Below, piece after piece: positions 1 to 64,000 of a stretch of DNA of 64,000 nucleotides. A program made the translations under genes and the position numbers. The stretch spans positions 1 through 64,000 of the forward strand of contig NZ_LXYR01000004.1 of assembly GCF_001650195.1 (NCBI RefSeq). The letters run 5' to 3'. The stretch's first letter is position 1. Each line of letters begins with the position of its first letter. The notes under the pieces are model-generated. The model was not told where the DNA came from. It saw nothing but the letters and a program-made list of their open reading frames with translations, and did not search any database. This stretch comes from Phormidesmis priestleyi BC1401 (GTDB lineage: Bacteria; Cyanobacteriota; Cyanobacteriia; Leptolyngbyales; Leptolyngbyaceae).

Positions 1-713
1 TGCGATTGAACGGCTTTGACTCGATTACGAGAGGAATTCGGGCAGTGGCGCATGACCTCCATCGTCTATTTTCCTTTCTTCAATAAACTAGCCCTGCGAT
101 CAGGTGGGACTTTGAACCAGATCAATGGCTTGACCTCTAAAACTCCGTTCCATCTCAAAGTCCCTCAGCATGGGGGATTTAGGGGGCGAGAGTCTCAGCA
201 ATGACTGATCGAAAGACTGTGTGTACACGGTAGACTTCGTGAAGAAGACATTAGAAACCAAGCTTCTGCTCGGACTTCGCCTCATTCAAATCGGAGACAC
301 TTAAGAAGGTCAATCGCTCATTTCTCAAGGAAAATCAGCGTCATCCATTAAAGCCCAAATCAGACTCGCACTATCCCGACTACCTATGAATCTACGACGG
401 AAAATATTGACCGTTTTGAGGCAGATGAAAGCCGATTAAAAAATCAACGATCGCATAAGCAAACTCTTGTATTTAAAAACGAGATCAAGGAAGCGATAAA
501 AAATACGGCTACCAATTTAAGCCGGGACAGTAGCTCCCTCAAAACTTAAGGCTTCGTTCAATCTGTCCCGCTTTATGTTGGTAGCCAAAATACTCATATT
601 TTTATTCCGCTTTCAAGTTTTTTGAAAAAAATCAACGATCTCAGACAAAAAACGCCTTGGTTTAATAAAAAAAGCTTTTATTTGCTAAAAATTTCATCTG
701 ATCGAACTTTAAA
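1..713. other. Left-edge region without a confident gene
   Basis: No reading frame here looks like a recognised protein. A lysine-rich open stretch at about 348-549 on the plus strand, ending SSSLKT-stop, has no start codon and no recognisable family. It may be the decayed tail of a gene. The last 100 bases are AT-rich and hold runs of A and T. The only clear structure is the inverted repeat at 507-586, listed separately. Confidence 0.5.
507..586. repeat. Imperfect inverted repeat, 24-nt arms
   Basis: Arms lie at 507-530 and 563-586. They begin and end GGCTACCAA...GGGACAG and CTGTCCCG...TTGGTAGCC, with a few mismatches in the middle and a 32-nt loop. The left arm overlaps the end of the start-less open stretch, so it could act as a terminator, but a T-run follows only loosely. 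A small dispersed element is equally possible. Confidence 0.6.
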
Positions 714-1028
714 TCAAACCCGATCGCTCTCGTTCTTCATCTGCAACACTCCACTTTCAGCCATCGATCGCGGGTAAACCAACAGAAAAAATCCCATCCA
801 CGCCAAAAGCGGAATCGCCACCAGCACCGTGATCCAAATCGTTTTAAATACAATCCAACTGCCGCTAATCAACGTCACTCCGGTGAGCAAAATTGACCAG
901 GGTTGACACCACCACGGCTTATAGTCCCAAACACTAGAAGATTTGTTGCTGTCAGGTTGCATCAGCCGCACTCGATAAACGTCACTCTGTTCAAGATAGC
1001 AACCAGAGACTATTTCAGGCGACAGCAT
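714..1028 (-). CDS. DUF6737-like small membrane protein
   Basis: This 104-residue protein has a tryptophan-rich entry motif (WDYKPWWCQPWSI, about residues 34-46). Two hydrophobic segments follow, at about 45-60 and 64-84, so it should be an inner or thylakoid membrane protein with a short polar tail. The WDYKPWWCQPW pattern is one I associate with the cyanobacterial family DUF6737; its function is unknown. It is divergent from bciB with only about 20-45 bases between the two starts, so the promoters must be shared or overlap. Start is the ATG at 1028. Family name is from memory and moderately sure; the membrane call is direct. Confidence 0.7.
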   Translation of the reverse strand: MLSPEIVSGCYLEQSDVYRVRLMQPDSNKSSSVWDYKPWWCQPWSILLTGVTLISGSWIVFKTIWITVLVAIPLLAWMGFFLLVYPRSMAESGVLQMKNESDRV

Positions 1029-1074
1029 TGAGCTATTGTGATCAATAGTGACCTTTTATAAAATCCGCCCTCTT

Positions 1075-2268
1075 ATGACACTGGCGCATCCCCACAAAAA
1101 GGCAAAAGCCCTCAAATCGTCTAGCCGCCGCCCCGCCAAAGAACTGTGCAGCGAGTGTGGGCTGTGTGACACTTACTATATTCACTACGTCAAAGATGCG
1201 TGTGCGTTTCTCAATCAGCAGATTGCCGAGCTAGAAGAAACCGTTCACGGGCGCAGTCGTGATTTAGAAAACCAGGACGATTGGTATTTTGGCGTTCATC
1301 AAGACATGATGGCAGCGCGGAAAAAAGAACCGATTCCGGGGGCACAGTGGACGGGAATTGTGAGTTCGATCGCCATCGAAATGCTCAATCGCGGCATGGT
1401 CGAAGGAGTTGTGTGTGTGCAGAATAGCGACGACGATCGCTTTCAGCCTAAACCTGTGATTGCTCGCACACCTGAAGACATTCTTGCGGCACGAGTTAAT
1501 AAACCAACGCTCTCGCCAAATCTATCTGTTTTAGAAGAAATCGAGCAGTCAGGAATGAAGCGGCTGTTAGCGATCGGAGTGGGCTGTCAGATTCAAGCCC
1601 TTCGAGCCGTTGAAAAACAGTTAGGACTTGAGAAACTCTACGTCTTGGGCACTCCTTGCACCGATAATGTGACTCGCGCTGGATTGCAGAAATTTTTAGA
1701 CACCACGAGCCGATCGCCCGATACCGTCGTCTACTACGAGTTTATGCAAGACTTTCGAGTGCATTTTAAGCACGAAGATGGCTCAACTGAGTTAGTGCCC
1801 TTCTTTGGCTTAAAAACCAACGAGCTTAAAGACGTGTTTGCGCCCTCGTGTCTAAGCTGCTTTGATTATGTAAACTCCCTCTCCGATCTCGTCGTGGGAT
1901 ATATGGGAGCGCCGTTTGGCTGGCAGTGGATTGTCGTGAGAAACGATCGAGGTCAAGAAATGCTTGACTTGATGCAAGACCAAATCGAAACACAGCCCGT
2001 CATGTCACAGGGCGATCGTAAAAACGCCGTTCAGCAAAGTATTCCAGCTTACGATAAAGGCGTAACGCTGCCGATGTGGGCGGCAAAACTCATGGGCGTG
2101 GTGATCGAAAAGATTGGTCCGAAAGGATTAGAATATGCGCGCTTCTCGATTGATTCTCATTTCACCCGCAATTATCTATACGTCAAACGCAACTACCCAG
2201 AGAAGCTAGAGCAACACGTTCCAGACTACGCAAAGCGAATTGTCGGGCAATACAAACTACCCGACTGA
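1075..2268 (+). CDS. bciB: 3,8-divinyl (proto)chlorophyllide 8-vinyl reductase, BciB type
   Basis: This FrhB-family iron-sulfur flavoprotein reduces the C8 vinyl group of divinyl chlorophyllide, using reduced ferredoxin, late in chlorophyll a synthesis. The N-terminal KELCSECGLCDTYY motif supplies [4Fe-4S] cysteines. Further cysteines in GVGCQIQ, GTPCTDN and FAPSCLSCFDY are typical of the FrhB N- and C-terminal domains. Length (398 residues) and the SRRPAKELCSECGLCD opening match the cyanobacterial slr1923 group. The ATG at 1075 is chosen because family members begin there; an in-frame GTG at 1048 would add nine residues. FrhB paralogues also act as hydroxymethyl-chlorophyll a reductase, but the cyanobacterial group is known for 8-vinyl reduction. 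Confidence 0.88.
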   Translation: MTLAHPHKKAKALKSSSRRPAKELCSECGLCDTYYIHYVKDACAFLNQQIAELEETVHGRSRDLENQDDWYFGVHQDMMAARKKEPIPGAQWTGIVSSIAIEMLNRGMVEGVVCVQNSDDDRFQPKPVIARTPEDILAARVNKPTLSPNLSVLEEIEQSGMKRLLAIGVGCQIQALRAVEKQLGLEKLYVLGTPCTDNVTRAGLQKFLDTTSRSPDTVVYYEFMQDFRVHFKHEDGSTELVPFFGLKTNELKDVFAPSCLSCFDYVNSLSDLVVGYMGAPFGWQWIVVRNDRGQEMLDLMQDQIETQPVMSQGDRKNAVQQSIPAYDKGVTLPMWAAKLMGVVIEKIGPKGLEYARFSIDSHFTRNYLYVKRNYPEKLEQHVPDYAKRIVGQYKLPD

Positions 2269-2313
2269 TAAAAGTTGAATGATGTCTGAGACGCGATCGT
2301 TCATTGCATTTAT

Positions 2314-2442
2314 CCGCCCTGAACCGAAGTTTGGGCTAATGGTGGAAAGTCCGTTGAAACGGACTCAAGAACTGGCTAAGACTGGCTCTTAGTCCGTTTC
2401 AACGGACTTTTCTCTGCTAGCCCGAACTTCAGTTCAGGGCGG
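2314..2442. repeat. Long nested dyad repeat between convergent genes
   Basis: The outer arms (2314-2365 and 2391-2442) pair over about 50 bases, with one 7-base mismatched patch and two single mismatches. The innermost 20 bases (AAAGTCCGTTGAAACGGACT) are a perfect match. Each inner arm is itself a palindrome, AGTCCGTT-NN-AACGGACT, at 2348-2365 and 2391-2408. The element sits exactly between the stop of bciB and the stop of the LysR gene. It may serve as a two-way terminator or be a dispersed MITE-like repeat. Confidence 0.8.
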
Positions 2443-2477
2443 GGCAGCATCGAAGCGAAGAAGACATTAAGCACTTC

Positions 2478-3404
2478 TCAGAGTAGCTTTTGAAACGCGG
2501 TTTCTTCAGAGACTTGCTTCGCTTCAGTTAACAAGTAGTCAAAGAAAGCCTGCGCGATCGCCGATAGCTGTTTTCCGGATGAATGGACGACATACCAATG
2601 ATGCTCGATCGGAAAGCCTTCTACATCTAAAATCGCCAATTGATTATTCAGTCCTTCCAGCGCCAGGGTGTGTTTAGAAAGCACCGAAATTCCTAAACCC
2701 CCTACGATCGCTTGCTTAATCGCTTCATTGCTGCCCAAATCGAGTTTGACTTTCATCGACATCCCCTCAGAGTCAAACAGCTTTTGCACCGTCTTGCGAG
2801 TTCCAGAACCCGGTTCTCGCATGATGAAAGGCTCCTCAGAAATCCGCTTCAGAGGAATATTCTTCTCATTGACAAGCGGGTGAGTGCGCGGTGCCAACAC
2901 CACCAATGGGTTTTCCATAAAGGGATGCGCCACTGCATCTGAGTCTTCGGGCAACTGGCTGAGAATATATAAATCGTCTCGGTTTTCGTTCAGACTATCC
3001 AACACATATTGATGATTGGTAACGGTTAGAGAGATATCAATGCCGGGATAGCGTTGACAAAACGGACCGAGAATTCGCGGAATCACATATTTTGCAGTCG
3101 TCACCACAGCAATTCGCAGACAGCCTTGCTTTAAACCTTTGAGGTCAGCGATCGCGATCTCAAACTGAGAGAGCCGAGCGAATAAGTCTCGACAGGTCGC
3201 AAACAATTCTTTACCCGCAGGAGTCAGGTAAAGCCGTTTGCCAACTTGCTCAAATAATGGCAGACCAACCGTTTTTGATAACTGTTTGACCTGCATCGAA
3301 ACTGTTGGCTGAGTGAGAAACAGTTCTTCGGCGGCACGGGTAAAACTGCTGTGACGAGCAACCGCTTCAAAGACTTTAAGTTGATGGAGGGTGGCGTTCT
3401 GCAA
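2478..3404 (-). CDS. LysR-family regulator, CmpR/NdhR (CcmR)-like
   Basis: This 308-residue LysR regulator has an N-terminal winged helix-turn-helix (about residues 5-64, with SSFTRAAEELFLTQPTVSMQVKQL) and a C-terminal periplasmic-binding-like effector domain. The LPLFEQVGKRLYLTPAG and PFIMREPGSGTR stretches resemble cyanobacterial CmpR/NdhR proteins, which control inorganic carbon uptake and sense photorespiratory or redox metabolites. None of their usual targets (cmpABCD, ndhF3, sbtA) lies in the window, so the regulon cannot be read from context. LysR regulators often bind their own upstream region; palindromes at 3459-3511 are candidates. Family call is firm, the subgroup is inference. 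Confidence 0.88.
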   Translation of the reverse strand: MQNATLHQLKVFEAVARHSSFTRAAEELFLTQPTVSMQVKQLSKTVGLPLFEQVGKRLYLTPAGKELFATCRDLFARLSQFEIAIADLKGLKQGCLRIAVVTTAKYVIPRILGPFCQRYPGIDISLTVTNHQYVLDSLNENRDDLYILSQLPEDSDAVAHPFMENPLVVLAPRTHPLVNEKNIPLKRISEEPFIMREPGSGTRKTVQKLFDSEGMSMKVKLDLGSNEAIKQAIVGGLGISVLSKHTLALEGLNNQLAILDVEGFPIEHHWYVVHSSGKQLSAIAQAFFDYLLTEAKQVSEETAFQKLL

Positions 3405-3458
3405 AGCAAAGGTCTCCTGGAGATGGATAGCTAGTTCATAGTAAAAAGTCTATTGAAA

Positions 3459-3511
3459 TTATTGATAACAATGCTTTTTTACTATGGATTTTGTAGATAT
3501 GATAATCCATA
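3459..3511. promoter_or_regulatory. Candidate LysR operator palindromes
   Basis: Two inverted repeats lie just upstream of the LysR start. TTAT-TG-ATAA is at 3459-3468. TATGGATT (3483-3490) faces AATCCATA (3504-3511) over 13 bases. Spacing and AT-richness suit a T-N11-A type LysR operator. Assignment to this regulator is inference. Confidence 0.4.
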
Positions 3512-3680
3512 AGAGCTTACGCTCCCTTCCAATTAGCGTTGCATGGTTTAGTTTTTTGTTGGAGCCATTGCCAAGTTGTTGCAGGTTTCGATATTGCAGC
3601 GATCGTAGACTGGCACCTTCACTTTCTCTGTGCAACGCTTTTCTCACAGTCTTTTGTAGAATCTCAATCTTATATTTACT

Positions 3681-4082
3681 ATGGCTGATATTGTTGACAT
3701 TGCCGTTGGTGCAGGGTCTTTTACCACATTGGTGACAGCGGTTAAAGCCGCTAATTTGGTTGACGCGCTCAAGAGTCCGGGTCCGTTTACGGTGTTTGCG
3801 CCGACAGATGATGCGTTTGCTAAACTGCCGCCCGGAACCATTCAGACTCTCGTGCAAAACATTCCTCAACTTGCCCGAATCTTAACTTTTCACGTCGTAT
3901 CTGGCAAATATACAAAAGCCGACTTAGAAAAGCTCGATTTTGTCACGTCGCTCGAAGGATCGCCGATCACATTAAACTTCACTGACGGCTTCGAGGTGAA
4001 GAATGCGACGGTGATTGCTCCTGATATCGAAGCCGATAATGGGATTATTCACGTCATTGATAACGTGATTTTGATGGGTTAG
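3681..4082 (+). CDS. Fasciclin (FAS1) domain protein
   Basis: The 133 residues form a single FAS1 domain. The H1 motif ([13 protein letters not shown], about residues 34-46) and the H2-side motif ([11 protein letters not shown] near the C-terminus) are both present. No signal peptide is visible: the protein starts directly with [14 protein letters not shown]. This is the common cyanobacterial single-domain form. FAS1 proteins generally mediate adhesion or surface interactions; the role here is unknown. The gap to the LysR gene is about 275 bases, so it is likely transcribed alone. It is convergent with aroA, whose stop is 36 bases away. Confidence 0.92.
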
Positions 4083-4118
4083 CGATCGCGACTAAAACTC
4101 TTGCATCAACCAAATTCT

Positions 4119-5462
4119 CTAATGGGTCACTTGCTGCAACGTTGCGGTGAAATCAGGATAGGAAATCGCAGCGGCTTCGGCGCGATGAATCGTCGTGGTG
4201 CCTGTGGCGTTGAGAGCCGCGATCGCTAAACTCATCGCAATTCGATGGTCGGTATGACTATCGACTTCAGCCCCTTTGAGAACTTTACCGCCGACAATCT
4301 CCATGCCGTCGGGTAGCTCGGTGATGCTGGCTCCCATAAGATTCAGTTGAGTCGCGGTGATGGTGATGCGATCGCTCTCTTTAACCCGCAACTCTTCAGC
4401 GTCTCGAATCACAGTCGTTCCTTCTGCAAACGTAGCGGCGACTGCCAAAATCGGAATTTCGTCGATTAAACGAGGAATTAAATCTCCAGCGATCGTGCAG
4501 GCTTTGAGTTTGCTGTGACGCACTCGCAGATCGGCAACAGGCTCTCCGGCAACGTGACGCTGATTTTCTAACGTGATGTCTGCGCCCATCTGTTCTAAAG
4601 CTTCTAACACTCCGGTGCGAGTCGGGTTCACGCCAACGTTCTCGATCGTCAAATCAGAACCGGGAACGATCGCCCCTGCCACGAGCCAAAACGCCGCCGA
4701 GCTAATATCTCCCGGAACGATCACAGTTTGTCCTTTAAGTCGAGATTGTCCGGTAATGGTGACGCTGTTGGTTTCGGGATCAACGCTCAGTTCTGCCCCA
4801 AATGCTTTAAGCATCCGTTCGCTGTGGTCGCGTGAAAGAGCGGGTTCGGTGACGATCGTCTGTCCTTCAATCATCAGTCCGGCTAGCAGAATGCACGATT
4901 TGACTTGAGCAGAGGCGATCGGAGACTGATAGTGAATCGGCTTTAAATTCTGTCCTTGAATCGCCAACGGTGCCAGCGAATTGTTGTTGCGCCCCCAAAT
5001 CTGTGCGCCCATCTGCTGCAATGGTTTAACCACACGAGACATCGGGCGAGATCGAATCGAGCGATCGCCCGTCACCGTAAAAAACTTCCCTGGATGCGAC
5101 GCTAAGATCCCCAGCATCAGCCGAGTCGTGGTTCCAGAGTTCCCCGTATTGAGAACATCTTCAGGTTCTTGCAGATTGCCCAACCCGATGCCCTGCACCC
5201 GCACTTCTTCGGCATTGAGTTCTGAAATCGTCGCCCCCATTGCCCGAAAACACGCTGCCGTGCTGCGAGGATCTTCGCCTAGCAGCAATCCATGAATCAC
5301 CGTTTCGCCCTCGGCAAGAGCGCCCAACATCAGCGATCGATGAGAAATCGATTTGTCACCCGGCACCCGAATTCGCCCGTGCAGTGCTTGTTGTGTGCTT
5401 TTAATGATTAACTCATGCTGTTGATCCGTAATCTTTAAAGCGATCGAGGGTGGAGTTGGCAT
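4119..5462 (-). CDS. aroA: 3-phosphoshikimate 1-carboxyvinyltransferase (EPSP synthase)
   Basis: This enzyme joins shikimate 3-phosphate and phosphoenolpyruvate to give EPSP, the penultimate step to chorismate. Length (447 residues) is normal. The four motifs used to define class II enzymes are all present: GDKS (35-38), SAQVK (184-188), RDHSE (211-215) and NPTR (279-282). The phosphoenolpyruvate loop reads [12 protein letters not shown] (about 105-116). The glycine of the NSGT loop, equivalent to Gly96 of the E. coli enzyme, is kept. [11 protein letters not shown] stretch supplies acidic active-site residues. It is divergent from the gene at 5512, with 49 bases between starts. aroK is elsewhere in the window at 44.7 kb. 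Confidence 0.97.
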
Positions 5463-5511
5463 GGGGTTCGGCTAGACTGACATCGCACTGCGTAGGCTAT
5501 CCTACCATCCC

Positions 5512-6003
5512 ATGCTGACTCACCATCGCAGACTCGCTTCTCGCTCGATCGTGTCTACAGATTTGTCTGTCTGGTCTGATGTGCAGGCGATCGCCACGAT
5601 TTATCAACGAGATCAAGAACGGTTTCATCTGCTGTTGACGGAGCCTAAAGTTGCGATTAGCCGAGAGCAGAGCGATCCAGAACCTAACTCAACTGATCTG
5701 CTTCCCACCCCTCGATTGCTGTGGTTAGAAATTTCTCCCTATCGCATCACGATGACCATGCAGGGTGATGGCAAGCTCAGCTATCGTCACCACTGGGAGC
5801 GCGGCGTTTATGGCATCAGTCGCTATTGGCTTCAGGGTAGTCAAATTAGACAGGGCAGCCAGATCAAACTTCACAACTACACCCGCAGCCTGCATCTTGA
5901 TGGCTACCCCATCCCTGAGCAGTTGAGATTAGAATACGAACTCTGGGCGGATCAGACTCAGCTAGGGTGCTACGTGCTGAACTTGGAAATCCAGAACGAT
6001 TGA
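5512..6003 (+). CDS. Hypothetical protein, unrecognised
   Basis: I do not recognise this 163-residue protein. It is soluble, with no signal peptide or membrane segment. It is rich in aromatic and charged residues, with a beta-type pattern in the second half (RITMTMQGDGKLSYRHHWERGVYGISRYW...). Codon use and the divergent pairing with aroA suggest a real gene. A hairpin-poor gap of 80 bases separates it from the convergent porin gene. Function unknown. Confidence 0.7.
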   Translation: MLTHHRRLASRSIVSTDLSVWSDVQAIATIYQRDQERFHLLLTEPKVAISREQSDPEPNSTDLLPTPRLLWLEISPYRITMTMQGDGKLSYRHHWERGVYGISRYWLQGSQIRQGSQIKLHNYTRSLHLDGYPIPEQLRLEYELWADQTQLGCYVLNLEIQND

Positions 6004-6082
6004 CCGTTTGCAAAAGCTAGGAAAGGGACACTCAGAAATGTCCCCCTATCGTTGAAGTAAGCCAGTTGTAGTAACTCGATTC

Positions 6083-7801
6083 TCAGAAGGTGAAAGTTGT
6101 CCGGACAACTCCAATCACAATATCGTTGTTGTTGCGGTTGTGATCGGGGTTGGTGAGCCAGACCAGTCCAGGGGTCACCGCAATGTTGTCGGTCAACTGA
6201 AACTGGTAAAAGCCCTCGACATGCAGAGAGGTATCACGATCGCGTCCAATCGCCGCGCTCAAATTTGAGCTAACGCCCGTCACTTTAGGTTCCATCCCCA
6301 CAATTATTCCAGCAATATTCCCCTTCTTAAACAGGTCAGGAAAAGCAACGCCCACTGTCCAGTTCCAGATATCTAGGGTTCCTCTCGGTAAAGCACCCCC
6401 CAGGGAAGAGAGCGTGCGCGTTTGAGTGTATCCTACAGAACCGTTGATCACAATCTTTGGATTGAGTTGAAAAGAGGCTCCCACGCCAAAGGCATTGCTG
6501 GAAGTAGGAACGTTCAACCCAGCAAAGGGCGCTAAGGCGGCTGGCAAATTGGGATTATTGAGCAGCGCCGATCGCAGATTTGCGCGATTGCTGCCTACAC
6601 CACCGCCAAACGCAAAGTCATTATTGTAGGCATGAATGTAAGTCAAGCCAAACTTCAACGCATCAGTGGGTTTGACGGTTAGCTGGGCCGAGGCTCCATA
6701 GCCGCCGTTAAAAAGCCCATTTTTGTCGGCTGGACTGGACGCATTGTTAGCGAAGTAGCCCAAGCTCAGTTCTAGCTGTTTGCCAAAGCTCTGCCGAATC
6801 CCTGCGCCCGTGCCATTGTTGACCAGCAGATAGATAGGGTTGCGGGTTCCCATTTGGGTCAGCGCCCCAGAGCGACCATCTCCGTCAAAATAGGGGTTGA
6901 GGGTGTCGGTGTAGTCGTCGATCGCCCCATTGTTGGCATCAATTGCAACCATCGTGTTTTCACCCAACGGAAATGCGTAGAGAAGTTGGTCGATGGCGAC
7001 CTGATTATTGTTGGTATTAGCAAAGGTGCCGCCTGCAAAGCGGAAGTCTCCCTCTGGAGTCCCGGTCGTAGCGGAAAACGCATTCAGGTTGGTAGCTTGA
7101 AGTCGAGTCCTGAGCAAGTCTTTGCCCGTAAAGCTGGACTCAAAGTTCAGACGAACTCGATTCGCTGCAATCGTATTTCTAGGGAGATCTTGACCCGTCG
7201 CCCCCTGTCCAGTAGCAATTCCAGTCAGGGCAAAGACTGCTTCTGCATTGAGTTTAGTAGTTGTTGAGAACTGTTGTTTTTCTAAGGTGGTTGTTCTGGC
7301 TTCTAGCGCATCGACACGACCGCGCAGGGTAGCCAATTCGGCGGCAAATTCTTCTTGCAGTTTTTGCAGGATTGCCAGATCTTCTTTCTTGACTAGATCT
7401 GCGGTAGATGCGGCGATCAGCTCGTTGACGCGATCGAGACACGCATTCAACCCGGCTGCAAACTCATAGCGGGTCATAGCACGGTTGCCACGATAGGTTT
7501 TATCGGGATATCCCGCGATGCAGCCATAGCGTTCAACGAGAGATTGCAGTGCTTGAAATGCCCAGTCAGTGGGGCGCACATCTGACAGTTGAGACACAGA
7601 GGTGACTTGAGATAACCCCGTCTCACTGGGATTGGCGATCTCAGCCCCTGCAAGCATTGTCTCGGTTTGGGCAAGCTGAATCGGCGCAGTCTGAGCCTGG
7701 ATGACGGGAACATCAGCCGCTTTTGCCATTGACGAAATCGTCAGGCTGGCTACCACGATCGCAGGATTTAGCCAGAAAGCTTTGAAAAAGAGATTCGTCA
7801 T
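6083..7801 (-). CDS. Iron-uptake-type porin (SLH + coiled coil + OprB barrel)
   Basis: This 572-residue outer-membrane porin follows the cyanobacterial Som/iron-porin plan. A signal peptide (about 1-28, ending SSMAKA) is followed by one SLH motif (about 75-130: VRPTDWAFQALQSLVERYGCIAGYP..., TRYEFAAGLNACLDRV) that anchors it to peptidoglycan. A short coiled coil (about 145-180) and an OprB-like beta barrel follow, ending in phenylalanine (VVRTTFTF). Such proteins are the main outer-membrane pores of cyanobacteria and often respond to iron. A Fur-like palindrome lies 87 bases upstream of the start. Substrate specificity cannot be read from sequence. Confidence 0.92.
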   Translation of the reverse strand: MTNLFFKAFWLNPAIVVASLTISSMAKAADVPVIQAQTAPIQLAQTETMLAGAEIANPSETGLSQVTSVSQLSDVRPTDWAFQALQSLVERYGCIAGYPDKTYRGNRAMTRYEFAAGLNACLDRVNELIAASTADLVKKEDLAILQKLQEEFAAELATLRGRVDALEARTTTLEKQQFSTTTKLNAEAVFALTGIATGQGATGQDLPRNTIAANRVRLNFESSFTGKDLLRTRLQATNLNAFSATTGTPEGDFRFAGGTFANTNNNQVAIDQLLYAFPLGENTMVAIDANNGAIDDYTDTLNPYFDGDGRSGALTQMGTRNPIYLLVNNGTGAGIRQSFGKQLELSLGYFANNASSPADKNGLFNGGYGASAQLTVKPTDALKFGLTYIHAYNNDFAFGGGVGSNRANLRSALLNNPNLPAALAPFAGLNVPTSSNAFGVGASFQLNPKIVINGSVGYTQTRTLSSLGGALPRGTLDIWNWTVGVAFPDLFKKGNIAGIIVGMEPKVTGVSSNLSAAIGRDRDTSLHVEGFYQFQLTDNIAVTPGLVWLTNPDHNRNNNDIVIGVVRTTFTF

Positions 7802-7887
7802 AATCGTCTAGCCTCGCACCAGGATGAATGAATGGATCACGGCAACTCCTGCATCGACTCGATCAGAAGTCAAACAAAACTGCGAGT

Positions 7888-7900
7888 GATAATAATTATC
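7888..7900. promoter_or_regulatory. Fur-box-like palindrome upstream of porin
   Basis: GATAAT-A-ATTATC is a perfect 6-1-6 inverted repeat, the core unit of bacterial Fur boxes. A further GTTCTTATC next to it gives a partial third unit. It lies 87 bases before the porin start, in a region AT-richer than its surroundings. Iron control by Fur is inferred from the match and the gene type. Confidence 0.6.
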
Positions 7901-8100
7901 GTTCTTATCTGTTCGATGAGACAATAACCCTTAATCGTCTTATTACGGTTTGGTGAACCTTGTCAAGCTCTTTCTGCAACTAATTCTCAAGAAGGTGCAG
8001 AAAACAGACCGCAAAAATGGTTATTATCCCCCCCTCCGGCATTTAGAACGGGTGATTGTTTCACGTTATTGCTGCTAAAAAAACTGTTTTATTGACAATC

Positions 8101-9549
8101 CTATGGGGTGGCTTTCTTTTCCTGCATGGCTGGAGACTTTGGTTTCTCGTTCAAGTTGCTTAGACTGGTATCTAAAGTGCCATCGACTTGATTTAACAAT
8201 TTGACGATCTGGGCACGACTTGTCGCAGCCTCTTGCGGTTGTTTCTTTAACCACGCGATCGCGTTAACTTTGTCTTGTTGCGCCATCAAAATCAGCGCTC
8301 CCCAGGTCTGCACATCTTGCCGAATAGGATTCACTTTCAACAAGGCACTGACACGCTTCCACAGCCGCCCCGAATCACTCTTCAATAGATTGGTGATCTC
8401 GTCTCGATCGTCGGGCGATGTTTGCAGCACTTGTGTAGCTTTTGCCCAACGTCCATCAATCAGGTTGACTAACACCTGTTGACTGCCACTCACCCAAGGC
8501 TGCGAAGCCTGCAATTGAGTGACTTGAGCGTGGCGTTCTACAAGATCCATTTGCGCTTGAGCCGCCGCCGACCATTCTGACGGAGGTTGGCGTTTCTTCA
8601 CCGATCGTAAAAACTCTAAAGCGGTTGACCATAAACCATTTCTTGCTAGAAAAAGGGCATCGACAAACGCACCATTTTCTAAAGCAGGGTCGGTGAGCGA
8701 AACCGGAAGAAGCTGTAGGGGATCAGGGGTAAATTTGCGTGCTCTCACCTGATAGGCAGCAAAATTGGGTTCTAGCCCGATCGATTGATTCACCACCAGC
8801 GTAGACAGCATTCCCCTGGCTCGTTTTTGCCAAACGGGAGCCTCTCCGATCGGGCTAGTCCATCGCAACAAAACGTTGAGGTAAGTTTGACCAGGGTTGT
8901 AGTGAACGATTTCTCCATAAGCGGCAGATTTGTCTCCCTGCGATTGCTGACCACTCAAGTTGAGCCAAATGCCTTGCCCAGGTGCCCTTTCTTCAAATCG
9001 CTGTAGCGTGGTTAACGGCAGTGCGCGGGTTGAGCCTTGATCGTCGCCCTCAGCCTCTGCAAACGGTGTTAGCACAAATGTCTCGTCGATTCCACTGATC
9101 GGAAGCTGACTAATCAGTTGAAGATACTCTGGTTTACCTCGACTATCGCTCGCCAAAACGGGGCGATAGACTCTTAGCTCAGTTACACGATCGCAGTCTA
9201 GGTCACAGTTCTCTTGGCGAGTCAGCACAGGCAACAGCAGATCAGAGGAATTTTTAGCCGATTTCAGATTGCTGTCTAGCAGAATCGGGTTGCCGATCGT
9301 GCGTCCGGTTTTTCTCAATGCTTCCTGTAACTCTGCCAGGGTTCGTAACTCGGCTGACCCCACGATCGGAATTTTTGCCCCATCGGGAAGATAATGATTC
9401 AGCCAAATCACCGATCGGGGATCAAGAATAAATTCCACACTCAGCCACGCCCCACTGATCACTAGACCCGCCGCGATGGATAAAAGTCCGATCGCGCCGA
9501 TCGTTCCCCACTTGATCTGAAAGGGTGCCCTAGAGATGGAATGTTTCAT
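8101..9549 (-). CDS. Membrane-anchored hypothetical protein
   Basis: This 482-residue protein has one N-terminal membrane helix (about residues 13-37, IGAIGLLSIAAGLVISGAWL) and a large hydrophilic domain. The layout suggests an extracytoplasmic protein held by a signal anchor. The second half is helical and repeat-like (LFLARNGLWSTALEFLRS, INAIAWLKKQPQEA), reminiscent of TPR-type helical hairpins. The first part has two CDLDC cysteines. I do not recognise a named family. It stands alone, divergent from msrA, with its stop 300 bases from the porin start. Confidence 0.72.
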   Translation of the reverse strand: MKHSISRAPFQIKWGTIGAIGLLSIAAGLVISGAWLSVEFILDPRSVIWLNHYLPDGAKIPIVGSAELRTLAELQEALRKTGRTIGNPILLDSNLKSAKNSSDLLLPVLTRQENCDLDCDRVTELRVYRPVLASDSRGKPEYLQLISQLPISGIDETFVLTPFAEAEGDDQGSTRALPLTTLQRFEERAPGQGIWLNLSGQQSQGDKSAAYGEIVHYNPGQTYLNVLLRWTSPIGEAPVWQKRARGMLSTLVVNQSIGLEPNFAAYQVRARKFTPDPLQLLPVSLTDPALENGAFVDALFLARNGLWSTALEFLRSVKKRQPPSEWSAAAQAQMDLVERHAQVTQLQASQPWVSGSQQVLVNLIDGRWAKATQVLQTSPDDRDEITNLLKSDSGRLWKRVSALLKVNPIRQDVQTWGALILMAQQDKVNAIAWLKKQPQEAATSRAQIVKLLNQVDGTLDTSLSNLNEKPKSPAMQEKKATP

Positions 9550-9737
9550 AGCTCAGACATAGGAAGACTGCCGCGATGGGGACGACAGACGACCCCTAAA
9601 AAGAATGTTATACGCGGAGAGGGAATTGTGTGCCAATCATCAAATAATTGGACGGTTCCCAACACCTGAAGCAGGCTGAGGGATACGCTACGATGGAATA
9701 ACGTAAAGATTCATCTCAAAAATAAGAGTTAAAACGC

Positions 9738-10400
9738 ATGGCATTATTTGGACTTGGCAAAAAGCAGAGCTTGCCCACCCCTGAAGAAGCCCTAACTGGA
9801 CGGGCGGAAAAGATGCCCGTGCCCTCAAGCCACTATGTCAACGGCAACCCCCTTCAGCCTCCGTTTCCGGCTGGGATGCAGACGGCAGTGTTGGGGTTTG
9901 GGTGCTTTTGGGGCGCAGAGCGCAAGTTTTGGCAGCAAAAAGGGGTCTTCACAACCGCAGTAGGATATGCGGCAGGCGCGACTCCCAACCCAACTTACCA
10001 AGAAGTCTGTTCAGGTAAAACGGGACATAACGAAGTCGTTCTAGTGGTCTTTGATCCCAGTGTGGTCAGCTATGAAGAGTTGCTGAAAGTCTTCTGGGAA
10101 AGCCATAACCCGACTCAGGGAATGCGTCAGGGCAACGATGTTGGCACTCAGTATCGATCGGGCATCTACGTCTATTCTGATGAGCAGCGCGCTTTGGCAG
10201 AAGCATCTCGCGATGCCTATCAAAAAGCGTTGACGAAAGAAGGCTATGGAGAAGTTTCGACCGAAATTCTCGACGCACCTGAGTTCTACTATGCTGAAGC
10301 CTATCATCAGCAATATCTCGCCAAAAACCCCGGCGGATATTGTGGTTTAGGGGGCACAAAAGTTTGCTTCCCTGACGCAGAAGTCAGCGAAAAGAAGTAA
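9738..10400 (+). CDS. msrA: Peptide-methionine (S)-S-oxide reductase
   Basis: MsrA repairs S-methionine sulfoxide in proteins. The catalytic motif GFGCFWGAE places the active cysteine at residue 56. Downstream motifs include [22 protein letters not shown] and the Y/E/H-containing [19 protein letters not shown] segment. The C-terminal [27 protein letters not shown] carries candidate resolving cysteines. At 220 residues it is the cyanobacterial long form, with an extra 45-residue N-terminal part. Likely monocistronic; no neighbour suggests an operon. Confidence 0.95.
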
Positions 10401-10522
10401 TGCAAGGCTTCGGCTGAGATTCATCTCTCCACTCGCTGGGGAGACGAACTCGACCTCTTAAGTAAGGGTGTCAGGCTCTCTTGAGCGATAACCGTTTAGC
10501 TTAAGCTACTCTCTAAATAGAC

Positions 10523-10981
10523 TTAATGAATGCTTTTGTTCGACAATCGCCTGCGTCGATCGTGAAACCAATCCTGCAACTGCTGACGACACGCCGATTC
10601 TAAAATGCCGCCCAGCACAGCCAGTTGATGGTTAGAAGCCGCACTATCTGGCACATTAAGCACCGATCGGACTGCTCCCGCCTTCAAATCATCTGCCCCG
10701 TAAACCAGCAAACCCAATCGAGCTAAGATCAGCGCACCTGCACACATGGGGCAGGGTTCTAACGTCACATAGAGCGTACAGTCATTCAGATGCCAGTTTT
10801 TTAACGTCTGTCCGGCTGCTCTAAGGGCGAGAACTTCTGCATGGGCAGTCGGATCGTGATCACGCTCCCGCCGATTCTGGGCTTCTGCAAGCGTCTGTCC
10901 ATCTGCGTTCACAATCACCGCACCGACAGGCACATCTCCTGCGCTGCCTGCCTCTTCTGCAAGTTCTAACGCGCGAGTCAT
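10523..10981 (-). CDS. tadA: tRNA adenosine(34) deaminase
   Basis: TadA converts adenosine 34 of tRNA-Arg(ACG) to inosine. The zinc and catalytic motifs are clear: HAEVLAL (with the proton-shuttle glutamate) and PCPMCAGAL. VPVGAVIV and ARLGLLVYGADD are also family hallmarks. The ATG at 10981 gives MTRALELAEEAG. A TTG at 10999 (MTHRRWMTRAL) fits family N-termini even better. Longer starts up to 11161 would run into the divergent cpcT gene and add an unrelated N-terminal stretch. The enzyme is essential in most bacteria. Confidence 0.93.
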   Translation of the reverse strand: MTRALELAEEAGSAGDVPVGAVIVNADGQTLAEAQNRRERDHDPTAHAEVLALRAAGQTLKNWHLNDCTLYVTLEPCPMCAGALILARLGLLVYGADDLKAGAVRSVLNVPDSAASNHQLAVLGGILESACRQQLQDWFHDRRRRLSNKSIH

Positions 10982-11084
10982 CCAGCGGCGATGCGTCAAA
11001 TAAGTAGGGTCATCGATCGAAGATGGAGAAATCTGAAACGGCAAGGATGCAGTATTGTAAATTTTGTCCCGATCGTACCACTTT

Positions 11085-11672
11085 ATGAATTTAGTTAGTA
11101 CCCTAGCGCGTGACCTGTGCGGCGAATTTGACAATCGAGAGCAAGCGATCGCTGATCCCATCTGGTTTGTTCATCTAAGAGCGTGGCATCGCCCGGTTAA
11201 TCTATTCACAAACGATAGTTGCACCGTGTTTGCCGAACAAGCAAACGTGTTGCAGCTAGATCAAGCCTACCGCCAGCGGCTGTTACGCATCCGATCGGCA
11301 GACGATCGTGCTAAATTTCCTTTAAACGTGCAATACTACAGCTTCAAAAATCCTGCTGCATTTCGGGGTGCAGGGCAGAACCCAGATCGGTTAGGAAACC
11401 TGACTGAAGACCAGATAGAACTCTTACCTGGCTGCATTCTTCAAGTAACTTACGAGCAAAGTTTGCAGGGCGATCGCTTCCACGCGTCGCCTCCTGCCGA
11501 TGCTCGCTGCTGCTTTTCTTATCAAGGTGAAACCCGCCAAGTCTCATTGGGGTTTGAAGTCAGCCCTGGGAAATTTTTCAGCCATGACAAAGGCATCGAC
11601 CCCAACACAGGCAAAGCCCTTTGGGGAGCGATCTTGGGCGCTTACGAATTTACCAAGCGAAAAGACTATTAG
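11085..11672 (+). CDS. cpcT: Phycobiliprotein lyase, CpcT/CpeT family
   Basis: This family attaches bilin chromophores to phycobiliprotein beta subunits; CpcT acts at Cys-155 of phycocyanin beta. The 195 residues show the family layout: ARDLCGEFDNREQA and PIWFVHLRAWHRPV near the start, LRIRSADDRAKFPLNVQYYSFKNPAAFRGAG in the middle, and GCILQVTY and SHDKGIDPNTGKALWGA near the end. The ATG at 11085 (MNLVSTLARDLCGEF) fits the family start better than one seven codons earlier. No phycobilisome genes are adjacent, which is usual for cpcT. CpcT versus CpeT cannot be separated by eye. Confidence 0.86.
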   Translation: MNLVSTLARDLCGEFDNREQAIADPIWFVHLRAWHRPVNLFTNDSCTVFAEQANVLQLDQAYRQRLLRIRSADDRAKFPLNVQYYSFKNPAAFRGAGQNPDRLGNLTEDQIELLPGCILQVTYEQSLQGDRFHASPPADARCCFSYQGETRQVSLGFEVSPGKFFSHDKGIDPNTGKALWGAILGAYEFTKRKDY

Positions 11673-11681
11673 AATACCTGA

Positions 11682-12071
11682 CTAACTTGCGACTCCTCTC
11701 GGCGCTCCTTCTAAGGCTTCTGACTCGGTTTCAAAAATCTCAAACACCGAGTCCATCATGGTCACTTCAAAGACAAGTTTGGCTTCCGGGTGAACGTTAC
11801 AAATCCGAAAGCTGCCTCTGACCTTATCGGCATCGCGCATTCCAGCAACCAGCGACGTTAAGCCAGAGCTATCAATAAAATTGACCTGCCCCAAATTGAC
11901 GACAATGTGACGGCTAAGTTTAGCGATACATTCTTGGAGCTTTAAGCGAAACTGCCACGCGGTCGCGATGTCAAGCCGCCCCGTAGGCTGAAGGACAATA
12001 ACAGTCGTGCCGTCTTGATGGGTGTGCGTTGTTTGCTCCATGTCAATTGTCTTCTGCTCCATGTAAACCAT
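11682..12071 (-). CDS. STAS-domain anti-sigma factor antagonist
   Basis: This 129-residue single STAS domain resembles SpoIIAA/RsbV. The HIVVNLGQVNFIDSSGLTSLVAG segment contains the phosphorylatable serine in DSSGL. Such proteins act in partner-switching control of sigma factors or other outputs. No kinase or phosphatase partner is adjacent. The start could be the ATG at 12071, or the internal ATG giving MEQKTIDMEQTT or MEQTTHTHQDG. It is convergent with cpcT, with only 9 bases between stops. Confidence 0.88.
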   Translation of the reverse strand: MVYMEQKTIDMEQTTHTHQDGTTVIVLQPTGRLDIATAWQFRLKLQECIAKLSRHIVVNLGQVNFIDSSGLTSLVAGMRDADKVRGSFRICNVHPEAKLVFEVTMMDSVFEIFETESEALEGAPRGVAS

Positions 12072-12239
12072 TGACGTTCCTCATGCGGTAGATATCGGTG
12101 AGTGCTGTCCGATTATGAGGTTCGGACGAAGCGCATCGAGTTTAGTGATACCCACCTATCTAAGGTTTCTAACGCAGTCAACGATCGAGACATTCATAAA
12201 ACAGTGAGAAGCGCAAAAACGAAGGGTAAGCCGTGCAGG

Positions 12240-13292
12240 TTATGCCTTGGGGTTTGCTGACCAGTTCGCCCAGTCTTGCGGCTTTAAGAAGGTGTCATAA
12301 AGTTCTGCTTCGGGGCTTCCCGGTTCAGGCTGAAAGCCATACTCCCAGCGAACTAGGGGCGGAAGAGACATCAAAATCGACTCGGTGCGTCCGTTGGTTT
12401 GCAAGCCGAAAATGGTGCCCCGATCGTACACCAGGTTAAATTCAACATAGCGCCCGCGTCGGTAGAGTTGGAAATTGCGCTGATGCTCGGTGTAGTCTAA
12501 GCCGTTGCGACGCTCAACGATCGGCACATAAGCCGGAAGAAAAGCATCGCCGCAGCCCTGCACAAAAGAGAACAAGTTCTCCCAGTTGCGCCCTTTAATC
12601 GCGCCCACTTCTTTGCTGTGGTTTGCCGCCTTGGTGTCGATTTGAGAACCCGGATAAGAAATCGGATAGAGAACGCCTTGACTATCTTGGTAGTCAAAGA
12701 AAATGCCACCGACTCCGCGCGTTTCTTGACGATGTTTGAGATAGAAATATTCATCACACCAGAGCTTAAACGCGGGGTAATATTCTGGGTGGTGAGCGTC
12801 ACAGGCTTGCTTGAGCGTGTTGTGAAAGTGCGCGGCATCTTCGGCAAACGGATAGTAGGGCGTGAGGTCAATGCCGCCGCCAAACCACCAGACCGGACCT
12901 GCCTCAAAATAGCGATAGTTTAAGTGCACCGTCGGCACAAAGGGGTTGCGGGGATGCAGCACGATCGACGTTCCCGTTGCATAGAAGCTGTGTCCCGCCG
13001 CTTCAGGACGCTGCACCAAAATTGAGGGAGGCAAATCTTTCCCCCACACCTCAGAAAAGTTGACTCCGCCTTGCTCGAAGACGTTGCCTTCTTTCATCAC
13101 CCGCGATCGACCACCGCCGCCTTCTGCCCGCTCCCAGCTATCTTGCTGAAAGGTGCCTTCGCCATCAACCTGTTCTAAGCCCTGGCAGATCTTATCTTGC
13201 AGAGTTTTGAACCATTGGCTGACGCGATCGCGCGAGTCGGAAGGGGGAAACGCCTGAGTGGTGGTGGCTTCAGAGGTGGAAAAAGCTGTCAT
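12240..13292 (-). CDS. hemF: Oxygen-dependent coproporphyrinogen III oxidase
   Basis: HemF decarboxylates coproporphyrinogen III to protoporphyrinogen IX with molecular oxygen, feeding haem and chlorophyll. At 350 residues it has normal length. Family signatures are visible: [26 protein letters not shown] near the N-terminus, [29 protein letters not shown], and [10 protein letters not shown] in the centre. The C-terminal [39 protein letters not shown] is also diagnostic. No anaerobic HemN is in the window. It is alone on its strand with more than 400 bases upstream. Confidence 0.97.
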
Positions 13293-13735
13293 AACTTGCG
13301 ATCCCTGGAAAATTAAGTCAAATAGAGGTTGGCAACGTGTAGCACCTTATCCCCGCGTATTGAGAAGGCGATCGCGACGAAGCTGACGTTTATCTCGTCG
13401 ATACAAGCGACTAACGCCTTGTGGCTCTCCCCAATCAGCAGACTTCTCTAGCCTATCGTGAATAGTGGCATCATCCAACCCTCCCAACCTCAGTGAGAAC
13501 GGGCTTTTCCTAGAGAAAACGGAGTTTGCGCGACTGTTAATTTCTGTAAATTTGTGAAAAGCTCGTAGACTGACGAAAGATTTTCGACTTTATGCCTCAG
13601 ATTTTAGACGATAACGATACAGATTAAACTTCTCATCGGTTAGAGAGTAAACAGAAGTCTTGAGGAGGATGTCGCTTTGATTGCTCATCCATCTAGGATA
13701 GAAACTCCCTGTTGAGTTGCAGGAGAACGATCGTC
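13293..13735. other. Intergenic region between divergent hemF and SRPBCC genes
   Basis: No protein of convincing length is seen. An 11-codon frame starting MPQILDDN (around 13594) and an AGGAGG-ATG-TCG-CTT-TGA mini-frame near 13665 are too short to call. The segment should hold the hemF promoter and that of the downstream gene, but I see no motif I can name. Confidence 0.45.
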
Positions 13736-14254
13736 ATGCTGAATTTCCCATTTATCCCGCTTAAATTTATTCATCGCAAACGGCGACGACTGCAATACAC
13801 GCTGGCGAGAACCTATCAGACGATCAGCACTGCCTCGGTTGACGACTTGTGGAAGAAAATCATTGATTTAGCCGATGTGTCTTGGCATCCGCTGTTGTCA
13901 AGCACCAACGTGCCTCGCGGACTCGTGGCAAAACCGGGACTGATTTATGAAGCGATGACTCGGTTAGGTCCGTTTCCGATTCGGATTTTTGTCGAACGGG
14001 TTGATGATAAATCGCTTCTGAGCGTCCGCATTTTGGCACTACCAGGGATCGAAGAACGAGTCACCTATGAAATTAAATCATCTGTTTTAGGAACGTGTGT
14101 CTCCTATTCGGTGACGCTGCAAGGGTGGCTGTCTCCGTTGATTTGGTCGTTCACAAAGCCATACGCGGCGCGGGTTGCCTCGGAGTTGGCACAGGCAGTC
14201 GAGCACCCGATCGCTGAAGATTCTTCACCCGATCGCGGCTGTTTTGATTTCTAA
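13736..14254 (+). CDS. SRPBCC-superfamily protein
   Basis: This protein of about 172 residues resembles polyketide cyclase/START-like SRPBCC folds. The pattern runs TISTASVDDLWKKIIDLADVSWHPLLSSTNVP, then GPFPIRIFVERVDDKSLLSVRI, then YEIKSSVLGTCVSYSVTLQGWLSPLIWSF. The fold usually binds small hydrophobic ligands. The ATG at 13736 is preceded by AGGAGAA at 13721, a good ribosome site, so the longer start at 13712 is not needed. It lies upstream of mrp on the same strand, with 93 bases between. Ligand unknown. Confidence 0.75.
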   Translation: MLNFPFIPLKFIHRKRRRLQYTLARTYQTISTASVDDLWKKIIDLADVSWHPLLSSTNVPRGLVAKPGLIYEAMTRLGPFPIRIFVERVDDKSLLSVRILALPGIEERVTYEIKSSVLGTCVSYSVTLQGWLSPLIWSFTKPYAARVASELAQAVEHPIAEDSSPDRGCFDF

Positions 14255-14347
14255 GCAATCTCCCGAATCAGGGAGGACGACTCACCATAGCGGTAAGATC
14301 GAGATTGCTGCTAACGTCCGATCGCCGCTCCTAGTGTGGAGAACACA

Positions 14348-15418
14348 ATGCTTGATACGCTGAATGCTAGTTCTGTTTTAGAAGTTCTTAAACCCGTTCA
14401 AGACCCCGAACTTCGCAAAAGCTTGGTGGAGTTGAATATGATTCGCAATGTCAAGATCGAGGATGGCAACGTCAGCTTTACCCTTGTGTTGACGACTCCT
14501 GCTTGCCCATTGCGTCAGTTTATTGTCGAAGATTGCGAACGGGCGATCAAAACTCTGCCAGGGGTCAACAAGATTGAGGTCGAAGTGACGGCTGAGACTC
14601 CGCAGCAAAAATCGCTGCCCGATCGCACCGGAATCGCCGGGGTTAAAAATATCGTCGCGGTTTCGAGCGGCAAAGGCGGAGTCGGAAAAAGTAGTGTTGC
14701 GGTGAATGTCGCGGTTGCCCTCGCTCAAGCAGGTGCAAAAGTTGGGTTAATCGACGCAGACATCTACGGTCCTAATGCGCCGACCATGTTGGGGTTAGAG
14801 GGCGTGGGTGTAACTGTGCGTCAAGGCGCTCAAGGTGAAATCATCGAACCCGCCTTTAATCACGGAGTCAAGCTTGTTTCGATGGGCTTTTTGATCGACA
14901 AAGATCAGCCTGTGATCTGGCGAGGTCCGATGCTAAACGGCGTGATTCGTCAATTTCTCTATCAGGTTGAGTGGGGCGAACTGGATTATCTGATTGTCGA
15001 TATGCCTCCCGGCACCGGGGACGCTCAACTCACGATGGCTCAAGCCGTCCCGATGGCAGGTGTGGTGATTGTGACGACTCCTCAAACGGTCGCCTTGCTC
15101 GATTCGCGTCGCGGCTTAAAAATGTTTCAGCAACTCGGTGTGAAAGTGCTGGGCATTGTCGAGAACATGAGCTATTTCATTCCGCCGGATATGCCCGATC
15201 GCCACTATGACATTTTTGGCTCTGCGGGTGGCGAAAAAACCGCCAAGGAACTCAACGTCCCGCTTTTGGGCTGTGTGCCGTTAGAAATTCCGCTGCGAGA
15301 AGGGGGCGATAGCGGAGTGCCGATCGTGGCAGGCAATCCTGATTCTGCCTCGGCAAAGGCGCTCAGAGCGATCGCTGAGCAGATTGCTGCTAAAGTGTCA
15401 ATTGCAGCGCTGACCTAG
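14348..15418 (+). CDS. mrp: Mrp/ApbC-type iron-sulfur cluster carrier ATPase
   Basis: This P-loop ATPase carries and delivers Fe-S clusters. An N-terminal MIP18/DUF59 domain (about 1-90) precedes the ParA/MinD-like ATPase domain. The deviant Walker A is GKGGVGKSSVAVN. DIYGPNAPTMLG, DYLIVDMPPGTGDAQLT and VENMSYF are Mrp hallmarks. The ATG at 14348 is preceded by GGAG; an upstream in-frame GTG at 14336 would add four residues. It ends 16 bases before rodA and may be cotranscribed with it. Note that mature Mrp in many cyanobacteria lacks the C-terminal CxxC; here the NMSYFIPPD stretch also lacks it. Confidence 0.93.
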   Translation: MLDTLNASSVLEVLKPVQDPELRKSLVELNMIRNVKIEDGNVSFTLVLTTPACPLRQFIVEDCERAIKTLPGVNKIEVEVTAETPQQKSLPDRTGIAGVKNIVAVSSGKGGVGKSSVAVNVAVALAQAGAKVGLIDADIYGPNAPTMLGLEGVGVTVRQGAQGEIIEPAFNHGVKLVSMGFLIDKDQPVIWRGPMLNGVIRQFLYQVEWGELDYLIVDMPPGTGDAQLTMAQAVPMAGVVIVTTPQTVALLDSRRGLKMFQQLGVKVLGIVENMSYFIPPDMPDRHYDIFGSAGGEKTAKELNVPLLGCVPLEIPLREGGDSGVPIVAGNPDSASAKALRAIAEQIAAKVSIAALT

Positions 15419-15434
15419 TTCTTTATCCTCGACT

Positions 15435-16712
15435 ATGTTCCGAAAATCCGTTTTGCCCGCTCGCTTTAAGCATTGGTTGCAGCCCTGGCAGGCAGTTGAC
15501 TGGTGGCTGTTTGCTGCCCCAGTTGCGCTCACTATTCTCGGCGGCATCATGATTCGCAGCGTCGAGCTAAATGCAGGCTGGGCAGACTGGTGGCGACACT
15601 GGATTACGGGCAGCGTCGGGCTGGTGCTTGCCTTGCTGATTGCTCGCTGGCGCTATGACCAACTGTTGCAGTGGAAGTGGATTATTTATGGCATCACCAA
15701 TGCCTCGCTGTTGCTGGTGATGTTTGTCGGGCGAGAAGAGTTGGGGGCACAGCGTTGGATCAACATCTTCGGCTTTAACGTGCAGCCGTCTGAATTTGCC
15801 AAATTGGGCATGATCATCACGATCGCGGCTCTGCTTCATGAGCGATCGGCATCCACAATTCCGATGATGGTTAAAGTGTTGGTGATTGCCGCAGTGCCGT
15901 GGGTTCTTGTGTTTTTAGAACCAAACTTAGGGACTTCGCTCGTGTTTGGTTCGATTACGATCGGAATGCTTTACTGGGGCAATGCCAATCCAGGATGGCT
16001 GCTGCTGCTTGTCTCTCCGGTCATCTCGGCGATTTTGTTTAACGTGCTGCTGCCAATTTGGGGCATCGGCATTTTCATTATCGCTCTTTGGGTTGCCTTC
16101 ATCGGCTGGACTGCTTGGAAAACGCTGCCCTGGAAAACATACGGAACGCTCGTTCCGGTGGTGATTAATCTGATCGCGGGTGGTTTGGGGCGAGTTCTCT
16201 GGCAATACGTGCTGAAGGACTACCAAAAACAGCGCATCACCATGTTTATGAACCCGGATCAAGATCCTCTGGGCGGCGGCTATCACCTGATTCAGTCACG
16301 CATTGCGATCGGGGCAGGTGAATTCTGGGGGCGAGGACTTTATAAAGGAACCCAAACTCAACTCAACTTTATTCCTGAGCAACACACCGATTTTATCTTT
16401 ACCGCGATCGGGGAAGAACTCGGCTTTATTGGCTCGGTGGCAGTTTTGCTGACCTTTTTGCTAATTTGTTTCCGACTGCTGATCATTGCCCAAAACGCCA
16501 AAGATGATTTCGGCTCTTTATTGGCGATCGGAGTTTTCTCGATGATCGTCTTTCAGGTCGTCGTGAATGTGGGCATGACGATTAATTTGTCTCCGGTCAC
16601 CGGAATCCCGCTTCCCTGGCTAAGTTTTGGCAATGCGGCACTGTTGATGAATTTTTTGGCGATCGGATTGGTCGAATCGGTGTCTAACTTCCGTCAACGA
16701 CTAAAGTTTTAA
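15435..16712 (+). CDS. rodA: Rod-shape peptidoglycan glycosyltransferase RodA
   Basis: RodA is a SEDS-family polymerase that extends glycan strands in the elongasome. The 425-residue protein has about ten membrane segments. SEDS signatures include GAQRWINIFGFNVQPSEFAKLGMI, LEPNLGTSLVF, QSRIAIGAGEFWGRGLYKGTQTQLNFIPEQHTDFIF and PVTGIPLPWLSFGNAALLMN. The Q-P-S-E-F-x-K motif and the large WGRG loop identify RodA/FtsW. RodA rather than FtsW is the better call from the HTDFIF-type loop and its mrp neighbour. Start is ATG 16 bases after mrp. Confidence 0.95.
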   Translation: MFRKSVLPARFKHWLQPWQAVDWWLFAAPVALTILGGIMIRSVELNAGWADWWRHWITGSVGLVLALLIARWRYDQLLQWKWIIYGITNASLLLVMFVGREELGAQRWINIFGFNVQPSEFAKLGMIITIAALLHERSASTIPMMVKVLVIAAVPWVLVFLEPNLGTSLVFGSITIGMLYWGNANPGWLLLLVSPVISAILFNVLLPIWGIGIFIIALWVAFIGWTAWKTLPWKTYGTLVPVVINLIAGGLGRVLWQYVLKDYQKQRITMFMNPDQDPLGGGYHLIQSRIAIGAGEFWGRGLYKGTQTQLNFIPEQHTDFIFTAIGEELGFIGSVAVLLTFLLICFRLLIIAQNAKDDFGSLLAIGVFSMIVFQVVVNVGMTINLSPVTGIPLPWLSFGNAALLMNFLAIGLVESVSNFRQRLKF

Positions 16713-16808
16713 TCGATCATTGGTGAGTTTCGATTCATTCATCTCAGATCGCCAATGCTCAATCTTGAATGACTCCTAGTACACTACAGATAGCCGTTCT
16801 TTTGAGAA

Positions 16809-17012
16809 ATGACTATGATTCTGCCAGGTTCAGCCGTCCGCGTGACCAACATCAACGATACTTATTACGGGTTTACAGGGTTAGTGCAAAGAGTGACCGA
16901 TGGTAAAGCTGCCGTGCTGTTTGAGGGCGGCATCTGGGACAAGCTCGTCACCTTTCGGATGTCTGAAATCGTCGTTCTTGAACCGACCGCAGGCAAGAAA
17001 AAAGCCAAATAA
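16809..17012 (+). CDS. ndhS: NDH-1 subunit NdhS
   Basis: NdhS is the SH3-like peripheral subunit that forms the ferredoxin docking site of the cyanobacterial NDH-1 complex, used in cyclic electron flow and respiration. The 67 residues form the short SH3-type fold ([53 protein letters not shown]). A lysine-rich tail (GKKKAK) fits ferredoxin binding. It opens a compact run with the gene at 17025 (12 bases) and purU. A second ATG two codons in is an equal start choice. Confidence 0.9.
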
Positions 17013-17024
17013 CCTTTTCCGTTT

Positions 17025-17681
17025 ATGCGTCTTCCTCTGCCTCAGTTTGCGGCTCAAAACCGTCCGTCTAACTACATTGCAGAAGTCATTGAGACTTCAA
17101 CTACCGAATTTTTGGCACAGTGTTTAGAGCCAGAGAACTTGAGTTTTCCGGTGATGCCGCCGTTTGGAAGCTGGGTCAAAGCCGTCGATGAAGAGTCAAA
17201 AAATCTCATCTACGCGGTCGTTTATCACGCGACTACTAGCCCGATCGACTCGGTTCATCGAGCCAGAGCGTTGGGGTTATCGCTCGAAGATTTGCGAGAG
17301 CAGCAGCCCCAAATCTTTGCCATGCTCAAAACTGAGTTTCGGGCGGCGATCGTCGGTTATCGTCCCAATCCTGAAAAGCGCAACGGGTCAGCCGCGTTCT
17401 ATCAACATCTTCCGCCTCGTCCGCCTCAGATTCACCAAGCTGTTTATGGCTGTGATCCCGATGAGGTGATTGCCTTTAGCGAACAGCTAGACTTTTTGAG
17501 AACCCTGCTCGACGTGAATGGCGCACCCGTTGATGCGCTGACAGCCGCGACGATTCGCGAAGTCTATCAACTGCGAAAAGCCGATCGTCCCTGGCTGGTG
17601 CAAGCAGGACGCACCCTGAGTCTGTTGCTCAAAGATGACTACGATCGTCTCCGCATTATTCTCAGCCAGATTCACCTCTAG
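17025..17681 (+). CDS. HAS-barrel-like conserved cyanobacterial protein
   Basis: This 218-residue soluble protein opens with a beta-barrel-type segment (YIAEVIETSTTEFLAQCL...FPVMPPFGSWVKAV...NLIYAVVYHA) resembling the HAS-barrel of HerA-type ATPases. No ATPase domain follows. The remainder is helical (EVIAFSEQLDFLRTLLDVNGAPVDALTAATIREVYQLR). It sits in an operon between ndhS and purU, with 12 and 8 bases of spacing. Function unknown; HAS-barrel naming is tentative. Confidence 0.72.
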   Translation: MRLPLPQFAAQNRPSNYIAEVIETSTTEFLAQCLEPENLSFPVMPPFGSWVKAVDEESKNLIYAVVYHATTSPIDSVHRARALGLSLEDLREQQPQIFAMLKTEFRAAIVGYRPNPEKRNGSAAFYQHLPPRPPQIHQAVYGCDPDEVIAFSEQLDFLRTLLDVNGAPVDALTAATIREVYQLRKADRPWLVQAGRTLSLLLKDDYDRLRIILSQIHL

Positions 17682-17689
17682 ACCAAACT

Positions 17690-18547
17690 ATGCTGGTTAG
17701 CCCGACTGCAACCCTCCTCATCTCTTGCCCCGATCAAAAGGGGCTGGTCGCCAAAATCGCGAACTTTGTCTACTCAAACGGGGGCAATATCATTCACGCT
17801 GATCAGCACACTGACTTTTTGGCTGGGTTGTTTCTCGCTCGCATTGAGTGGCAGTTAGACGGGTTTAATTTGCCTCGTGACGTAATCGAACCTGCCTTTA
17901 GAGCGATCGCGCAGCCCTTGAATGCAAAATGGCAGATTCACTTTTCTGATGCAGTGCCTCGCATTGCAATTTGGGTGAGTCGCCAAGATCACTGTTTGTT
18001 TGATTTGATTTGGCGACAGCAGGCAAAAGAATTTGCCGCCGAGATTCCGTTAATTATCAGCAATCACGAAAATTTGAGCGCGATCGCGACTCAATTTAAT
18101 ATCGACTTTCAACACATTCCGATTACAAAAGAAACAAAACTCAAACAGGAAGTGAAGCAGATCGAGCTTTTGCAGCAACACAAAATCGATCTAGTGGTGC
18201 TGGCAAAATATATGCAGGTGCTCAGTCCAGAATTTGTGGCTCAATTCCCCAATATTATCAATATCCATCACTCGTTTTTGCCTGCATTTGCGGGGGCAAA
18301 CCCCTATCAGAGAGCCTATGAGCGGGGCGTTAAAATCATCGGAGCGACTGCTCACTATGTGACCGCAGACCTCGACGAAGGTCCGATTATTGAGCAAGAT
18401 GTTGTGCAGGTCAGCCATCGAGATGATGTCAATGATCTAATTCGCAAAGGCAAAGATTTAGAGCGAGTGGTGCTGGCAAGAGCCGTCCGATCGCACCTGC
18501 AAAATCGCATCTTAGTCTATGGAAATCGCACTGTTGTGATTGGATAG
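17690..18547 (+). CDS. purU: Formyltetrahydrofolate deformylase
   Basis: PurU hydrolyses 10-formyl-tetrahydrofolate to formate and tetrahydrofolate. An N-terminal ACT domain (about 8-85, TLLISCPDQKGLVAKIANFVYSNGGNII) precedes the formyltransferase domain. The catalytic Asn-His-Asp triad can be seen in INIHHSFLPAF (N and H) and ADLDEGPIIEQ (D). KYMQVLSPEFV is another family signature. At 285 residues it is full length. It closes the ndhS run. Confidence 0.96.
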   Translation: MLVSPTATLLISCPDQKGLVAKIANFVYSNGGNIIHADQHTDFLAGLFLARIEWQLDGFNLPRDVIEPAFRAIAQPLNAKWQIHFSDAVPRIAIWVSRQDHCLFDLIWRQQAKEFAAEIPLIISNHENLSAIATQFNIDFQHIPITKETKLKQEVKQIELLQQHKIDLVVLAKYMQVLSPEFVAQFPNIINIHHSFLPAFAGANPYQRAYERGVKIIGATAHYVTADLDEGPIIEQDVVQVSHRDDVNDLIRKGKDLERVVLARAVRSHLQNRILVYGNRTVVIG

Positions 18548-18617
18548 CAGTCATCAGATCTGAAACCTGCTCACCTTTCTTTTTAAACTTAGTAGGTAGG
18601 CACAATTAAACTGAAGA

Positions 18618-18706
18618 CCCTCATCCCCTAACCCCTTCTCCCGAAGGAGAAGAGGAACTAGATTCTGGCTCCCTCTCCTGCGGGAGAGGGCTGGGGTGAG
18701 TGAGGG
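18618..18706. repeat. Dispersed hairpin repeat, copy 1
   Basis: The element reads CCCTCATCCCCTAACCCC...TTCTCC...GGAGAAG at the left and CTCTCC...GGGAGAGGG...TGGGGTGAGTGAGGG at the right. The outer ends pair with each other and each half has its own small hairpin. The same element recurs at 48496-48580. This is a common type of dispersed cyanobacterial repeat; it lies between purU and the next stop. Confidence 0.8.
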
Positions 18707-18729
18707 CATCTCCGGCATTTTATGTTTAC

Positions 18730-19128
18730 TTAAGTCTGTCTACTTTTAGGAACCGATTCGACATTCTGAACAGGAGGCACATCACCCAACACGACAATCA
18801 TGCCAGACACGTCATAGGTGAGATCAGTGTCGCTGAGTAGAGTTTTGACCGCAGCGCCAGAGATCTCTTCGATTAACTCAATCAGGCGAGGTTTAAGGGC
18901 GGCATCTAAGTGCGATCGCATCTTCTTTGCAGACTCGACTCGATCGTTTGATAATAAAAGCTGCTCAGAGGGAGTCGTGACTTTTTCGAGGACGATCGCC
19001 AGTTTTTGATCAAAAAAATGACAGACTACTTTCTCCGGGCGCACTCCTAGCTGGTCTTTATAAATGGCTTGAATTTGCTGTGACAGCGATCGTTCAATTT
19101 GTCTGCTGGTTAGAGTAACCTCTGACAT
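18730..19128 (-). CDS. DUF2294-family protein
   Basis: This 132-residue soluble protein matches the DUF2294 pattern: an N-terminal helix (SLSQQIQAIYKDQLGVRPEKVVCHFFDQKLAIVLE), then a KMRSHLDAALKPRLIELIEEISGAAVKTLLSDTDLTYDVSGMIVVL region. Function is unknown; family members are widespread in cyanobacteria and Firmicutes. It is divergent from the glutaredoxin-like gene and convergent with purU across the repeat at 18618. Confidence 0.82.
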   Translation of the reverse strand: MSEVTLTSRQIERSLSQQIQAIYKDQLGVRPEKVVCHFFDQKLAIVLEKVTTPSEQLLLSNDRVESAKKMRSHLDAALKPRLIELIEEISGAAVKTLLSDTDLTYDVSGMIVVLGDVPPVQNVESVPKSRQT

Positions 19129-19227
19129 GATGAATCAGTGGGGTAAATATCCCCGGCTCTTTAAGGGTGAATATTCCAGGTTAGAAACGATCGAGTGGCG
19201 ATTCCTCTATCAGAAGGTCAGGCATTG

Positions 19228-19482
19228 ATGAAACTAATTCTCTACAGCAAGCCAGGATGCCATCTGTGTGAAGGGTTACAAGAAAAGTTAGAACAGATTC
19301 GTGCGGTGGCGATCGAGCTTGAAATCCGCGACATCACGACTCGCGGCGACTGGTTTCAGACCTATCAATATGAGATTCCGGTGCTTTATGTCGCGTCTCC
19401 TACGCCCCGACTCTTGCCTCGCCCTTCTCCTCGCGCTACAGTTCAACAATTAGAAAGCCTGTTACAGAAATTTGAGTCGTGA
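19228..19482 (+). CDS. Glutaredoxin-like (DUF836) protein
   Basis: This small thioredoxin-fold protein begins MKLILYSKPGCHLCEGLQEKLEQI with a CHLC redox motif, and has the cis-proline segment YEIPVLYV. It is likely a thiol-disulfide oxidoreductase of unknown partner. The ATG at 19228 is chosen over a GTG at 19195, because the family starts at the first strand and AGAAGG lies just upstream. It ends 45 bases before murE and may be cotranscribed. Confidence 0.85.
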   Translation: MKLILYSKPGCHLCEGLQEKLEQIRAVAIELEIRDITTRGDWFQTYQYEIPVLYVASPTPRLLPRPSPRATVQQLESLLQKFES

Positions 19483-19527
19483 GCTTGATAAAAGCAGGCG
19501 CAGACTATTGAGGCAAGGAGTGAACGA

Positions 19528-21042
19528 ATGCAGCTAAACGATTTGTTGTCAACGATTTCTGGCATTGAGCCGTTCGCCGATCATCCCGCTTTAAGCGCAG
19601 AGGTCAAAGGGTTGACAACAAACTCTCTCGCGTGTCAGCCAGGAGACTTATTTATCGGGATGCCCGGAACCCGTGTAGACGGGGGAGACTTTTGGCAAAG
19701 CGCGATCGCGGCAGGAGCAATTGCGGCGATCGTCTCTCCTCAAGCGGCTGCTAAAGCGAGGGCATTAATATCCAACTCTCAAACACCGCCCCTCGTGATT
19801 TCAGCAACGGATATGAGTCAGGCGTGTGCCGCGATCGCATCTGCGTTCTACGAATCTCCGGGTGAGAAACTCAGCTTGGTTGGCGTGACCGGAACCAATG
19901 GCAAAACCACGACGACTCACCTGATCGAGTTTTTGTTAGAAAAAAGTCAGCGACCCACCGCGCTATTTGGAACGCTCTACACTCGTTGGCAAGGCTTTCA
20001 GCAAGTCGCCCTTCACACTACGCCGTTTGCCATTGATTTACAGCGTCAACTTGCAGACGCGATCGCCGCAGGCGCTGAAGTGGGCGTAATGGAAGTCAGT
20101 TCTCATGCGTTGGCACAGGGTCGTGTGATGGGTTGTCCCTTTGAGGTGTCCGTGTTTACGAACTTGACGCAAGACCATCTAGACTTTCACAAAGACATGG
20201 AAGACTACTTTCAGGCAAAAGCGCTGTTGTTCAACGCCGATTATCTCAAAGGTCGAGCCATCATTAATCTGGATGATCCCTACGGACAGCAATTAATTCA
20301 GCAACTCAACCCGCAACAGGTGTGGAGCTACAGCACGCAGCAAAAAGCAGATTTATGGACGAGTGATCTAATCTATGGTGCAGACAATGTGAGCGGAATG
20401 CTGCACACTCCACAAGGAGACATGGCATTTCGATCGCCGCTCGTCGGGCAGTTTAATTTAGCAAATATGCTGGCAGCGATCGGAGCAGGATTGCATTTAG
20501 GATTAAACTTAAAGTCAATGGTCAATGCGCTCCCAGAATTTACAGGAGTGCCCGGACGCATGGAGCAAGTGCAGGTCAAGCCCGACCAAGACATCAGCGT
20601 GATCGTAGACTATGCCCACACGCCCGATAGTTTAGAGAATATGCTCAAAGCGGCAAGACCCTTTATTCTGGGGCAGATGATCTGTGTGTTTGGGTGTGGT
20701 GGCGATCGCGATCGTACAAAGCGTCCCAAGATGGGCAACATTGCTGCGACGTTGGCAGATCAAGTTATCGTCACCTCCGACAATCCTCGAACTGAAGACC
20801 CAGCCCAAATTTTAGCGGATGTCGTTGAGGGAATACACGATTCTGTACAGGCTCTTGTGTTGAGCGATCGAGCCACCGCCATTCGCACTGCAATTTTGCA
20901 AGCCAAACCTGGAGACGGAGTGCTAATCGTGGGCAAAGGGCACGAAGATTATCAGATTTTGGGCACCGAGAAGATTCACTTTGACGATCGAGAGCAAGCC
21001 AGAGCCGCCTTGACCGAACGATTTGCTAAATGGCAGGTATGA
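19528..21042 (+). CDS. murE: UDP-N-acetylmuramoyl-tripeptide synthetase MurE
   Basis: MurE adds the third residue of the peptidoglycan stem peptide. The ATP-binding motif GTNGKTTTTH is at about 122-131. VMEVSSHALAQGR, FTNLTQDHLDFHKDMEDYF and DYAHTPDSLENML are family hallmarks. SDNPRTEDP contains the DNPR motif typical of meso-diaminopimelate-adding enzymes. Length (504 residues) is normal. The last 130 bases are duplicated 3.4 kb downstream as a dead fragment (24343 onward), so this is the functional copy. Confidence 0.96.
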   Translation: MQLNDLLSTISGIEPFADHPALSAEVKGLTTNSLACQPGDLFIGMPGTRVDGGDFWQSAIAAGAIAAIVSPQAAAKARALISNSQTPPLVISATDMSQACAAIASAFYESPGEKLSLVGVTGTNGKTTTTHLIEFLLEKSQRPTALFGTLYTRWQGFQQVALHTTPFAIDLQRQLADAIAAGAEVGVMEVSSHALAQGRVMGCPFEVSVFTNLTQDHLDFHKDMEDYFQAKALLFNADYLKGRAIINLDDPYGQQLIQQLNPQQVWSYSTQQKADLWTSDLIYGADNVSGMLHTPQGDMAFRSPLVGQFNLANMLAAIGAGLHLGLNLKSMVNALPEFTGVPGRMEQVQVKPDQDISVIVDYAHTPDSLENMLKAARPFILGQMICVFGCGGDRDRTKRPKMGNIAATLADQVIVTSDNPRTEDPAQILADVVEGIHDSVQALVLSDRATAIRTAILQAKPGDGVLIVGKGHEDYQILGTEKIHFDDREQARAALTERFAKWQV

Positions 21043-21319
21043 ATTTTGAGTAAAGTTTGGGTCTAGACTCGACTAATTATTTAATCCTGCGTCATTCCAG
21101 TTATGGCGACTGCTTAAAAATTGAGGAGAAAGACATGATGCGCGGGATTAAACCGGGACTATTGTTGGCGATCGTGATGCTGGCTATTTCAGGTTCAAGC
21201 AAGCCAGGATTAAGCAGAGACAAGACCGATGCCCAAGCTCTTTTCGTCGCTGAAGTTGCCTTTCAATACGCCGCGGTGAATCGTTCTGGTGCCGTCATTT
21301 TAGACCAAGCGCTATCTCT
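20911..21319 (+). repeat. Tandem duplication, copy A (murE end to TPR start)
   Basis: This stretch and 24343-24754 are diverged direct repeats of about 410 bases. They cover the murE 3' end, the short intergenic gap and the first codons of the TPR gene. Matching landmarks include GGCAAAGGGCACGA, ATCAGATTTTGGGCAC, and a perfect match through TGATGCTGGCTATTTCAGGTT. Copy A carries the intact murE end; its TPR part is cut off at 21319. Confidence 0.9.
21135..21319 (+). pseudogene. Truncated 5' copy of the TPR gene
   Basis: The frame starts MMRGIKPGLLLAIVMLAISGSSKPG with a strong ribosome site (GAGGAGAA at 21123). It matches the start of the TPR protein at 24567 almost residue for residue through DQALSL. 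The match stops at about 21319, where IS1-type sequence begins, and a stop follows two codons later. About 60 residues remain: a signal peptide plus the first helix. It is a dead copy, possibly still secreted as a short peptide. Confidence 0.85.
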
Positions 21320-22140
21320 AGATTAGGCATCACGATCGATTTAGAAAAACAAATCGTTTTGCGAGCCAATCGCTTAATCCGCGTTCGCAACGTTAAATGG
21401 TTTCGCTCAATCTTCTGAGTGGTGCGTTTTCCAGCCGTGTGAAATACAGGTGGGATGTGTCGTTCTGTAGCTCCCCAACCATCGCTGTAGAATTGCATAA
21501 TTCCGAATGGCTCCAACAGCGCTTTAACGCAATCAACGCTTCGTTCTGATGGTCTACTAATCCATCCGTCAATACTTCACCCATAGCATGGTCCACTGTC
21601 CACCCCAACCAGCGTTGTTGATCCTTTGAACGCAGGAAGCTCCACAGTTCATCCACTTCTGCTTCCACCTCTGGATCATCTGCAAGACAAAGCCGGAGAC
21701 GGTGTGCGTTGGTTCTAGCTCTGTTAATACCGCTGCATTCACCGACTCTAACGCTGAACCTTTTTTGAGGTTTCCATCACGGCACGCGTGCTGAAGATTA
21801 GCACGCGTGCCGTATCTCGGATACCACTTCCTTTAATCGCCATCTCATTGGTTTGTTGCTTTACCTCCGGTGAGTAGGCAGTGTCACTGCTCGGATAAAT
21901 GTGCTTCGGTTGCAGTCGGACTTCTGGCACCGATAGCGCAGCTTCCCTGCCGCCGTGCCGTGTTTGATCACATCAATGCCATCGCACTTCGGGCAGTGAA
22001 CTGGCTCTAAAACCACACGGTTAACCGAATGAGTTAGGGCAACCCTTTACCTCAGCAGATTTTTTAAGCAATAACAACACGTCTGGAACATGACCAAATT
22101 TTGCATCCTTAGCGAAATAAAAGCTCATTTTAATCTTTTG
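21320..22140 (-). mobile_element. Decayed IS1-family transposase
   Basis: Read on the minus strand, pieces of one IS1-type transposase lie in order but in shifted frames. First is a zinc-ribbon N-terminus (EPVHCPKCDGIDVIKHG, CQKSDC, about 22010-21900). Next is an InsA-like KGSGIRDTARVL stretch (about 21840). Then come [22 protein letters not shown] (about 21660) and YSDGWGATERHI. Last is GKRTTQKIERNHLTLRTRIKRLARKTICFSKSIV (about 21440-21340). Several frameshifts make it inactive. The C-terminal end abuts the cut-off TPR copy, marking the insertion point. I cannot place the terminal repeats. Confidence 0.85.
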
Positions 22141-22158
22141 ATTTTGTACTATACCCTA

Positions 22159-22193
22159 ATTATACATAACGCATCGAATTTTTTGTGTATAAT
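22159..22193. promoter_or_regulatory. Palindrome with -10 box upstream of PA14 gene
   Basis: ATTATACA (22159-22166) faces TGTATAAT (22186-22193) over 19 bases. The right half contains a perfect TATAAT (22188-22193), 150 bases before the PA14 start. No clear -35 box is seen. It could be a promoter with operator symmetry or an old IS end. Confidence 0.4.
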
Positions 22194-22342
22194 CAGGGCG
22201 TAACTTTGGACTCGCAGAAGTGGCTCAGAGTTGTGCTGCACAAAACACAGAGCCGTCTGTGTCGTTCTTGTTGGCTACTTCTCCTGTGCCTATTCTTGAC
22301 TGAGTTTTGACGGGATCGCTTCTGTAAACTTGCCCCTTTTTT

Positions 22343-23980
22343 ATGCCCACTGAACTTTCGACAGCGTTCCAAGCTCAATACTTTCAGGGAAAAACCCTTG
22401 ACCCCGGTAGCCTTCTGCTGAGCAGAAACGATCAGTTCATCAACTTCAACTGGGGATCGCGTTCCCCTGACGCGAAGGTAGCAAACGATAATTTCTCTGC
22501 CCGATGGACTGGGCAGATCCAAGCCACGACGACAGGTAGCTATACCTTCACTACCACCTCTGACGATGGCGTAAGGTTGTGGGTCAATGGTCAGCAGTTG
22601 GTCAATAACTGGACAGATCACGCGGGCACAGACAATAGCGGCACGATCGTTCTTCAGGCAGGGCAGAAGTACAACGTGAAGATGGAGTACTACGAGAGCG
22701 GTGGGGATGCTATCTCCACTCTCCGGTGGACGCGCCCTGATGGGGTGACTGATTTCGTTCCTGCTGCTGCTTCTACTCCTGCCGCTGCCGTTGCCACTGA
22801 ACTTTCGACAGCGTTCCAAGCTCAATACTTTCAGGGAAAAACCCTTGACCCTGGTAGCCTTCTGCTGAGCAGAAACGATCAGTTCATCAACTTCAACTGG
22901 GGATCGCGTTCCCCTGACGCGAAGGTAGCAAACGATAATTTCTCTGCCCGATGGACTGGGCAGATCCAAGCCACGACGACAGGTAGCTATACCTTCACTA
23001 CCACCTCTGATGATGGCGTAAGGCTTTGGGTCAATGGTCAGCAGTTGGTCAATAACTGGACAGATCACGCGGGCACAGACAATAGCGGCACGATCGTTCT
23101 TCAGGCAGGGCAGAAGTACAACGTGAAGATGGAGTACTACGAGAGCGGTGGGGATGCTATCTCCACTCTCCGGTGGACGCGTCCTGATGGGGTGACTGAT
23201 TTCGTTCCTGCTGCTGCTATTGGTGGAATTCAGACTCCGCCTGTTCCTACTATCCCAGTTGACTTAGCTCCTTACGATTCCATCCCCAACAGCCCGAACG
23301 AGGCCTATCCTGATGGAGTTCCTAGCTATTACTCCTGGTATAACTCGGCGGCTCAACCGGCTTGGGGCAACAAACCGCGCACTGACTGGAATGCGGTCAC
23401 GGCTTGGGGGCAACTTTACGCTGCCAAGGGATTCCGCCCTGAGCAAGCCCCCAATACCCGCGTTCAACTCCGCAATGACCAATTGTGGATTCTCAGTAAG
23501 TCCACTATGCAGTGGACACAGACTCAGCTTTCTGGCATTCAAGGCGGGGCGTTCAACTCTGACTTCGGTAACAACGTTGTAACTGGGGTCACCACTAAAG
23601 ATGAATCCAGTAACGGCGGCGGTATCAGCGTTATAGCCGGGAACGGATTTAACTTCCACTTCTGGCCGGGACAACGTGCGACGATGAACCCTACCGATAT
23701 TGCTGGGGTGTACTCAGTCTTCCAGGGTCGGCTGATCCTGGACAACGCGAACGGTTCAGACGATCGTCCTCAAGCCCGCTACATCGCGAGTGGTGGGGCT
23801 GACTACTGGCGCTCTGTGGACGCTCCTTTTGCGTCTGACTGGAGCAACAATGGCGGCGTTGGCGGTGGAAAGTTTAAGTTCGTGACCAACGATTGGCAGA
23901 GCTACAGCTTCACGACGTTAACGCCTGAGCAATTGCTAGGCAACCCGCCGCCGATTTCCGGTGTGCGGTTGACTGCGTAG
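22343..23980 (+). CDS. Twin PA14-domain protein
   Basis: This 545-residue protein has two PA14 domains (about 3-143 and 152-292), each with the beta-barrel signature FSARWTGQIQATTTGSYTF, TTSDDGVRLWVNGQQLVNNW and YNVKMEYYESGGDAISTLRW. PA14 domains bind sugars in many surface proteins. A linker rich in Pro and Ala joins them; a third C-terminal domain (about 300-545) is unrecognised. It is rich in Trp, Asn and Gly, with IAGVYSVFQGRLILDNANGSDDRPQARYIASG. No signal peptide or anchor is visible, and the ATG at 22343 has no good ribosome site. It lies between IS1 remnants inside a duplicated segment, so it looks like acquired cargo. A clean terminator follows. Confidence 0.85.
   Translation: MPTELSTAFQAQYFQGKTLDPGSLLLSRNDQFINFNWGSRSPDAKVANDNFSARWTGQIQATTTGSYTFTTTSDDGVRLWVNGQQLVNNWTDHAGTDNSGTIVLQAGQKYNVKMEYYESGGDAISTLRWTRPDGVTDFVPAAASTPAAAVATELSTAFQAQYFQGKTLDPGSLLLSRNDQFINFNWGSRSPDAKVANDNFSARWTGQIQATTTGSYTFTTTSDDGVRLWVNGQQLVNNWTDHAGTDNSGTIVLQAGQKYNVKMEYYESGGDAISTLRWTRPDGVTDFVPAAAIGGIQTPPVPTIPVDLAPYDSIPNSPNEAYPDGVPSYYSWYNSAAQPAWGNKPRTDWNAVTAWGQLYAAKGFRPEQAPNTRVQLRNDQLWILSKSTMQWTQTQLSGIQGGAFNSDFGNNVVTGVTTKDESSNGGGISVIAGNGFNFHFWPGQRATMNPTDIAGVYSVFQGRLILDNANGSDDRPQARYIASGGADYWRSVDAPFASDWSNNGGVGGGKFKFVTNDWQSYSFTTLTPEQLLGNPPPISGVRLTA
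22349..23217 (+). repeat. Internal tandem repeat encoding two identical PA14 domains
   Basis: Units at 22349-22770 and 22796-23217 are each 422 bases, offset 447 bases (149 codons). I count five differing bases between them, all silent: CCC/CCT, GAC/GAT, TTG/CTT (two bases) and CGC/CGT. The encoded domains are identical. Confidence 0.9.
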
Positions 23981-23994
23981 ATTGATCGTTTTGT

Positions 23995-24027
23995 GCTCCC
24001 CCTGTTAGCTAGACTGGCAGGGGGAGC
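23995..24027 (+). terminator. Strong hairpin after the PA14 gene
   Basis: GCTCCCCCTG (23995-24004) pairs perfectly with CAGGGGGAGC (24018-24027) over a 13-base loop, 15 bases after the stop. The following CTTAGTTTAATTG is only moderately T-rich. Confidence 0.75.
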
Positions 24028-24220
24028 CTTAGTTTAATTGCTTGCGCTGGATACCCTATGCTCCACTGTTTAACGAATCAACCTTAGTATCTCGACTGCT
24101 TCAACAAGCGATATTCGGCAGAGCTGACTCGGTTGCTGATCCCGATCGTAGTTCAAGCTAAGTCAGCAGGAAAGATTGAACTTCCGTTTCCTGATCGTGT
24201 CTTAGACGTGTTGTTGAGGT

Positions 24221-24342
24221 CTAGATCATGAGTCCAAACGCCACTCGATTGATAAATAGTCCAATGACCCTGTAGCATCGCACGAAGTTCCACAGTTCAT
24301 CCACTTCTGCTTCCACCTCTGGATCATCTGCAAGACAAAGCC
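24221..24342 (-). mobile_element. IS1 remnant with internal deletion
   Basis: On the minus strand this reads [21 protein letters not shown], then directly [17 protein letters not shown] and a stop. The first part equals the middle of the IS1 transposase at 21320-22140. The second is the usual C-terminal end of the family, so roughly 110 residues are missing between. It joins murE-like sequence at 24343 inside a patch that both sequences share (GGAGA-GG-GTGC). Confidence 0.8.
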
Positions 24343-24465
24343 GGAGATGGTGTGCTAATCGCGGGCAAAGGGCACGACGATCATCAGATTTTGGGCACTG
24401 AAAAGATCTACTTTGACGATTGAGAACAAGCCAGAGCCGCATCAACAGGGCGGCTTGCTCAATAG
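24343..24465 (+). pseudogene. Duplicated 3' fragment of murE
   Basis: The sequence matches the murE codons from about GDGVLIVGKGHEDYQILG onward, with substitutions ([23 protein letters not shown]) and an early stop where murE has the arginine of DDREQA. No start and no ATPase domain are present. It is the left part of duplication copy B. Confidence 0.9.
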
Positions 24466-24754
24466 TATCCACAAAGCTTGAGTAAATCTTGATATCTAGC
24501 CTGAACCTATCGCTTGATTTTGCGTCATCCCAATTATGACGGCACGTTCAACTTGAGGAAAGAGACATGGCGCTAGGGATCAGACGAGGCACATTGTTAG
24601 CGATCGTGATGCTGGCTATTTCAGGTTCAAGCAAGCCAGGATTTAGCCAAGAAAAGACCGATGCCCAAGCTCCTTTCGTCGCCGAAATTGCCTTTCAATA
24701 CGCCGCAGTGAATCGTTCTGGGGCTGCAAAAGTTTTAGACCAAGCGCTATCTCT
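24343..24754 (+). repeat. Tandem duplication, copy B
   Basis: This is the partner of 20911-21319. It runs from the dead murE fragment through the gap into the first 60 codons of the TPR gene. Unlike copy A, the TPR gene continues past the repeat, so this copy holds the ancestral downstream end. Confidence 0.9.
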
Positions 24755-25685
24755 CACCGAAGGAATGCAAAACGATTGTTATAAAGCTGCGCCTTTGATG
24801 CGAGTTGCAAACGGTTATATCCTGGCAGGTCAGTCCGAAAAAGGTCAACAACTTCTCACGAGAGCATTCCAAATTGCTCATGCTCAAACGATCGCCAACT
24901 GCGCCCTCAGCGCGACTTCACCAGAAGAATCATTGCTCAACAGAGCGGTTGACTATGCGGAAGCGGGTTACTACGATTTTGCGCTGCAAATTACCCAGAG
25001 AGGTGATAATTGGTTTACCCCGATCGCGATGGTGAGAATCGCTAAATCTTATAAAGACGATCAAAAGCCCGATCGAGCCAAGCAGATTATAGACAAAGCG
25101 CTCACGGTTGCTCAACGCAATCCAGATCTCCGAAGTCGTCGGCAAACTTTGATGGCAATTGCCTTTGCACTCCAAAGCACAGGACAATCAGAATTTTTGT
25201 CTTCAGCAACCAAGCAAGTTCTCGACAGCATCCGCACCAATCCAAAAACCCAATCAGAAGATACGGCTTGGAATGTTACACAAACGCTTCAAATAACAGA
25301 CTTGCTCATTGTGAATGGACAAAAACCGCAAGCGATCGCGCTGTTCAATCAAGTTCTACCTGAAATTCGAGCGCTCCGATCAACCCAGTTTCCAGCAGAG
25401 AAAGTCTATTTGTTAAGCCAAGCCGCAATTCAATATGCAGCCGTGGGACAAGCTAGCCAAGCCAAGGCGATTTTAGCGACTGCACAATCAACAGCACAGG
25501 CATTAAAACCGTCTCCATTTCTCAATAATGCGTTTGCACAAGTCGCGTCGGATATGTCAAAAACGGACAGCTTCAGACCGCCCGTGAGTTGGCAAATCGA
25601 ATTAAAACGCGGGTTGATCGTGAGCAAGTCTTTCAAGCGATCGCGATGCACTACGTTGAGTCTGGGGATGTCGATCAGGCAGTGA
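24567..25685 (+). CDS. Secreted TPR-like protein, 5' part (frameshifted)
   Basis: The protein begins with a signal peptide (GTLLAIVMLAISGSSKPGFSQ) and continues in TPR-like helical repeats (ALSLTEGMQNDCYKAAPLMRVANGYILAGQSEKGQQLLTRAF; KSYKDDQKPDRAKQIIDKALTVA). The start at 24567 has GAGGAAAGAG upstream. At the A5 run 25559-25563 (TCAAAAACGG) the frame slips. Adding one A would join it to the 3' part at 25589-26128 as KNGQLQTARELANR, giving about 520 residues. As written, the tail after residue 330 (TDSFRPPVSWQIELKRG) is out-of-frame. Sequencing error, true frameshift or slippage are all possible. Confidence 0.8.
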   Translation: MALGIRRGTLLAIVMLAISGSSKPGFSQEKTDAQAPFVAEIAFQYAAVNRSGAAKVLDQALSLTEGMQNDCYKAAPLMRVANGYILAGQSEKGQQLLTRAFQIAHAQTIANCALSATSPEESLLNRAVDYAEAGYYDFALQITQRGDNWFTPIAMVRIAKSYKDDQKPDRAKQIIDKALTVAQRNPDLRSRRQTLMAIAFALQSTGQSEFLSSATKQVLDSIRTNPKTQSEDTAWNVTQTLQITDLLIVNGQKPQAIALFNQVLPEIRALRSTQFPAEKVYLLSQAAIQYAAVGQASQAKAILATAQSTAQALKPSPFLNNAFAQVASDMSKTDSFRPPVSWQIELKRGLIVSKSFKRSRCTTLSLGMSIRQ

Positions 25686-26128
25686 AATTAGCTCGATCGC
25701 TCTCAACGGCAAAAAACTTGATCCTAACTGAAATAGTCAGATATTACCTAGCAAACAAGCAATATGACCAAGCGCTGAAAATTGCCCAACGAGAGGACGT
25801 TCAAGGTGTTTTGCCTGACGTTGCGCTTGCTTACGCTGAGGCAGGAAAACCAGAGCAGGCACTGAGAGTTGCAAAGTCTGTAAAACCGCTTTCCAATAAT
25901 CCTGCTTATTTAGACTGGTTGATGCCTGCCTTCGCTCGATCGTTTGCTCAACAAGGACAGTTTGAGCAAGCGCTACAAGTTGCCCAAGCAACGCAAAACA
26001 AGCAATACAAGAGTCAAGCGTTGACTGCGATCGCTGCTCAATACATCGCAAAAGACCGGGTTGCAAATCGATCGAAAGCAACCGAAATTCTAGATCAAGC
26101 CCTTAAGGTTGCTCTGTCGATCAAGTAG
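25589..26128 (+). CDS. TPR-like protein, 3' part (after frameshift)
   Basis: This frame continues the TPR series of the preceding feature: MHYVESGDVDQAVKLARSL, YLANKQYDQALKIAQRE, AYAEAGKPEQALRVAKSV, SFAQQGQFEQALQVAQATQ and KATEILDQALKVALS. The repeats are about 34 residues with the usual small-large TPR pattern. The ATG at 25589 is not a likely real start: it lies in the slip region and has no ribosome site. Read as the C-terminal third of one protein. It faces the carotenoid oxygenase gene tail to tail. Confidence 0.75.
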   Translation: MANRIKTRVDREQVFQAIAMHYVESGDVDQAVKLARSLSTAKNLILTEIVRYYLANKQYDQALKIAQREDVQGVLPDVALAYAEAGKPEQALRVAKSVKPLSNNPAYLDWLMPAFARSFAQQGQFEQALQVAQATQNKQYKSQALTAIAAQYIAKDRVANRSKATEILDQALKVALSIK

Positions 26129-26150
26129 CAAAATCCCGTCTTCGCTCAAT

Positions 26151-27677
26151 CTACGACTCAAAGTAATGCGGTGTAAAGCTACCATGCAGCCCATAAGGGA
26201 CGTGATGTTTTAGATGGAGACGAGCGATCGCGCCTTTCTCTAAATCTTTGGCATCTAGAATGACAACATCGGTGCGATCGTGCTCACTGTCATACACCAT
26301 CGTAAACAGCCAGCCATCGTCTTCATCGCCTTCAACTTTGGTGTAGAGTCCTGACTCACTCGCCGCACGAGGCACAAACACAGGTTCGCCTACATAGCCA
26401 TTGGGTGCATCGCTCCAAATCTGACGATCGCCCGACTCGACATCGACCTTTAAAATCGCCTGAAGCGGAGCATTTCCTTCGAGGGTGTGAGCGGCTCCCA
26501 CGTAGATATAGCGATGCTTTCGCCCCGCCAACGCAGGATGAATAAAGGGAAACTCACAGCAGCGAGGCTCAATTAACTGACGCTCGATCGCCTTCGTCTC
26601 TAGATTTATGCGAAACCGCCATAACTGACCAGGGGTGAGAGCATTAAAATCAGTTTCGCGATAGTCAGCGCCCGATTCGACAGAGGGCAAATTCTCGTAG
26701 CAAATCGAGTCCATCACAATCTCGCCGTCTTGCTCATACGCGTTGGCATGGTGAAAGACAAATCCCGACTGAGTTTCGAGAATGATCGGCTTGGGGCGGG
26801 ACGCAGCATCACGAGGAATCACAATCACACGCGTTGGCTTGTCGGGCTGAAACTTGATGCATTCACCGGGCGATCGGGTTCCCATCAAAAACGGCACTGG
26901 GTTAAATGCGACGGGATTCTGAAAAAAGATGCAATAGTTGGGCGTAATCGCGAAGTCGTGAATGAAAGCAAACCCCGGCACCGGATGGTTGTGCTGACGG
27001 ACAATCTTTCCTGCCAAATCTAACTCGTAGATATTGATCGTAAAAGACAATCCTGCTTTGATCGAGAAGTTGACTAAACACGGCGCACCGCCATCAAACT
27101 GAGAAGCCGGATCAATCCAAGGATGGGCTGCAAACGGGGCACCAGGCTGCAAGGCTCCGTCAAAATATTCTTGCCCTAATGTCTCTAACGTTCGTGGGTC
27201 GAGGCGATGAGGCTCCGCCGCTTCCCAAAGGGCAAGTAGCTTTCCACCCCAGTAAAGGATTTGGGTATTTGCAATATTTTTAATTTTGGTATCAAAAGCG
27301 TTTGCTAGCCAGCCTCCCGACTTTTGCGTCCCAAACACGCCTCGATAGAGAATGCGTCCCGCTTTCTGTTCTGCAACATATCCTTCAGTGCGGACAAAGC
27401 GATTGCGAAAATGTGCCCGTCCATCTTTAATGGCGATCGCGCACACCATTCCATCTCCATCAAACGGATGTTGAATTCGCTGTCCGTTTATATCCAAAAG
27501 TCCTGGTCCATTCCGAAATAGAGTGCCGCTTAATTCTGGTGGAATTTGTCCTTCTACTTCATCAATCCAGTAATCATATTCTTGATTGAGAGAGCGATAT
27601 CCTTTTTGCCACTCCTGCGTGTTGTAGGGCGTAATTGGAACCGTAGACGCGTGTTCACCAAGCTGAAAACTTTGCAT
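26151..27677 (-). CDS. Carotenoid cleavage oxygenase (RPE65/apocarotenoid type)
   Basis: This 508-residue non-haem iron dioxygenase cleaves carotenoids or apocarotenoids. The four iron-binding histidines typical of the family are seen in AAHPWID, FIHDFAIT, FVFHHANAYE and the C-terminal YGLHGSFTP. RNGPGLL and FDGDGMV are N-terminal signatures. Length and the FIHDFAITPNYCIFFQNP motif fit cyanobacterial apocarotenoid-15,15'-oxygenase (Diox1) relatives, which yield retinal. Substrate cannot be fixed by eye. The BT1-type transporter lies 98 bases upstream on the same strand. Confidence 0.92.
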   Translation of the reverse strand: MQSFQLGEHASTVPITPYNTQEWQKGYRSLNQEYDYWIDEVEGQIPPELSGTLFRNGPGLLDINGQRIQHPFDGDGMVCAIAIKDGRAHFRNRFVRTEGYVAEQKAGRILYRGVFGTQKSGGWLANAFDTKIKNIANTQILYWGGKLLALWEAAEPHRLDPRTLETLGQEYFDGALQPGAPFAAHPWIDPASQFDGGAPCLVNFSIKAGLSFTINIYELDLAGKIVRQHNHPVPGFAFIHDFAITPNYCIFFQNPVAFNPVPFLMGTRSPGECIKFQPDKPTRVIVIPRDAASRPKPIILETQSGFVFHHANAYEQDGEIVMDSICYENLPSVESGADYRETDFNALTPGQLWRFRINLETKAIERQLIEPRCCEFPFIHPALAGRKHRYIYVGAAHTLEGNAPLQAILKVDVESGDRQIWSDAPNGYVGEPVFVPRAASESGLYTKVEGDEDDGWLFTMVYDSEHDRTDVVILDAKDLEKGAIARLHLKHHVPYGLHGSFTPHYFES

Positions 27678-27775
27678 AACTACTTGTGATTCAGAGCGTT
27701 AATTTTTGGCTGTCTACTGTGAGTTGAAAGTGTTAAACAGACGTACTGTTTCTTTAAGTCACAAAATTGAACAGA

Positions 27776-29182
27776 TTAAGTGTCTGCTACATCTGTAACT
27801 AAGTCTGGTAAAAGCCCCAAAGGTTTAGCAGTCGAATCAGTCTCTACAGTCAGGATTGAAGACTTCTGTTCTGGAAGTGCTTCGGAGGCTCCAGGTAGCC
27901 AGCCCAGAAAGATGAGAGGCAGCAGTGTGCTGAGGTTTGTGATTAGTACGAGTAGCCACAATTTATCAAAATTGGTTTCGTTCACTCCTAGCAAATGAGT
28001 CAACACTGCCCCAGATTCGTAAGATACTAACCCAGCCAAGTTGACAACTGACATCAGCAGTGCAAATAACGTCGCTTCGACTCCGGGTGGACAAAGCCGT
28101 GCAGCCAATACCAAAACGGGCATGAACGCGATTTGACCCATCACGGTTAGCACTAAACTGTCACCTAAGCTGAACCAGCGATCGTCGATTCCGATCGCTC
28201 GATTGGCGTGAGTAACCAGCAGCAACATCGTCATGCCCAAAGCAGACGAGAGCACGATCGACCATCCACAAATCACCCGAAACGGCACGGTTTTGAGAAA
28301 TCTTTGATAGATCCAGATGCCGACCAGCGCTGCAACGCTAGTTACAAGCCGCACTCGCCCTAGAAACTCAGGCTCAAACCCCAGTTCATTGGTCGAGAAG
28401 TAGAAAAAAGCAGATTCTGCCGTGGGCGTTGCTTGCCAAAGGAACAAAAAAGCGGTGGGCATCCAGATCGCTTTTTGGGTAATGGCTTGCTTTAATTGCC
28501 CCATCTGAGTTCGCACGATCGACCAGTCCGACTTTTCGGTCACTGGAGATTCGGCAATCAGCCACGCCACCGCAGACATAATCAACGGAAAGAATGCCGT
28601 AATTTCAAATACTGTCCGAGTATCAAATTTTGTCAGCAGCCAGCCACTGAGATAGGCTGTCACCAATCCGCCGACCGCAGACGCGCCCCAGCAGAGAGCT
28701 TGCAGTGATCCTGCCCCACTGACAGATTCTGACCGCGCCCGCTCTACCACCAGCGAATCGACAATGACATCGCTGACCGCAATCGACAGAGAACCCAGCG
28801 CGATCGTCAGGGTTGCTGCCCAAGGGCTGTGCACGATCGTAGCCAACATGACCCAGGACAACGCACCTAAGACTCCTGCAAGAACCAGATAAGGTCGTCG
28901 CCGATAGCCGAAGATCGGCAACCCATCAGAAATGAAGCCAAATAGCGGCTTAATCATCCAGGGCAGTGCCACGATTCCCAGCAGAGCAGATACCTCCGCC
29001 GGACTCAGCCCTAACTCATCCTTCAAGAAAAAGCTAACGGCTAACCGTGCCAATCCTAAAACTCCTTGTACAAAGTAGACCAGCAAGATTGCAATCAACT
29101 CTGCCGAAGGTTTTTGACCGAAAAACACTTTCTCAGTCAGCGATTCTTTAAACTTTGACAAACCAGACGGGGAAACAATCAT
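27776..29182 (-). CDS. BT1/folate-biopterin transporter family protein
   Basis: This 468-residue MFS-type carrier has about twelve membrane segments. The family signature is in the first part: YFVQGVLGLARLAVSFFLKDELGLSPAEVSALLGIVALPWMIKPLFGFISDGLPIFGYRRRPYLVLAGVLG. D-x-x-V-D-S-L-V-V-E-R-A-R follows helix 5. Cyanobacterial members (slr0642 group) carry folates or pterins. It is divergent from hli, and the carotenoid oxygenase follows on the same strand. Confidence 0.9.
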   Translation of the reverse strand: MIVSPSGLSKFKESLTEKVFFGQKPSAELIAILLVYFVQGVLGLARLAVSFFLKDELGLSPAEVSALLGIVALPWMIKPLFGFISDGLPIFGYRRRPYLVLAGVLGALSWVMLATIVHSPWAATLTIALGSLSIAVSDVIVDSLVVERARSESVSGAGSLQALCWGASAVGGLVTAYLSGWLLTKFDTRTVFEITAFFPLIMSAVAWLIAESPVTEKSDWSIVRTQMGQLKQAITQKAIWMPTAFLFLWQATPTAESAFFYFSTNELGFEPEFLGRVRLVTSVAALVGIWIYQRFLKTVPFRVICGWSIVLSSALGMTMLLLVTHANRAIGIDDRWFSLGDSLVLTVMGQIAFMPVLVLAARLCPPGVEATLFALLMSVVNLAGLVSYESGAVLTHLLGVNETNFDKLWLLVLITNLSTLLPLIFLGWLPGASEALPEQKSSILTVETDSTAKPLGLLPDLVTDVADT

Positions 29183-29320
29183 TGATAATTTTTAACAAAT
29201 ATCAATCAATAGTTCCCATCATAGCCCCATATTTCTGGCGTAGGGTTTAGTTTCGGTACCAAAAGTCCGGTCTCATAAACTTTGCTTATAAAGAAGAAAG
29301 ATTTTGTCCCACTTAATACT

Positions 29321-29350
29321 TTGACATTAAACGTAATATTAGGTTACATT
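29321..29350 (+). promoter_or_regulatory. Candidate hli promoter with HLR1-like half-site
   Basis: TTGACA (29321-29326) and TACATT (29345-29350) are 18 bases apart, about 30 bases before the hli coding start. The -10 overlaps GTTACATT (29343-29350), a perfect half of the HLR1 element (KTTACAWW-NN-KTTACAWW) bound by RpaB. The second half is not convincing. Confidence 0.45.
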
Positions 29351-29382
29351 GTGAACAGCTAATGCACTCCAGAGTACCCACC

Positions 29383-29565
29383 ATGCAAGACACAAAAAAA
29401 ATAACGACTCCTGTCGCTTCTGAAGACCGCAACGCTTGGAAGTTTGGTTTTACTCCTCAAGCCGAGCTATGGAATGGTCGCTTTGCCATGATTGGGTTTG
29501 TTGCTGCACTCGCGACCGAATATTTTTCTGGTGAAGGCACACTGCGCTTCTTAGGTCTACTGTAA
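29383..29565 (+). CDS. hli: High-light-inducible protein (HLIP/SCP)
   Basis: This 60-residue single-helix chlorophyll-binding protein protects photosystem assembly under high light. The FTPQAELWNGRFAMIGFVAAL segment carries the chlorophyll-binding ExxNGRxAMxGF motif in one membrane helix. The ATG at 29383 (MQDTKKITTPV) is preferred over one at 29362. A half HLR1-like site upstream fits RpaB control. A hairpin terminator follows at 29610. Confidence 0.93.
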   Translation: MQDTKKITTPVASEDRNAWKFGFTPQAELWNGRFAMIGFVAALATEYFSGEGTLRFLGLL

Positions 29566-29609
29566 TTGCTGCTTCTTAAGTTTTGGTTAACCTTGAAAGC
29601 TAATCTGGC

Positions 29610-29629
29610 GGGCACCTCACTAGGTGTCC
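29610..29629 (+). terminator. hli terminator
   Basis: GGGCACCT (29610-29617) pairs with AGGTGTCC (29622-29629) over four bases, with one G-T pair, then GTACTTTTG. It lies 45 bases past the hli stop. Confidence 0.65.
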
Positions 29630-29660
29630 GTACTTTTGTCGTTCCTGATTGAAGGCAACT

Positions 29661-29692
29661 ATAAAAAGACTCAGAGTTTTACCTCTGAGCCT
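29661..29692 (-). terminator. sigA terminator
   Basis: On the minus strand CTCAGAG, a six-base loop and CTCTGAG (plus-strand arms 29670-29676 and 29683-29689) are followed by TCTTTTTAT. It lies about 60 bases past the sigA stop. Confidence 0.8.
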
Positions 29693-29748
29693 CTTCAAAT
29701 CTATCTTAGGAGCATGTTGTCTACGCTCCACCTGTCAAATAATTTGGA

Positions 29749-30882
29749 TCACCGAATGTATTCTTTCAAAACGCTGTTGCGGTTAGGATGACGCAGTTTA
29801 CGAAGCGCCTTTGCTTCGATCTGACGAATCCTTTCACGAGTAACGTTAAAGATTTGTCCAATCTCTTCCAAGGTTTTCATTCGACCATCATCTAAGCCAT
29901 AGCGCAGTCTTAACACATCTTTCTCGCGAGGGCTGAGGGTAGCTAAAACGCCTTCGAGGTCTTCCCTAAGAAGGTTTTTGGAGACTTGATCTTCAGGGGT
30001 TTCGCCGTCTGACTCAATAAAGTCACCTAAACGGGAATCTTCTTCCTTTCCGATCGGGGTCTCTAACGAAATCGGTAATTGAGCGGACTTTGCGATAAAG
30101 CGTAGCTTCTCGATCGTCATCTCCATCCGAGTAGCAATCTCTTCTTCTGTAGGTTTGCGACCCATTTCCTGAGAGAGCAGTTTGGTAGTCTTTTTAATCC
30201 GAGAAATGGTCTCGTATAAGTGAACCGGAAGGCGAATCGTGCGTGATTGGTCAGCGATCGCTCTAGTGATTGCCTGACGAATCCACCAGGTCGCATAGGT
30301 CGAGAACTTATAGCCTTTTTCGTGGTCAAACTTTTCTGCTGCACGAATCAACCCTAAGCTGCCTTCCTGAATCAGGTCTTGAAAGGAAAGACCCCGGTTC
30401 ATATATTTTTTGGCGATCGACACAACAAGACGCAGATTAGACTGCACCATCTTGTCTTTTGCACGACGACCCAAATGTAAGCGGTGTCGGAACGCCGTTA
30501 GCGGCATATTAACTTCGCTTGCCCACTCTTTGTCTTGAGGCTCACGGCTCAACTTTTCTGTCAGCCTGACTCGAATGCGCTCTAGCTCTAGCAGGTCTGC
30601 GATTTTACGCGCTAGCTCAATTTCTTCATCGGCTCTCAGCAGACGGATTCGACCAATTTCTTGCAGATACAAACGAATCGAGTCTTCGGTGTAGTGCTTT
30701 TTCTTGGCTTGTGCTCGACGGCGGGCAGCACGAGCCTTGCCTGTTTTGGTAGTGTCATCATCTGCCGGAGAGTCCGGTTCGTCTTGGTCATCATCGTCAT
30801 AAAGCTCGACTTCAGTGTCAAGGGGTTCATCAGAGGGGGTACCAAGACTGAGTGCTTCGAGTACGTTGTTGGTCTGGGTCAT
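29749..30882 (-). CDS. sigA: Principal sigma-70 factor SigA
   Basis: This is the group 1 sigma factor. Region 1.2-2: [31 protein letters not shown], then [63 protein letters not shown]. Region 4: [52 protein letters not shown]. An acidic N-terminal stretch ([15 protein letters not shown]) followed by a lysine/arginine block ([17 protein letters not shown]) is normal for cyanobacterial SigA. The ATG at 30882 ([14 protein letters not shown]) has GAGGAA upstream and is preferred over 30933. The leader is long, over 800 bases to the next gene. Confidence 0.96.
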
Positions 30883-31695
30883 ACCGTGTTCCTCATGCTC
30901 CTTAAAGTGGTGAAAGCGAAAAAATTTAGGCACCGGAGAACGGTAGATCGTTCAATCTGGTTACAGATGAAGCCAGGGGCTTTTTGCCATTAGTAAACGC
31001 GCCCTTTCTAGAGATGACTCTCTAATTTAAAAGAGGCGTTAGTGACCATGCGAAGTTCAAAGCACGCTGCATCCGTGCGAAAGCAACACTGGGTAGAGAT
31101 ACCAACGCACAGGTCATTATTGCTGAATGTTTTAATGTCTTCCCGATTGTAGCTTTTCTCACAAAAGTTGCACCCTTTTTATCTGCTTTAATCTGCGAAG
31201 TTAGGAAAAGAAGACGAAATTTGGTCTGCTCATATATCTTTTGGCAACTAAAGCAGTCGGGAACTTTCATCACTGGGGGCAGCGTCAGCACTGTTTAGCA
31301 GTTGACACAAAGGTCTGAACTGAACGGTTGCTTCTGAAAGTCAGACGCGGAGATGACTGAGACTAGCTAGTGCTAAATCTCGTTCAACTACCACATCCAA
31401 ATTGCACTTGAATATCAGACGGTTTGCTACATCTCTGTATTGCTACGTTAGCCCAAATTTAAAGACTTAGCTCTAAGCTATATATTAAGTTAGATGATCT
31501 TTTTAATCATTTAGGGTTAACAAGGTCGAATTATGGGGCGTTCTTTAGAGTGGTTTCAGTCGAGACGACTGAACCAAGACCACTACAAGTTAAGGCTTTT
31601 GAAAGCTGTAAGCCACCACTGTTTCTCCTGCGATGAGGCTATCAAGATTTGACAGTCTCAAGCTTTGATCTACCCAGAGCTTAGGATTAGTCAAC
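30883..31695. other. Long gap upstream of sigA
   Basis: About 810 bases lie between sigA and the deacetylase stop. An 89-codon minus-strand frame (31022-31291) has no family features and I do not accept it. The stretch 31440-31520 is AT-rich and likely holds the sigA promoter or promoters. A strong hairpin lies at 31549-31584. No other gene seen. Confidence 0.5.
31549..31584. other. Strong hairpin in sigA leader region
   Basis: AGTGGTTTCAGTCG (31549-31562), a three-base loop, then CGACTGAACC (31566-31575) and CCACT (31580-31584) pair with a short bulge. No T-run follows on either side, so a plain terminator is doubtful. It could be part of a small RNA or a processed leader. Confidence 0.5.
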
Positions 31696-32391
31696 TCATG
31701 AGATAGATGATCGTCGGTCAATCCTCACAGTTGCCCATAGCTGATTGACGGTCACAAATTCGTATCCTCGATCGAGCAGTGCAGGAACTAATCGATCGAC
31801 CGTTTCCGCAACATCTCGTCCGCCATAGCATCCATCGTGCAAGACGATAATTGAGCCATTTTGAACCTGGTCTAAGACTCGTTGCACCACGATCGCAGCG
31901 CCGGGGTGCACCCAGTCTTCTGGAATTACGCTCCACATGACTGGACGGTAACCCCATTGATTCAATAAGCGCAATGTTTGGGGTGTAAACAGCCCGTTGG
32001 GAGGGCGAACATCGATCAATGTTGGAGATGAACGTTGACAGGCGGTTGCGATCGCGTCTTTGGTTCGCTCTAAGTCTTGCTTGAGTTGGGTGGGAGACAG
32101 AGTAGCAAATGAGCGGTGATCGTAGCCGTGCAATCCAATCCAATATCCTTTTTGGTGAATGGCTTGCGCGAGGGCAGGCGATCGGTCAACGCAAATGCCT
32201 AGCCAGAAGAAACTAGCGGGAATCTGATAGCGATCGAGCACATTCAACAAGGAGGACGTGTAGGGAGGATAAGGTCCGTCATCAAAGGTGAGGGCAATTT
32301 TGGGAGCCTTTTGATCTCCTGTCCACAAGCAATTAGGAAAGCTCGGTTTGAGAATGCGATGGATGAGCGGATAGAGCGGAGCAAGTTGCAT
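31696..32391 (-). CDS. Polysaccharide deacetylase (NodB homology)
   Basis: This 231-residue carbohydrate esterase 4 enzyme removes acetyl groups from glycans. Motif 1 TFDDGP, motif 2 HGYDHRS (metal histidines), motif 3 RPPNG and motif 5 VLHDG are all visible. The N-terminus is short and shows no clear signal peptide, though family members often act on peptidoglycan or chitin-like polymers. It is alone on its strand with queC about 175 bases upstream. Confidence 0.92.
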   Translation of the reverse strand: MQLAPLYPLIHRILKPSFPNCLWTGDQKAPKIALTFDDGPYPPYTSSLLNVLDRYQIPASFFWLGICVDRSPALAQAIHQKGYWIGLHGYDHRSFATLSPTQLKQDLERTKDAIATACQRSSPTLIDVRPPNGLFTPQTLRLLNQWGYRPVMWSVIPEDWVHPGAAIVVQRVLDQVQNGSIIVLHDGCYGGRDVAETVDRLVPALLDRGYEFVTVNQLWATVRIDRRSSIS

Positions 32392-32565
32392 AGAGCAGGG
32401 AACTTAGACCTCGAACCTAGCTTAATGGGTCTACGGGGATATTGTGTTTCACATCCCTACAGATCATCTATTTATAAGCGCAGAGAGAATCATCAACGTA
32501 GTCAGCTTTGTTAACAAATTGCTCGATTTTTACTCACCCAATTGCTTTACAGCTTGAGCAATCTC

Positions 32566-33279
32566 TTAACAACTCCGCTCAGAGCGTTCTGATTTGTAAA
32601 AAGCTTGTCCTGTTGGAGTCGCTAAGGCTGGGCAACCTGCATCCATTAGGGCGCGATCGCGAATCCGACACGAGTCACAAACTCCGCAAGGGGTCTCGCC
32701 GCCTTGATAGCATGACCAAGTGAGTTCTATCGGCACTCCTAACTGCAATGCCCGACGGACGATATCGACTTTTGAGTCTGTTACTAAAGGCGCGACTAAT
32801 TTTGGGGCTTTTCCTTCCAATCCTACTTTTGAAGAGAGGGTTGCTAGGTGCTGAAAAGCGTCTAGATAGTCGGGGCGACAGTCGGGGTAGCCCGAATAGT
32901 CAATGGCGTTGATGCCCAAATAAATAGCGTTTGCGCCTTTTGCCTCTGCGAGAGAAAGCGCGATCGCGATAAATACCGTGTTTCGCCCCGGTACATACGT
33001 GATGGGAATGCCTCCAGACTGAGTGCCATCGGTAGGGACATCTAACGCTTGGTCGGTTAGAGCAGAACCGCCCCACTGTGCCAGATTTACCTCCATCACA
33101 AAATGGTCTTGAATCTTCAAATAGGCGGCGACGTGCTTGGCGGCAGTTAACTCTCGATCGTGCCGTTGTCCGTAGTTTAATGACAGCGCAATTATGTCAA
33201 AACCATCTGCGATCGCTTGGGCGGCTGACGTTGCAGAATCTAATCCACCAGAGAGGAGGACGACGGCTTTAGGTTTCAT
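32566..33279 (-). CDS. queC: 7-cyano-7-deazaguanine synthase
   Basis: QueC makes preQ0, the precursor of queuosine in tRNA. The ATP-pyrophosphatase motif SGGLDSAT is at residues 9-16. The C-terminal zinc site is [18 protein letters not shown]. Length (237 residues) is normal. It lies 16 bases downstream of the UbiH-type hydroxylase on the same strand, so likely in one transcript. tgt at 36.9 kb uses the downstream product preQ1. Confidence 0.96.
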
Positions 33280-33295
33280 GATCTTTTTTTAGCGA

Positions 33296-34549
33296 TTAGG
33301 GATGAAAAGAGGCTTGTTTCTGAGCGAGTTTAGGAACGCGCCCGGTTAAGCCCGTCATCAGTCTGAGAGCAAATGATTTGGCAGGCAACACGGTTTGCAG
33401 AACCCACAGACCCAGACGACGGACTAATACGATCGGAAAAACATTATTTGAGAAGGTGCGATCGAGAAGGTCTGTGAAGCCCAGAATAATCAGGTTCTCC
33501 CACTTGCGCCAGCGTTCGTAGCGTTTTAGGACTTTGAGCGTGGCAATATCTTCGCCTTGCTGATGGGCAGTTTGCAGAACCTGCGCCAGAGCTGCTGCAT
33601 CTCGAATGCCCATATTGATGCCCTGTCCGCCAACGGGATGGCAACAGTGAGCCGCATCGCCGATCAGCGCCAGTCGAGGCAACACATAGCGAGTGCTGTG
33701 CATCAACCGCACTGGAAACACGTAGCGATCGCCCTCTAGTGCCAACTTGCCCATGTGATCGCCATAGCGCTGAGTGAGTTCTTTGAGAAACTGATCGTCG
33801 TCTAGAGCTACGATCGCGTCCGCCTCAGCGCGGGGAGCCGTCCAGACAATTCGACATCGATCGCCCGTCAACGGCAAAATGGCAAACGGACCGCTTGACC
33901 AAAATCGCTCGTAGGCGGTGTGATTGTGAGATTTCTCAGGTTTGATGGTCGCCACTACGCAAGACTGCCAATATTGCCAGCCGTGAGTGCGAATTTTGGC
34001 TTGTTGACGAAGCGGCGATCGTGCACCATCGGCAGCGACGACTAATCGAGTCCAAATTTGTTTGGCTTCTCCATCTGCCACTATTTCTAGCGTTGCCCCG
34101 TCGGGTTGAATGTCAGTTTTCACCACTGTTGCAGGACATAGCCAAGTAACATGAGAACTTTGCCGCAGAGACTCTTGAAGGGCGGCGATCAAAACTTGAT
34201 GCTCGGCAACATATCCCAACGTTTGGGCACCTAAATCTTGAGGCACAAACTGCACCACATTCGGGCAATCGGCATCTGAGAGGTGAATCTTTGTATAGGT
34301 TTCAAGCTGAGGGCGAATCTGATTCCAAATGCCAATGCCGTTAAAGATGCGACTAGAGAGAGGAGAAATATTGTAGGCTTGCCCTCTGGCAGTTGCGATC
34401 GATCGGGCTTCAGCTTCAATCAACACGACTGTTAAGCCTGAATCTTTTAACGCACAGGCAAGAGTTGCCCCTACGACACCGCCCCCCACGATCGCCAAAT
34501 CATAGTCATAGAGTCGGGAACTCATTCTGGGTGTCGTCTCTCTGGTCAT
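33296..34549 (-). CDS. FAD-dependent hydroxylase, UbiH/COQ6 family
   Basis: This 417-residue flavoprotein monooxygenase has the Rossmann motif DLAIVGGGVVGATLACALKDSGLTVVLIEAE, the NAD(P)H-related DGARSPLRQQ motif and the second FAD motif LALIGDAAHCCHPVGGQGINMGIRDAAALAQVL. Cyanobacterial relatives (slr1300 group) are proposed to act in quinone or tocopherol-related metabolism; the substrate is not certain. The ATG at 34549 (MTRETTPRMSSRLYDYDLAI) is preferred; 34612 adds an unlikely tail. The stop is 16 bases before queC. Confidence 0.88.
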   Translation of the reverse strand: MTRETTPRMSSRLYDYDLAIVGGGVVGATLACALKDSGLTVVLIEAEARSIATARGQAYNISPLSSRIFNGIGIWNQIRPQLETYTKIHLSDADCPNVVQFVPQDLGAQTLGYVAEHQVLIAALQESLRQSSHVTWLCPATVVKTDIQPDGATLEIVADGEAKQIWTRLVVAADGARSPLRQQAKIRTHGWQYWQSCVVATIKPEKSHNHTAYERFWSSGPFAILPLTGDRCRIVWTAPRAEADAIVALDDDQFLKELTQRYGDHMGKLALEGDRYVFPVRLMHSTRYVLPRLALIGDAAHCCHPVGGQGINMGIRDAAALAQVLQTAHQQGEDIATLKVLKRYERWRKWENLIILGFTDLLDRTFSNNVFPIVLVRRLGLWVLQTVLPAKSFALRLMTGLTGRVPKLAQKQASFHP

Positions 34550-34672
34550 TTTGAGAATCGGATATGAAACTTTACATCTATTGTGACGCGAATGATGGAG
34601 CCTATCAAGCAATCAGAGGATTGAATTTTGGTGAGCTGCGATAAGGTATTCAAGAACTGGCATCCAAAATCT

Positions 34673-35470
34673 ATGTCTTTGCGAGAAAAGATTGCGTTCT
34701 ATTTAGAAGATATTGAGTCTCCGTTAGGGAGAGGAATTAATCTTTTTATCACAGGATTAGTTCTAGTTTCCTCGGCAATTTTTGTAGTGGAAACTTACAG
34801 AATCCCAGTCTCTCTGAGGCAGCAGCTAAATGTCTTAGAGGACGGAATTCTTGTCATTTTTGTGATCGAGTATTTGCTGCGATTTTGGGTTGCAGAACAA
34901 AGAATAAAATATCTTTTGGGTCTTTACTCGATCGTAGACTTGCTGGCGATCGTGCCCTTTCTGCTAGGCTCTACAAACATCGGGTTTCTGAGAATATTTC
35001 GCTGGTTTCGCATTCTCCGTCTAATTCGTTTCGTCGAGGGTGGCACCATTTTTGGTTATATCAGCAGCGAAGATAGCGTTATTCTTACCCGAATATTTTT
35101 CACTCTCTTCTCAATTATTTTTGTTTATTCAGGCTTGATCTATCAGGTTGAACATCCGCTCAATTCTCAAGAGTTTGGCACATTTTTGGATGCGGTTTAT
35201 TTCTCGGTTTCTACGATTACGACGGCTGGGCTGGGAGACATCACCCCAAACTCACAAATGGGTCGTCTGTTAACCGTCTTGATGCTGCTCACGGGAGTGG
35301 TTTTGATTCCGTGGCAGTTGGGAGATTTGATCAAACGGCTGGTTAAAACGGCTGACCAGGTTCAGATTAGTTGTCCAGCGTGTGGGCTGTCGTCTCATGA
35401 CTCAAATGCCCAATTTTGTAAGGTCTGCGGTGCTTCGCTGCACCCACTACCGGAAAGTCACCGTCAGTAA
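34673..35470 (+). CDS. Voltage-sensor ion channel with C-terminal zinc ribbon
   Basis: The 265-residue protein has a full S1-S6 plan. S4 carries arginines at 107, 110, 113, 116 and 119 ([16 protein letters not shown]), so it is a voltage-sensor type. The pore helix and filter read [13 protein letters not shown] (about 180-191), where potassium channels usually have TVGYGD. S6 is about 198-216. After S6 comes a zinc ribbon with cysteines 234, 237, 249 and 252 (CPAC...CKVC). The ATG at 34673 fits; an upstream TTG at 34628 adds 15 residues. The 3' end overlaps cobS by 24 bases. Ion selectivity cannot be told by eye. Confidence 0.85.
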
Positions 35471-36208
35471 ACAGAGAAACAGAGCTTCTGTCCATTCGAC
35501 GATCGCGCCGTAAGTATCTCCAGTTTGTCCGCCCAGCTTGCGATTAAACCAGGCTCCGGTGAGAATTGCGATCGCCAGTCCTCCCACGATCGCGACTGCT
35601 GCGCGAAGTGGGCGATCGTGCCAAAAAAATACACTTACTACAACCAACAGCAACAGAGTCGGAAACGCCTCCCAGAGAGATTGAATCGCAGCTTTGTGAA
35701 ATGCCCCTTTGCCCGTGGGTTTGAGATAAGGGAATCGAGCGATCGCCACGAGTTGTCCCCAGCGCCCCCAACTGGCGGCTGCCATCAATAGAAAGGCTCG
35801 ATCGATCGGTAGCTCACTCAAAGCAGCCGTTTTGAGCAGCAATAAGACAACTGCTGCCATTGCGCCAAATGCCCCGGTTGCGCTGTCAACCATAACTTGT
35901 AGACGACGAGTTGGGTCGGTCACGGCTAATCCATCGGCGCTATCCATCGCGCCATCGAGGTGCAAGCCTCCAGTGATGGCGACCCAAGCGGCGACTACGA
36001 TCGCGCTGCGAGTTAGCGTCGGCATTCCTGCCCAATGCAGTCCCCAATCCAAAAGTCCTAAAAGTCCCCCGATTAACAAGCCGATGAGCGGGGCGATCCG
36101 GGCGATGCCGCGAAACTCTAAAGTCCAGGCAGTTGGCACCGGAATACAAGTGTAGAAGGCAACTCCTGCGGTGATTTGCTGAAGGAACCGCTTGATAACT
36201 GACCCCAT
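35447..36208 (-). CDS. cobS: Adenosylcobinamide-GDP ribazoletransferase
   Basis: CobS joins adenosylcobinamide-GDP and alpha-ribazole in the last steps of cobamide synthesis, at the membrane. [37 protein letters not shown] contains the DGxxDxxDG signature. Five to six hydrophobic segments follow (e.g. [36 protein letters not shown]). Length 253 is normal. Cyanobacteria make pseudocobalamin with adenine; the enzyme is the same. It overlaps the channel gene tail to tail. Confidence 0.94.
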
Positions 36209-36339
36209 TTTTCACCTCTGCTACTTCATAGAATTTAAACTCTTCACACTCTGTTTAAAGTTGCATATCGGTTTTTCCAGCCATAATGACTATAGAGAGT
36301 TCTCAAGTCAGGGTCAGCAAAACCAAGGGCTTTCCAGCT

Positions 36340-36789
36340 ATGAGTCATGACCAATCTTCCCGCAATACAGGGCTTCCAGCCCCCTGCATCATCGACACAG
36401 GCACGATCGTTGACAAACGAGACATGCACCGTCTGCTGACAGACCTGAATCGAGTTCGCTACATTCACACCCAAGATGGCGCGATCACGACCCAGGGAGA
36501 AGGGTGTCTCTTAGAGGTTTTTGCCGACGCTGAGAGAGCGACCTTGATTGCTAATCATGCGCTCTATATCAATGTCCGCAGCTTTGATTATCTGGAGTTA
36601 AGCCAGTCACCAGAGCAGGAGACTTATTTTGATTTGATTCAAGATAGCCGTCAACTGAGGTTGATTCCGCTCTCTAACCCGTTGCAGAATCCAGGTCGAA
36701 GCATCAACGCGGCTGCACTAGAGGCGATGGTTGCCGAAGTGCTTTCTGCAAATTGGGATGTGCAAATTGACGAAGATGACGCATTCTAA
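36340..36789 (+). CDS. Conserved hypothetical protein
   Basis: This protein of about 149 residues is soluble with no signal or membrane segment. Its central part (VDKRDMHRLLTDLNRVRYIHTQDGAITTQGEGCLLEVFADAERATLIANHALYINVRSFDYLELSQS) alternates strands and helices. I do not recognise the family. The ATG at 36340 (MSHDQSSRN) is preferred; an upstream ATG at 36286 adds 18 residues. It precedes tgt by 72 bases on the same strand. Confidence 0.65.
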   Translation: MSHDQSSRNTGLPAPCIIDTGTIVDKRDMHRLLTDLNRVRYIHTQDGAITTQGEGCLLEVFADAERATLIANHALYINVRSFDYLELSQSPEQETYFDLIQDSRQLRLIPLSNPLQNPGRSINAAALEAMVAEVLSANWDVQIDEDDAF

Positions 36790-36825
36790 AGCGATCGTAG
36801 GTTCTATCGTGCTGCCTCCCTTTAG

Positions 36826-37971
<1,146 letters not shown>

Positions 37972-38038
37972 TTTTAAGACCCCTGATCATGTTACAGTGG
38001 GTGTCAATTATGAATTCTGTGTTGGAGACAAACGATTC

Positions 38039-38176
38039 ATGGAAGCAGCCCTGCTCTTGGCAAAACTGCCCGAAGCTTACGCCATTTTTGATCCCCTGGT
38101 GAATGTTTTGCCTGTAATTCCCGTTTTCTTTTTGCTGCTGGCTTTCGTTTGGCAAGCAGCCGTCGGTTTTAGATAG
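38039..38176 (+). CDS. psbK: Photosystem II protein PsbK
   Basis: This 45-residue frame begins [20 protein letters not shown] and ends VWQAAVGFR. The mature part ([20 protein letters not shown], then one membrane helix [15 protein letters not shown]) is the standard PsbK sequence, after an 8-residue leader that is cut off. PsbK is a small peripheral subunit of the photosystem II core, next to CP43. GGAGA at 38024 is a good ribosome site. It follows tgt by 67 bases. A strong terminator follows at 38197-38240. Confidence 0.97.
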
Positions 38177-38196
38177 TTCTATATCAAACGAAATTT

Positions 38197-38240
38197 ATTC
38201 GTCAAAAAGGGGTAGCCAACGCTGCCCCTTTTTGACGAAT
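38197..38240 (+). terminator. psbK terminator
   Basis: Arms of 17 bases (38197-38213 and 38224-38240) match at 16 positions: ATTCGTCAAAAAGGGGT against GCCCCTTTTTGACGAAT. The loop is 10 bases. T-rich sequence (CTTGCTTTTT) follows. Confidence 0.9.
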
Positions 38241-38266
38241 CTTGCTTTTTAATAAAGAGGTCTCCA

Positions 38267-38731
38267 ATGGAAACTGCCATGACTCCTCTAGAGGCTGCTC
38301 TTAAAACCCAGTATGAAACCGATTACCTGAGATGGATCGAGACGACTCTAGAAAAACTGCGGAGTCGTGACTATGCCAGTGTGGACTGGGAGAATCTGGT
38401 CGAGGAAATCGAGGATATGGGGAGGAGTGAGCGAAGAAGTCTGAAGAGCAACCTGATTGTTGTGTTGGTTCATCTGCTCAAGTGGCAATTTCAGATCGAT
38501 CGCAGAAGTGGCAGTTGGGAAGGAAGCATGATTGAGCATCGTAGACGCATTCACCAGGCGATCGACGACTCGCCTAGCCTTCAGCCTTTTCTTGAAAGTA
38601 TTTTTGATGAATGCTATCTCCAAGCGGTCAAGCAAGCAAAAGCAGAGACTGGGCTATCGTCAGAGACATTTCCTCACCAGTGCCCTTATGAGTTGGTGGA
38701 AGTTGTGGGCGATGAGTTTTTACCCGATTAA
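38267..38731 (+). CDS. DUF29-family protein
   Basis: The 154-residue protein matches DUF29: an N-terminal YETDYLRWIETTLEKLRSRDYASVDWENLVEEIEDMGRSERRSLKSNLIVVLVHLLKWQFQ stretch, then SWEGSMIEHRRRIHQAIDDSPSLQPFLE and a C-terminal CPYELVEVVGDEFLPD. DUF29 proteins are abundant in cyanobacteria; function unknown. AAAGAGG lies just upstream of the ATG at 38267; a second ATG four codons in is also possible. Confidence 0.93.
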   Translation: METAMTPLEAALKTQYETDYLRWIETTLEKLRSRDYASVDWENLVEEIEDMGRSERRSLKSNLIVVLVHLLKWQFQIDRRSGSWEGSMIEHRRRIHQAIDDSPSLQPFLESIFDECYLQAVKQAKAETGLSSETFPHQCPYELVEVVGDEFLPD

Positions 38732-38762
38732 CTCCATCAATCAACCAAATGACCTCTAGATT

Positions 38763-39317
38763 CTAGCTGCGACCCCCGATCGCCTTAGCAAAAGCCGGAC
38801 GCTCTGCCATGCGCTGCATGTAACTCGTCACACCGGGATAGCTGCTCAAGTCAAGCTTTAACATCATCGGAATATAGGACAGCAGAGAACCCACCGCCAC
38901 ATCTGCCACACTGAACTGCTCACCCAACACAAACGGCTGACGTTCAAACAGTTCGCTGAGAGGTTGCATGAGGCGCGGCGTTTCCTTTTCTCGGTTGGCT
39001 TCGACAAAGACACCCGTCGCCAGCGTGGAGTTGGCAAACAAAACCCACTGCGCGATCGTGGCTCGTCTCTCTACATCAAATTCTTTGCCATACTTCTCAG
39101 CGAGATACATGAGAATTGCGCCCGACTCCCAGAGAGTAAAGTCGCCATCGACGATCGCCGGAACTTTACTAAAGGGATTAATTGCTTTAAAGGTCGGCTG
39201 TGACAGATCTCCCGCTTGCAGATCCAACACGATGAACTGGTAGGGAATGGCTAATTCTTCGAGATACCACTGAACGATCGAGGCACGACTGCGCCCTGTA
39301 CCATAAAGCTTTAGCAT
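38763..39317 (-). CDS. Glutathione S-transferase family protein
   Basis: This 184-residue two-domain GST has an N-terminal thioredoxin fold (MLKLYGTGRSRASIVQWYLEELAIPYQFI, cis-proline in FSKVPAIVDGDFTLWESGAILMYL) and a helical C-terminal domain (FVLGEQFSVADVAVGSLLSY). A Ser/Arg-containing start region (GTGRSR) replaces the usual tyrosine, as in several bacterial classes. Substrate unknown. It is convergent with the DUF29 gene. Confidence 0.9.
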   Translation of the reverse strand: MLKLYGTGRSRASIVQWYLEELAIPYQFIVLDLQAGDLSQPTFKAINPFSKVPAIVDGDFTLWESGAILMYLAEKYGKEFDVERRATIAQWVLFANSTLATGVFVEANREKETPRLMQPLSELFERQPFVLGEQFSVADVAVGSLLSYIPMMLKLDLSSYPGVTSYMQRMAERPAFAKAIGGRS

Positions 39318-39453
39318 GAGTCGAATCCTCTAAGAGTTTGGAATGATAGTTGAAGTTTGAGTACTTTTGTACTATTCTATAGCAGATGGATTTTTTGGAG
39401 ATTGCATCATGCTTGATTTGAAACTTAGACGGAGACATTTCAGCGAAACGTCT

Positions 39454-39918
39454 CTACAGCACCTTATGGGTGTGTTCGTGTTGCTTCACGTTGTCTTCGG
39501 TTCTGACGATGCGCTCTGAGTTTAAAACCCGCTTGCGTTCAGTGGAGTGATTAAAATCGTTGCGATTGCTGCCTACAGAGATGTGAGTCTGAGCGACTGG
39601 CTTTGCTTTATAAGTTCGGGCGGCAGCGGTGGCTCGGTAGACAAAATCGTCGCAAAACTGAGCCTCGATCGGAAACCCATCAGGCAATTGAGGCGTGTCT
39701 CCAGCAATCACTGTGCCCATTGTGGTCGCGATCGCCATTTCATAAGACGTCGGGATGCCCTTCACGATCGCTTCTAATGCCGCCGACGGAATTGGTTCAA
39801 CGATTTTGACTTGATGAACCTCGTTATCGTCTTTGATAAAGCAAGTCGCTAGACCCACCACCAAATAATCATCTGAAGCCAAATCGGTCGTATTGGGATA
39901 GGAAAATGAGGTCGTCAT
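39454..39918 (-). CDS. Conserved hypothetical protein
   Basis: This 154-residue protein has a compact first half (DYLVVGLATCFIKDDNEVHQVKIVEPIPSAALEAIVKGIPTSYEMAIATTMGTVI) and a polar, likely disordered tail (HSTERKRVLNSERIVRTEDNVKQHEHTHKVL). I do not recognise a named family. It is soluble with no signal peptide. It stands alone between GST and the gap before the TPR protein. Confidence 0.7.
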   Translation of the reverse strand: MTTSFSYPNTTDLASDDYLVVGLATCFIKDDNEVHQVKIVEPIPSAALEAIVKGIPTSYEMAIATTMGTVIAGDTPQLPDGFPIEAQFCDDFVYRATAAARTYKAKPVAQTHISVGSNRNDFNHSTERKRVLNSERIVRTEDNVKQHEHTHKVL

Positions 39919-40348
39919 AAGCCGTTTATAGAAACCAGATTAAAGCTGGCACGATCGCAGAACAGGATTGCATTTTATCAACTTCTAAGAGGCTACTGTG
40001 CTTTAGCTTGACTTCTCTCAACAAAAGCTGAGCGATCGCAACAGGCTAGCCCTTTCCCTCTGAGGGGATATTAAGAGGGTACAAAGCTTTTGTAAAGCTG
40101 GGACCTGTTTCCCGACTATCTGCGTCTGACGGTGAAGACCTTTTACGGTAAGCCTCTCTGCTGATCGCTCAATGCTCCTGTCTTTCAGAAATGTGGATAA
40201 CTCAGCTTGAAGTGACCTACATCCAACCCATCAAAAACGTCAGCCAATCCAAAATCTGACCCTAGATGTACCGATTCGTAACACTTAGACAGAAAAATGT
40301 TGGTCAGAGAGTTTATAAGCTTAAACCCACAAGCCCAATGAGGACTGC
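39919..40348. other. Gap upstream of TPR gene
   Basis: No gene is seen in this 430-base gap between divergent genes. Short hairpins are present (for example GGGACCTGTTTCCC near 40102), but none has a clear T-run or a known RNA motif. Confidence 0.4.
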
Positions 40349-41197
40349 ATGAACGCCCATACTTTGTTAAGTCGCCACAGCTCATCTCTTCAGCCGTTTC
40401 GTCCCAGCTATCTCAAGAGTGGAAGTGCCTATGTTCCTCGTCATGCGTCTGAGGGAAGTTTACGCTGCAATCGTCGCAAACAGCCTAATCGCAAGGGTTC
40501 TCTAGACACTCTGACCAGCCGAAGATCAGCTTGGCTAGAACCCGCCGAGCAAGATCGCCTGCTGCGTCAACGATCGCTCACCGAAGCCCGTCGTGGAAAC
40601 TACCAAACCGCCATTGAGGGCTTTAATCTGCTGATTGAGCGCAATTCTCAGAGTGCGATCGACTACAACAATCGAGGCTTAGTCTATTTTCAAAGTGGAC
40701 AGGTTGCCGCCGCCTTAGGCGACTACAATCACGCGATTAAGCTAGATGCTCGATCGGCGAGTGCCTATAATAACCGGGCTAACTACTACGCCGCTCAAGG
40801 GCGATTGGCAGAAGCGATCGCGGATTATGAAACTGCGATCGATCTTGATCCCACAAACGTCCGAGCTTGGATCAATCAGGGCGTGACCTTCCGAGAATTA
40901 GAAATGTATCTTCAAGCGATCGAGAATTTCGACCACGCCTTGCAGATGACTCAATTTCTCTCGACGGGTGCCAACACAACCGTTTTAGAAGGTCACATCT
41001 ATGGAGCACGAGGGCGCACCCATCATCTAGCAGGTGACTGGAATTACGCGATCGCAGATTATCACCGCGCACTAGACAAAATGGATGGGTTGGAGACGAT
41101 CGAAGCCTCTTTATCTTCTTACCGCCTTCAGTCTCAAGTCGAGAATTGGTTAAATCAATTGATGTCTTCTTCGGGTAGAACGATGACTGACGAATGA
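40349..41197 (+). CDS. TPR repeat protein
   Basis: This 282-residue protein has a basic, low-complexity N-terminus (about 1-70) and then four TPR units, starting near residue 72: RRGNYQTAIEGFNLLIERNSQSAIDYNNRGLVYFQSGQVAAALGDYNHAIKLDARSASAYNNRANYYAAQGRLAEAIADYETAIDLDPTN. Later helices extend to about 245. TPRs usually hold protein partners. No signal peptide. Partner unknown. Confidence 0.85.
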   Translation: MNAHTLLSRHSSSLQPFRPSYLKSGSAYVPRHASEGSLRCNRRKQPNRKGSLDTLTSRRSAWLEPAEQDRLLRQRSLTEARRGNYQTAIEGFNLLIERNSQSAIDYNNRGLVYFQSGQVAAALGDYNHAIKLDARSASAYNNRANYYAAQGRLAEAIADYETAIDLDPTNVRAWINQGVTFRELEMYLQAIENFDHALQMTQFLSTGANTTVLEGHIYGARGRTHHLAGDWNYAIADYHRALDKMDGLETIEASLSSYRLQSQVENWLNQLMSSSGRTMTDE

Positions 41198-41225
41198 TGA
41201 AATGTTGTCAGTCATCACTCGCTTT

Positions 41226-42560
41226 TTACTGCGGACTCACTTTACCAATCACTCCTAGCGATCCGTCATCTTTCACCGTCCAAACGTCGTAGTTACCGAC
41301 CACATCGCCGTTTTCATCAATATCGACATTGCCACTTGCGCCTTGATAGTTAATCTTTTGACCTTTGCGGAGCAAGTCTAATCCTTGGCAAACGTCAGTG
41401 ACTTCGGTGCCCGGTGCATTCGTGACTTCGCGCAGCTTGCTCTTAATGCCGTCTCCCGTGTTGGATTTTGCAGACTGGGCAGCCAACACTAAGATCGCTG
41501 CCGCATCCCAAGAGTGAGCCGCATAGGGTGCGAGAGGTCGATTTTGTTTCTCCTTCCAGAGCTTGGCAAATGCGTCGAGGGCTTTGCCGTTTGCACCCGG
41601 AACGGTGCCGATCGCGCCCGCTAAAATTGATTTACCATCGCTAGTTTTGCCCACCTTTGCGACAAAATCGGGCGAATAGACCCCATCGGTTAATAGAAGT
41701 TGAGTGCCTTTACTCGCGCCTTGCTCAAAGGCTGACTTCACAATCAAACCGCCCGTTTCGGCGTAGAGAACCGCAGCCACGGCTTGAGGCTTTCCAGCAA
41801 AAGCGGCACTGGCTTCTGTGGTAAACGTAGTGGCTTTGGGGTCATAGCGCGTCGGCTTGCTGTTGTTGGTGATCGTGCCGCCGAGTTTCTCAAAGGCTTG
41901 CTTAAATTCTTTCTCAAAGCCAACGCCGTAGTCATTATTGATGACTACCGTTCCTGCCGTTTTAAAGCCCCGCTCAATGGCTAGTTTTGCCAAAGCCTGT
42001 GCTTGATAGGTGTCTGGAGGAGCCGTTCGTGCCCAATAGCCTTGAAACTTGCCTTCTTTTGCCTGTTGAGTGAAGACAGGACTGGTGCTGCCTGGAGAGA
42101 TTAAAACGACTTTGTTGCGAATAGCGATCGGCAGCGCAGCCGTTGAAACACTACTCGCAAACGATCCCACGACTCCGGCAACTTTATCGACTTCTGCGAG
42201 TTTTGTCATGCCTTCGGTGCCTGCCGATGGCTCAGTCTGGTCATCCACCGAAGTCAGGGTGACAGGTTCTCCATTTACGCCGCCGCACTTATTTACGGTG
42301 TCTACCAGCAGCGGCACAGTGGCGATCATTTGCTGCCCGATCGAGCCTAAATCACCCGTCGCCGGAAGCAGAGAGCCAAGCTTTAAGCCTTTTGTATCAG
42401 CGGCAGCCGTCGCCGCTGCACCCGGAGAAGCCGTCCCTTGAGCAGTAGGAGGGGCAGCTTCTTGACAGGCAGCCGTTAAAAACCCAACTGCGATCGTCAC
42501 TGCTGCGAGAGCGATCGCCGCACCAGGGTTTGAACCCTTCGCTGAAGCCAATTTAGTCAT
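41226..42560 (-). CDS. Branched-chain/neutral amino acid ABC binding protein
   Basis: This 444-residue lipoprotein has a signal peptide and lipobox (LTAAC near residue 32). It has a periplasmic binding-protein type I fold (LKLGSLLPATGDLGSIGQQMIATVPLLVDTVNKCGGVNG; VGSFASSVSTAALPIAIRNKVVLISPGSTSPVF). It resembles LivK/NatB-like amino acid binding proteins. No permease or ATPase gene lies nearby, so it is an orphan component here. A hairpin at 42667 belongs to the tRNA, not to this gene. Confidence 0.88.
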   Translation of the reverse strand: MTKLASAKGSNPGAAIALAAVTIAVGFLTAACQEAAPPTAQGTASPGAAATAAADTKGLKLGSLLPATGDLGSIGQQMIATVPLLVDTVNKCGGVNGEPVTLTSVDDQTEPSAGTEGMTKLAEVDKVAGVVGSFASSVSTAALPIAIRNKVVLISPGSTSPVFTQQAKEGKFQGYWARTAPPDTYQAQALAKLAIERGFKTAGTVVINNDYGVGFEKEFKQAFEKLGGTITNNSKPTRYDPKATTFTTEASAAFAGKPQAVAAVLYAETGGLIVKSAFEQGASKGTQLLLTDGVYSPDFVAKVGKTSDGKSILAGAIGTVPGANGKALDAFAKLWKEKQNRPLAPYAAHSWDAAAILVLAAQSAKSNTGDGIKSKLREVTNAPGTEVTDVCQGLDLLRKGQKINYQGASGNVDIDENGDVVGNYDVWTVKDDGSLGVIGKVSPQ

Positions 42561-42666
42561 TTGAATCTAGATTCCTCAACGTCTCATCAGTCTAAATGAG
42601 GCTCATCTTAAACTAATTGCTCTCTAAAGAGTAGGGAAGTCGATAACTTAGTTGTGAAAGAGTAAA

Positions 42667-42693
42667 GCGCTAGATGTTTAGGACATCTAGCGC
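42667..42693 (-). terminator. tRNA-Ser terminator
   Basis: GCGCTAGATGT (42667-42677) pairs perfectly with ACATCTAGCGC (42683-42693) over five bases. On the minus strand TTTACTCTTTC follows. It is 18 bases past the tRNA. Confidence 0.75.
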
Positions 42694-42710
42694 CTACTAA
42701 TGATTGAAAA

Positions 42711-42799
42711 CGGAGAGAGAGGGATTCGAACCCTCGGATAGACCTAAATCCATCAACAGATTAGCAATCTGCCGCTTTCGACCACTCAGCCATCTCTCC
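42711..42799 (-). tRNA. trnS-GCU: tRNA-Ser (GCU)
   Basis: On the minus strand the molecule starts GGAGAGATGGCTGAGTGG and ends with the T-arm GGGTTCGAATCCC and acceptor TCTCTCC plus G. The anticodon loop ATTGCTAA gives GCU, reading AGC/AGU serine codons. A long variable arm marks it as a class II tRNA. CCA is not encoded. Confidence 0.95.
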
Positions 42800-42877
42800 G
42801 GGTGACGATTTACAATCTTATCAAAGTTTACGGCAAAACGGTCAACTGGTTAAGAATTTGGCAAATCGCAGCAAAGA

Positions 42878-43972
42878 CTAACGAATCGTCAGACCCAGAA
42901 CGGCAAGAACGGCGGCGATCACATAAAACCAGCCGACAACTTGAGTTTCTGTCCAGCCTGTCAACTCTAAGTGATTGTGGAAAGGCGACATTTTGAACAA
43001 TCGCTTGCCAATACCATTCGAGTCTTTTGTGGCTTTATAATAGCCAACCTGAGCAATTACAGACAGGGTTTCTAAGAAAAACAACCCGCTCAAGATCAGC
43101 AGCGCGAATAGAGAGTTTGTGATCAGAGCGACTGCTGCTAATCCGCCGCCTAGCGCTAACGATCCGGTGTCGCCCATAAACACACGAGCCGGGTTGCGGT
43201 TGTGTACTAAGAACCCTAAACAGCCGCCACTCATTGAGACGCAGAAGATCATCAAATCAGGGGAACTGGTTCCGATTAAGGCACCTAGACCGAGGAGCGC
43301 GATCGCAACCGTTCCACCCGCCAAACCATCCATTCCGTCCGTTAGGTTTGTAGCGTTGCTCTCAGCGACCAGAGTGAAGGCAGCAAGCACCCAGAATAAG
43401 ACTCCGAGGGGAAGGGTTAAGCCTAATGGAAGTGCCAGCGTTGTAATGCTGACGGGATGGCTGACGTAGAGCCAAACGCAAAACGCGACTGCGAAGAAGA
43501 CTTGCAGCCCCAGTTTTAAGCGGGGAGAAATGCCCTTATTGGATTTGTAACGAATGATTTGCCAGTCATCTATGAATCCAACCAAGGCATAAGCCAGAGT
43601 CAACGCTGACACAGCGACTACGTTGGCTGAAAACCCCGATAAGACGAGTGCAAACGCCACCGCGACGGGAACAAAAAAGGCTCCACCCATCGTCGGGGTT
43701 CCTGCCTTCTTGAGATGAGACTGCGGTCCGTCTTCACGAATGACTTGCCCTGCTTTTAAGGCTTTTAGCAAAGGCACTGCCCAAAACCCGACTCCTGCCG
43801 TTGCTAACGCACTTGCCCAGAGCGGTAGAGTCAGAGATGCCACCTGATGAAAAGGTCGTCCTGCAACTGCATCCAGCGCAATAGCAGCAACAGTCAGTCC
43901 GATCGTCAGAAACAAAAAGAGCCGCGTTCCTGAGAAACTGAATGATCGATCTGTAAATAATTTAGCGTCCAC
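42878..43972 (-). CDS. mraY: Phospho-N-acetylmuramoyl-pentapeptide transferase
   Basis: MraY makes lipid I at the membrane from UDP-MurNAc-pentapeptide and undecaprenyl phosphate. The 364-residue protein has about ten helices. Motifs include KKAGTPTMGG, LAYALVGFIDDWQI (Asp pair), SNATNLTDGMDGLAGG and the C-terminal FKMSPFHNHLELTGW. It joins murE and rodA as cell-wall genes, though not in one operon. Confidence 0.96.
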   Translation of the reverse strand: MDAKLFTDRSFSFSGTRLFLFLTIGLTVAAIALDAVAGRPFHQVASLTLPLWASALATAGVGFWAVPLLKALKAGQVIREDGPQSHLKKAGTPTMGGAFFVPVAVAFALVLSGFSANVVAVSALTLAYALVGFIDDWQIIRYKSNKGISPRLKLGLQVFFAVAFCVWLYVSHPVSITTLALPLGLTLPLGVLFWVLAAFTLVAESNATNLTDGMDGLAGGTVAIALLGLGALIGTSSPDLMIFCVSMSGGCLGFLVHNRNPARVFMGDTGSLALGGGLAAVALITNSLFALLILSGLFFLETLSVIAQVGYYKATKDSNGIGKRLFKMSPFHNHLELTGWTETQVVGWFYVIAAVLAVLGLTIR

Positions 43973-44108
43973 GAGATTCTCACTTCACTCCGCACATTAC
44001 ACCACACCACCGCAGCAACACTCTTCGGAAAAGAGTTGAAGAGTTTGCTCATTATTTGCCTTTGTAAAGAGGGGCTTTTCCCTTCTCTACAAAGATTGCC
44101 CACTCACT

Positions 44109-44351
44109 CTAGTCTTCTGCATCTAAATCATCGTCATCATCGTCCAAATCGAAGGAGTTATCGTCTTCCGAAATGAACTGATTGATGTCATCAACGTCTT
44201 CGGTGACACCCACTTCGACTTCTTGAACTTCACGAGCCAGCAGACGACCCGACTTTTCGAGCCAGTCGAGAATCGAGGATTCTTGCTGGACGGGAATCAC
44301 AGCAGCTCGCTGATCACGAGGCTCTTCACGTAACGAGGGATTATAAACCAT
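44109..44351 (-). CDS. DUF3134-family protein
   Basis: The 80-residue protein starts MVYNPSLREEPRDQRAAVIP and has the DUF3134 core SSILDWLEKSGRLLAREV, then a long acidic tail of Asp and Glu (DDDDDDLDAED). It is confined to cyanobacteria; function unknown. It is about 385 bases from the divergent aroK start. Confidence 0.9.
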   Translation of the reverse strand: MVYNPSLREEPRDQRAAVIPVQQESSILDWLEKSGRLLAREVQEVEVGVTEDVDDINQFISEDDNSFDLDDDDDDLDAED

Positions 44352-44736
44352 GGAGCGATTCAGTTCACAACAAAAATTAACGGTGTCTTCTTAAAGTTTA
44401 GACCTTATGAAACAACCAGAGTCTACCATCGCCTTAAGAAAATGGCTCAAAAAGTCCGCATATTTTTCTAATGATGTCAAGCTGCCTTTCTCAAGCGTAT
44501 AAATTGTTTATGAGCTCGATCGCTCCAGTTCAAACAAGGGCGTTGCTGAATCGATCTAGGATGAGGGTAAAATCTGTTCGGATGTTTCAGAAAAGTCTCA
44601 CATCGCGTTACTTTATGAGATGGTTCTTTTGTTAAGAGTTCTTAACCAATCTAGATACAGATTCATAAGGCTGCTCACAGCGAGACGACTTAACGCTAGT
44701 GTGATGACAGAGAACTTATTCATTTAGGAAAATCTC
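44352..44736. other. Divergent promoter region before aroK
   Basis: No gene is seen. The stretch is AT-rich and must hold promoters for the DUF3134 gene and aroK, but no motif stands out. Confidence 0.4.
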
Positions 44737-45330
44737 TTGTTAAAAGGAGTCAATCTTTATTTCATCGGCATGATGGGAGCTGGTAAAACCACGATCGGGC
44801 GCTTACTAGCAGAACAACTCAACTACCAGTTTTTTGACACTGATACCGTGATTGAGCAAGCAGCAAGACAGCCAATCACTCAAATTTTTGCCGAATCTGG
44901 AGAAGAAACCTTCCGGCAGTTAGAAACGCAGGTTTTATCTCAGTTGTCACATCACACTCGATTAGCAATTGCCACAGGCGGCGGAATTGTTTTAACGCGC
45001 GAAAACTGGAGCTATTTACGTCACGGAATTGTTGTGTGGCTTGACGTTTCGATCGAGCAATTACATCAACGGCTACAGCACGATACCAGTCGTCCACTTC
45101 TTCAAGATCAGAACGCCAAGTTTAAGGAAAAACTGCAAATGCTCTTAGAGCACCGTCACCCACTCTATTCTCAGGCAGATGTGCGAGTCATAACTCTAGC
45201 AGATGAGCCAGCGACTCAAATTGCTGCACGAGTTTTGGAGGCGATCGCTCAAAAGTGCCAGGAAAAATCGCAACTCAATGAGCGTCTCAGATTGATGAAT
45301 CAAGAGACTCCCTATCAAGTTGAAAATTAA
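44737..45330 (+). CDS. aroK: Shikimate kinase
   Basis: AroK phosphorylates shikimate, giving the substrate of AroA. Walker A is GMMGAGKTTIGR. The shikimate-binding DTD and the EETFRQLETQVL and ATGGGIV stretches are typical. The lid loop carries DTSRPLL. The start is likely the TTG at 44737 (LKGVNLYFIG), with AGGAAAA at about 44728 as ribosome site; no ATG precedes the Walker motif usefully. Length 197. A weak hairpin (GATCGAGC/GCTCGATC, 45338-45374) lies after the stop. Confidence 0.94.
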   Translation: MLKGVNLYFIGMMGAGKTTIGRLLAEQLNYQFFDTDTVIEQAARQPITQIFAESGEETFRQLETQVLSQLSHHTRLAIATGGGIVLTRENWSYLRHGIVVWLDVSIEQLHQRLQHDTSRPLLQDQNAKFKEKLQMLLEHRHPLYSQADVRVITLADEPATQIAARVLEAIAQKCQEKSQLNERLRLMNQETPYQVEN

Positions 45331-45385
45331 AATCAGCGATCGAGCGTCAGCAAGAATGTCACCGATGCTCGATCTCTGAGACTAA

Positions 45386-46084
45386 CTAACAACTCAATGA
45401 GTCCTCATCCAGGGCAGAGGGAATGCCCAACACAGGGCAGAGAAACGTCTTTCCTAGTTGCTGCACGAGTGGATGCTTGGCAGATTCACAGCCCAAAATC
45501 AGCAGAGACGCTGACTCAGCTTGAACGACACTGGTTAACTCTTCGTCAACAGAGCCAAACCGTAGGTGGGTTTTGAGAGAACCGCGCCACTCATCGGCTA
45601 AACAACGAGCCTGCCAGAGAATTCGATCGGCGTGTTCAAACACGTCTGCCATACCCATCTCAAGACTAGGACTGGCTACCTCAACGAGATCAGGCAATTC
45701 AGCCAGTGCGGTTCTTGGACGAGCGCAATCATGAAGAGCCACATCTAAGAGAGTGGGCTGATCGTGGGATCGTGCCCATCGCTGCGTCGGATCTGTTGTT
45801 GCAGCAACCCTCGATCGCGGATGGCTCGATCGATTATCAACGACATAGACAACCTGAACTGTGACTTGTTTTCTCGTCGCTAACCGAGTTTGGTGAGCAA
45901 TCCATAACGTAAGGTCGAGCGCGGCTTGACTGCGGGGAGAACCCGAATAGCCCACCACCAAATTGATGTCTTGCTCAGAGCTAGTCTGAGGCGATTGCGC
46001 TTGTGGTAAAAGCACCATTTGATTCACTAAGTCACTACGACCTAGCGTGCTTTGAAGACGCACAAGCATGGATAGAATATTCAC
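45386..46084 (-). CDS. Universal stress protein family (UspA-like)
   Basis: This 232-residue protein has a UspA-like fold: NLVVGYSGSPRSQAALDLTLWIAH and LTSVVQAESASLLILGCESAKHPLVQQLGKTFLCPVLGIP. It may bind ATP (G-2x-G-9x-G type pattern near the end is not perfect). The start is a GTG at 46084, reading GTG-AAT-ATT-CTA. The ribosome site is the GAGAGG eight bases before it, inside a hairpin at 46092-46120. An upstream ydaO/yuaA riboswitch (46210-46345) indicates control by c-di-AMP, linking it to osmotic or potassium stress. Confidence 0.85.
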   Translation of the reverse strand: MNILSMLVRLQSTLGRSDLVNQMVLLPQAQSPQTSSEQDINLVVGYSGSPRSQAALDLTLWIAHQTRLATRKQVTVQVVYVVDNRSSHPRSRVAATTDPTQRWARSHDQPTLLDVALHDCARPRTALAELPDLVEVASPSLEMGMADVFEHADRILWQARCLADEWRGSLKTHLRFGSVDEELTSVVQAESASLLILGCESAKHPLVQQLGKTFLCPVLGIPSALDEDSLSC

Positions 46085-46085
46085 G

Positions 46086-46120
46086 ATAAAAACCTCTCAA
46101 GATCAGGGTTTGCGAGAGGT
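46086..46120 (-). promoter_or_regulatory. Hairpin overlapping the Usp ribosome site
   Basis: On the minus strand ACCTCTC (46120-46114), a 15-base loop and GAGAGGT (46098-46092) are followed by TTTTATC and the GTG start. The right arm is also the only good ribosome site. It can act as terminator, ribosome-site blocker or both, as the output part of the riboswitch. Confidence 0.7.
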
Positions 46121-46209
46121 GGGTCAGGGGTTTTGCCTCCAGCGTTTCTTGAATAAGCGACGCTAAGAGGTTAACCAGGAGACCCCAATGACCGTTGCTC
46201 ATAGTAAGC

Positions 46210-46345
46210 CTAAGTCTTGGGCGCTCCTCCCATTGCCGACGGAGTTAGCTGACGGGCTAAGACTGGAAGGTGTCTCTCTCAAACTCTCTGAGATTCGCCC
46301 CAAAATAAGGTTGGTTCCTCCGCTTTGAATAGAGTGATCCACCAG
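46210..46345 (-). promoter_or_regulatory. ydaO/yuaA-type c-di-AMP riboswitch
   Basis: On the minus strand the aptamer reads GGAGGAACC...GGGGCGAATC (46320-46292), then a variable hairpin, then CCCGTCAGCTAACTCCGTC (about 46256-46238) and GGCAATGGGAGGAG. These match the conserved cores of the ydaO/yuaA class, whose ligand is cyclic di-AMP. The outer ends are approximate. About 125 bases of leader separate it from the Usp start. Confidence 0.87.
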
Positions 46346-46785
46346 TTTATACTGGTCAATCCTGCATCCAGATTAGGCTACCCACTCAAAATTACACTCA
46401 GAACGTTTTAAGCTGGTCAGCCACAATAGATTGCCTCGAAGCTGATTAGTGATCAATCTACGATAGCTAGCTCGTAAATCTCTGATACTTTGAAGACAAA
46501 ATCACGGTTGATTTCAGTGGGTCATCAATTGTTGACTAACTTAACAGCCCTTTGAAATTATAACAGTGCGGATTGATCCTCTGGACGTTCCCTTAGAAAT
46601 GTATATAGAATCACAGCCATCATTTTTAATAATGCTTTGAGCCAGAACCTGAGAAGAGCTTCGCAGTTGGCAGCTTTTCAAAGCGAGGGTCTTTGGCTTT
46701 GACGCGTTTTTTTATAGAATTATGCAGAGTCTTTTGACCATACAAGTTTGAGAAACTCTGCCTACTTTTTAGAAATAGTTGCCTG
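46346..46785. other. Gap upstream of the riboswitch
   Basis: No gene is seen. The riboswitch promoter must lie near 46350-46450; I cannot name its boxes. Confidence 0.4.
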
Positions 46786-47172
46786 TTAACAGGGATGCGA
46801 ATTGGTCGTAGCTTCCAGCATTTTTTTATAAAGAAGAGTCGTCCTTGCTGATTTTTGAAATTTGCCTAGAAGTTCTAGATAAGCAAATGGAATCACGATC
46901 GGCCATAGAAGCGTGGCGATCGCAATCACCCTCATCGAAAGCTGTTTTTCTCTCTTGGTTAATTCTGTGTCTTCCTGGAAAAGACTTAGCCAGTTCACAA
47001 ATAGGATCGGCATCAAGAGACAGTAAAAGGAAATAGGAAGCAGTAAGAGTAGCTGCATTGCAACAACGCTCCTTGATATAGCTGTTTTGACTTGTTGAAA
47101 TATGGGGTTCGGCGGGTAGTCTTCCTTCTCAGCGATCCCGTCCAGACCTGAGTTGAAGTGCCTTCTATACAA
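46786..47172 (-). CDS. Small two-helix membrane protein, unrecognised
   Basis: This 128-residue protein has two clear membrane segments (about 40-63, MQLLLLLPISFYCLLMPILFVNWL, and 83-101, IAIATLLWPIVIPFAYLELL) with a charged loop (EDTELTKREKQLS) between them. No family is recognised. The start is uncertain: an overlapping frame begins slightly upstream. The regular hydrophobic pattern supports a real gene. Confidence 0.55.
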   Translation of the reverse strand: MYRRHFNSGLDGIAEKEDYPPNPIFQQVKTAISRSVVAMQLLLLLPISFYCLLMPILFVNWLSLFQEDTELTKREKQLSMRVIAIATLLWPIVIPFAYLELLGKFQKSARTTLLYKKMLEATTNSHPC

Positions 47173-47502
47173 ATACCAGTCAACGGACGGGGTTCCATGA
47201 GCATGAATACCGAAGCAGCACCGACGACATCTCAGGGCTAGGTGTTTTTACGCATCGTCAAGGATTTTATAACTCTGGATGGCATTCAAAAAACATGGAC
47301 AATCGCAAATAGCGTCCATCAGGAAGATTTAGATTCCCTAGACTCAGATCCTCAGTTCTCATACCATACCTGCAGTTTAGCTCACCCTAAAATCTGATAA
47401 ATGGAGAAAATAATGGTTCAAGAAGTGCTTAACTTTGCTGTACAACCTGAAGGCTATTCGCGAGTCTCCTGACTATCGGCAGAGGTCTGTGTGACAGATG
47501 AC
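47173..47502. other. Gap with short broken frames
   Basis: Only short frames are seen, e.g. MSMNTEAAPTTSQG-stop near 47197 and MVQEVLNFAVQPEGYSRVS-stop near 47413, the latter with a GGAG site. Neither reaches a size I can support as a gene. Confidence 0.4.
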
Positions 47503-48417
47503 TTATGCTCTGTTAAACAACAGCCAAACTCCAACGAGAGAGATAGCAACGCCTAAGATAGCTCTGAGACTCACTTTTTCACCCATCCAGAGCGCGATCG
47601 GTAGAATAAAAAGCGGACTGGTATTCGTCAAAGCTTGTGCCACTCCTGTCGCCGCATACTTCAACGAAATCTGCTGTAGCCAGATTCCTAAGTAAGTGCT
47701 GATGAAGGCAGTGCCCGCAACGACCGTAAACAAACGGCGAGACTGCACAGGTTTTAACATCTCTCTAGGAGACTGCCGAACTGCAACCCATATTGCCAGC
47801 ACGATCGTGCCTCCTACCAGTCGAATGAGCGTGCTCCAAAGGGGGTCAATTTCGGTTCCGCTCAAGGCGGCTCTTGACAGCACCGCTCCGATCGATTGCC
47901 CCAGTGCGGCTAGCAACCCGAACCCAAGACCTCGCCAAGGACGAAAATGAGGATGAGCCGTAGGAACCCGTTCAGCGACTACCCAGAATACGCCAGCAAG
48001 GGTGAGTCCGATTCCCCATCCGGCACTTGCCGAGAGACGTTCCTGCAAAAATAGCAGGGCGAGTAAGGCAGACAGTGAGGGGGCAAGCGTTTCGAGTAAT
48101 AGCGTTCGTCTCGCCCCGATGCAGTTGAGCGCGTTGAAGTAAGCGGTGTCTCCAAAGCCAATGCCCAAGATTCCGCTTAAGAGCAGCAGACCCCAGTGAG
48201 TCGCGCTGATCGAGGGTAGAAGTTGCCCTCGCAGGAGGAGCGTGAAGAGCAGAAGGACAACCGCGATCCATCCTTTCGTGAAATTTAGAATCAGAGGAGA
48301 AAGCTGCCGTCCAACTCCGATATAGATAACAGACGCACTTGCCCAAATCAAGGCAGCACTTAAAGCGGCAAGTTCTCCCCTAAATGGAAGAAGGAAAGAC
48401 AGAAAATCGAAGGACAT
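47503..48417 (-). CDS. EamA/DMT-family transporter
   Basis: This 304-residue protein has ten membrane segments in two EamA halves: ALSAALIWASASVIYIGVGRQLSPLILNFTKGWIAVVLLLF and a second repeat GLGFGLLAALGQSIGAVLSRAAL. The LAPSLSALLALLFLQERLS and NTSPLFILPIALWMGEKVSLRAILGVAISLVGVWLL stretches are EamA signatures. Substrate unknown; many members export amino acids or nucleotides. It is alone on its strand. Confidence 0.92.
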   Translation of the reverse strand: MSFDFLSFLLPFRGELAALSAALIWASASVIYIGVGRQLSPLILNFTKGWIAVVLLLFTLLLRGQLLPSISATHWGLLLLSGILGIGFGDTAYFNALNCIGARRTLLLETLAPSLSALLALLFLQERLSASAGWGIGLTLAGVFWVVAERVPTAHPHFRPWRGLGFGLLAALGQSIGAVLSRAALSGTEIDPLWSTLIRLVGGTIVLAIWVAVRQSPREMLKPVQSRRLFTVVAGTAFISTYLGIWLQQISLKYAATGVAQALTNTSPLFILPIALWMGEKVSLRAILGVAISLVGVWLLFNRA

Positions 48418-48495
48418 GAGCAGCGAGCGGGGTTTGTGAAAGCCAACCCTAAGGATTGTGAATTAAATAAGGTCAGTTGTTGCAAAACGGGGTTA

Positions 48496-48580
48496 CCCTC
48501 ATCCCCTAACCCTTCTCCCTAGGGAGAAGGGGAACTAGACGTTTGCTCCCTCTTCTTAGGGAGAGGGTTGGGGTGAGGGA
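48496..48580. repeat. Dispersed hairpin repeat, copy 2
   Basis: The sequence CCCTCATCCCCTAACCC...GGAGAAGGGGAACTAGA...GGGAGAGGGTTGGGGTGAGGG matches copy 1 at 18618-18706, with the same outer pairing. It lies between the EamA gene start and slyD; the surrounding 48418-48776 gap holds nothing else I can name. Confidence 0.8.
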
Positions 48581-48776
48581 GAATTCAGTTTTATTTAATC
48601 CACGATCCTAACGCCTTTTGGAAGGGTAGAGATTACAGAAATGTTTAGATCGCGTCCGTCTTTCACTCTGTCTACTAGAGTGAAAAGTGTTCTAATCCCA
48701 CTGAAGGAACTGGGTAACGATCGCCCATCTCCTCTATCGTGGAAAATCAATCGCAATCACATTCAGGAGCGAACGC

Positions 48777-49205
48777 ATGGCACAGGCACAGCAAGGTGAT
48801 ACCGTTCGGGTTCACTATACGGGCAAGCTAGATGACGGCACAGTTTTTGATTCGTCTACGGATGGCGAACCCTTAGAGTTTACGATCGGGGAAGGAAACA
48901 TCATTCCCGGTTTTGAGGTCGCTGTTGTAGGAATGAGTCCCGGTGATTCCAAAATAGAGACCATTCCGATCGAGCAGGCGTATGGTCCGCATCGAGAAGA
49001 GATGGTACTGGTGATCGAGCGCGACCAAATGCCACCCGAATTAGATCCAGAAGTGGGGCAGCAGCTTCAAATTCAGCAGCCTTCGGGTGAAGCGATTCCG
49101 GTCGTCATCACTGACATTTCTGATTCAGAAGTCACCTTGGATGCAAATCATCCTTTGGCGGGCGAAGATTTGGTCTTTGAAATTCAACTGGTTGAGATTG
49201 CCTGA
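48777..49205 (+). CDS. slyD: FKBP-type peptidyl-prolyl isomerase, SlyD-like
   Basis: This 142-residue SlyD-type isomerase has the FKBP core VRVHYTGKLDDGTVFDSSTDGEPLEFTIGEGNIIPGFEVAVVGMSPGD, an inserted IF (chaperone) domain (about 70-125: YGPHREEMVLVIERDQMPP...) and a final strand. The histidine-rich metal tail of E. coli SlyD is missing, as in many short SlyDs. It helps proline-limited folding. GGAG lies about 10 bases before the ATG. Monocistronic. Confidence 0.93.
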   Translation: MAQAQQGDTVRVHYTGKLDDGTVFDSSTDGEPLEFTIGEGNIIPGFEVAVVGMSPGDSKIETIPIEQAYGPHREEMVLVIERDQMPPELDPEVGQQLQIQQPSGEAIPVVITDISDSEVTLDANHPLAGEDLVFEIQLVEIA

Positions 49206-49538
49206 ATCGGATAGCTCAATGCGACTTTAAATAGGCTTTGCAGGTCGTCACACACGAAACCGCAGAGCCAATTTTTTAATTTATTTCCGTAATCGATTTC
49301 TATCAAACTGAAGACGATCATAGCCAAGAACTCGTTTAGGTTGCTTGCCGCATCAGACAAAGATCTCCAAAGATTGTTGTATTCTTGGGTAGTCTTGCTC
49401 ATCTGCTATTGGATGGACTACACAAGGATTTGACACGCTCAGAGCGTGGATTTTGACGGCTCGATCGCCGCTCAATGTTTGACAAGGCTGCTTGTGCATG
49501 GTTTCTATCTATATGGACTCGTTAATAGTTAAAAAATT
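49206..49538. other. Gap between slyD and the glycosyltransferase
   Basis: A 72-codon minus-strand frame (49184-49402) overlaps the slyD end but has no family features or good ribosome site. Otherwise nothing is seen. Confidence 0.4.
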
Positions 49539-51029
49539 ATGAGGAAGGGACTGCTGCACAAGCCCATCGTTGTTTTTGGTTCTGTTCTTGACAAAGTAAT
49601 CTTCACTCATGTAGTGGTGATTGGACTGCCGACCATTCTTTACTACTGCATCTTGAAGAGTGGATGGAACCTGCTGCCTCTGCATCTTCTGATCCCGATT
49701 CTCTATTTCGTGACTTCGGTGGTGGTGATTGGTGAAGCGATGACAACGGCGATCGCCTATTCGTCTCCGCGCAAGCAAAAGCCCAGGCTAGGAGCGCTGC
49801 AACGTTTTTTGCGGATGCCTCGCCCCTATGCTATGCAGCGAGAGGATCTGCCTGAGCCAAAACGCCCGTTGCCCAGATGTTCGCTGATTGTGGTGGCTTA
49901 TTTGCCCAACGAACAGCACATTATTCTCAGCACGCTCAGCTATATTCTCAATCACGTTGATCGTCCTGAAGCGGGGCTAGAAGTGGTTTTGGCTTACAAC
50001 AGCCCGATGAGGCTGCCGATCGAAGATGAGCTAGAACGGCTAGCAGAGCAACACCCAGAGTTACGGCTGCTTCCGGTTGAAGGCAGTCGCTCTAAGGCAG
50101 AAAACCTGAATGCCGCGCTGAAAATTGTCACGGGTGAAGTAACTGGCATCTTAGATGCTGACCATCGCCCAAATTCAGATTGTTTTCGTCGTGCCTGGAG
50201 TTGGCTGGCTAGCAATCGCTACGCGGTTGTGCAGGGGCGCAACGTCATTCGCAACAGTCGCACGAGCTTTCTGACTCGCATGATTGCCGTTGAATTTGAG
50301 TGTATGTATGGGGTCAGTCACCCCGCTAAGTCTCTATTAGCTGACACGGGAATGTTTTGCGGCTCAAACGGCTATTGGCGAACGGCTGTGTTGAGGCGCA
50401 TTCGCTTTTCGCCCACGATGATGACTGAGGATATTGATGCCACTCTGCGAACGCTGCTGAGAGGGCACAATATTGTCCATGACCCCGGAATCATCACGAC
50501 AGAGCTTGCCCCGATCGACCTTCGATCGTTCTGGTTTCAGCGCAAGCGGTGGGCACAGGGTTGGCTCGAAGTGACGCTTAAACATCAGCTTCCTCTGCTG
50601 CGCTCTCACAAGCTAGATGGGTGGCAAAAAACCTATTGGTCAATGCTGCTGATCTATAGCGCGGGGTTTCATTTTGTGGCGCTTCAGATCTTTCCGATGT
50701 TGTTCAGTTTGGCGTTGACTCACACAGAGCCGCCCGCGATTCCACAAGGATATGTGTGGGCGACGACGGTGCTAACGCTGTTGAGCGGTCCTTGTCAGAC
50801 GCTTGTGGCTTGGCGAGTCAGAAATAAAGTTGTGAAGAACCCATTCCGAGATTTTGTTCTCTACTGCTTGTTTATCCCGTTTTATTGCGTGTTTAAGAAT
50901 GTGATTGCCATCACTGCGATCTATGATCACCTCCTTGGAAACACTGAATGGGTGGTGACGCGACGCGGGTTTCGAGAGTCTATGCCAACCCCGACTTCGA
51001 GCCGTGCAGTTTTACGTAAAGCTAGCTGA
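49539..51029 (+). CDS. Family 2 glycosyltransferase, membrane-bound
   Basis: This 496-residue enzyme resembles cellulose-synthase-like GT2 processive transferases. Two N-terminal helices (about 20-70) precede the catalytic domain. Key motifs: SLIVVAYLPNEQHIIL, the DxD in GILDADHRPNSD, TED (MTEDIDATLR) and QRKRWAQGW (QxxRW). C-terminal helices follow (about 360-385 and 395-465). Product unknown; such enzymes make beta-linked polysaccharides. No partner genes (bcsB, exporter) are adjacent. Confidence 0.9.
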   Translation: MRKGLLHKPIVVFGSVLDKVIFTHVVVIGLPTILYYCILKSGWNLLPLHLLIPILYFVTSVVVIGEAMTTAIAYSSPRKQKPRLGALQRFLRMPRPYAMQREDLPEPKRPLPRCSLIVVAYLPNEQHIILSTLSYILNHVDRPEAGLEVVLAYNSPMRLPIEDELERLAEQHPELRLLPVEGSRSKAENLNAALKIVTGEVTGILDADHRPNSDCFRRAWSWLASNRYAVVQGRNVIRNSRTSFLTRMIAVEFECMYGVSHPAKSLLADTGMFCGSNGYWRTAVLRRIRFSPTMMTEDIDATLRTLLRGHNIVHDPGIITTELAPIDLRSFWFQRKRWAQGWLEVTLKHQLPLLRSHKLDGWQKTYWSMLLIYSAGFHFVALQIFPMLFSLALTHTEPPAIPQGYVWATTVLTLLSGPCQTLVAWRVRNKVVKNPFRDFVLYCLFIPFYCVFKNVIAITAIYDHLLGNTEWVVTRRGFRESMPTPTSSRAVLRKAS

Positions 51030-51098
51030 TTGAATGTTAGCTATTTCTGTCTGAATGGCTCCTCCACACACTCTGAGCCATGTCTCTCTAAGATCAGT

Positions 51099-53459
51099 TT
51101 AATCTCTGAAGGTCGTTTGATATGCCACGTTTTGAATCGTCGATAACGGCACTTGATAGAAATAGTGACGCTGAAACTGTTCTTCTTGAATTGCTGCAAA
51201 GAAGGTTTCAGTTGCCCTTTTAGCTTGTGTCTCTGACGCGATCGAGTCCTCTACATTCTCCCAAATCACCTGAAAGCCGTAGTCTGAATAAGTTACCTCA
51301 AAGCCGAGAAACTTCAGGGCAAGGAACCCATTCTTTAAAGCTAAGTCGCCAATTTCTAGTTGTTTGTAGAGTTGCTGGCGTGTGGCAGTTTTCTCAGTTC
51401 GGCTGAGATACTTGGCGATGCCGATCAGGGTTTGCCAGATTTCACTCGGTGGAGACAGTTTGGGGAGTGGATAGGCGATCGCTAAACTCTTTTGTTCTCG
51501 AATGGCGCGACGAAACCAAGCCTGTAGCTCGTTCCAACTCGTGGGACAGGTTGAGATTTTGAGACAATCCGATGGTTCGGAAGGACTGCCCTGCCGCCAA
51601 TCGACGATCCAATCAATCTGTGTAGCGCGGCTTTGGATCGAGTCAGCACAGGGACGAACAGCCACTAGCCGAACTTCATACTGTTTTCGATAGGTATTGT
51701 TTTCAAGTTCGACGATCGCGTCACATCGTCCTTGAGGAATCTCATGGCTGTAGTGCCCCCACCAAACGCCCGGAAATCCGACCGATACAGAATCATCTAA
51801 AATGGCGAATCGAGTTTGAATGTAGCGAACTTTCTGCCCTTTCCAATCTTGAGTGTTGCGATGTTTGCCAACCTCAAACCAGCAGTTTTTGATCAACAGT
51901 TTGGGAATTGGATTTCCCATGCCGCAGGGTTCAAGGAGTCGGAGTTCTTGATAGATGTTTGTGCTCAATTCTTGGACGGTGACGACTAGATCGACCTGAA
52001 TGGAAGGCGCGATCGCCTCAACACCGCCCATCTGCTGCCGCAGTCGCTGATTGATCGCCTGAGTAAAAAGGGGCAGATCTTCGACTTTAAGACTCAACCC
52101 CGCAGCGAAGGGGTGTCCCCCAAATCGATGCAGGAGATGCTCTTGATCTTTGACGAGTTGGTAGAGATCGATTTTGTTCACCGATCGGGCAGATCCACGA
52201 GCAAGGATAGATGTTTGAACCAAATCGGTTTGCTCAGTCGTCAACAAAATGGTGGGTCGCCCATATTCTTGAGCAATTTGTCCCGCGACCAGTCCTAAAA
52301 CTCCAGCGCTCCACTGATCATCCGCTAGGACAATCACGCTGGTTGTCGAGAGGTCAAGATGCGCCAATTTAGCGGCAACCTGTTGGGCAACGTCTTTTTG
52401 CAATGCTTTGCGGCGAGAATTGGCTAACTCGGTTGCCTCCGCGAGTTCTCGACAGCGCTGGACATCTCGACTGGTGAGCAACTCGACGCAAAAATGAGCA
52501 TCGCCCTGAATGCGGCTGACAGCATTGATTCTAGGACCCAGCCCGAAGGAGATATCGGTGGCTCGATCGCCCGATCGCTTGCACAGTTCTAGCAGTCGGG
52601 TGATGCCCGGACGAGTTTGCTCACTGAGTTTGCGCTGCGAGTGAGTCTGAAGCTGCTGAATGCCCTTTTGTGCTAGATATCGACAGTCTCCTTTGAGTTC
52701 GACGAGATCGGCAATGAGTCCGATCGCCACTAAATCCAGCAAATGATCCAACGGCTCACGAGGCACGTCTGGCAACGTCTCGTACAGCGCCTCGATCAGT
52801 TTGTAGGCGACCGCAACGCCTGAAAGACTCGCAAGCGGGTGATCTTTTGAAAAATAACGAGAATTGACGATCGCCCGAACCGGAGGACGGCTGACGGGTA
52901 ATGTGTGGTGATCCGTTATGATCACATCGATTCCTAAACGGTTGGCGTAGTCGATTTCGTCAAGATTCGTGCTGCCCGTATCGCAGGTCACAATCAAGCG
53001 ACAGCCTTTCTCTTTCAGAAGGGATATTCCCATTTGAGACAGCCCGTGAGACTCGGTGAGCCGATTGGGAATGTAGTAAAAAAGCTGCTGATTTTGAGTG
53101 AAAAACTGTCCTAACCCATCCCACAAAACGGCGGTTGCGGTGACTCCATCGGCATCAAAATCGCCCCAAATCGCGATCGTTTCCCCATTTTGGCGCGCGG
53201 TTTGCAGTCGCTCAACTGCCCAACGCATTTCTTGCCCAAACTCAAACGGGCTGACAGGCTGATAGTCGTCAGGATTCAAATAACCCGATATCTGATCAAA
53301 ATCACGGATGCCTCGACTCCACAGCAGTTGCGCCACATAATCACTCTTAATTTGGGGAAGATGTGCCGCGATCGCTGCCACAAATTCTTTGGGCGGCACC
53401 TCTGGCGGCAACATCCAAGAAGGTTTTTGAGCATTGGTGCGATCGGATAACTCAGACAT
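51099..53459 (-). CDS. recJ: Single-stranded-DNA 5'-3' exonuclease RecJ
   Basis: RecJ acts in recombination and mismatch repair. DHH-family motifs: WGDFDADGVTATAVLWDG (I), VTCDTGSTN (II), DVIITDHHTLP (III, DHH) and LVAIGLIADLVEL (IV). The DHHA1 domain (GFGGHPFAAGLSL) follows. The 786-residue length includes a cyanobacterial C-terminal extension of about 200 residues. It is last of a tight four-gene run: its start is 9 bases past the GNAT stop. Confidence 0.94.
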   Translation of the reverse strand: MSELSDRTNAQKPSWMLPPEVPPKEFVAAIAAHLPQIKSDYVAQLLWSRGIRDFDQISGYLNPDDYQPVSPFEFGQEMRWAVERLQTARQNGETIAIWGDFDADGVTATAVLWDGLGQFFTQNQQLFYYIPNRLTESHGLSQMGISLLKEKGCRLIVTCDTGSTNLDEIDYANRLGIDVIITDHHTLPVSRPPVRAIVNSRYFSKDHPLASLSGVAVAYKLIEALYETLPDVPREPLDHLLDLVAIGLIADLVELKGDCRYLAQKGIQQLQTHSQRKLSEQTRPGITRLLELCKRSGDRATDISFGLGPRINAVSRIQGDAHFCVELLTSRDVQRCRELAEATELANSRRKALQKDVAQQVAAKLAHLDLSTTSVIVLADDQWSAGVLGLVAGQIAQEYGRPTILLTTEQTDLVQTSILARGSARSVNKIDLYQLVKDQEHLLHRFGGHPFAAGLSLKVEDLPLFTQAINQRLRQQMGGVEAIAPSIQVDLVVTVQELSTNIYQELRLLEPCGMGNPIPKLLIKNCWFEVGKHRNTQDWKGQKVRYIQTRFAILDDSVSVGFPGVWWGHYSHEIPQGRCDAIVELENNTYRKQYEVRLVAVRPCADSIQSRATQIDWIVDWRQGSPSEPSDCLKISTCPTSWNELQAWFRRAIREQKSLAIAYPLPKLSPPSEIWQTLIGIAKYLSRTEKTATRQQLYKQLEIGDLALKNGFLALKFLGFEVTYSDYGFQVIWENVEDSIASETQAKRATETFFAAIQEEQFQRHYFYQVPLSTIQNVAYQTTFRD

Positions 53460-53468
53460 CTAGCTCCT

Positions 53469-54053
53469 TTAAGATTTTGCGTTGGGGCGACGACGAGGAC
53501 GCTTCCAAATTGCCCGATCTGCCTTTTCTCGCTCATAGGCGATCAGCCTGCCGTAATAGTCGTGTTCGCTCAGATTCATCGACAAAAAGACGTGCTGCCG
53601 CATATTGCCAAACCCTTTGCGGGTGAAGAATTTGAGGGCTGGAAGATTTTCGGGATCGGTGTCTACCATCATAAAGCGCGCCCCATCATCGATCATGCGT
53701 TCTACTAGCTTATCGACTAATTTGTCTGCCACCCCACGCCGTTGATAGTGGGGCGCAACTCCTAACCAAATGATGTAGCCATAGACCAACGTGGATTTGT
53801 TGATGATGGTGCCCAACACAAATCCGGCAAGCTGTTCGTCGATTTCAGCCACCAGACAATATTCGGGATCGGTGTTGTAAAGCCCGATGACTTCCCACTG
53901 ATCCCAAGTGCGATAGATGTAGGGATAAAGTTCGCTGGTAAATAATTCTTCGCCTAAGTGATAAACGGTGGCAAGGTCGTCAATCTCCATGTCTCGGATG
54001 TCAACTGGAGAAGCATAAACTTCTGAATCTAAAGATGTCATAAGAGATTTCAA
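53469..54053 (-). CDS. GNAT acetyltransferase (RimI-like)
   Basis: This 194-residue protein has the GNAT acetyl-CoA fold: WLGVAPHYQRRGVADKLVDKLVERM (motif A, Q/R-x-x-G-x-G/A) and a C-terminal FFTRKGFGNMRQHVFLSMNL. It is annotated as RimI-like in many cyanobacteria, but the true substrate is unknown. It overlaps the upstream nuclease stop by four bases (ATGA type), implying translational coupling. Confidence 0.88.
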   Translation of the reverse strand: MKSLMTSLDSEVYASPVDIRDMEIDDLATVYHLGEELFTSELYPYIYRTWDQWEVIGLYNTDPEYCLVAEIDEQLAGFVLGTIINKSTLVYGYIIWLGVAPHYQRRGVADKLVDKLVERMIDDGARFMMVDTDPENLPALKFFTRKGFGNMRQHVFLSMNLSEHDYYGRLIAYEREKADRAIWKRPRRRPNAKS

Positions 54054-54844
54054 AGAGGAATTTCTTTAATGTCGGCGAGATCGGGAAATTTGGTTGTGTC
54101 GATCGCTCCTCCCGTTGAATCTACTGCTCGCTGACACCGCAGCGCAAATCCACAGTCGTCACAGGTTGGAGTTTGAGGAATTTGAGGAAACGGTTCTCCG
54201 GTGGTTTTGTAGAGATCGAGCCAGCCTGTTAACTGCTGAAGGAGTCGAGTCAGATCGTGCCGAATCTTGCGGTGTTGGGCACTGTCGTAAGCAAATCGTA
54301 GACTTTGGGGTTCGGTTTGATCAGCGTCTCTCGATTGAAAAAACCAGTAGGTGATCGAAATTTGCTCAGGCTGGTAATGACTCGTTTCCGCCATCACAAA
54401 CGGATAGAGCCTCGTCTGCCAGTTTTCTGCCAACCGTCCAGATTTTTGAGGCTTTGGATACGTTTTCCAATCTAGAATCTGTGCCTGTTGCTCAGTTAAA
54501 ATCAGCAAGTCATAAACAACTGTAATCAAATGCCCCTCAAATTCTAGGGTGCGTTGATGCTCGCTTTGACGCAAAGCTGGACTCGCTTCACTTAGGGACA
54601 GAATTTTTGGAGCCGCTCCTACAAACGCCGTAAACCACTGTCTTAGCTGATCATCTTCCTGAATGAATGGCTCGATCGGCAGCCCCATTTCTCTCTGCTG
54701 CATCAACAGGTGAAACCGACTTCCCAATATCAACCGTTCTTGCTGGTCTGGAGTGGTCGGGGATGCCAACTGCTCTAAATAAGTGTGCTGAAACTTGCGG
54801 GGACAGGTTTCGAGCAGATTTAGCTGTCCTTGAGAGAGACGCAT
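54050..54844 (-). CDS. PD-(D/E)XK-like nuclease (RecB-type)
   Basis: The 264 residues show a RecB-nuclease pattern. The N-terminal LSQGQLNLLETCPRKFQHTYLE is typical of Cas4/AddB-type nucleases. The catalytic core is ILDWKTYPKPQKS (D-x-K). The C-terminal PTCDDCGFALRCQR holds cysteines that can bind an Fe-S cluster or zinc. No helicase domain is fused. The position upstream of recJ suggests repair or recombination. It is 6 bases downstream of the PAP gene. Confidence 0.82.
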   Translation of the reverse strand: MRLSQGQLNLLETCPRKFQHTYLEQLASPTTPDQQERLILGSRFHLLMQQREMGLPIEPFIQEDDQLRQWFTAFVGAAPKILSLSEASPALRQSEHQRTLEFEGHLITVVYDLLILTEQQAQILDWKTYPKPQKSGRLAENWQTRLYPFVMAETSHYQPEQISITYWFFQSRDADQTEPQSLRFAYDSAQHRKIRHDLTRLLQQLTGWLDLYKTTGEPFPQIPQTPTCDDCGFALRCQRAVDSTGGAIDTTKFPDLADIKEIPL

Positions 54845-54850
54845 AATTTT

Positions 54851-55441
54851 CTATCCTTTCGTCAAAACAAAGACGCTTCCCTCATTGCCGCGCCCAATTC
54901 GCATATCTCGATCGAGATAGGTTGTGTCGAGCCAGCCTTGCTGATCGCGATTGTCAAGATTGAACTCGATCGCCGTCAGTTTCTGCCCTGACTCAATCTG
55001 GTGAATAAAATGATCGGGCGTTTGATAATTTAAAAAGCGCTGAAATCCTAAGATCGATCGCTCAAATTTCACATCGACTCGCTTCTCGGAAACAGGGGTA
55101 AACCGTGCCGCCACGCTGACAATGCCTTCCAAAAAAGGCACTCCATACACCTCGGCAATATTATAGATCTTGGCTTCTAAAGCCCGAATCGATTGATAAA
55201 CCTGCCCCAGCTTGAGAAACGGAACTTGATCAATGCCTAAAATGCCGCGACTCGTAGTGTAGATCAGCCGCCAATCTCCTTCGAGCAGGTCAAGAGCCTC
55301 GATCGGTCGCGGAGTTGGGTTGCGATCTTCAAGTTGGGCGATCGCCGATAAAATCGCTTGCTTTTGTGGCTCGGTCGTCAACAGCCCTCGATTTTTGCCC
55401 GCGATCGTTTCTAACAGTGCCGATTTCCCGATCATTTGCAC
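54851..55441 (-). CDS. PAP/fibrillin-family lipid-associated protein
   Basis: The 196 residues match the plastid lipid-associated family: LLETIAGKNRGLLTTEPQKQAILSAIAQLEDRNPTP, then EGDWRLIYTTSRGILGIDQVPFLKLGQVYQSI and a C-terminal GWLDTTYLDRDMRIGRGNEGSVFVL. In plants and cyanobacteria these proteins bind lipids in plastoglobules or thylakoids and protect photosystems. It opens the four-gene run with the nuclease, GNAT and recJ genes, an unusual partner for repair genes. Confidence 0.9.
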   Translation of the reverse strand: MQMIGKSALLETIAGKNRGLLTTEPQKQAILSAIAQLEDRNPTPRPIEALDLLEGDWRLIYTTSRGILGIDQVPFLKLGQVYQSIRALEAKIYNIAEVYGVPFLEGIVSVAARFTPVSEKRVDVKFERSILGFQRFLNYQTPDHFIHQIESGQKLTAIEFNLDNRDQQGWLDTTYLDRDMRIGRGNEGSVFVLTKG

Positions 55442-55551
55442 TCACCTTCGTAAACAGTGGTAGCCGATGCCTTCAAGATACTCGTCGTGATTGGCGATCG
55501 GGCAAGGTTACTACAAACTTTTTTTGGCATTGCTGAATACAGATATGAAAT

Positions 55552-55778
55552 GCCCTCCTCACGCAGTGGGGCGAGAGTTTTGCCCAACCCTTGTATCTTA
55601 AGAGTAGAGAGATAGACCGCCAGCCCTTGGATGCTCGACATCGTGGAGAAGCTAGGGTCATCTCTCTAATCTGCCTAGTTTCTCTGACTCGTCTGCCTGA
55701 TTCGCTTGACTTTTAAGATAATCGCTTCTCCCCAAGGAGAAGGGTTGGGAGGGCTTCGCCCCACTGCGTGAGGAGGGC
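55552..55778. repeat. Long-range inverted repeat, ~40-base arms
   Basis: The arm at 55552-55591 (GCCCTCCTCACGCAGTGGGG...CCCAACCCT) is matched in reverse at 55741-55778, with a perfect 22-base outer part and a looser inner part. About 150 bases lie between. The right arm merges with a piece of the CTTCTCCCC...GGAGAAGGGTTGGG family seen at 18618 and 48496. Confidence 0.75.
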
Positions 55779-55888
55779 AAATTAGTTGCACATCGCGTAA
55801 AGTATCAACAAATACCCTTTTTCAGTGAGTCTTAATCAACTTAATCTGAGCTAATTTATGAAAGATAAAGCACTATCGGAGATTGGTC

Positions 55889-56056
55889 ATGATTTCTCGT
55901 GTACTTGCTGTCTCTCTTCTCAGCCTCGGACTTTCTGTTTTCTCGACCAGAACGATCGCAACTATTCCTTCTTAATCAACTATCTCTCAAGTTGAACAAC
56001 CCAATTTAAAGCAAAATAGCAAACCAGGTGCGGTTCACAATGCCGTAAACGATTAA
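55889..56056 (+). pseudogene. Small secreted-protein frame with internal stop
   Basis: The ATG at 55889 opens MISRVLAVSLLSLGLSVFS, a signal-peptide pattern. A TAA at 55973 stops it after 28 residues. The same frame then stays open for 26 codons (STISQVEQPNLKQNSKPGAVHNAVND) to a second TAA. It may be a decayed gene or a very short peptide. The rest of the 55442-56226 gap holds the inverted repeat above and nothing else I can support. Confidence 0.4.
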
Positions 56057-56226
56057 CTTTTAGGGGTATTGGCATCTGTCTGCTTGCCACTCCTGCCTTT
56101 GGGTGTGCAGTCCATAAACAGCATTTCGCTCACCGCCAGGCAATTCATCCTAACGAGATCAAAAATCTAGAAAGAGTTTGGAAACTGCCGTCGAAAATTA
56201 AATAGCCAGTTTAGGTCACGTCGCTA

Positions 56227-56841
56227 TCAGTCAAAATCACCATCTCTTTTATCTGGATCAAGATTGCGATAGGGCGGCACAATGACTCGAAAGTCAGCAT
56301 CCACGACTGATTCAGTCTTTTTAGGCTCCGATTTTTGAGGAGCGCCGTAAGAAGAATTTGAGCGATCTGATCGAGGTGCCTGCTCTGTGTCTGCGCGTCG
56401 TTTGTCTGGCTTCCAATCTTTGGGGCGATCGTCTGACTCGTCATCAAACCAATCTGAAGCATCTTCTTCCCAATCAGAGCCATCATCTTGGGCAGTTGCA
56501 GGAGGTTTTGCTTCTTGCCAAGCAGTGCGAGTTTGGGCAGGTTCAGCGTCTCTAGAAGCCTGATAATAGCTGTTTGAAGGATTCTGTGCAGAGACAGGTC
56601 TTCTACTCCGTCCTCGCGTTTGCCTCTGGGCAGTGAATCCAGTTAGTCGAAACAGCCCAGCAATGACTAGGGTCGTTAGGATGCCTGCCGCGATCGCGCC
56701 CAAAATCCACAGCGCTAGAGGGAAAGCGGGCGATCGTATTCCCAAAAATACTAGCTGCATCGAAGGTGCCCAGTTTTGCAACGCAAAGAGGAGCAGAATG
56801 GCTGTCATTGCCAGCAGTAGTATCAGACGAATAATCGGCAT
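56227..56841 (-). CDS. LapA-domain membrane protein
   Basis: The ATG at 56841 (MPIIRLILLLAMTAILLLFALQNWAPSMQLVFLG) is chosen; upstream codons overlap ubiX. Two membrane helices (about 3-20 and 38-62, LALWILGAIAAGILTTLVIAGLF) form a LapA/DUF1049 domain. A long polar tail (SRRPVSAQNPSNSYYQASRDAEP...) rich in Asp, Lys and Pro follows. LapA acts in lipopolysaccharide assembly in E. coli; the role here is not known. It is third in the zam-ubiX run. Confidence 0.82.
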   Translation of the reverse strand: MPIIRLILLLAMTAILLLFALQNWAPSMQLVFLGIRSPAFPLALWILGAIAAGILTTLVIAGLFRLTGFTAQRQTRGRSRRPVSAQNPSNSYYQASRDAEPAQTRTAWQEAKPPATAQDDGSDWEEDASDWFDDESDDRPKDWKPDKRRADTEQAPRSDRSNSSYGAPQKSEPKKTESVVDADFRVIVPPYRNLDPDKRDGDFD

Positions 56842-56914
56842 GGTTGGCAAAGAGGGTAGGCGTTTCGAGCTAGAGGTAAACTCAGAGTTTAAGAGTTTGA
56901 ACTCAAGACTGATC

Positions 56915-57544
56915 CTATCCCTCTTTCCAGCGATCGAGCGGCACACAGTCAATGTCTAGCTGATCCAAAGCGCGAGCGACCACAAAATCAACTAAGTCTT
57001 CGATAGTTTTGGGGTTGTGATACCAGGCAGGAATGGCAGGAACGATGCGGGTTCCGGCTTCGGCAAGCGTCGTCAAATTGCGGAGGTGAATCAAACTCAA
57101 GGGCGTTTCACGAGGGACGATCACCAGCTTGCGACCTTCTTTAAGCTGCACGTCAGCCGATCGCTCTAACAAATCAGAACTGAGTCCGGCTGCGAGTTTG
57201 CCCACCGTGCTCATGCTGCACGGCATGATTAACATTCCGATCGTCCGAAAGGAGCCACTGGCAATATTTGCGCCCACATCGCCCCACGGGTGACAGGTGA
57301 GTTTGCCCCCGGTTTCGACCCCGCACTGCCGCCGCCAAAACGCCTCTTGTTGCATCGGTTCGGGCGGCATTCGGATGCCTTCCTCGGCTTGCCACACTAG
57401 ATAGGTTGCTTTAGTGGCAACGAGTTCGATCGCATAATCTGCTTCTAGCAAAAACTTCAGCGCCCGAACGGCATAAATCAGCCCAGAAGCCCCTGAAATG
57501 CCCAGAATTAGAGGTCGAGATGGGGAGACTTCGTTATTCCTCAC
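56915..57544 (-). CDS. ubiX: Flavin prenyltransferase UbiX
   Basis: UbiX makes prenylated FMN, the cofactor of UbiD-type decarboxylases. LGISGASGLIYAVRALKFL, PCSMSTVGKLAAGLSSDLLERSADVQLKE and RKLVIVPRETPLSLIHLRNL are family signatures. The GTG at 57544 (MRNNEVSPSRPLILGISGASG) overlaps the zam stop by 11 bases and has GGAG upstream; longer starts lie inside zam. No ubiD gene is in the window. Confidence 0.93.
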   Translation of the reverse strand: MRNNEVSPSRPLILGISGASGLIYAVRALKFLLEADYAIELVATKATYLVWQAEEGIRMPPEPMQQEAFWRRQCGVETGGKLTCHPWGDVGANIASGSFRTIGMLIMPCSMSTVGKLAAGLSSDLLERSADVQLKEGRKLVIVPRETPLSLIHLRNLTTLAEAGTRIVPAIPAWYHNPKTIEDLVDFVVARALDQLDIDCVPLDRWKEG

Positions 57545-59876
57545 CGTCAAACTCCTGATCGGGCTGAACCTCTTCAGATTCCAAGTCTTCCTCGCTCGCT
57601 TCGCTGCCGCCACCCACCGCAATTAGGTCGATTTGCTGACGATAATAATCGACGCTCTTAACCTGGACTTCGATGCGATCGCCCAATCGATATTGTTTGC
57701 GATTTTTGCGCCCCACTAACGTCTGTTGGCGAGACCGGAACTCATACCAATCGTCTTTCAGCGAACTGACGTGAACCAGCCCTTCGACGAGAAGTTCTTC
57801 AATCTCGACAAACAAACCATAGGACTGAACGCCCGTGATCAGCCCGTGGAAGACTTCGCCCGTGCGCTCTTTCATCAGTTCGGCTTTTTTCAGCCCTTCT
57901 AAGTCGTTTTCAGCATCTTGAGCGAGTTTTTCTCGCTCGCTGAGATGGACGACCACAGCGCTAAAGTGATTTTCTAGCTCTTGCTGAATTTCGGGGGGCA
58001 GCACGTTCCAGCTAACTTGACCGTCAGCCGAACTGTGACGCAGATTGACGCTTTCTTTAGCGCGAGTTGAGCGACGATCGCGTCCTTCTTCAAACAGCGC
58101 ATGAAGCGCTCGGTGCACCAGTAAGTCAGGGTAGCGGCGAACGGGCGACGTGAAATGCGTGTAGCCCTGCTCTAATGCCAAGCCAAAATGTGATTTTGGA
58201 GTTGTGCTGTAGAACGCAGGCTTGAGCGTAGACAGCAGCAAATAAGTTAAGACTCGCTCTGAGTCAGATTCAGCGAACTTGTGAGTAAAGTTTTGGTAAT
58301 CTTGAGCGCGAACGGCATCTTCTTGCTCTAGCTTGAGTTCGATACCCATGCTGACGGCAAGTTTGATCAACTCCTGCACGTCGTCGGGGTCAGGAGTTGG
58401 GTGAACGCGATAAACTGCCGGAATTTCTAAAGACTGAAGGTGAGTGGCAACGGTCTGATTAGTCAGCAGCATCAACTCCACAATCATCGAGTGAATCGGC
58501 AGCGTAGACGACACGACGACCGCCCCCAACGCGCCTTCATCATCATAGTGAAATTTGCTAAAGGTGTATTTTCTAGCTTCTTCAGGGGATTCTGACCCGT
58601 CCGATCGAGCAAAAATCTTCTCTGGCAAGTTCAGTTCAAAGGCTCCTCGCTGGCGGCGCTGGTCTTTAATCGCGTGACTCAGCGCATTAAGTTGAGCCAA
58701 CATCGCAAACACAGGCTCAAATGCCTGCACTTCTTCAGTGTGCTGATTTGCCAGAATGAGTTCGGCTTGGTGATAGCTGAGTTGATAGTTAACCTGAACG
58801 ACGCTCGGCTGAATCTCAAACTCAACCACTCGCCCTTCAGAATCCAAAATCAGCAGGACGGAGATGGCGAGTCGATCCTTCTCAGGCTGAAGTGAGCAAA
58901 GATTATCGGTGACTTGTTCTGGCAGCATCGGCAGCACCATATCGCCTAGATAGACCGATACGCCTCGCTTTTGTGCCTCTCGATCGAGCGAGGAACCCAC
59001 TTCGACATAGTGAGCGACATCTGCGATGTGGATGCCTAACTGCCAGTGCCCATCGTCGGTTTTATCGAGGGTAATCGCATCATCAGCGCTGTCAGTTGCG
59101 TGAGACTTGATGGTGATGGTGGTCAACTCTCGCAGATCTAACCGCTTTTTGAGTTCGACTTTGGTGATCTTATTAGATAAACCTTTTGCTGCCGTCAACA
59201 CTGCCTCAGAAAAATCGCGCGGCAAGTCATGTTTGCAGCACACAATATCGACATCTGCTGCCTCTGAGTCGGTGCCGAGAATTTTGGCAACTTTTCCCAG
59301 GGGGGCGTGTTGTCCTAGGGGATAGCGCTCTACCTCGACGTGAACGAGATGATCGATCGCCTCTTCTAACGCTTTGCCGTTTTCTTTGAGGCTGAGTTCA
59401 AACAGTAAACGATCGTCTAATGGCACCGCCCGAAAATCGCCTGCGTCTGCTTTTTTGATCCGTGCCAACACTGAGGGGTTCGATCGTTCTAAGATCAGCC
59501 GGACTTCTCCTTCAGGGCTGCGGCGGCGACTGCCTTCTTTAGTGACGCGAACTAACACCCGATCGCCATTCCACGCGTGACTTAGCTGACTTTCGCGAAT
59601 GTAGATATCTTCTGAGCCTTCGACATCTTGAATCGCAAAACAGAAACCCTTACTAGAGCAACGCAGTTTGCCTTCGACTACGCCCTCTTCAGCGACTCGA
59701 CGATATTTGCCTCGCTCTTTGACCAAAATCCCAACCTTTTCTAAGGCATCAAGAGCGATTTGCAGCTTCCGAAGACTGGCTTCATCATAGCACTCTAGCT
59801 TTTTCTCTAGAGCCTTCGGTGCCACTAGTTTGTCATCTATAAAGTTTGCCAGTAGGTCGGCGATCGAGAATTCCAT
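57534..59876 (-). CDS. zam: RNB-family (RNase II/R) protein, Zam-like
   Basis: The 780-residue protein has cold-shock-like N-terminal domains (KLRCSSKGFCFAIQD at about 71-84), an RNB domain and a C-terminal S1 domain (GEVFHGLITGVQSYGLFVEIEELLVEGLVHVSSL). HFTSPVRRYPDLLVHR keeps the RNB arginine motif. The catalytic aspartate cluster is degenerate: the positions of E. coli RNase R Asp272, 278, 280 and 281 read K257, S263, D265 and D266. This matches the cyanobacterial Zam clade, described as RNB proteins with a degenerate site, redox cysteines and effects on phycobilisomes. Cys73 and Cys79 are candidates for those. An ordinary RNase R is the alternative. Confidence 0.85.
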   Translation of the reverse strand: MEFSIADLLANFIDDKLVAPKALEKKLECYDEASLRKLQIALDALEKVGILVKERGKYRRVAEEGVVEGKLRCSSKGFCFAIQDVEGSEDIYIRESQLSHAWNGDRVLVRVTKEGSRRRSPEGEVRLILERSNPSVLARIKKADAGDFRAVPLDDRLLFELSLKENGKALEEAIDHLVHVEVERYPLGQHAPLGKVAKILGTDSEAADVDIVCCKHDLPRDFSEAVLTAAKGLSNKITKVELKKRLDLRELTTITIKSHATDSADDAITLDKTDDGHWQLGIHIADVAHYVEVGSSLDREAQKRGVSVYLGDMVLPMLPEQVTDNLCSLQPEKDRLAISVLLILDSEGRVVEFEIQPSVVQVNYQLSYHQAELILANQHTEEVQAFEPVFAMLAQLNALSHAIKDQRRQRGAFELNLPEKIFARSDGSESPEEARKYTFSKFHYDDEGALGAVVVSSTLPIHSMIVELMLLTNQTVATHLQSLEIPAVYRVHPTPDPDDVQELIKLAVSMGIELKLEQEDAVRAQDYQNFTHKFAESDSERVLTYLLLSTLKPAFYSTTPKSHFGLALEQGYTHFTSPVRRYPDLLVHRALHALFEEGRDRRSTRAKESVNLRHSSADGQVSWNVLPPEIQQELENHFSAVVVHLSEREKLAQDAENDLEGLKKAELMKERTGEVFHGLITGVQSYGLFVEIEELLVEGLVHVSSLKDDWYEFRSRQQTLVGRKNRKQYRLGDRIEVQVKSVDYYRQQIDLIAVGGGSEASEEDLESEEVQPDQEFDGEE

Positions 59877-60166
59877 GCAGCGATATGTCCTCGTGAGTCT
59901 TCGTTCTGTTCTCTGGTGCGTTGCATTGCTACCGTTTGCTTAGTTGCCCTAAAACAGATTCTAAAGATCCACCCTCTGAATGCGTGCCGAGTGGTTTTTT
60001 AGACTGCCTTAAACTAGGTAGCCGAACCGCAACCTTTAAGTCCTCAAGCTGACCTAGAGGTCATTCCTACGATCGTTGCTCAAGGTTCCCAAAAACGGGT
60101 TGCTTTTCAATACTGTCATGAAAAGGAGCGGGTTGACAAAATCTCTGTAAATAAGATGGTCAAAAC

Positions 60167-61303
60167 TTAGTCAGGGTTCAGATGGTCGAGTCCGATCGCG
60201 TCTTGTAGAGAATGGAGTCCTCGATCATCTAGTTTCTGCAACAGTCCTTTTAAGATTCGACGCACCATTCCAGGACCTTCATAAATCCAGCCCGTGTAAA
60301 CCTGAATGAGACTCGCCCCCGCCGCAATTTTTTCCCACGCATCGTCCGCTGTGAAGATGCCACCGACTCCGACGATCGGAAGTTGCCCCTGACTTTGCTG
60401 ATAGATGAACCGAATCACCTCCGTCGATCGCGGTCGCAGCGGTGCGCCACTGATACCACCCGCTTCGTCAGCCACCGATTTTCCGGTAGCTTGCAGCGTT
60501 TGGGTCTTGAGTCCGTCTCGACGAATAGTGGTGTTAGTAGCGATAATGCCTGCGAGTTTGAAGTGTTGAGCCAGATCGACTACAGCCGCGATATCTTCCC
60601 ACTCCAGATCAGGCGCAATCTTGACCAGCAAAGGCTTCTGCCCCTGATTTTCTTGCTGTAAAGCAGACAGAATTGGTTTGAGTTGATCGGTGGACTGGAG
60701 CGATCGTAACCCCGGCGTGTTGGGCGAACTGACGTTCACTACAAAATAATCACCCACTTCTTTTAACAACCGGAAGCTGCCGAGATAATCGTCTGCGGCT
60801 TGATCGAGCGGCGTAACTTTAGATTTGCCGAGATTCACCCCTAGCGGAATTTTGATGTTGTGCAAACTTTGCAGCCGATCGGCTAGGGCAGCGGCTCCTT
60901 GGTTATTGAAGCCCATGCGATTGAGAGCGGCGCGATCGTCCGGCAAGCGAAACAAACGCGGACGCGGATTGCCCGGTTGAGCCTGAAATGTGACCGTGCC
61001 CAATTCTGCAAAGCCAAAGCCAAAGCCAGCCCAAAGATTTGCCGCGATGCCGTCTTTGTCAAACCCAGCCGCCAGCCCGATCGGGTTTGCAAAATCTTGC
61101 CCCCACAGAGTCTGTTTGAGGCGATCGTCGCTCAGACAATAGGATCGGTCTAGCTGAGACAGCACCCATCGTCGGGCGATCGGAGAAACTCCCACATCAA
61201 GCCAGTTCAGCGATCTTAAAGTCTGCTGATGAAGCCACTCAGGATCGGCTTTAATGCCAGAAAAAAGAATTGGGCGAATGAGCGCCTGATAGAGATCCGT
61301 CAA
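60167..61303 (-). CDS. pyrD: Dihydroorotate dehydrogenase (quinone), class 2
   Basis: PyrD oxidises dihydroorotate to orotate in pyrimidine synthesis and passes electrons to quinone. The class 2 form is shown by the N-terminal membrane-binding extension (about 1-45) and the catalytic serine in [34 protein letters not shown] and [33 protein letters not shown] are FMN and fold motifs. Length 378. It is alone, divergent from the GAF gene. The 290-base gap to zam (59877-60166) shows nothing. Confidence 0.96.
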
Positions 61304-61473
61304 TGGAGAAGATTAGTAAGGACTTTAATCATTGTGACGGGTTGTTGATGATTGAAGTCCTCATCCGTCTAAAATTTGTTGGGTGCCAGTCCGTAGTAGC
61401 CTTCACAGCGTGAAAACGGGCTATTCTGAGGGCACTCTAGGTTTTGAACCTTTGTATTTCCGCCGTGCGTAAC

Positions 61474-64000
61474 ATGGGTCAGTCGAAAGAGCCAAATGCC
61501 CATGAACAGCAACTCGTTTCCTTGGGTCGCGTGCTGCAAATTTTACGCGAAGGAACTGACGTTGATGTCTTAGTCGAAACGGTGCTGACCTATCTCAAAA
61601 GCAGTATTCACTATGAGTTCGTTTGGGTCGGGTTTTACGATCGCCTGGATCATCGTCTAGTGGGCAAAGGGGGCAAACTGCCCAACGGTGAAGAGTCTGC
61701 CTTTCTAAAACAGCGATTTTCGCTCTCTTCAGGCGATTTGTTAGAGCAGGTGGTGATTCAGCAACGTCCAGTAACGATCGCTGATCTGCGGCAAGAAATG
61801 AGGGCAGGTGAATGGCGCAAACTGGCACGAAAATTTGCCATTCAGGGCACAATGATGTTTCCAATTTCCTATCGAGATCGCTGTTTTGGCGTGGCGATCT
61901 TGGGTTCACGGCTGTGGGGAAATTTTCCTAGCACCGATGAGAAAGCTCAACTGTCGATCGTGTTGGGCAGTTTAGCGGCGGTCTTAGAAAACGTTGAAAG
62001 CGAATGGCAGCAACAGCAAATTAAGCGTCCAGAAAAGCCGTTACTCAGCTTATTGGGTCAGTTGCGATCGCTGCCTAATCTCGGTCAACGCCTCGAAGCG
62101 ATCGTTGAAGAAAGCCATCGATTTATTGCTCCGTCGCGCACCAGCGTTTATTGGTTTGAGCGGCAACAGCGCTATTTTTGGCGACGCGTCACCAACGCTA
62201 AACCTGCTTATAGAGCGTTAGAAGATAACCAACCCGCTTCAGGAATCACCGTGCAGGAGATGAGCAGCTTTTATCAAGCTCTGGCATCCGATCAGGTGGT
62301 GTCGATCGGGGAGTCGCTGAACTCGCTGAAGACAGAGACGAGCCGACTGATGCAGCATATTCGCGCCCGATCGCTGATGGCGGCTCCGATTCTCTACCAA
62401 AATCAGCTTGTGGGGTTTCTCGCGGCAGAAGGCAGCGAAGCTAGAGTTTGGCAGAACGAAGAGAAGAACTACCTGCGGGCAGCGGCGCAACTGATTGCAC
62501 TGGTAGCACCCTTAGAGGAAATGGAAACCACTGTCGAGCAAACTAAACTCGACCAAGTGTTAACCGCCGAAATTGCTCATGCTATCTACAGCGCCGATGA
62601 TTGGAAGGTGACGCTAAAAAACGCCGCCGAGCTTTTGGGCAAGCGGCTTAAAACCGATCGCTTTCTCGTGTTGGCATACGACGGAGAACTGGATCAGTTT
62701 GAAGTCTGCTATCAGAGCCATCCCAACAACCGCCGTCCGCTTTCTAGCACCCTCAAACGGCTGACTCAACTTGACTGGCAGATGCTCGAACGCACGTTAA
62801 CCGCCACCGCGATCGAAAACTTAGACGAGGATTTGCGCTTAGGAGCCTGGCGCGATCTGCTGCTGGAGGTGGGCGTACGATCGCTTTTAGCCTGCAACAC
62901 CGCCGCCGGACGGTCGCTCGAAGGAGTCGTTTTAGTTTGTCATGATGCCCCCCGATCGTGGAGCGACCCAGAATGTGAACTGACGCATGTGGTCGCCCAG
63001 CAGATTGGCTTGATTTTGCGGCAGTGGCAGCTACAAAAGCAAAATGACCAGCAGCAAAAGGTTTACCAGACGATTCAATGGGGGCTGACGGCGATTCAGC
63101 AAACCCAGGAATTAGAATTGCTGGAGCGATCGGCGCTGCAATACATCGCGCAGATTCTTCAAGCTCCGATCGCGGCGTTGATTTCATGGTTTCCTGGTCA
63201 CGGCACTGGGCGGCTAGTCCAGCTTGGAAACCTCGAAAAGCGCTACAGCTTTCATCCCGTGCTTAAAGTCTCGATCCACACCGACACCTTGGTCAATCGA
63301 GCCTTGCAGCATGAGGGACTGTTGCCGCTGTCGATCGACGACATCCCAGCAGAAACTCGGCACTGGCTCAACGCTCCGGGCATTGGTCAACTGTTGGTCA
63401 TGGCACTGCGAACGGCTCCTGAGCATGAACCAACTGCCATTTTGATCATTGCCGACCATTTGGAGCGTCGCTGGGTCGATCGCCACTTCAACGCCTTGGG
63501 CACGCTGGTCAGCCAGTTTGCCTGGTCGCGACGCTATCTAATGCTGTCAGAGAGCCTCAAAGTGCAGCGAGAACGGCTAGAGCGTCTGAGTTGGTATAAG
63601 CAACGTCGTCTGGAAGATTTCTATCGATCGGTCAAAACTGGGGTCAAACGCTTAGGAGAAGTCCCCACTTCAAAAGATGCGCTGGCAGCCACTCGTCAGC
63701 AGCAAATTTTGCATCAGTTGAGCGATGTCATCGACCCAATGCAGCAATTTATCCAGGATGAGCAGTGGCAGTTGCAGGTCAAAACAGAAACCGTTTCCTT
63801 AGCCAGTTTGCTGAGACGAGTACTCGATCGCGTAGACACCCTGATCAAACAGCGTCAGATTTGGTCACAAGTTCACAACGAAACCAACGCGATGATCACG
63901 GGGGATATCGTCAAAATCGAGCTAGTGCTTTATGAACTGCTGCTCACTGCCTGTCAGCGATCGCAGCCTGGAGGACGCATTGACCTGTGGTGTCGGCAAC
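61474..64000 (+). CDS. GAF-domain sensor protein (partial, runs off window)
   Basis: The frame opens at ATG 61474 (MGQSKEPNAHEQQLVSLGRVL) and has no stop before the window ends, giving over 840 residues. At least three GAF-type domains follow: about 20-170 (QILREGTDVDVLVETVLTYLKSSIHYEFVWVGFYD), 200-350 (LEAIVEESHRFIAPSRTSVYWFER) and 370 onward. The last residues (VKIELVLYELLLTACQRSQPGG) resemble the N-box of a histidine-kinase ATPase. A canonical H-box is not seen before it. I read it as a hybrid GAF sensor with a kinase-like C-terminus; partners are outside the window. Confidence 0.85.
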   Translation, partial: MGQSKEPNAHEQQLVSLGRVLQILREGTDVDVLVETVLTYLKSSIHYEFVWVGFYDRLDHRLVGKGGKLPNGEESAFLKQRFSLSSGDLLEQVVIQQRPVTIADLRQEMRAGEWRKLARKFAIQGTMMFPISYRDRCFGVAILGSRLWGNFPSTDEKAQLSIVLGSLAAVLENVESEWQQQQIKRPEKPLLSLLGQLRSLPNLGQRLEAIVEESHRFIAPSRTSVYWFERQQRYFWRRVTNAKPAYRALEDNQPASGITVQEMSSFYQALASDQVVSIGESLNSLKTETSRLMQHIRARSLMAAPILYQNQLVGFLAAEGSEARVWQNEEKNYLRAAAQLIALVAPLEEMETTVEQTKLDQVLTAEIAHAIYSADDWKVTLKNAAELLGKRLKTDRFLVLAYDGELDQFEVCYQSHPNNRRPLSSTLKRLTQLDWQMLERTLTATAIENLDEDLRLGAWRDLLLEVGVRSLLACNTAAGRSLEGVVLVCHDAPRSWSDPECELTHVVAQQIGLILRQWQLQKQNDQQQKVYQTIQWGLTAIQQTQELELLERSALQYIAQILQAPIAALISWFPGHGTGRLVQLGNLEKRYSFHPVLKVSIHTDTLVNRALQHEGLLPLSIDDIPAETRHWLNAPGIGQLLVMALRTAPEHEPTAILIIADHLERRWVDRHFNALGTLVSQFAWSRRYLMLSESLKVQRERLERLSWYKQRRLEDFYRSVKTGVKRLGEVPTSKDALAATRQQQILHQLSDVIDPMQQFIQDEQWQLQVKTETVSLASLLRRVLDRVDTLIKQRQIWSQVHNETNAMITGDIVKIELVLYELLLTACQRSQPGGRIDLWCRQ

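Follow-up and report, generated by a model that had tools for sequence, protein, structure and literature searches.

The question raised by this locus is whether the leader of a universal stress protein (Usp) gene holds a c-di-AMP riboswitch and, if it does, whether its output stops transcription, blocks translation or does both. The window, the whole 64,000 nt stretch of Phormidesmis priestleyi BC1401 DNA that was analysed, had been predicted to contain a ydaO/yuaA-type aptamer with both conserved cores upstream of a Usp-family gene, and a covariance-model search, one of the checks proposed with that original prediction, bears this out. The c-di-AMP (ydaO/yuaA) model RF00379 matches the minus strand over its full length at 61.3 bits (E 8.9e-12; gathering score 38 bits), and the same match is recovered when the organism's own genome is scanned. 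By its covariance match and its cores, the ydaO-class riboswitch in the Usp leader is real; the features of the class, namely the two cores, P1 and a loop-tail pseudoknot, are all present (Table 1). Binding of c-di-AMP by this RNA would be expected from the precedent of the class. The ligand is plausibly present, since the genome encodes domains of both a diadenylate cyclase and a 7TMR-HD phosphodiesterase. The element, first placed at 46086–46345, is found there, but its 5′ boundary lies further upstream, beyond the Rfam alignment, with the P1 strand GCCUAAU at 46378–46372 and GUGGGU at 46385–46380. Within P1, GCC (46378–46376) pairs with GGC (46237–46235); the Rfam alignment assigns a nonconserved stretch to the position of the P1 5′ strand.

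Table 1. Features of the Usp gene and its leader, in window positions
Feature	Position	Strand	Basis
Candidate -10 box TATAAT	46557..46562	-	[CT]TATANT in 29/47 related leaders, 108–181 nt upstream of GUGGG
Candidate docking strand GUGGGU, immediately 5′ of P1	46380..46385	-	Core invariant among related leaders; missing in the 32 other cyanobacterial aptamers
P1 5′ strand GCCUAAU, conserved	46372..46378	-	Alignment of 37 leaders; sequence
c-di-AMP aptamer per Rfam	46222..46354	-	RF00379, 61.3 bits
Conserved core 1, GCGGAGGAACCA	46312..46323	-	Sequence; conserved in alignment
Pseudoknot loop CCUUCC	46265..46270	-	Pairs with GGRAGG in 47/47 leaders
Conserved core 2, GCCCGUCAGCUAACUCCGUCGGC, contains P1 3′ strand	46235..46257	-	Sequence; conserved in alignment
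Pseudoknot tail GGGAGG; alternative partner, anti-SD arm CCUCUC	46226..46231	-	Leader comparison, permutation test
Post-aptamer hairpin (AGGAG..CCAAGAC / GUC..UUGG..CUCCU)	46177..46228	-	RNAalifold
ACCCAC, GUGGGU partner at sequestor foot	46119..46124	-	Leader comparison
Anti-SD arm CCUCUC of sequestor	46114..46119	-	Leader comparison
SD sequence GAGAGG, sequestor 3′ arm, 8 nt before start	46093..46098	-	Sequence, leader comparison
T-run TTTTT after hairpin, not conserved	46088..46092	-	Sequence, leader comparison
Usp-family gene, 232 aa, GTG start	45386..46084	-	PF00582; start conserved in orthologs

The downstream gene is assigned to the Usp family by Pfam PF00582 (36.3 bits against a cut-off of 24 bits, E 9.7e-9); NCBIfam and PDB sequence searches with the protein gave nothing useful. 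Its predicted GTG start (46084), 137 bases downstream of the RF00379 match, is supported, since the N-terminus MNILSMLxRLQ is kept in orthologs. The candidate -10 box would place the transcription start near 46550. Between this candidate promoter and the aptamer, a TTTTGTYTT..AAGTAKCAG-like stretch (window 46505–46480, minus strand) recurs in a number of relatives. One position of the post-aptamer hairpin varies between G-C, U-A, C-G and U-G in the RNAalifold analysis, and the hairpin is deleted in leader L063. An upstream ORF from ATG 46202, overlapping the Usp start, was set aside; it is open here and, by eye, only in the sister genome, and the other aligned leaders have no matching ATG.

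The hairpin that precedes the Usp start reads ACCUCUC-N15-GAGAGGU, followed by TTTTTATC and GTG, with the ribosome site GAGAGG (SD) in one arm exactly as had been described. It was placed by script in 110 leaders from the same family, other cyanobacterial families and Nostocales, leaders that do not fit its pattern being uncounted. The arm and SD are CCUCUC:GAGAGG in 57 of these and CUUCUC:GAGAAG in 45. The second pair thus changes on both sides between lineages, and it is broken in only 2 of the 110. Native arm:SD pairing exceeded all 3000 permutations, a count that is not a probability because the related sequences are not independent. Among 47 aligned leaders the spacer from SD to start is 6–10 nt and the start codon is GTG (37) or ATG (10). 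Of the 49 long ORFs that the window contains, the Usp gene alone has an exact 6 bp SD sequestor, and 37 of the 42 genomes in the same order carry the hairpin pattern; together these place the hairpin beyond chance. The 110 leaders share the layout expected of a translational platform, a conserved hairpin that closely precedes the start codon and holds the SD in one arm, with pair 2 covarying. On this comparative evidence the hairpin is most likely a translational SD sequestor, which blocks translation rather than stopping transcription.

The best model for the locus is a translational OFF switch of Usp under c-di-AMP, at a probability of roughly 0.7. Its parts, i.e. the aptamer, the pseudoknot, the SD sequestor and the Usp target, are supported at the level of sequence. 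Without c-di-AMP, the aptamer tail GGGAGG would pair with the anti-SD arm CCUCUC and leave the SD open. Binding would lock P1 and the CCUUCC:GGRAGG pseudoknot, the released anti-SD arm would pair with GAGAGG, and with the SD masked Usp translation would fall. Pairing of GUGGGU, adjacent to P1, with ACCCAC, at the sequestor's foot, would dock the ligand-bound aptamer onto this hairpin. The OFF direction is the one expected from class precedent; c-di-AMP riboswitches are described as OFF switches, with one translational case (PMC9960051). In a Dehalobacter copy, the strand of P1 and the pseudoknot has been proposed to pair with the output stem without ligand (PMC9337991), and the tail GGGAGG could pair with CCUCUC here in the same way. 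Native tail:arm pairs exceeded 3000 permutations over the 110 leaders (these sequences being related, this is not a probability), though the pairing is interrupted (A.C) in 15 of the 47 leaders of the locus's own group; for these reasons the tail:arm exchange is kept as a putative step. Nested folding, in which no pseudoknot is possible, does not show switching, because the SD is predicted to be masked both with and without a free pseudoknot strand (mean SD access 0.08 versus 0.10). With almost no difference between the two states, a thermodynamic demonstration of switching was given up.

The reverse direction, in which c-di-AMP opens the sequestor, for example via GUGGGU:ACCCAC, and raises Usp translation, is unlikely. 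Folded without ligand, the SD is indeed predicted to be largely masked, and its modelled access goes up a little when GUGGGU is paired (mean 0.03 to 0.08). However, the folding model has neither a pseudoknot nor coaxial stacking, the overlap of GUGGGU with the six conserved sequestor pairs is a single base, and OFF is the direction described for the class in both of the reports cited above (PMC9960051, PMC9337991).

More improbable still is a dual output, in which the same hairpin masks the SD and also terminates transcription, as originally proposed. The TTTTT directly after the hairpin is real in this genome and is shared with a few relatives, e.g. the sister genome, L074 and L110, but it is not conserved. 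Across the 110 leaders, the T-run directly after the SD arm has a length of 0 (16 leaders), 1 (34), 2 (47), 3 (7), 4 (2) or 5 (4); that is, 97 leaders have 0–2 T, 50 have none or one, and only 6 have at least four. The stem is weak, at 6–7 bp with a 15 nt loop, and a consensus terminator scan gave no hit at the hairpin. The combination of a stable hairpin and a conserved U-run that would mark a transcriptional platform was not found. Since the hairpin covaries but the T-run does not persist, the translational half of the proposal stands as a predicted sequestor, while an intrinsic terminator role is unsupported by the leader comparison and was rejected. The least probable reading, an aptamer relic whose hairpin is only a constitutive or protein-controlled damper of translation, could appeal to one relative (G149, locus L095) that keeps the hairpin without a Rfam-threshold aptamer, but almost every relative, like the present leader, retains both cores, P1 and the pseudoknot intact.

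The translational OFF switch would be reinforced by the GUGGGU:ACCCAC helix. ACCCAC is complementary to GUGGGU and lies flush with the 5′ arm of the sequestor. Positions 1–5 of the helix are paired in all 47 leaders except L065 and L098. Position 6 is U-A in 39, C-G in L068, A-U in L098, U-G in three and unpaired in three, with double changes in L068 and L098. Beyond the locus's own group covariation is weak (permutations 100/5000 overall and 448/5000 in the CUUCUC group), and the CUUCUC group, mostly Nostocales, has a looser partner of GUGGGU; for both reasons the helix is only probable. Its probable role is to dock the ligand-bound aptamer on the sequestor; docking of the bound aptamer to the expression platform is a trait of the switches among which ydaO has been classed (PMC10907184). 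More tentatively, the leader may represent a distinct cyanobacterial platform in which GUGGGU docks across the whole aptamer onto ACCCAC, a single stacked OFF structure is built from ligand-stabilized P1, the docking helix and the sequestor, and the pseudoknot has been re-sequenced to suit. A helix UGGGU:RCCCA directly after P1, by analogy with AGUC:GACU of the transporter group, was discarded; by inspection several leaders, L075, L080, L081 and L098 among them, lack it.

The pseudoknot of the Usp leaders, CCUUCC:GGRAGG, contrasts with the CUCUC:GAGAG-like pseudoknot of 32 other cyanobacterial aptamer loci and is, by this comparison, specific to the subtype. By inspection its counterpart is the loop-tail pseudoknot in the ydaO RNA of solved structure (sequence printed in PMC5393176). 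The other c-di-AMP riboswitches of cyanobacteria, such as the one preceding slr0753 (PMC10117731), share the aptamer and a hairpin directly after P1, but the 32 copies examined have neither the GUGGGU nor the ACCCAC strand, and they lack GUGGG and CCCACCUCUC. Many of the 32 precede transporter-like reading frames, judged by eye. CCUUCC-type aptamers are also seen at L150, L178, L186 and L190, followed by GACCCACCUC..AGAGG-like hairpins before the start codon of a frame that does not resemble Usp; this platform may have another target in addition to Usp. At L149, L151 and L187, CCUUCC-type aptamers lie upstream of a different frame beginning MPI.N..F.TD. Locus L118 (G066:C3) carries two divergent c-di-AMP aptamers, at 588–712 (minus strand) and 1057–1198 (plus strand), separated by approximately 350 bases; each of the two pseudoknot types is represented once.

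Compared with characterized systems, the leader shares its aptamer class, loop-tail pseudoknot included, with the Bacillus subtilis ydaO/kimA riboswitch (RF00379). The output of the latter is a terminator stem (as cited in PMC9960051), whereas here the hairpin contains the SD and the T-run is unconserved. For the Corynebacterium glutamicum nlpC riboswitch, translational control has been reported, and binding is proposed to free an anti-SD strand (PMC9960051), but this riboswitch belongs to another gene and phylum, and the present leader has a local conserved sequestor hairpin and GUGGGU/ACCCAC. In the literature searched, nlpC is the sole c-di-AMP riboswitch reported to act on translation, and the strongly conserved translational platform described here makes this mode directly testable. 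Cyanobacterial c-di-AMP riboswitches are already known (PMC10117731); the conserved Usp-specific translational platform is the new part. No paper naming a Usp gene as a cyanobacterial riboswitch target was found in the literature searched, and the novelty of this target is not certain because the search did not cover key gene lists. c-di-AMP in cyanobacteria has been tied to osmotic and night-time survival (PMC5986932, PMC5897029). The arrangement suggests that in many filamentous cyanobacteria, Nostoc and Anabaena species among them, c-di-AMP directly sets Usp production at the level of translation.

A search of 58 relatives with the Usp protein gave a match in 40. RF00379 was found at 27 of 29 scanned ortholog loci, close upstream of Usp at 26 and approximately 670 bases upstream at L059. 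A class-wide pattern search with region fetches gave ten loci from other families in which the hairpin lies downstream of an aptamer and a Usp frame comes next; at L112 this frame begins approximately 330 nt further on. Pattern matches without an aptamer (L064, L086) were judged to be chance. Among the matches listed in a scan of named genomes with the subtype pseudoknot loop, the same arrangement upstream of Usp occurs in Nostoc, Anabaena, Dolichospermum, Myxacorys and others. In the class sample, some c-di-AMP aptamer is present in 197 of 390 genomes. Upstream of Usp at L095 (G149:C53), where no Rfam-level aptamer is found, GUGGGUCGC and the GACCCACCUCUC/GAGAGG hairpin are kept, a possible natural decay of the switch. 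The second c-di-AMP aptamer of the P. priestleyi genome itself (L001, C39:39753–39887) lies on another contig, upstream of a frame that by eye resembles an ABC transporter permease; it has the other pseudoknot type and is without GUGGG and CCCACCUCUC. Elsewhere in the window, a tRNA gene with a long variable arm is located at 42799–42711 (minus strand; Rfam match).
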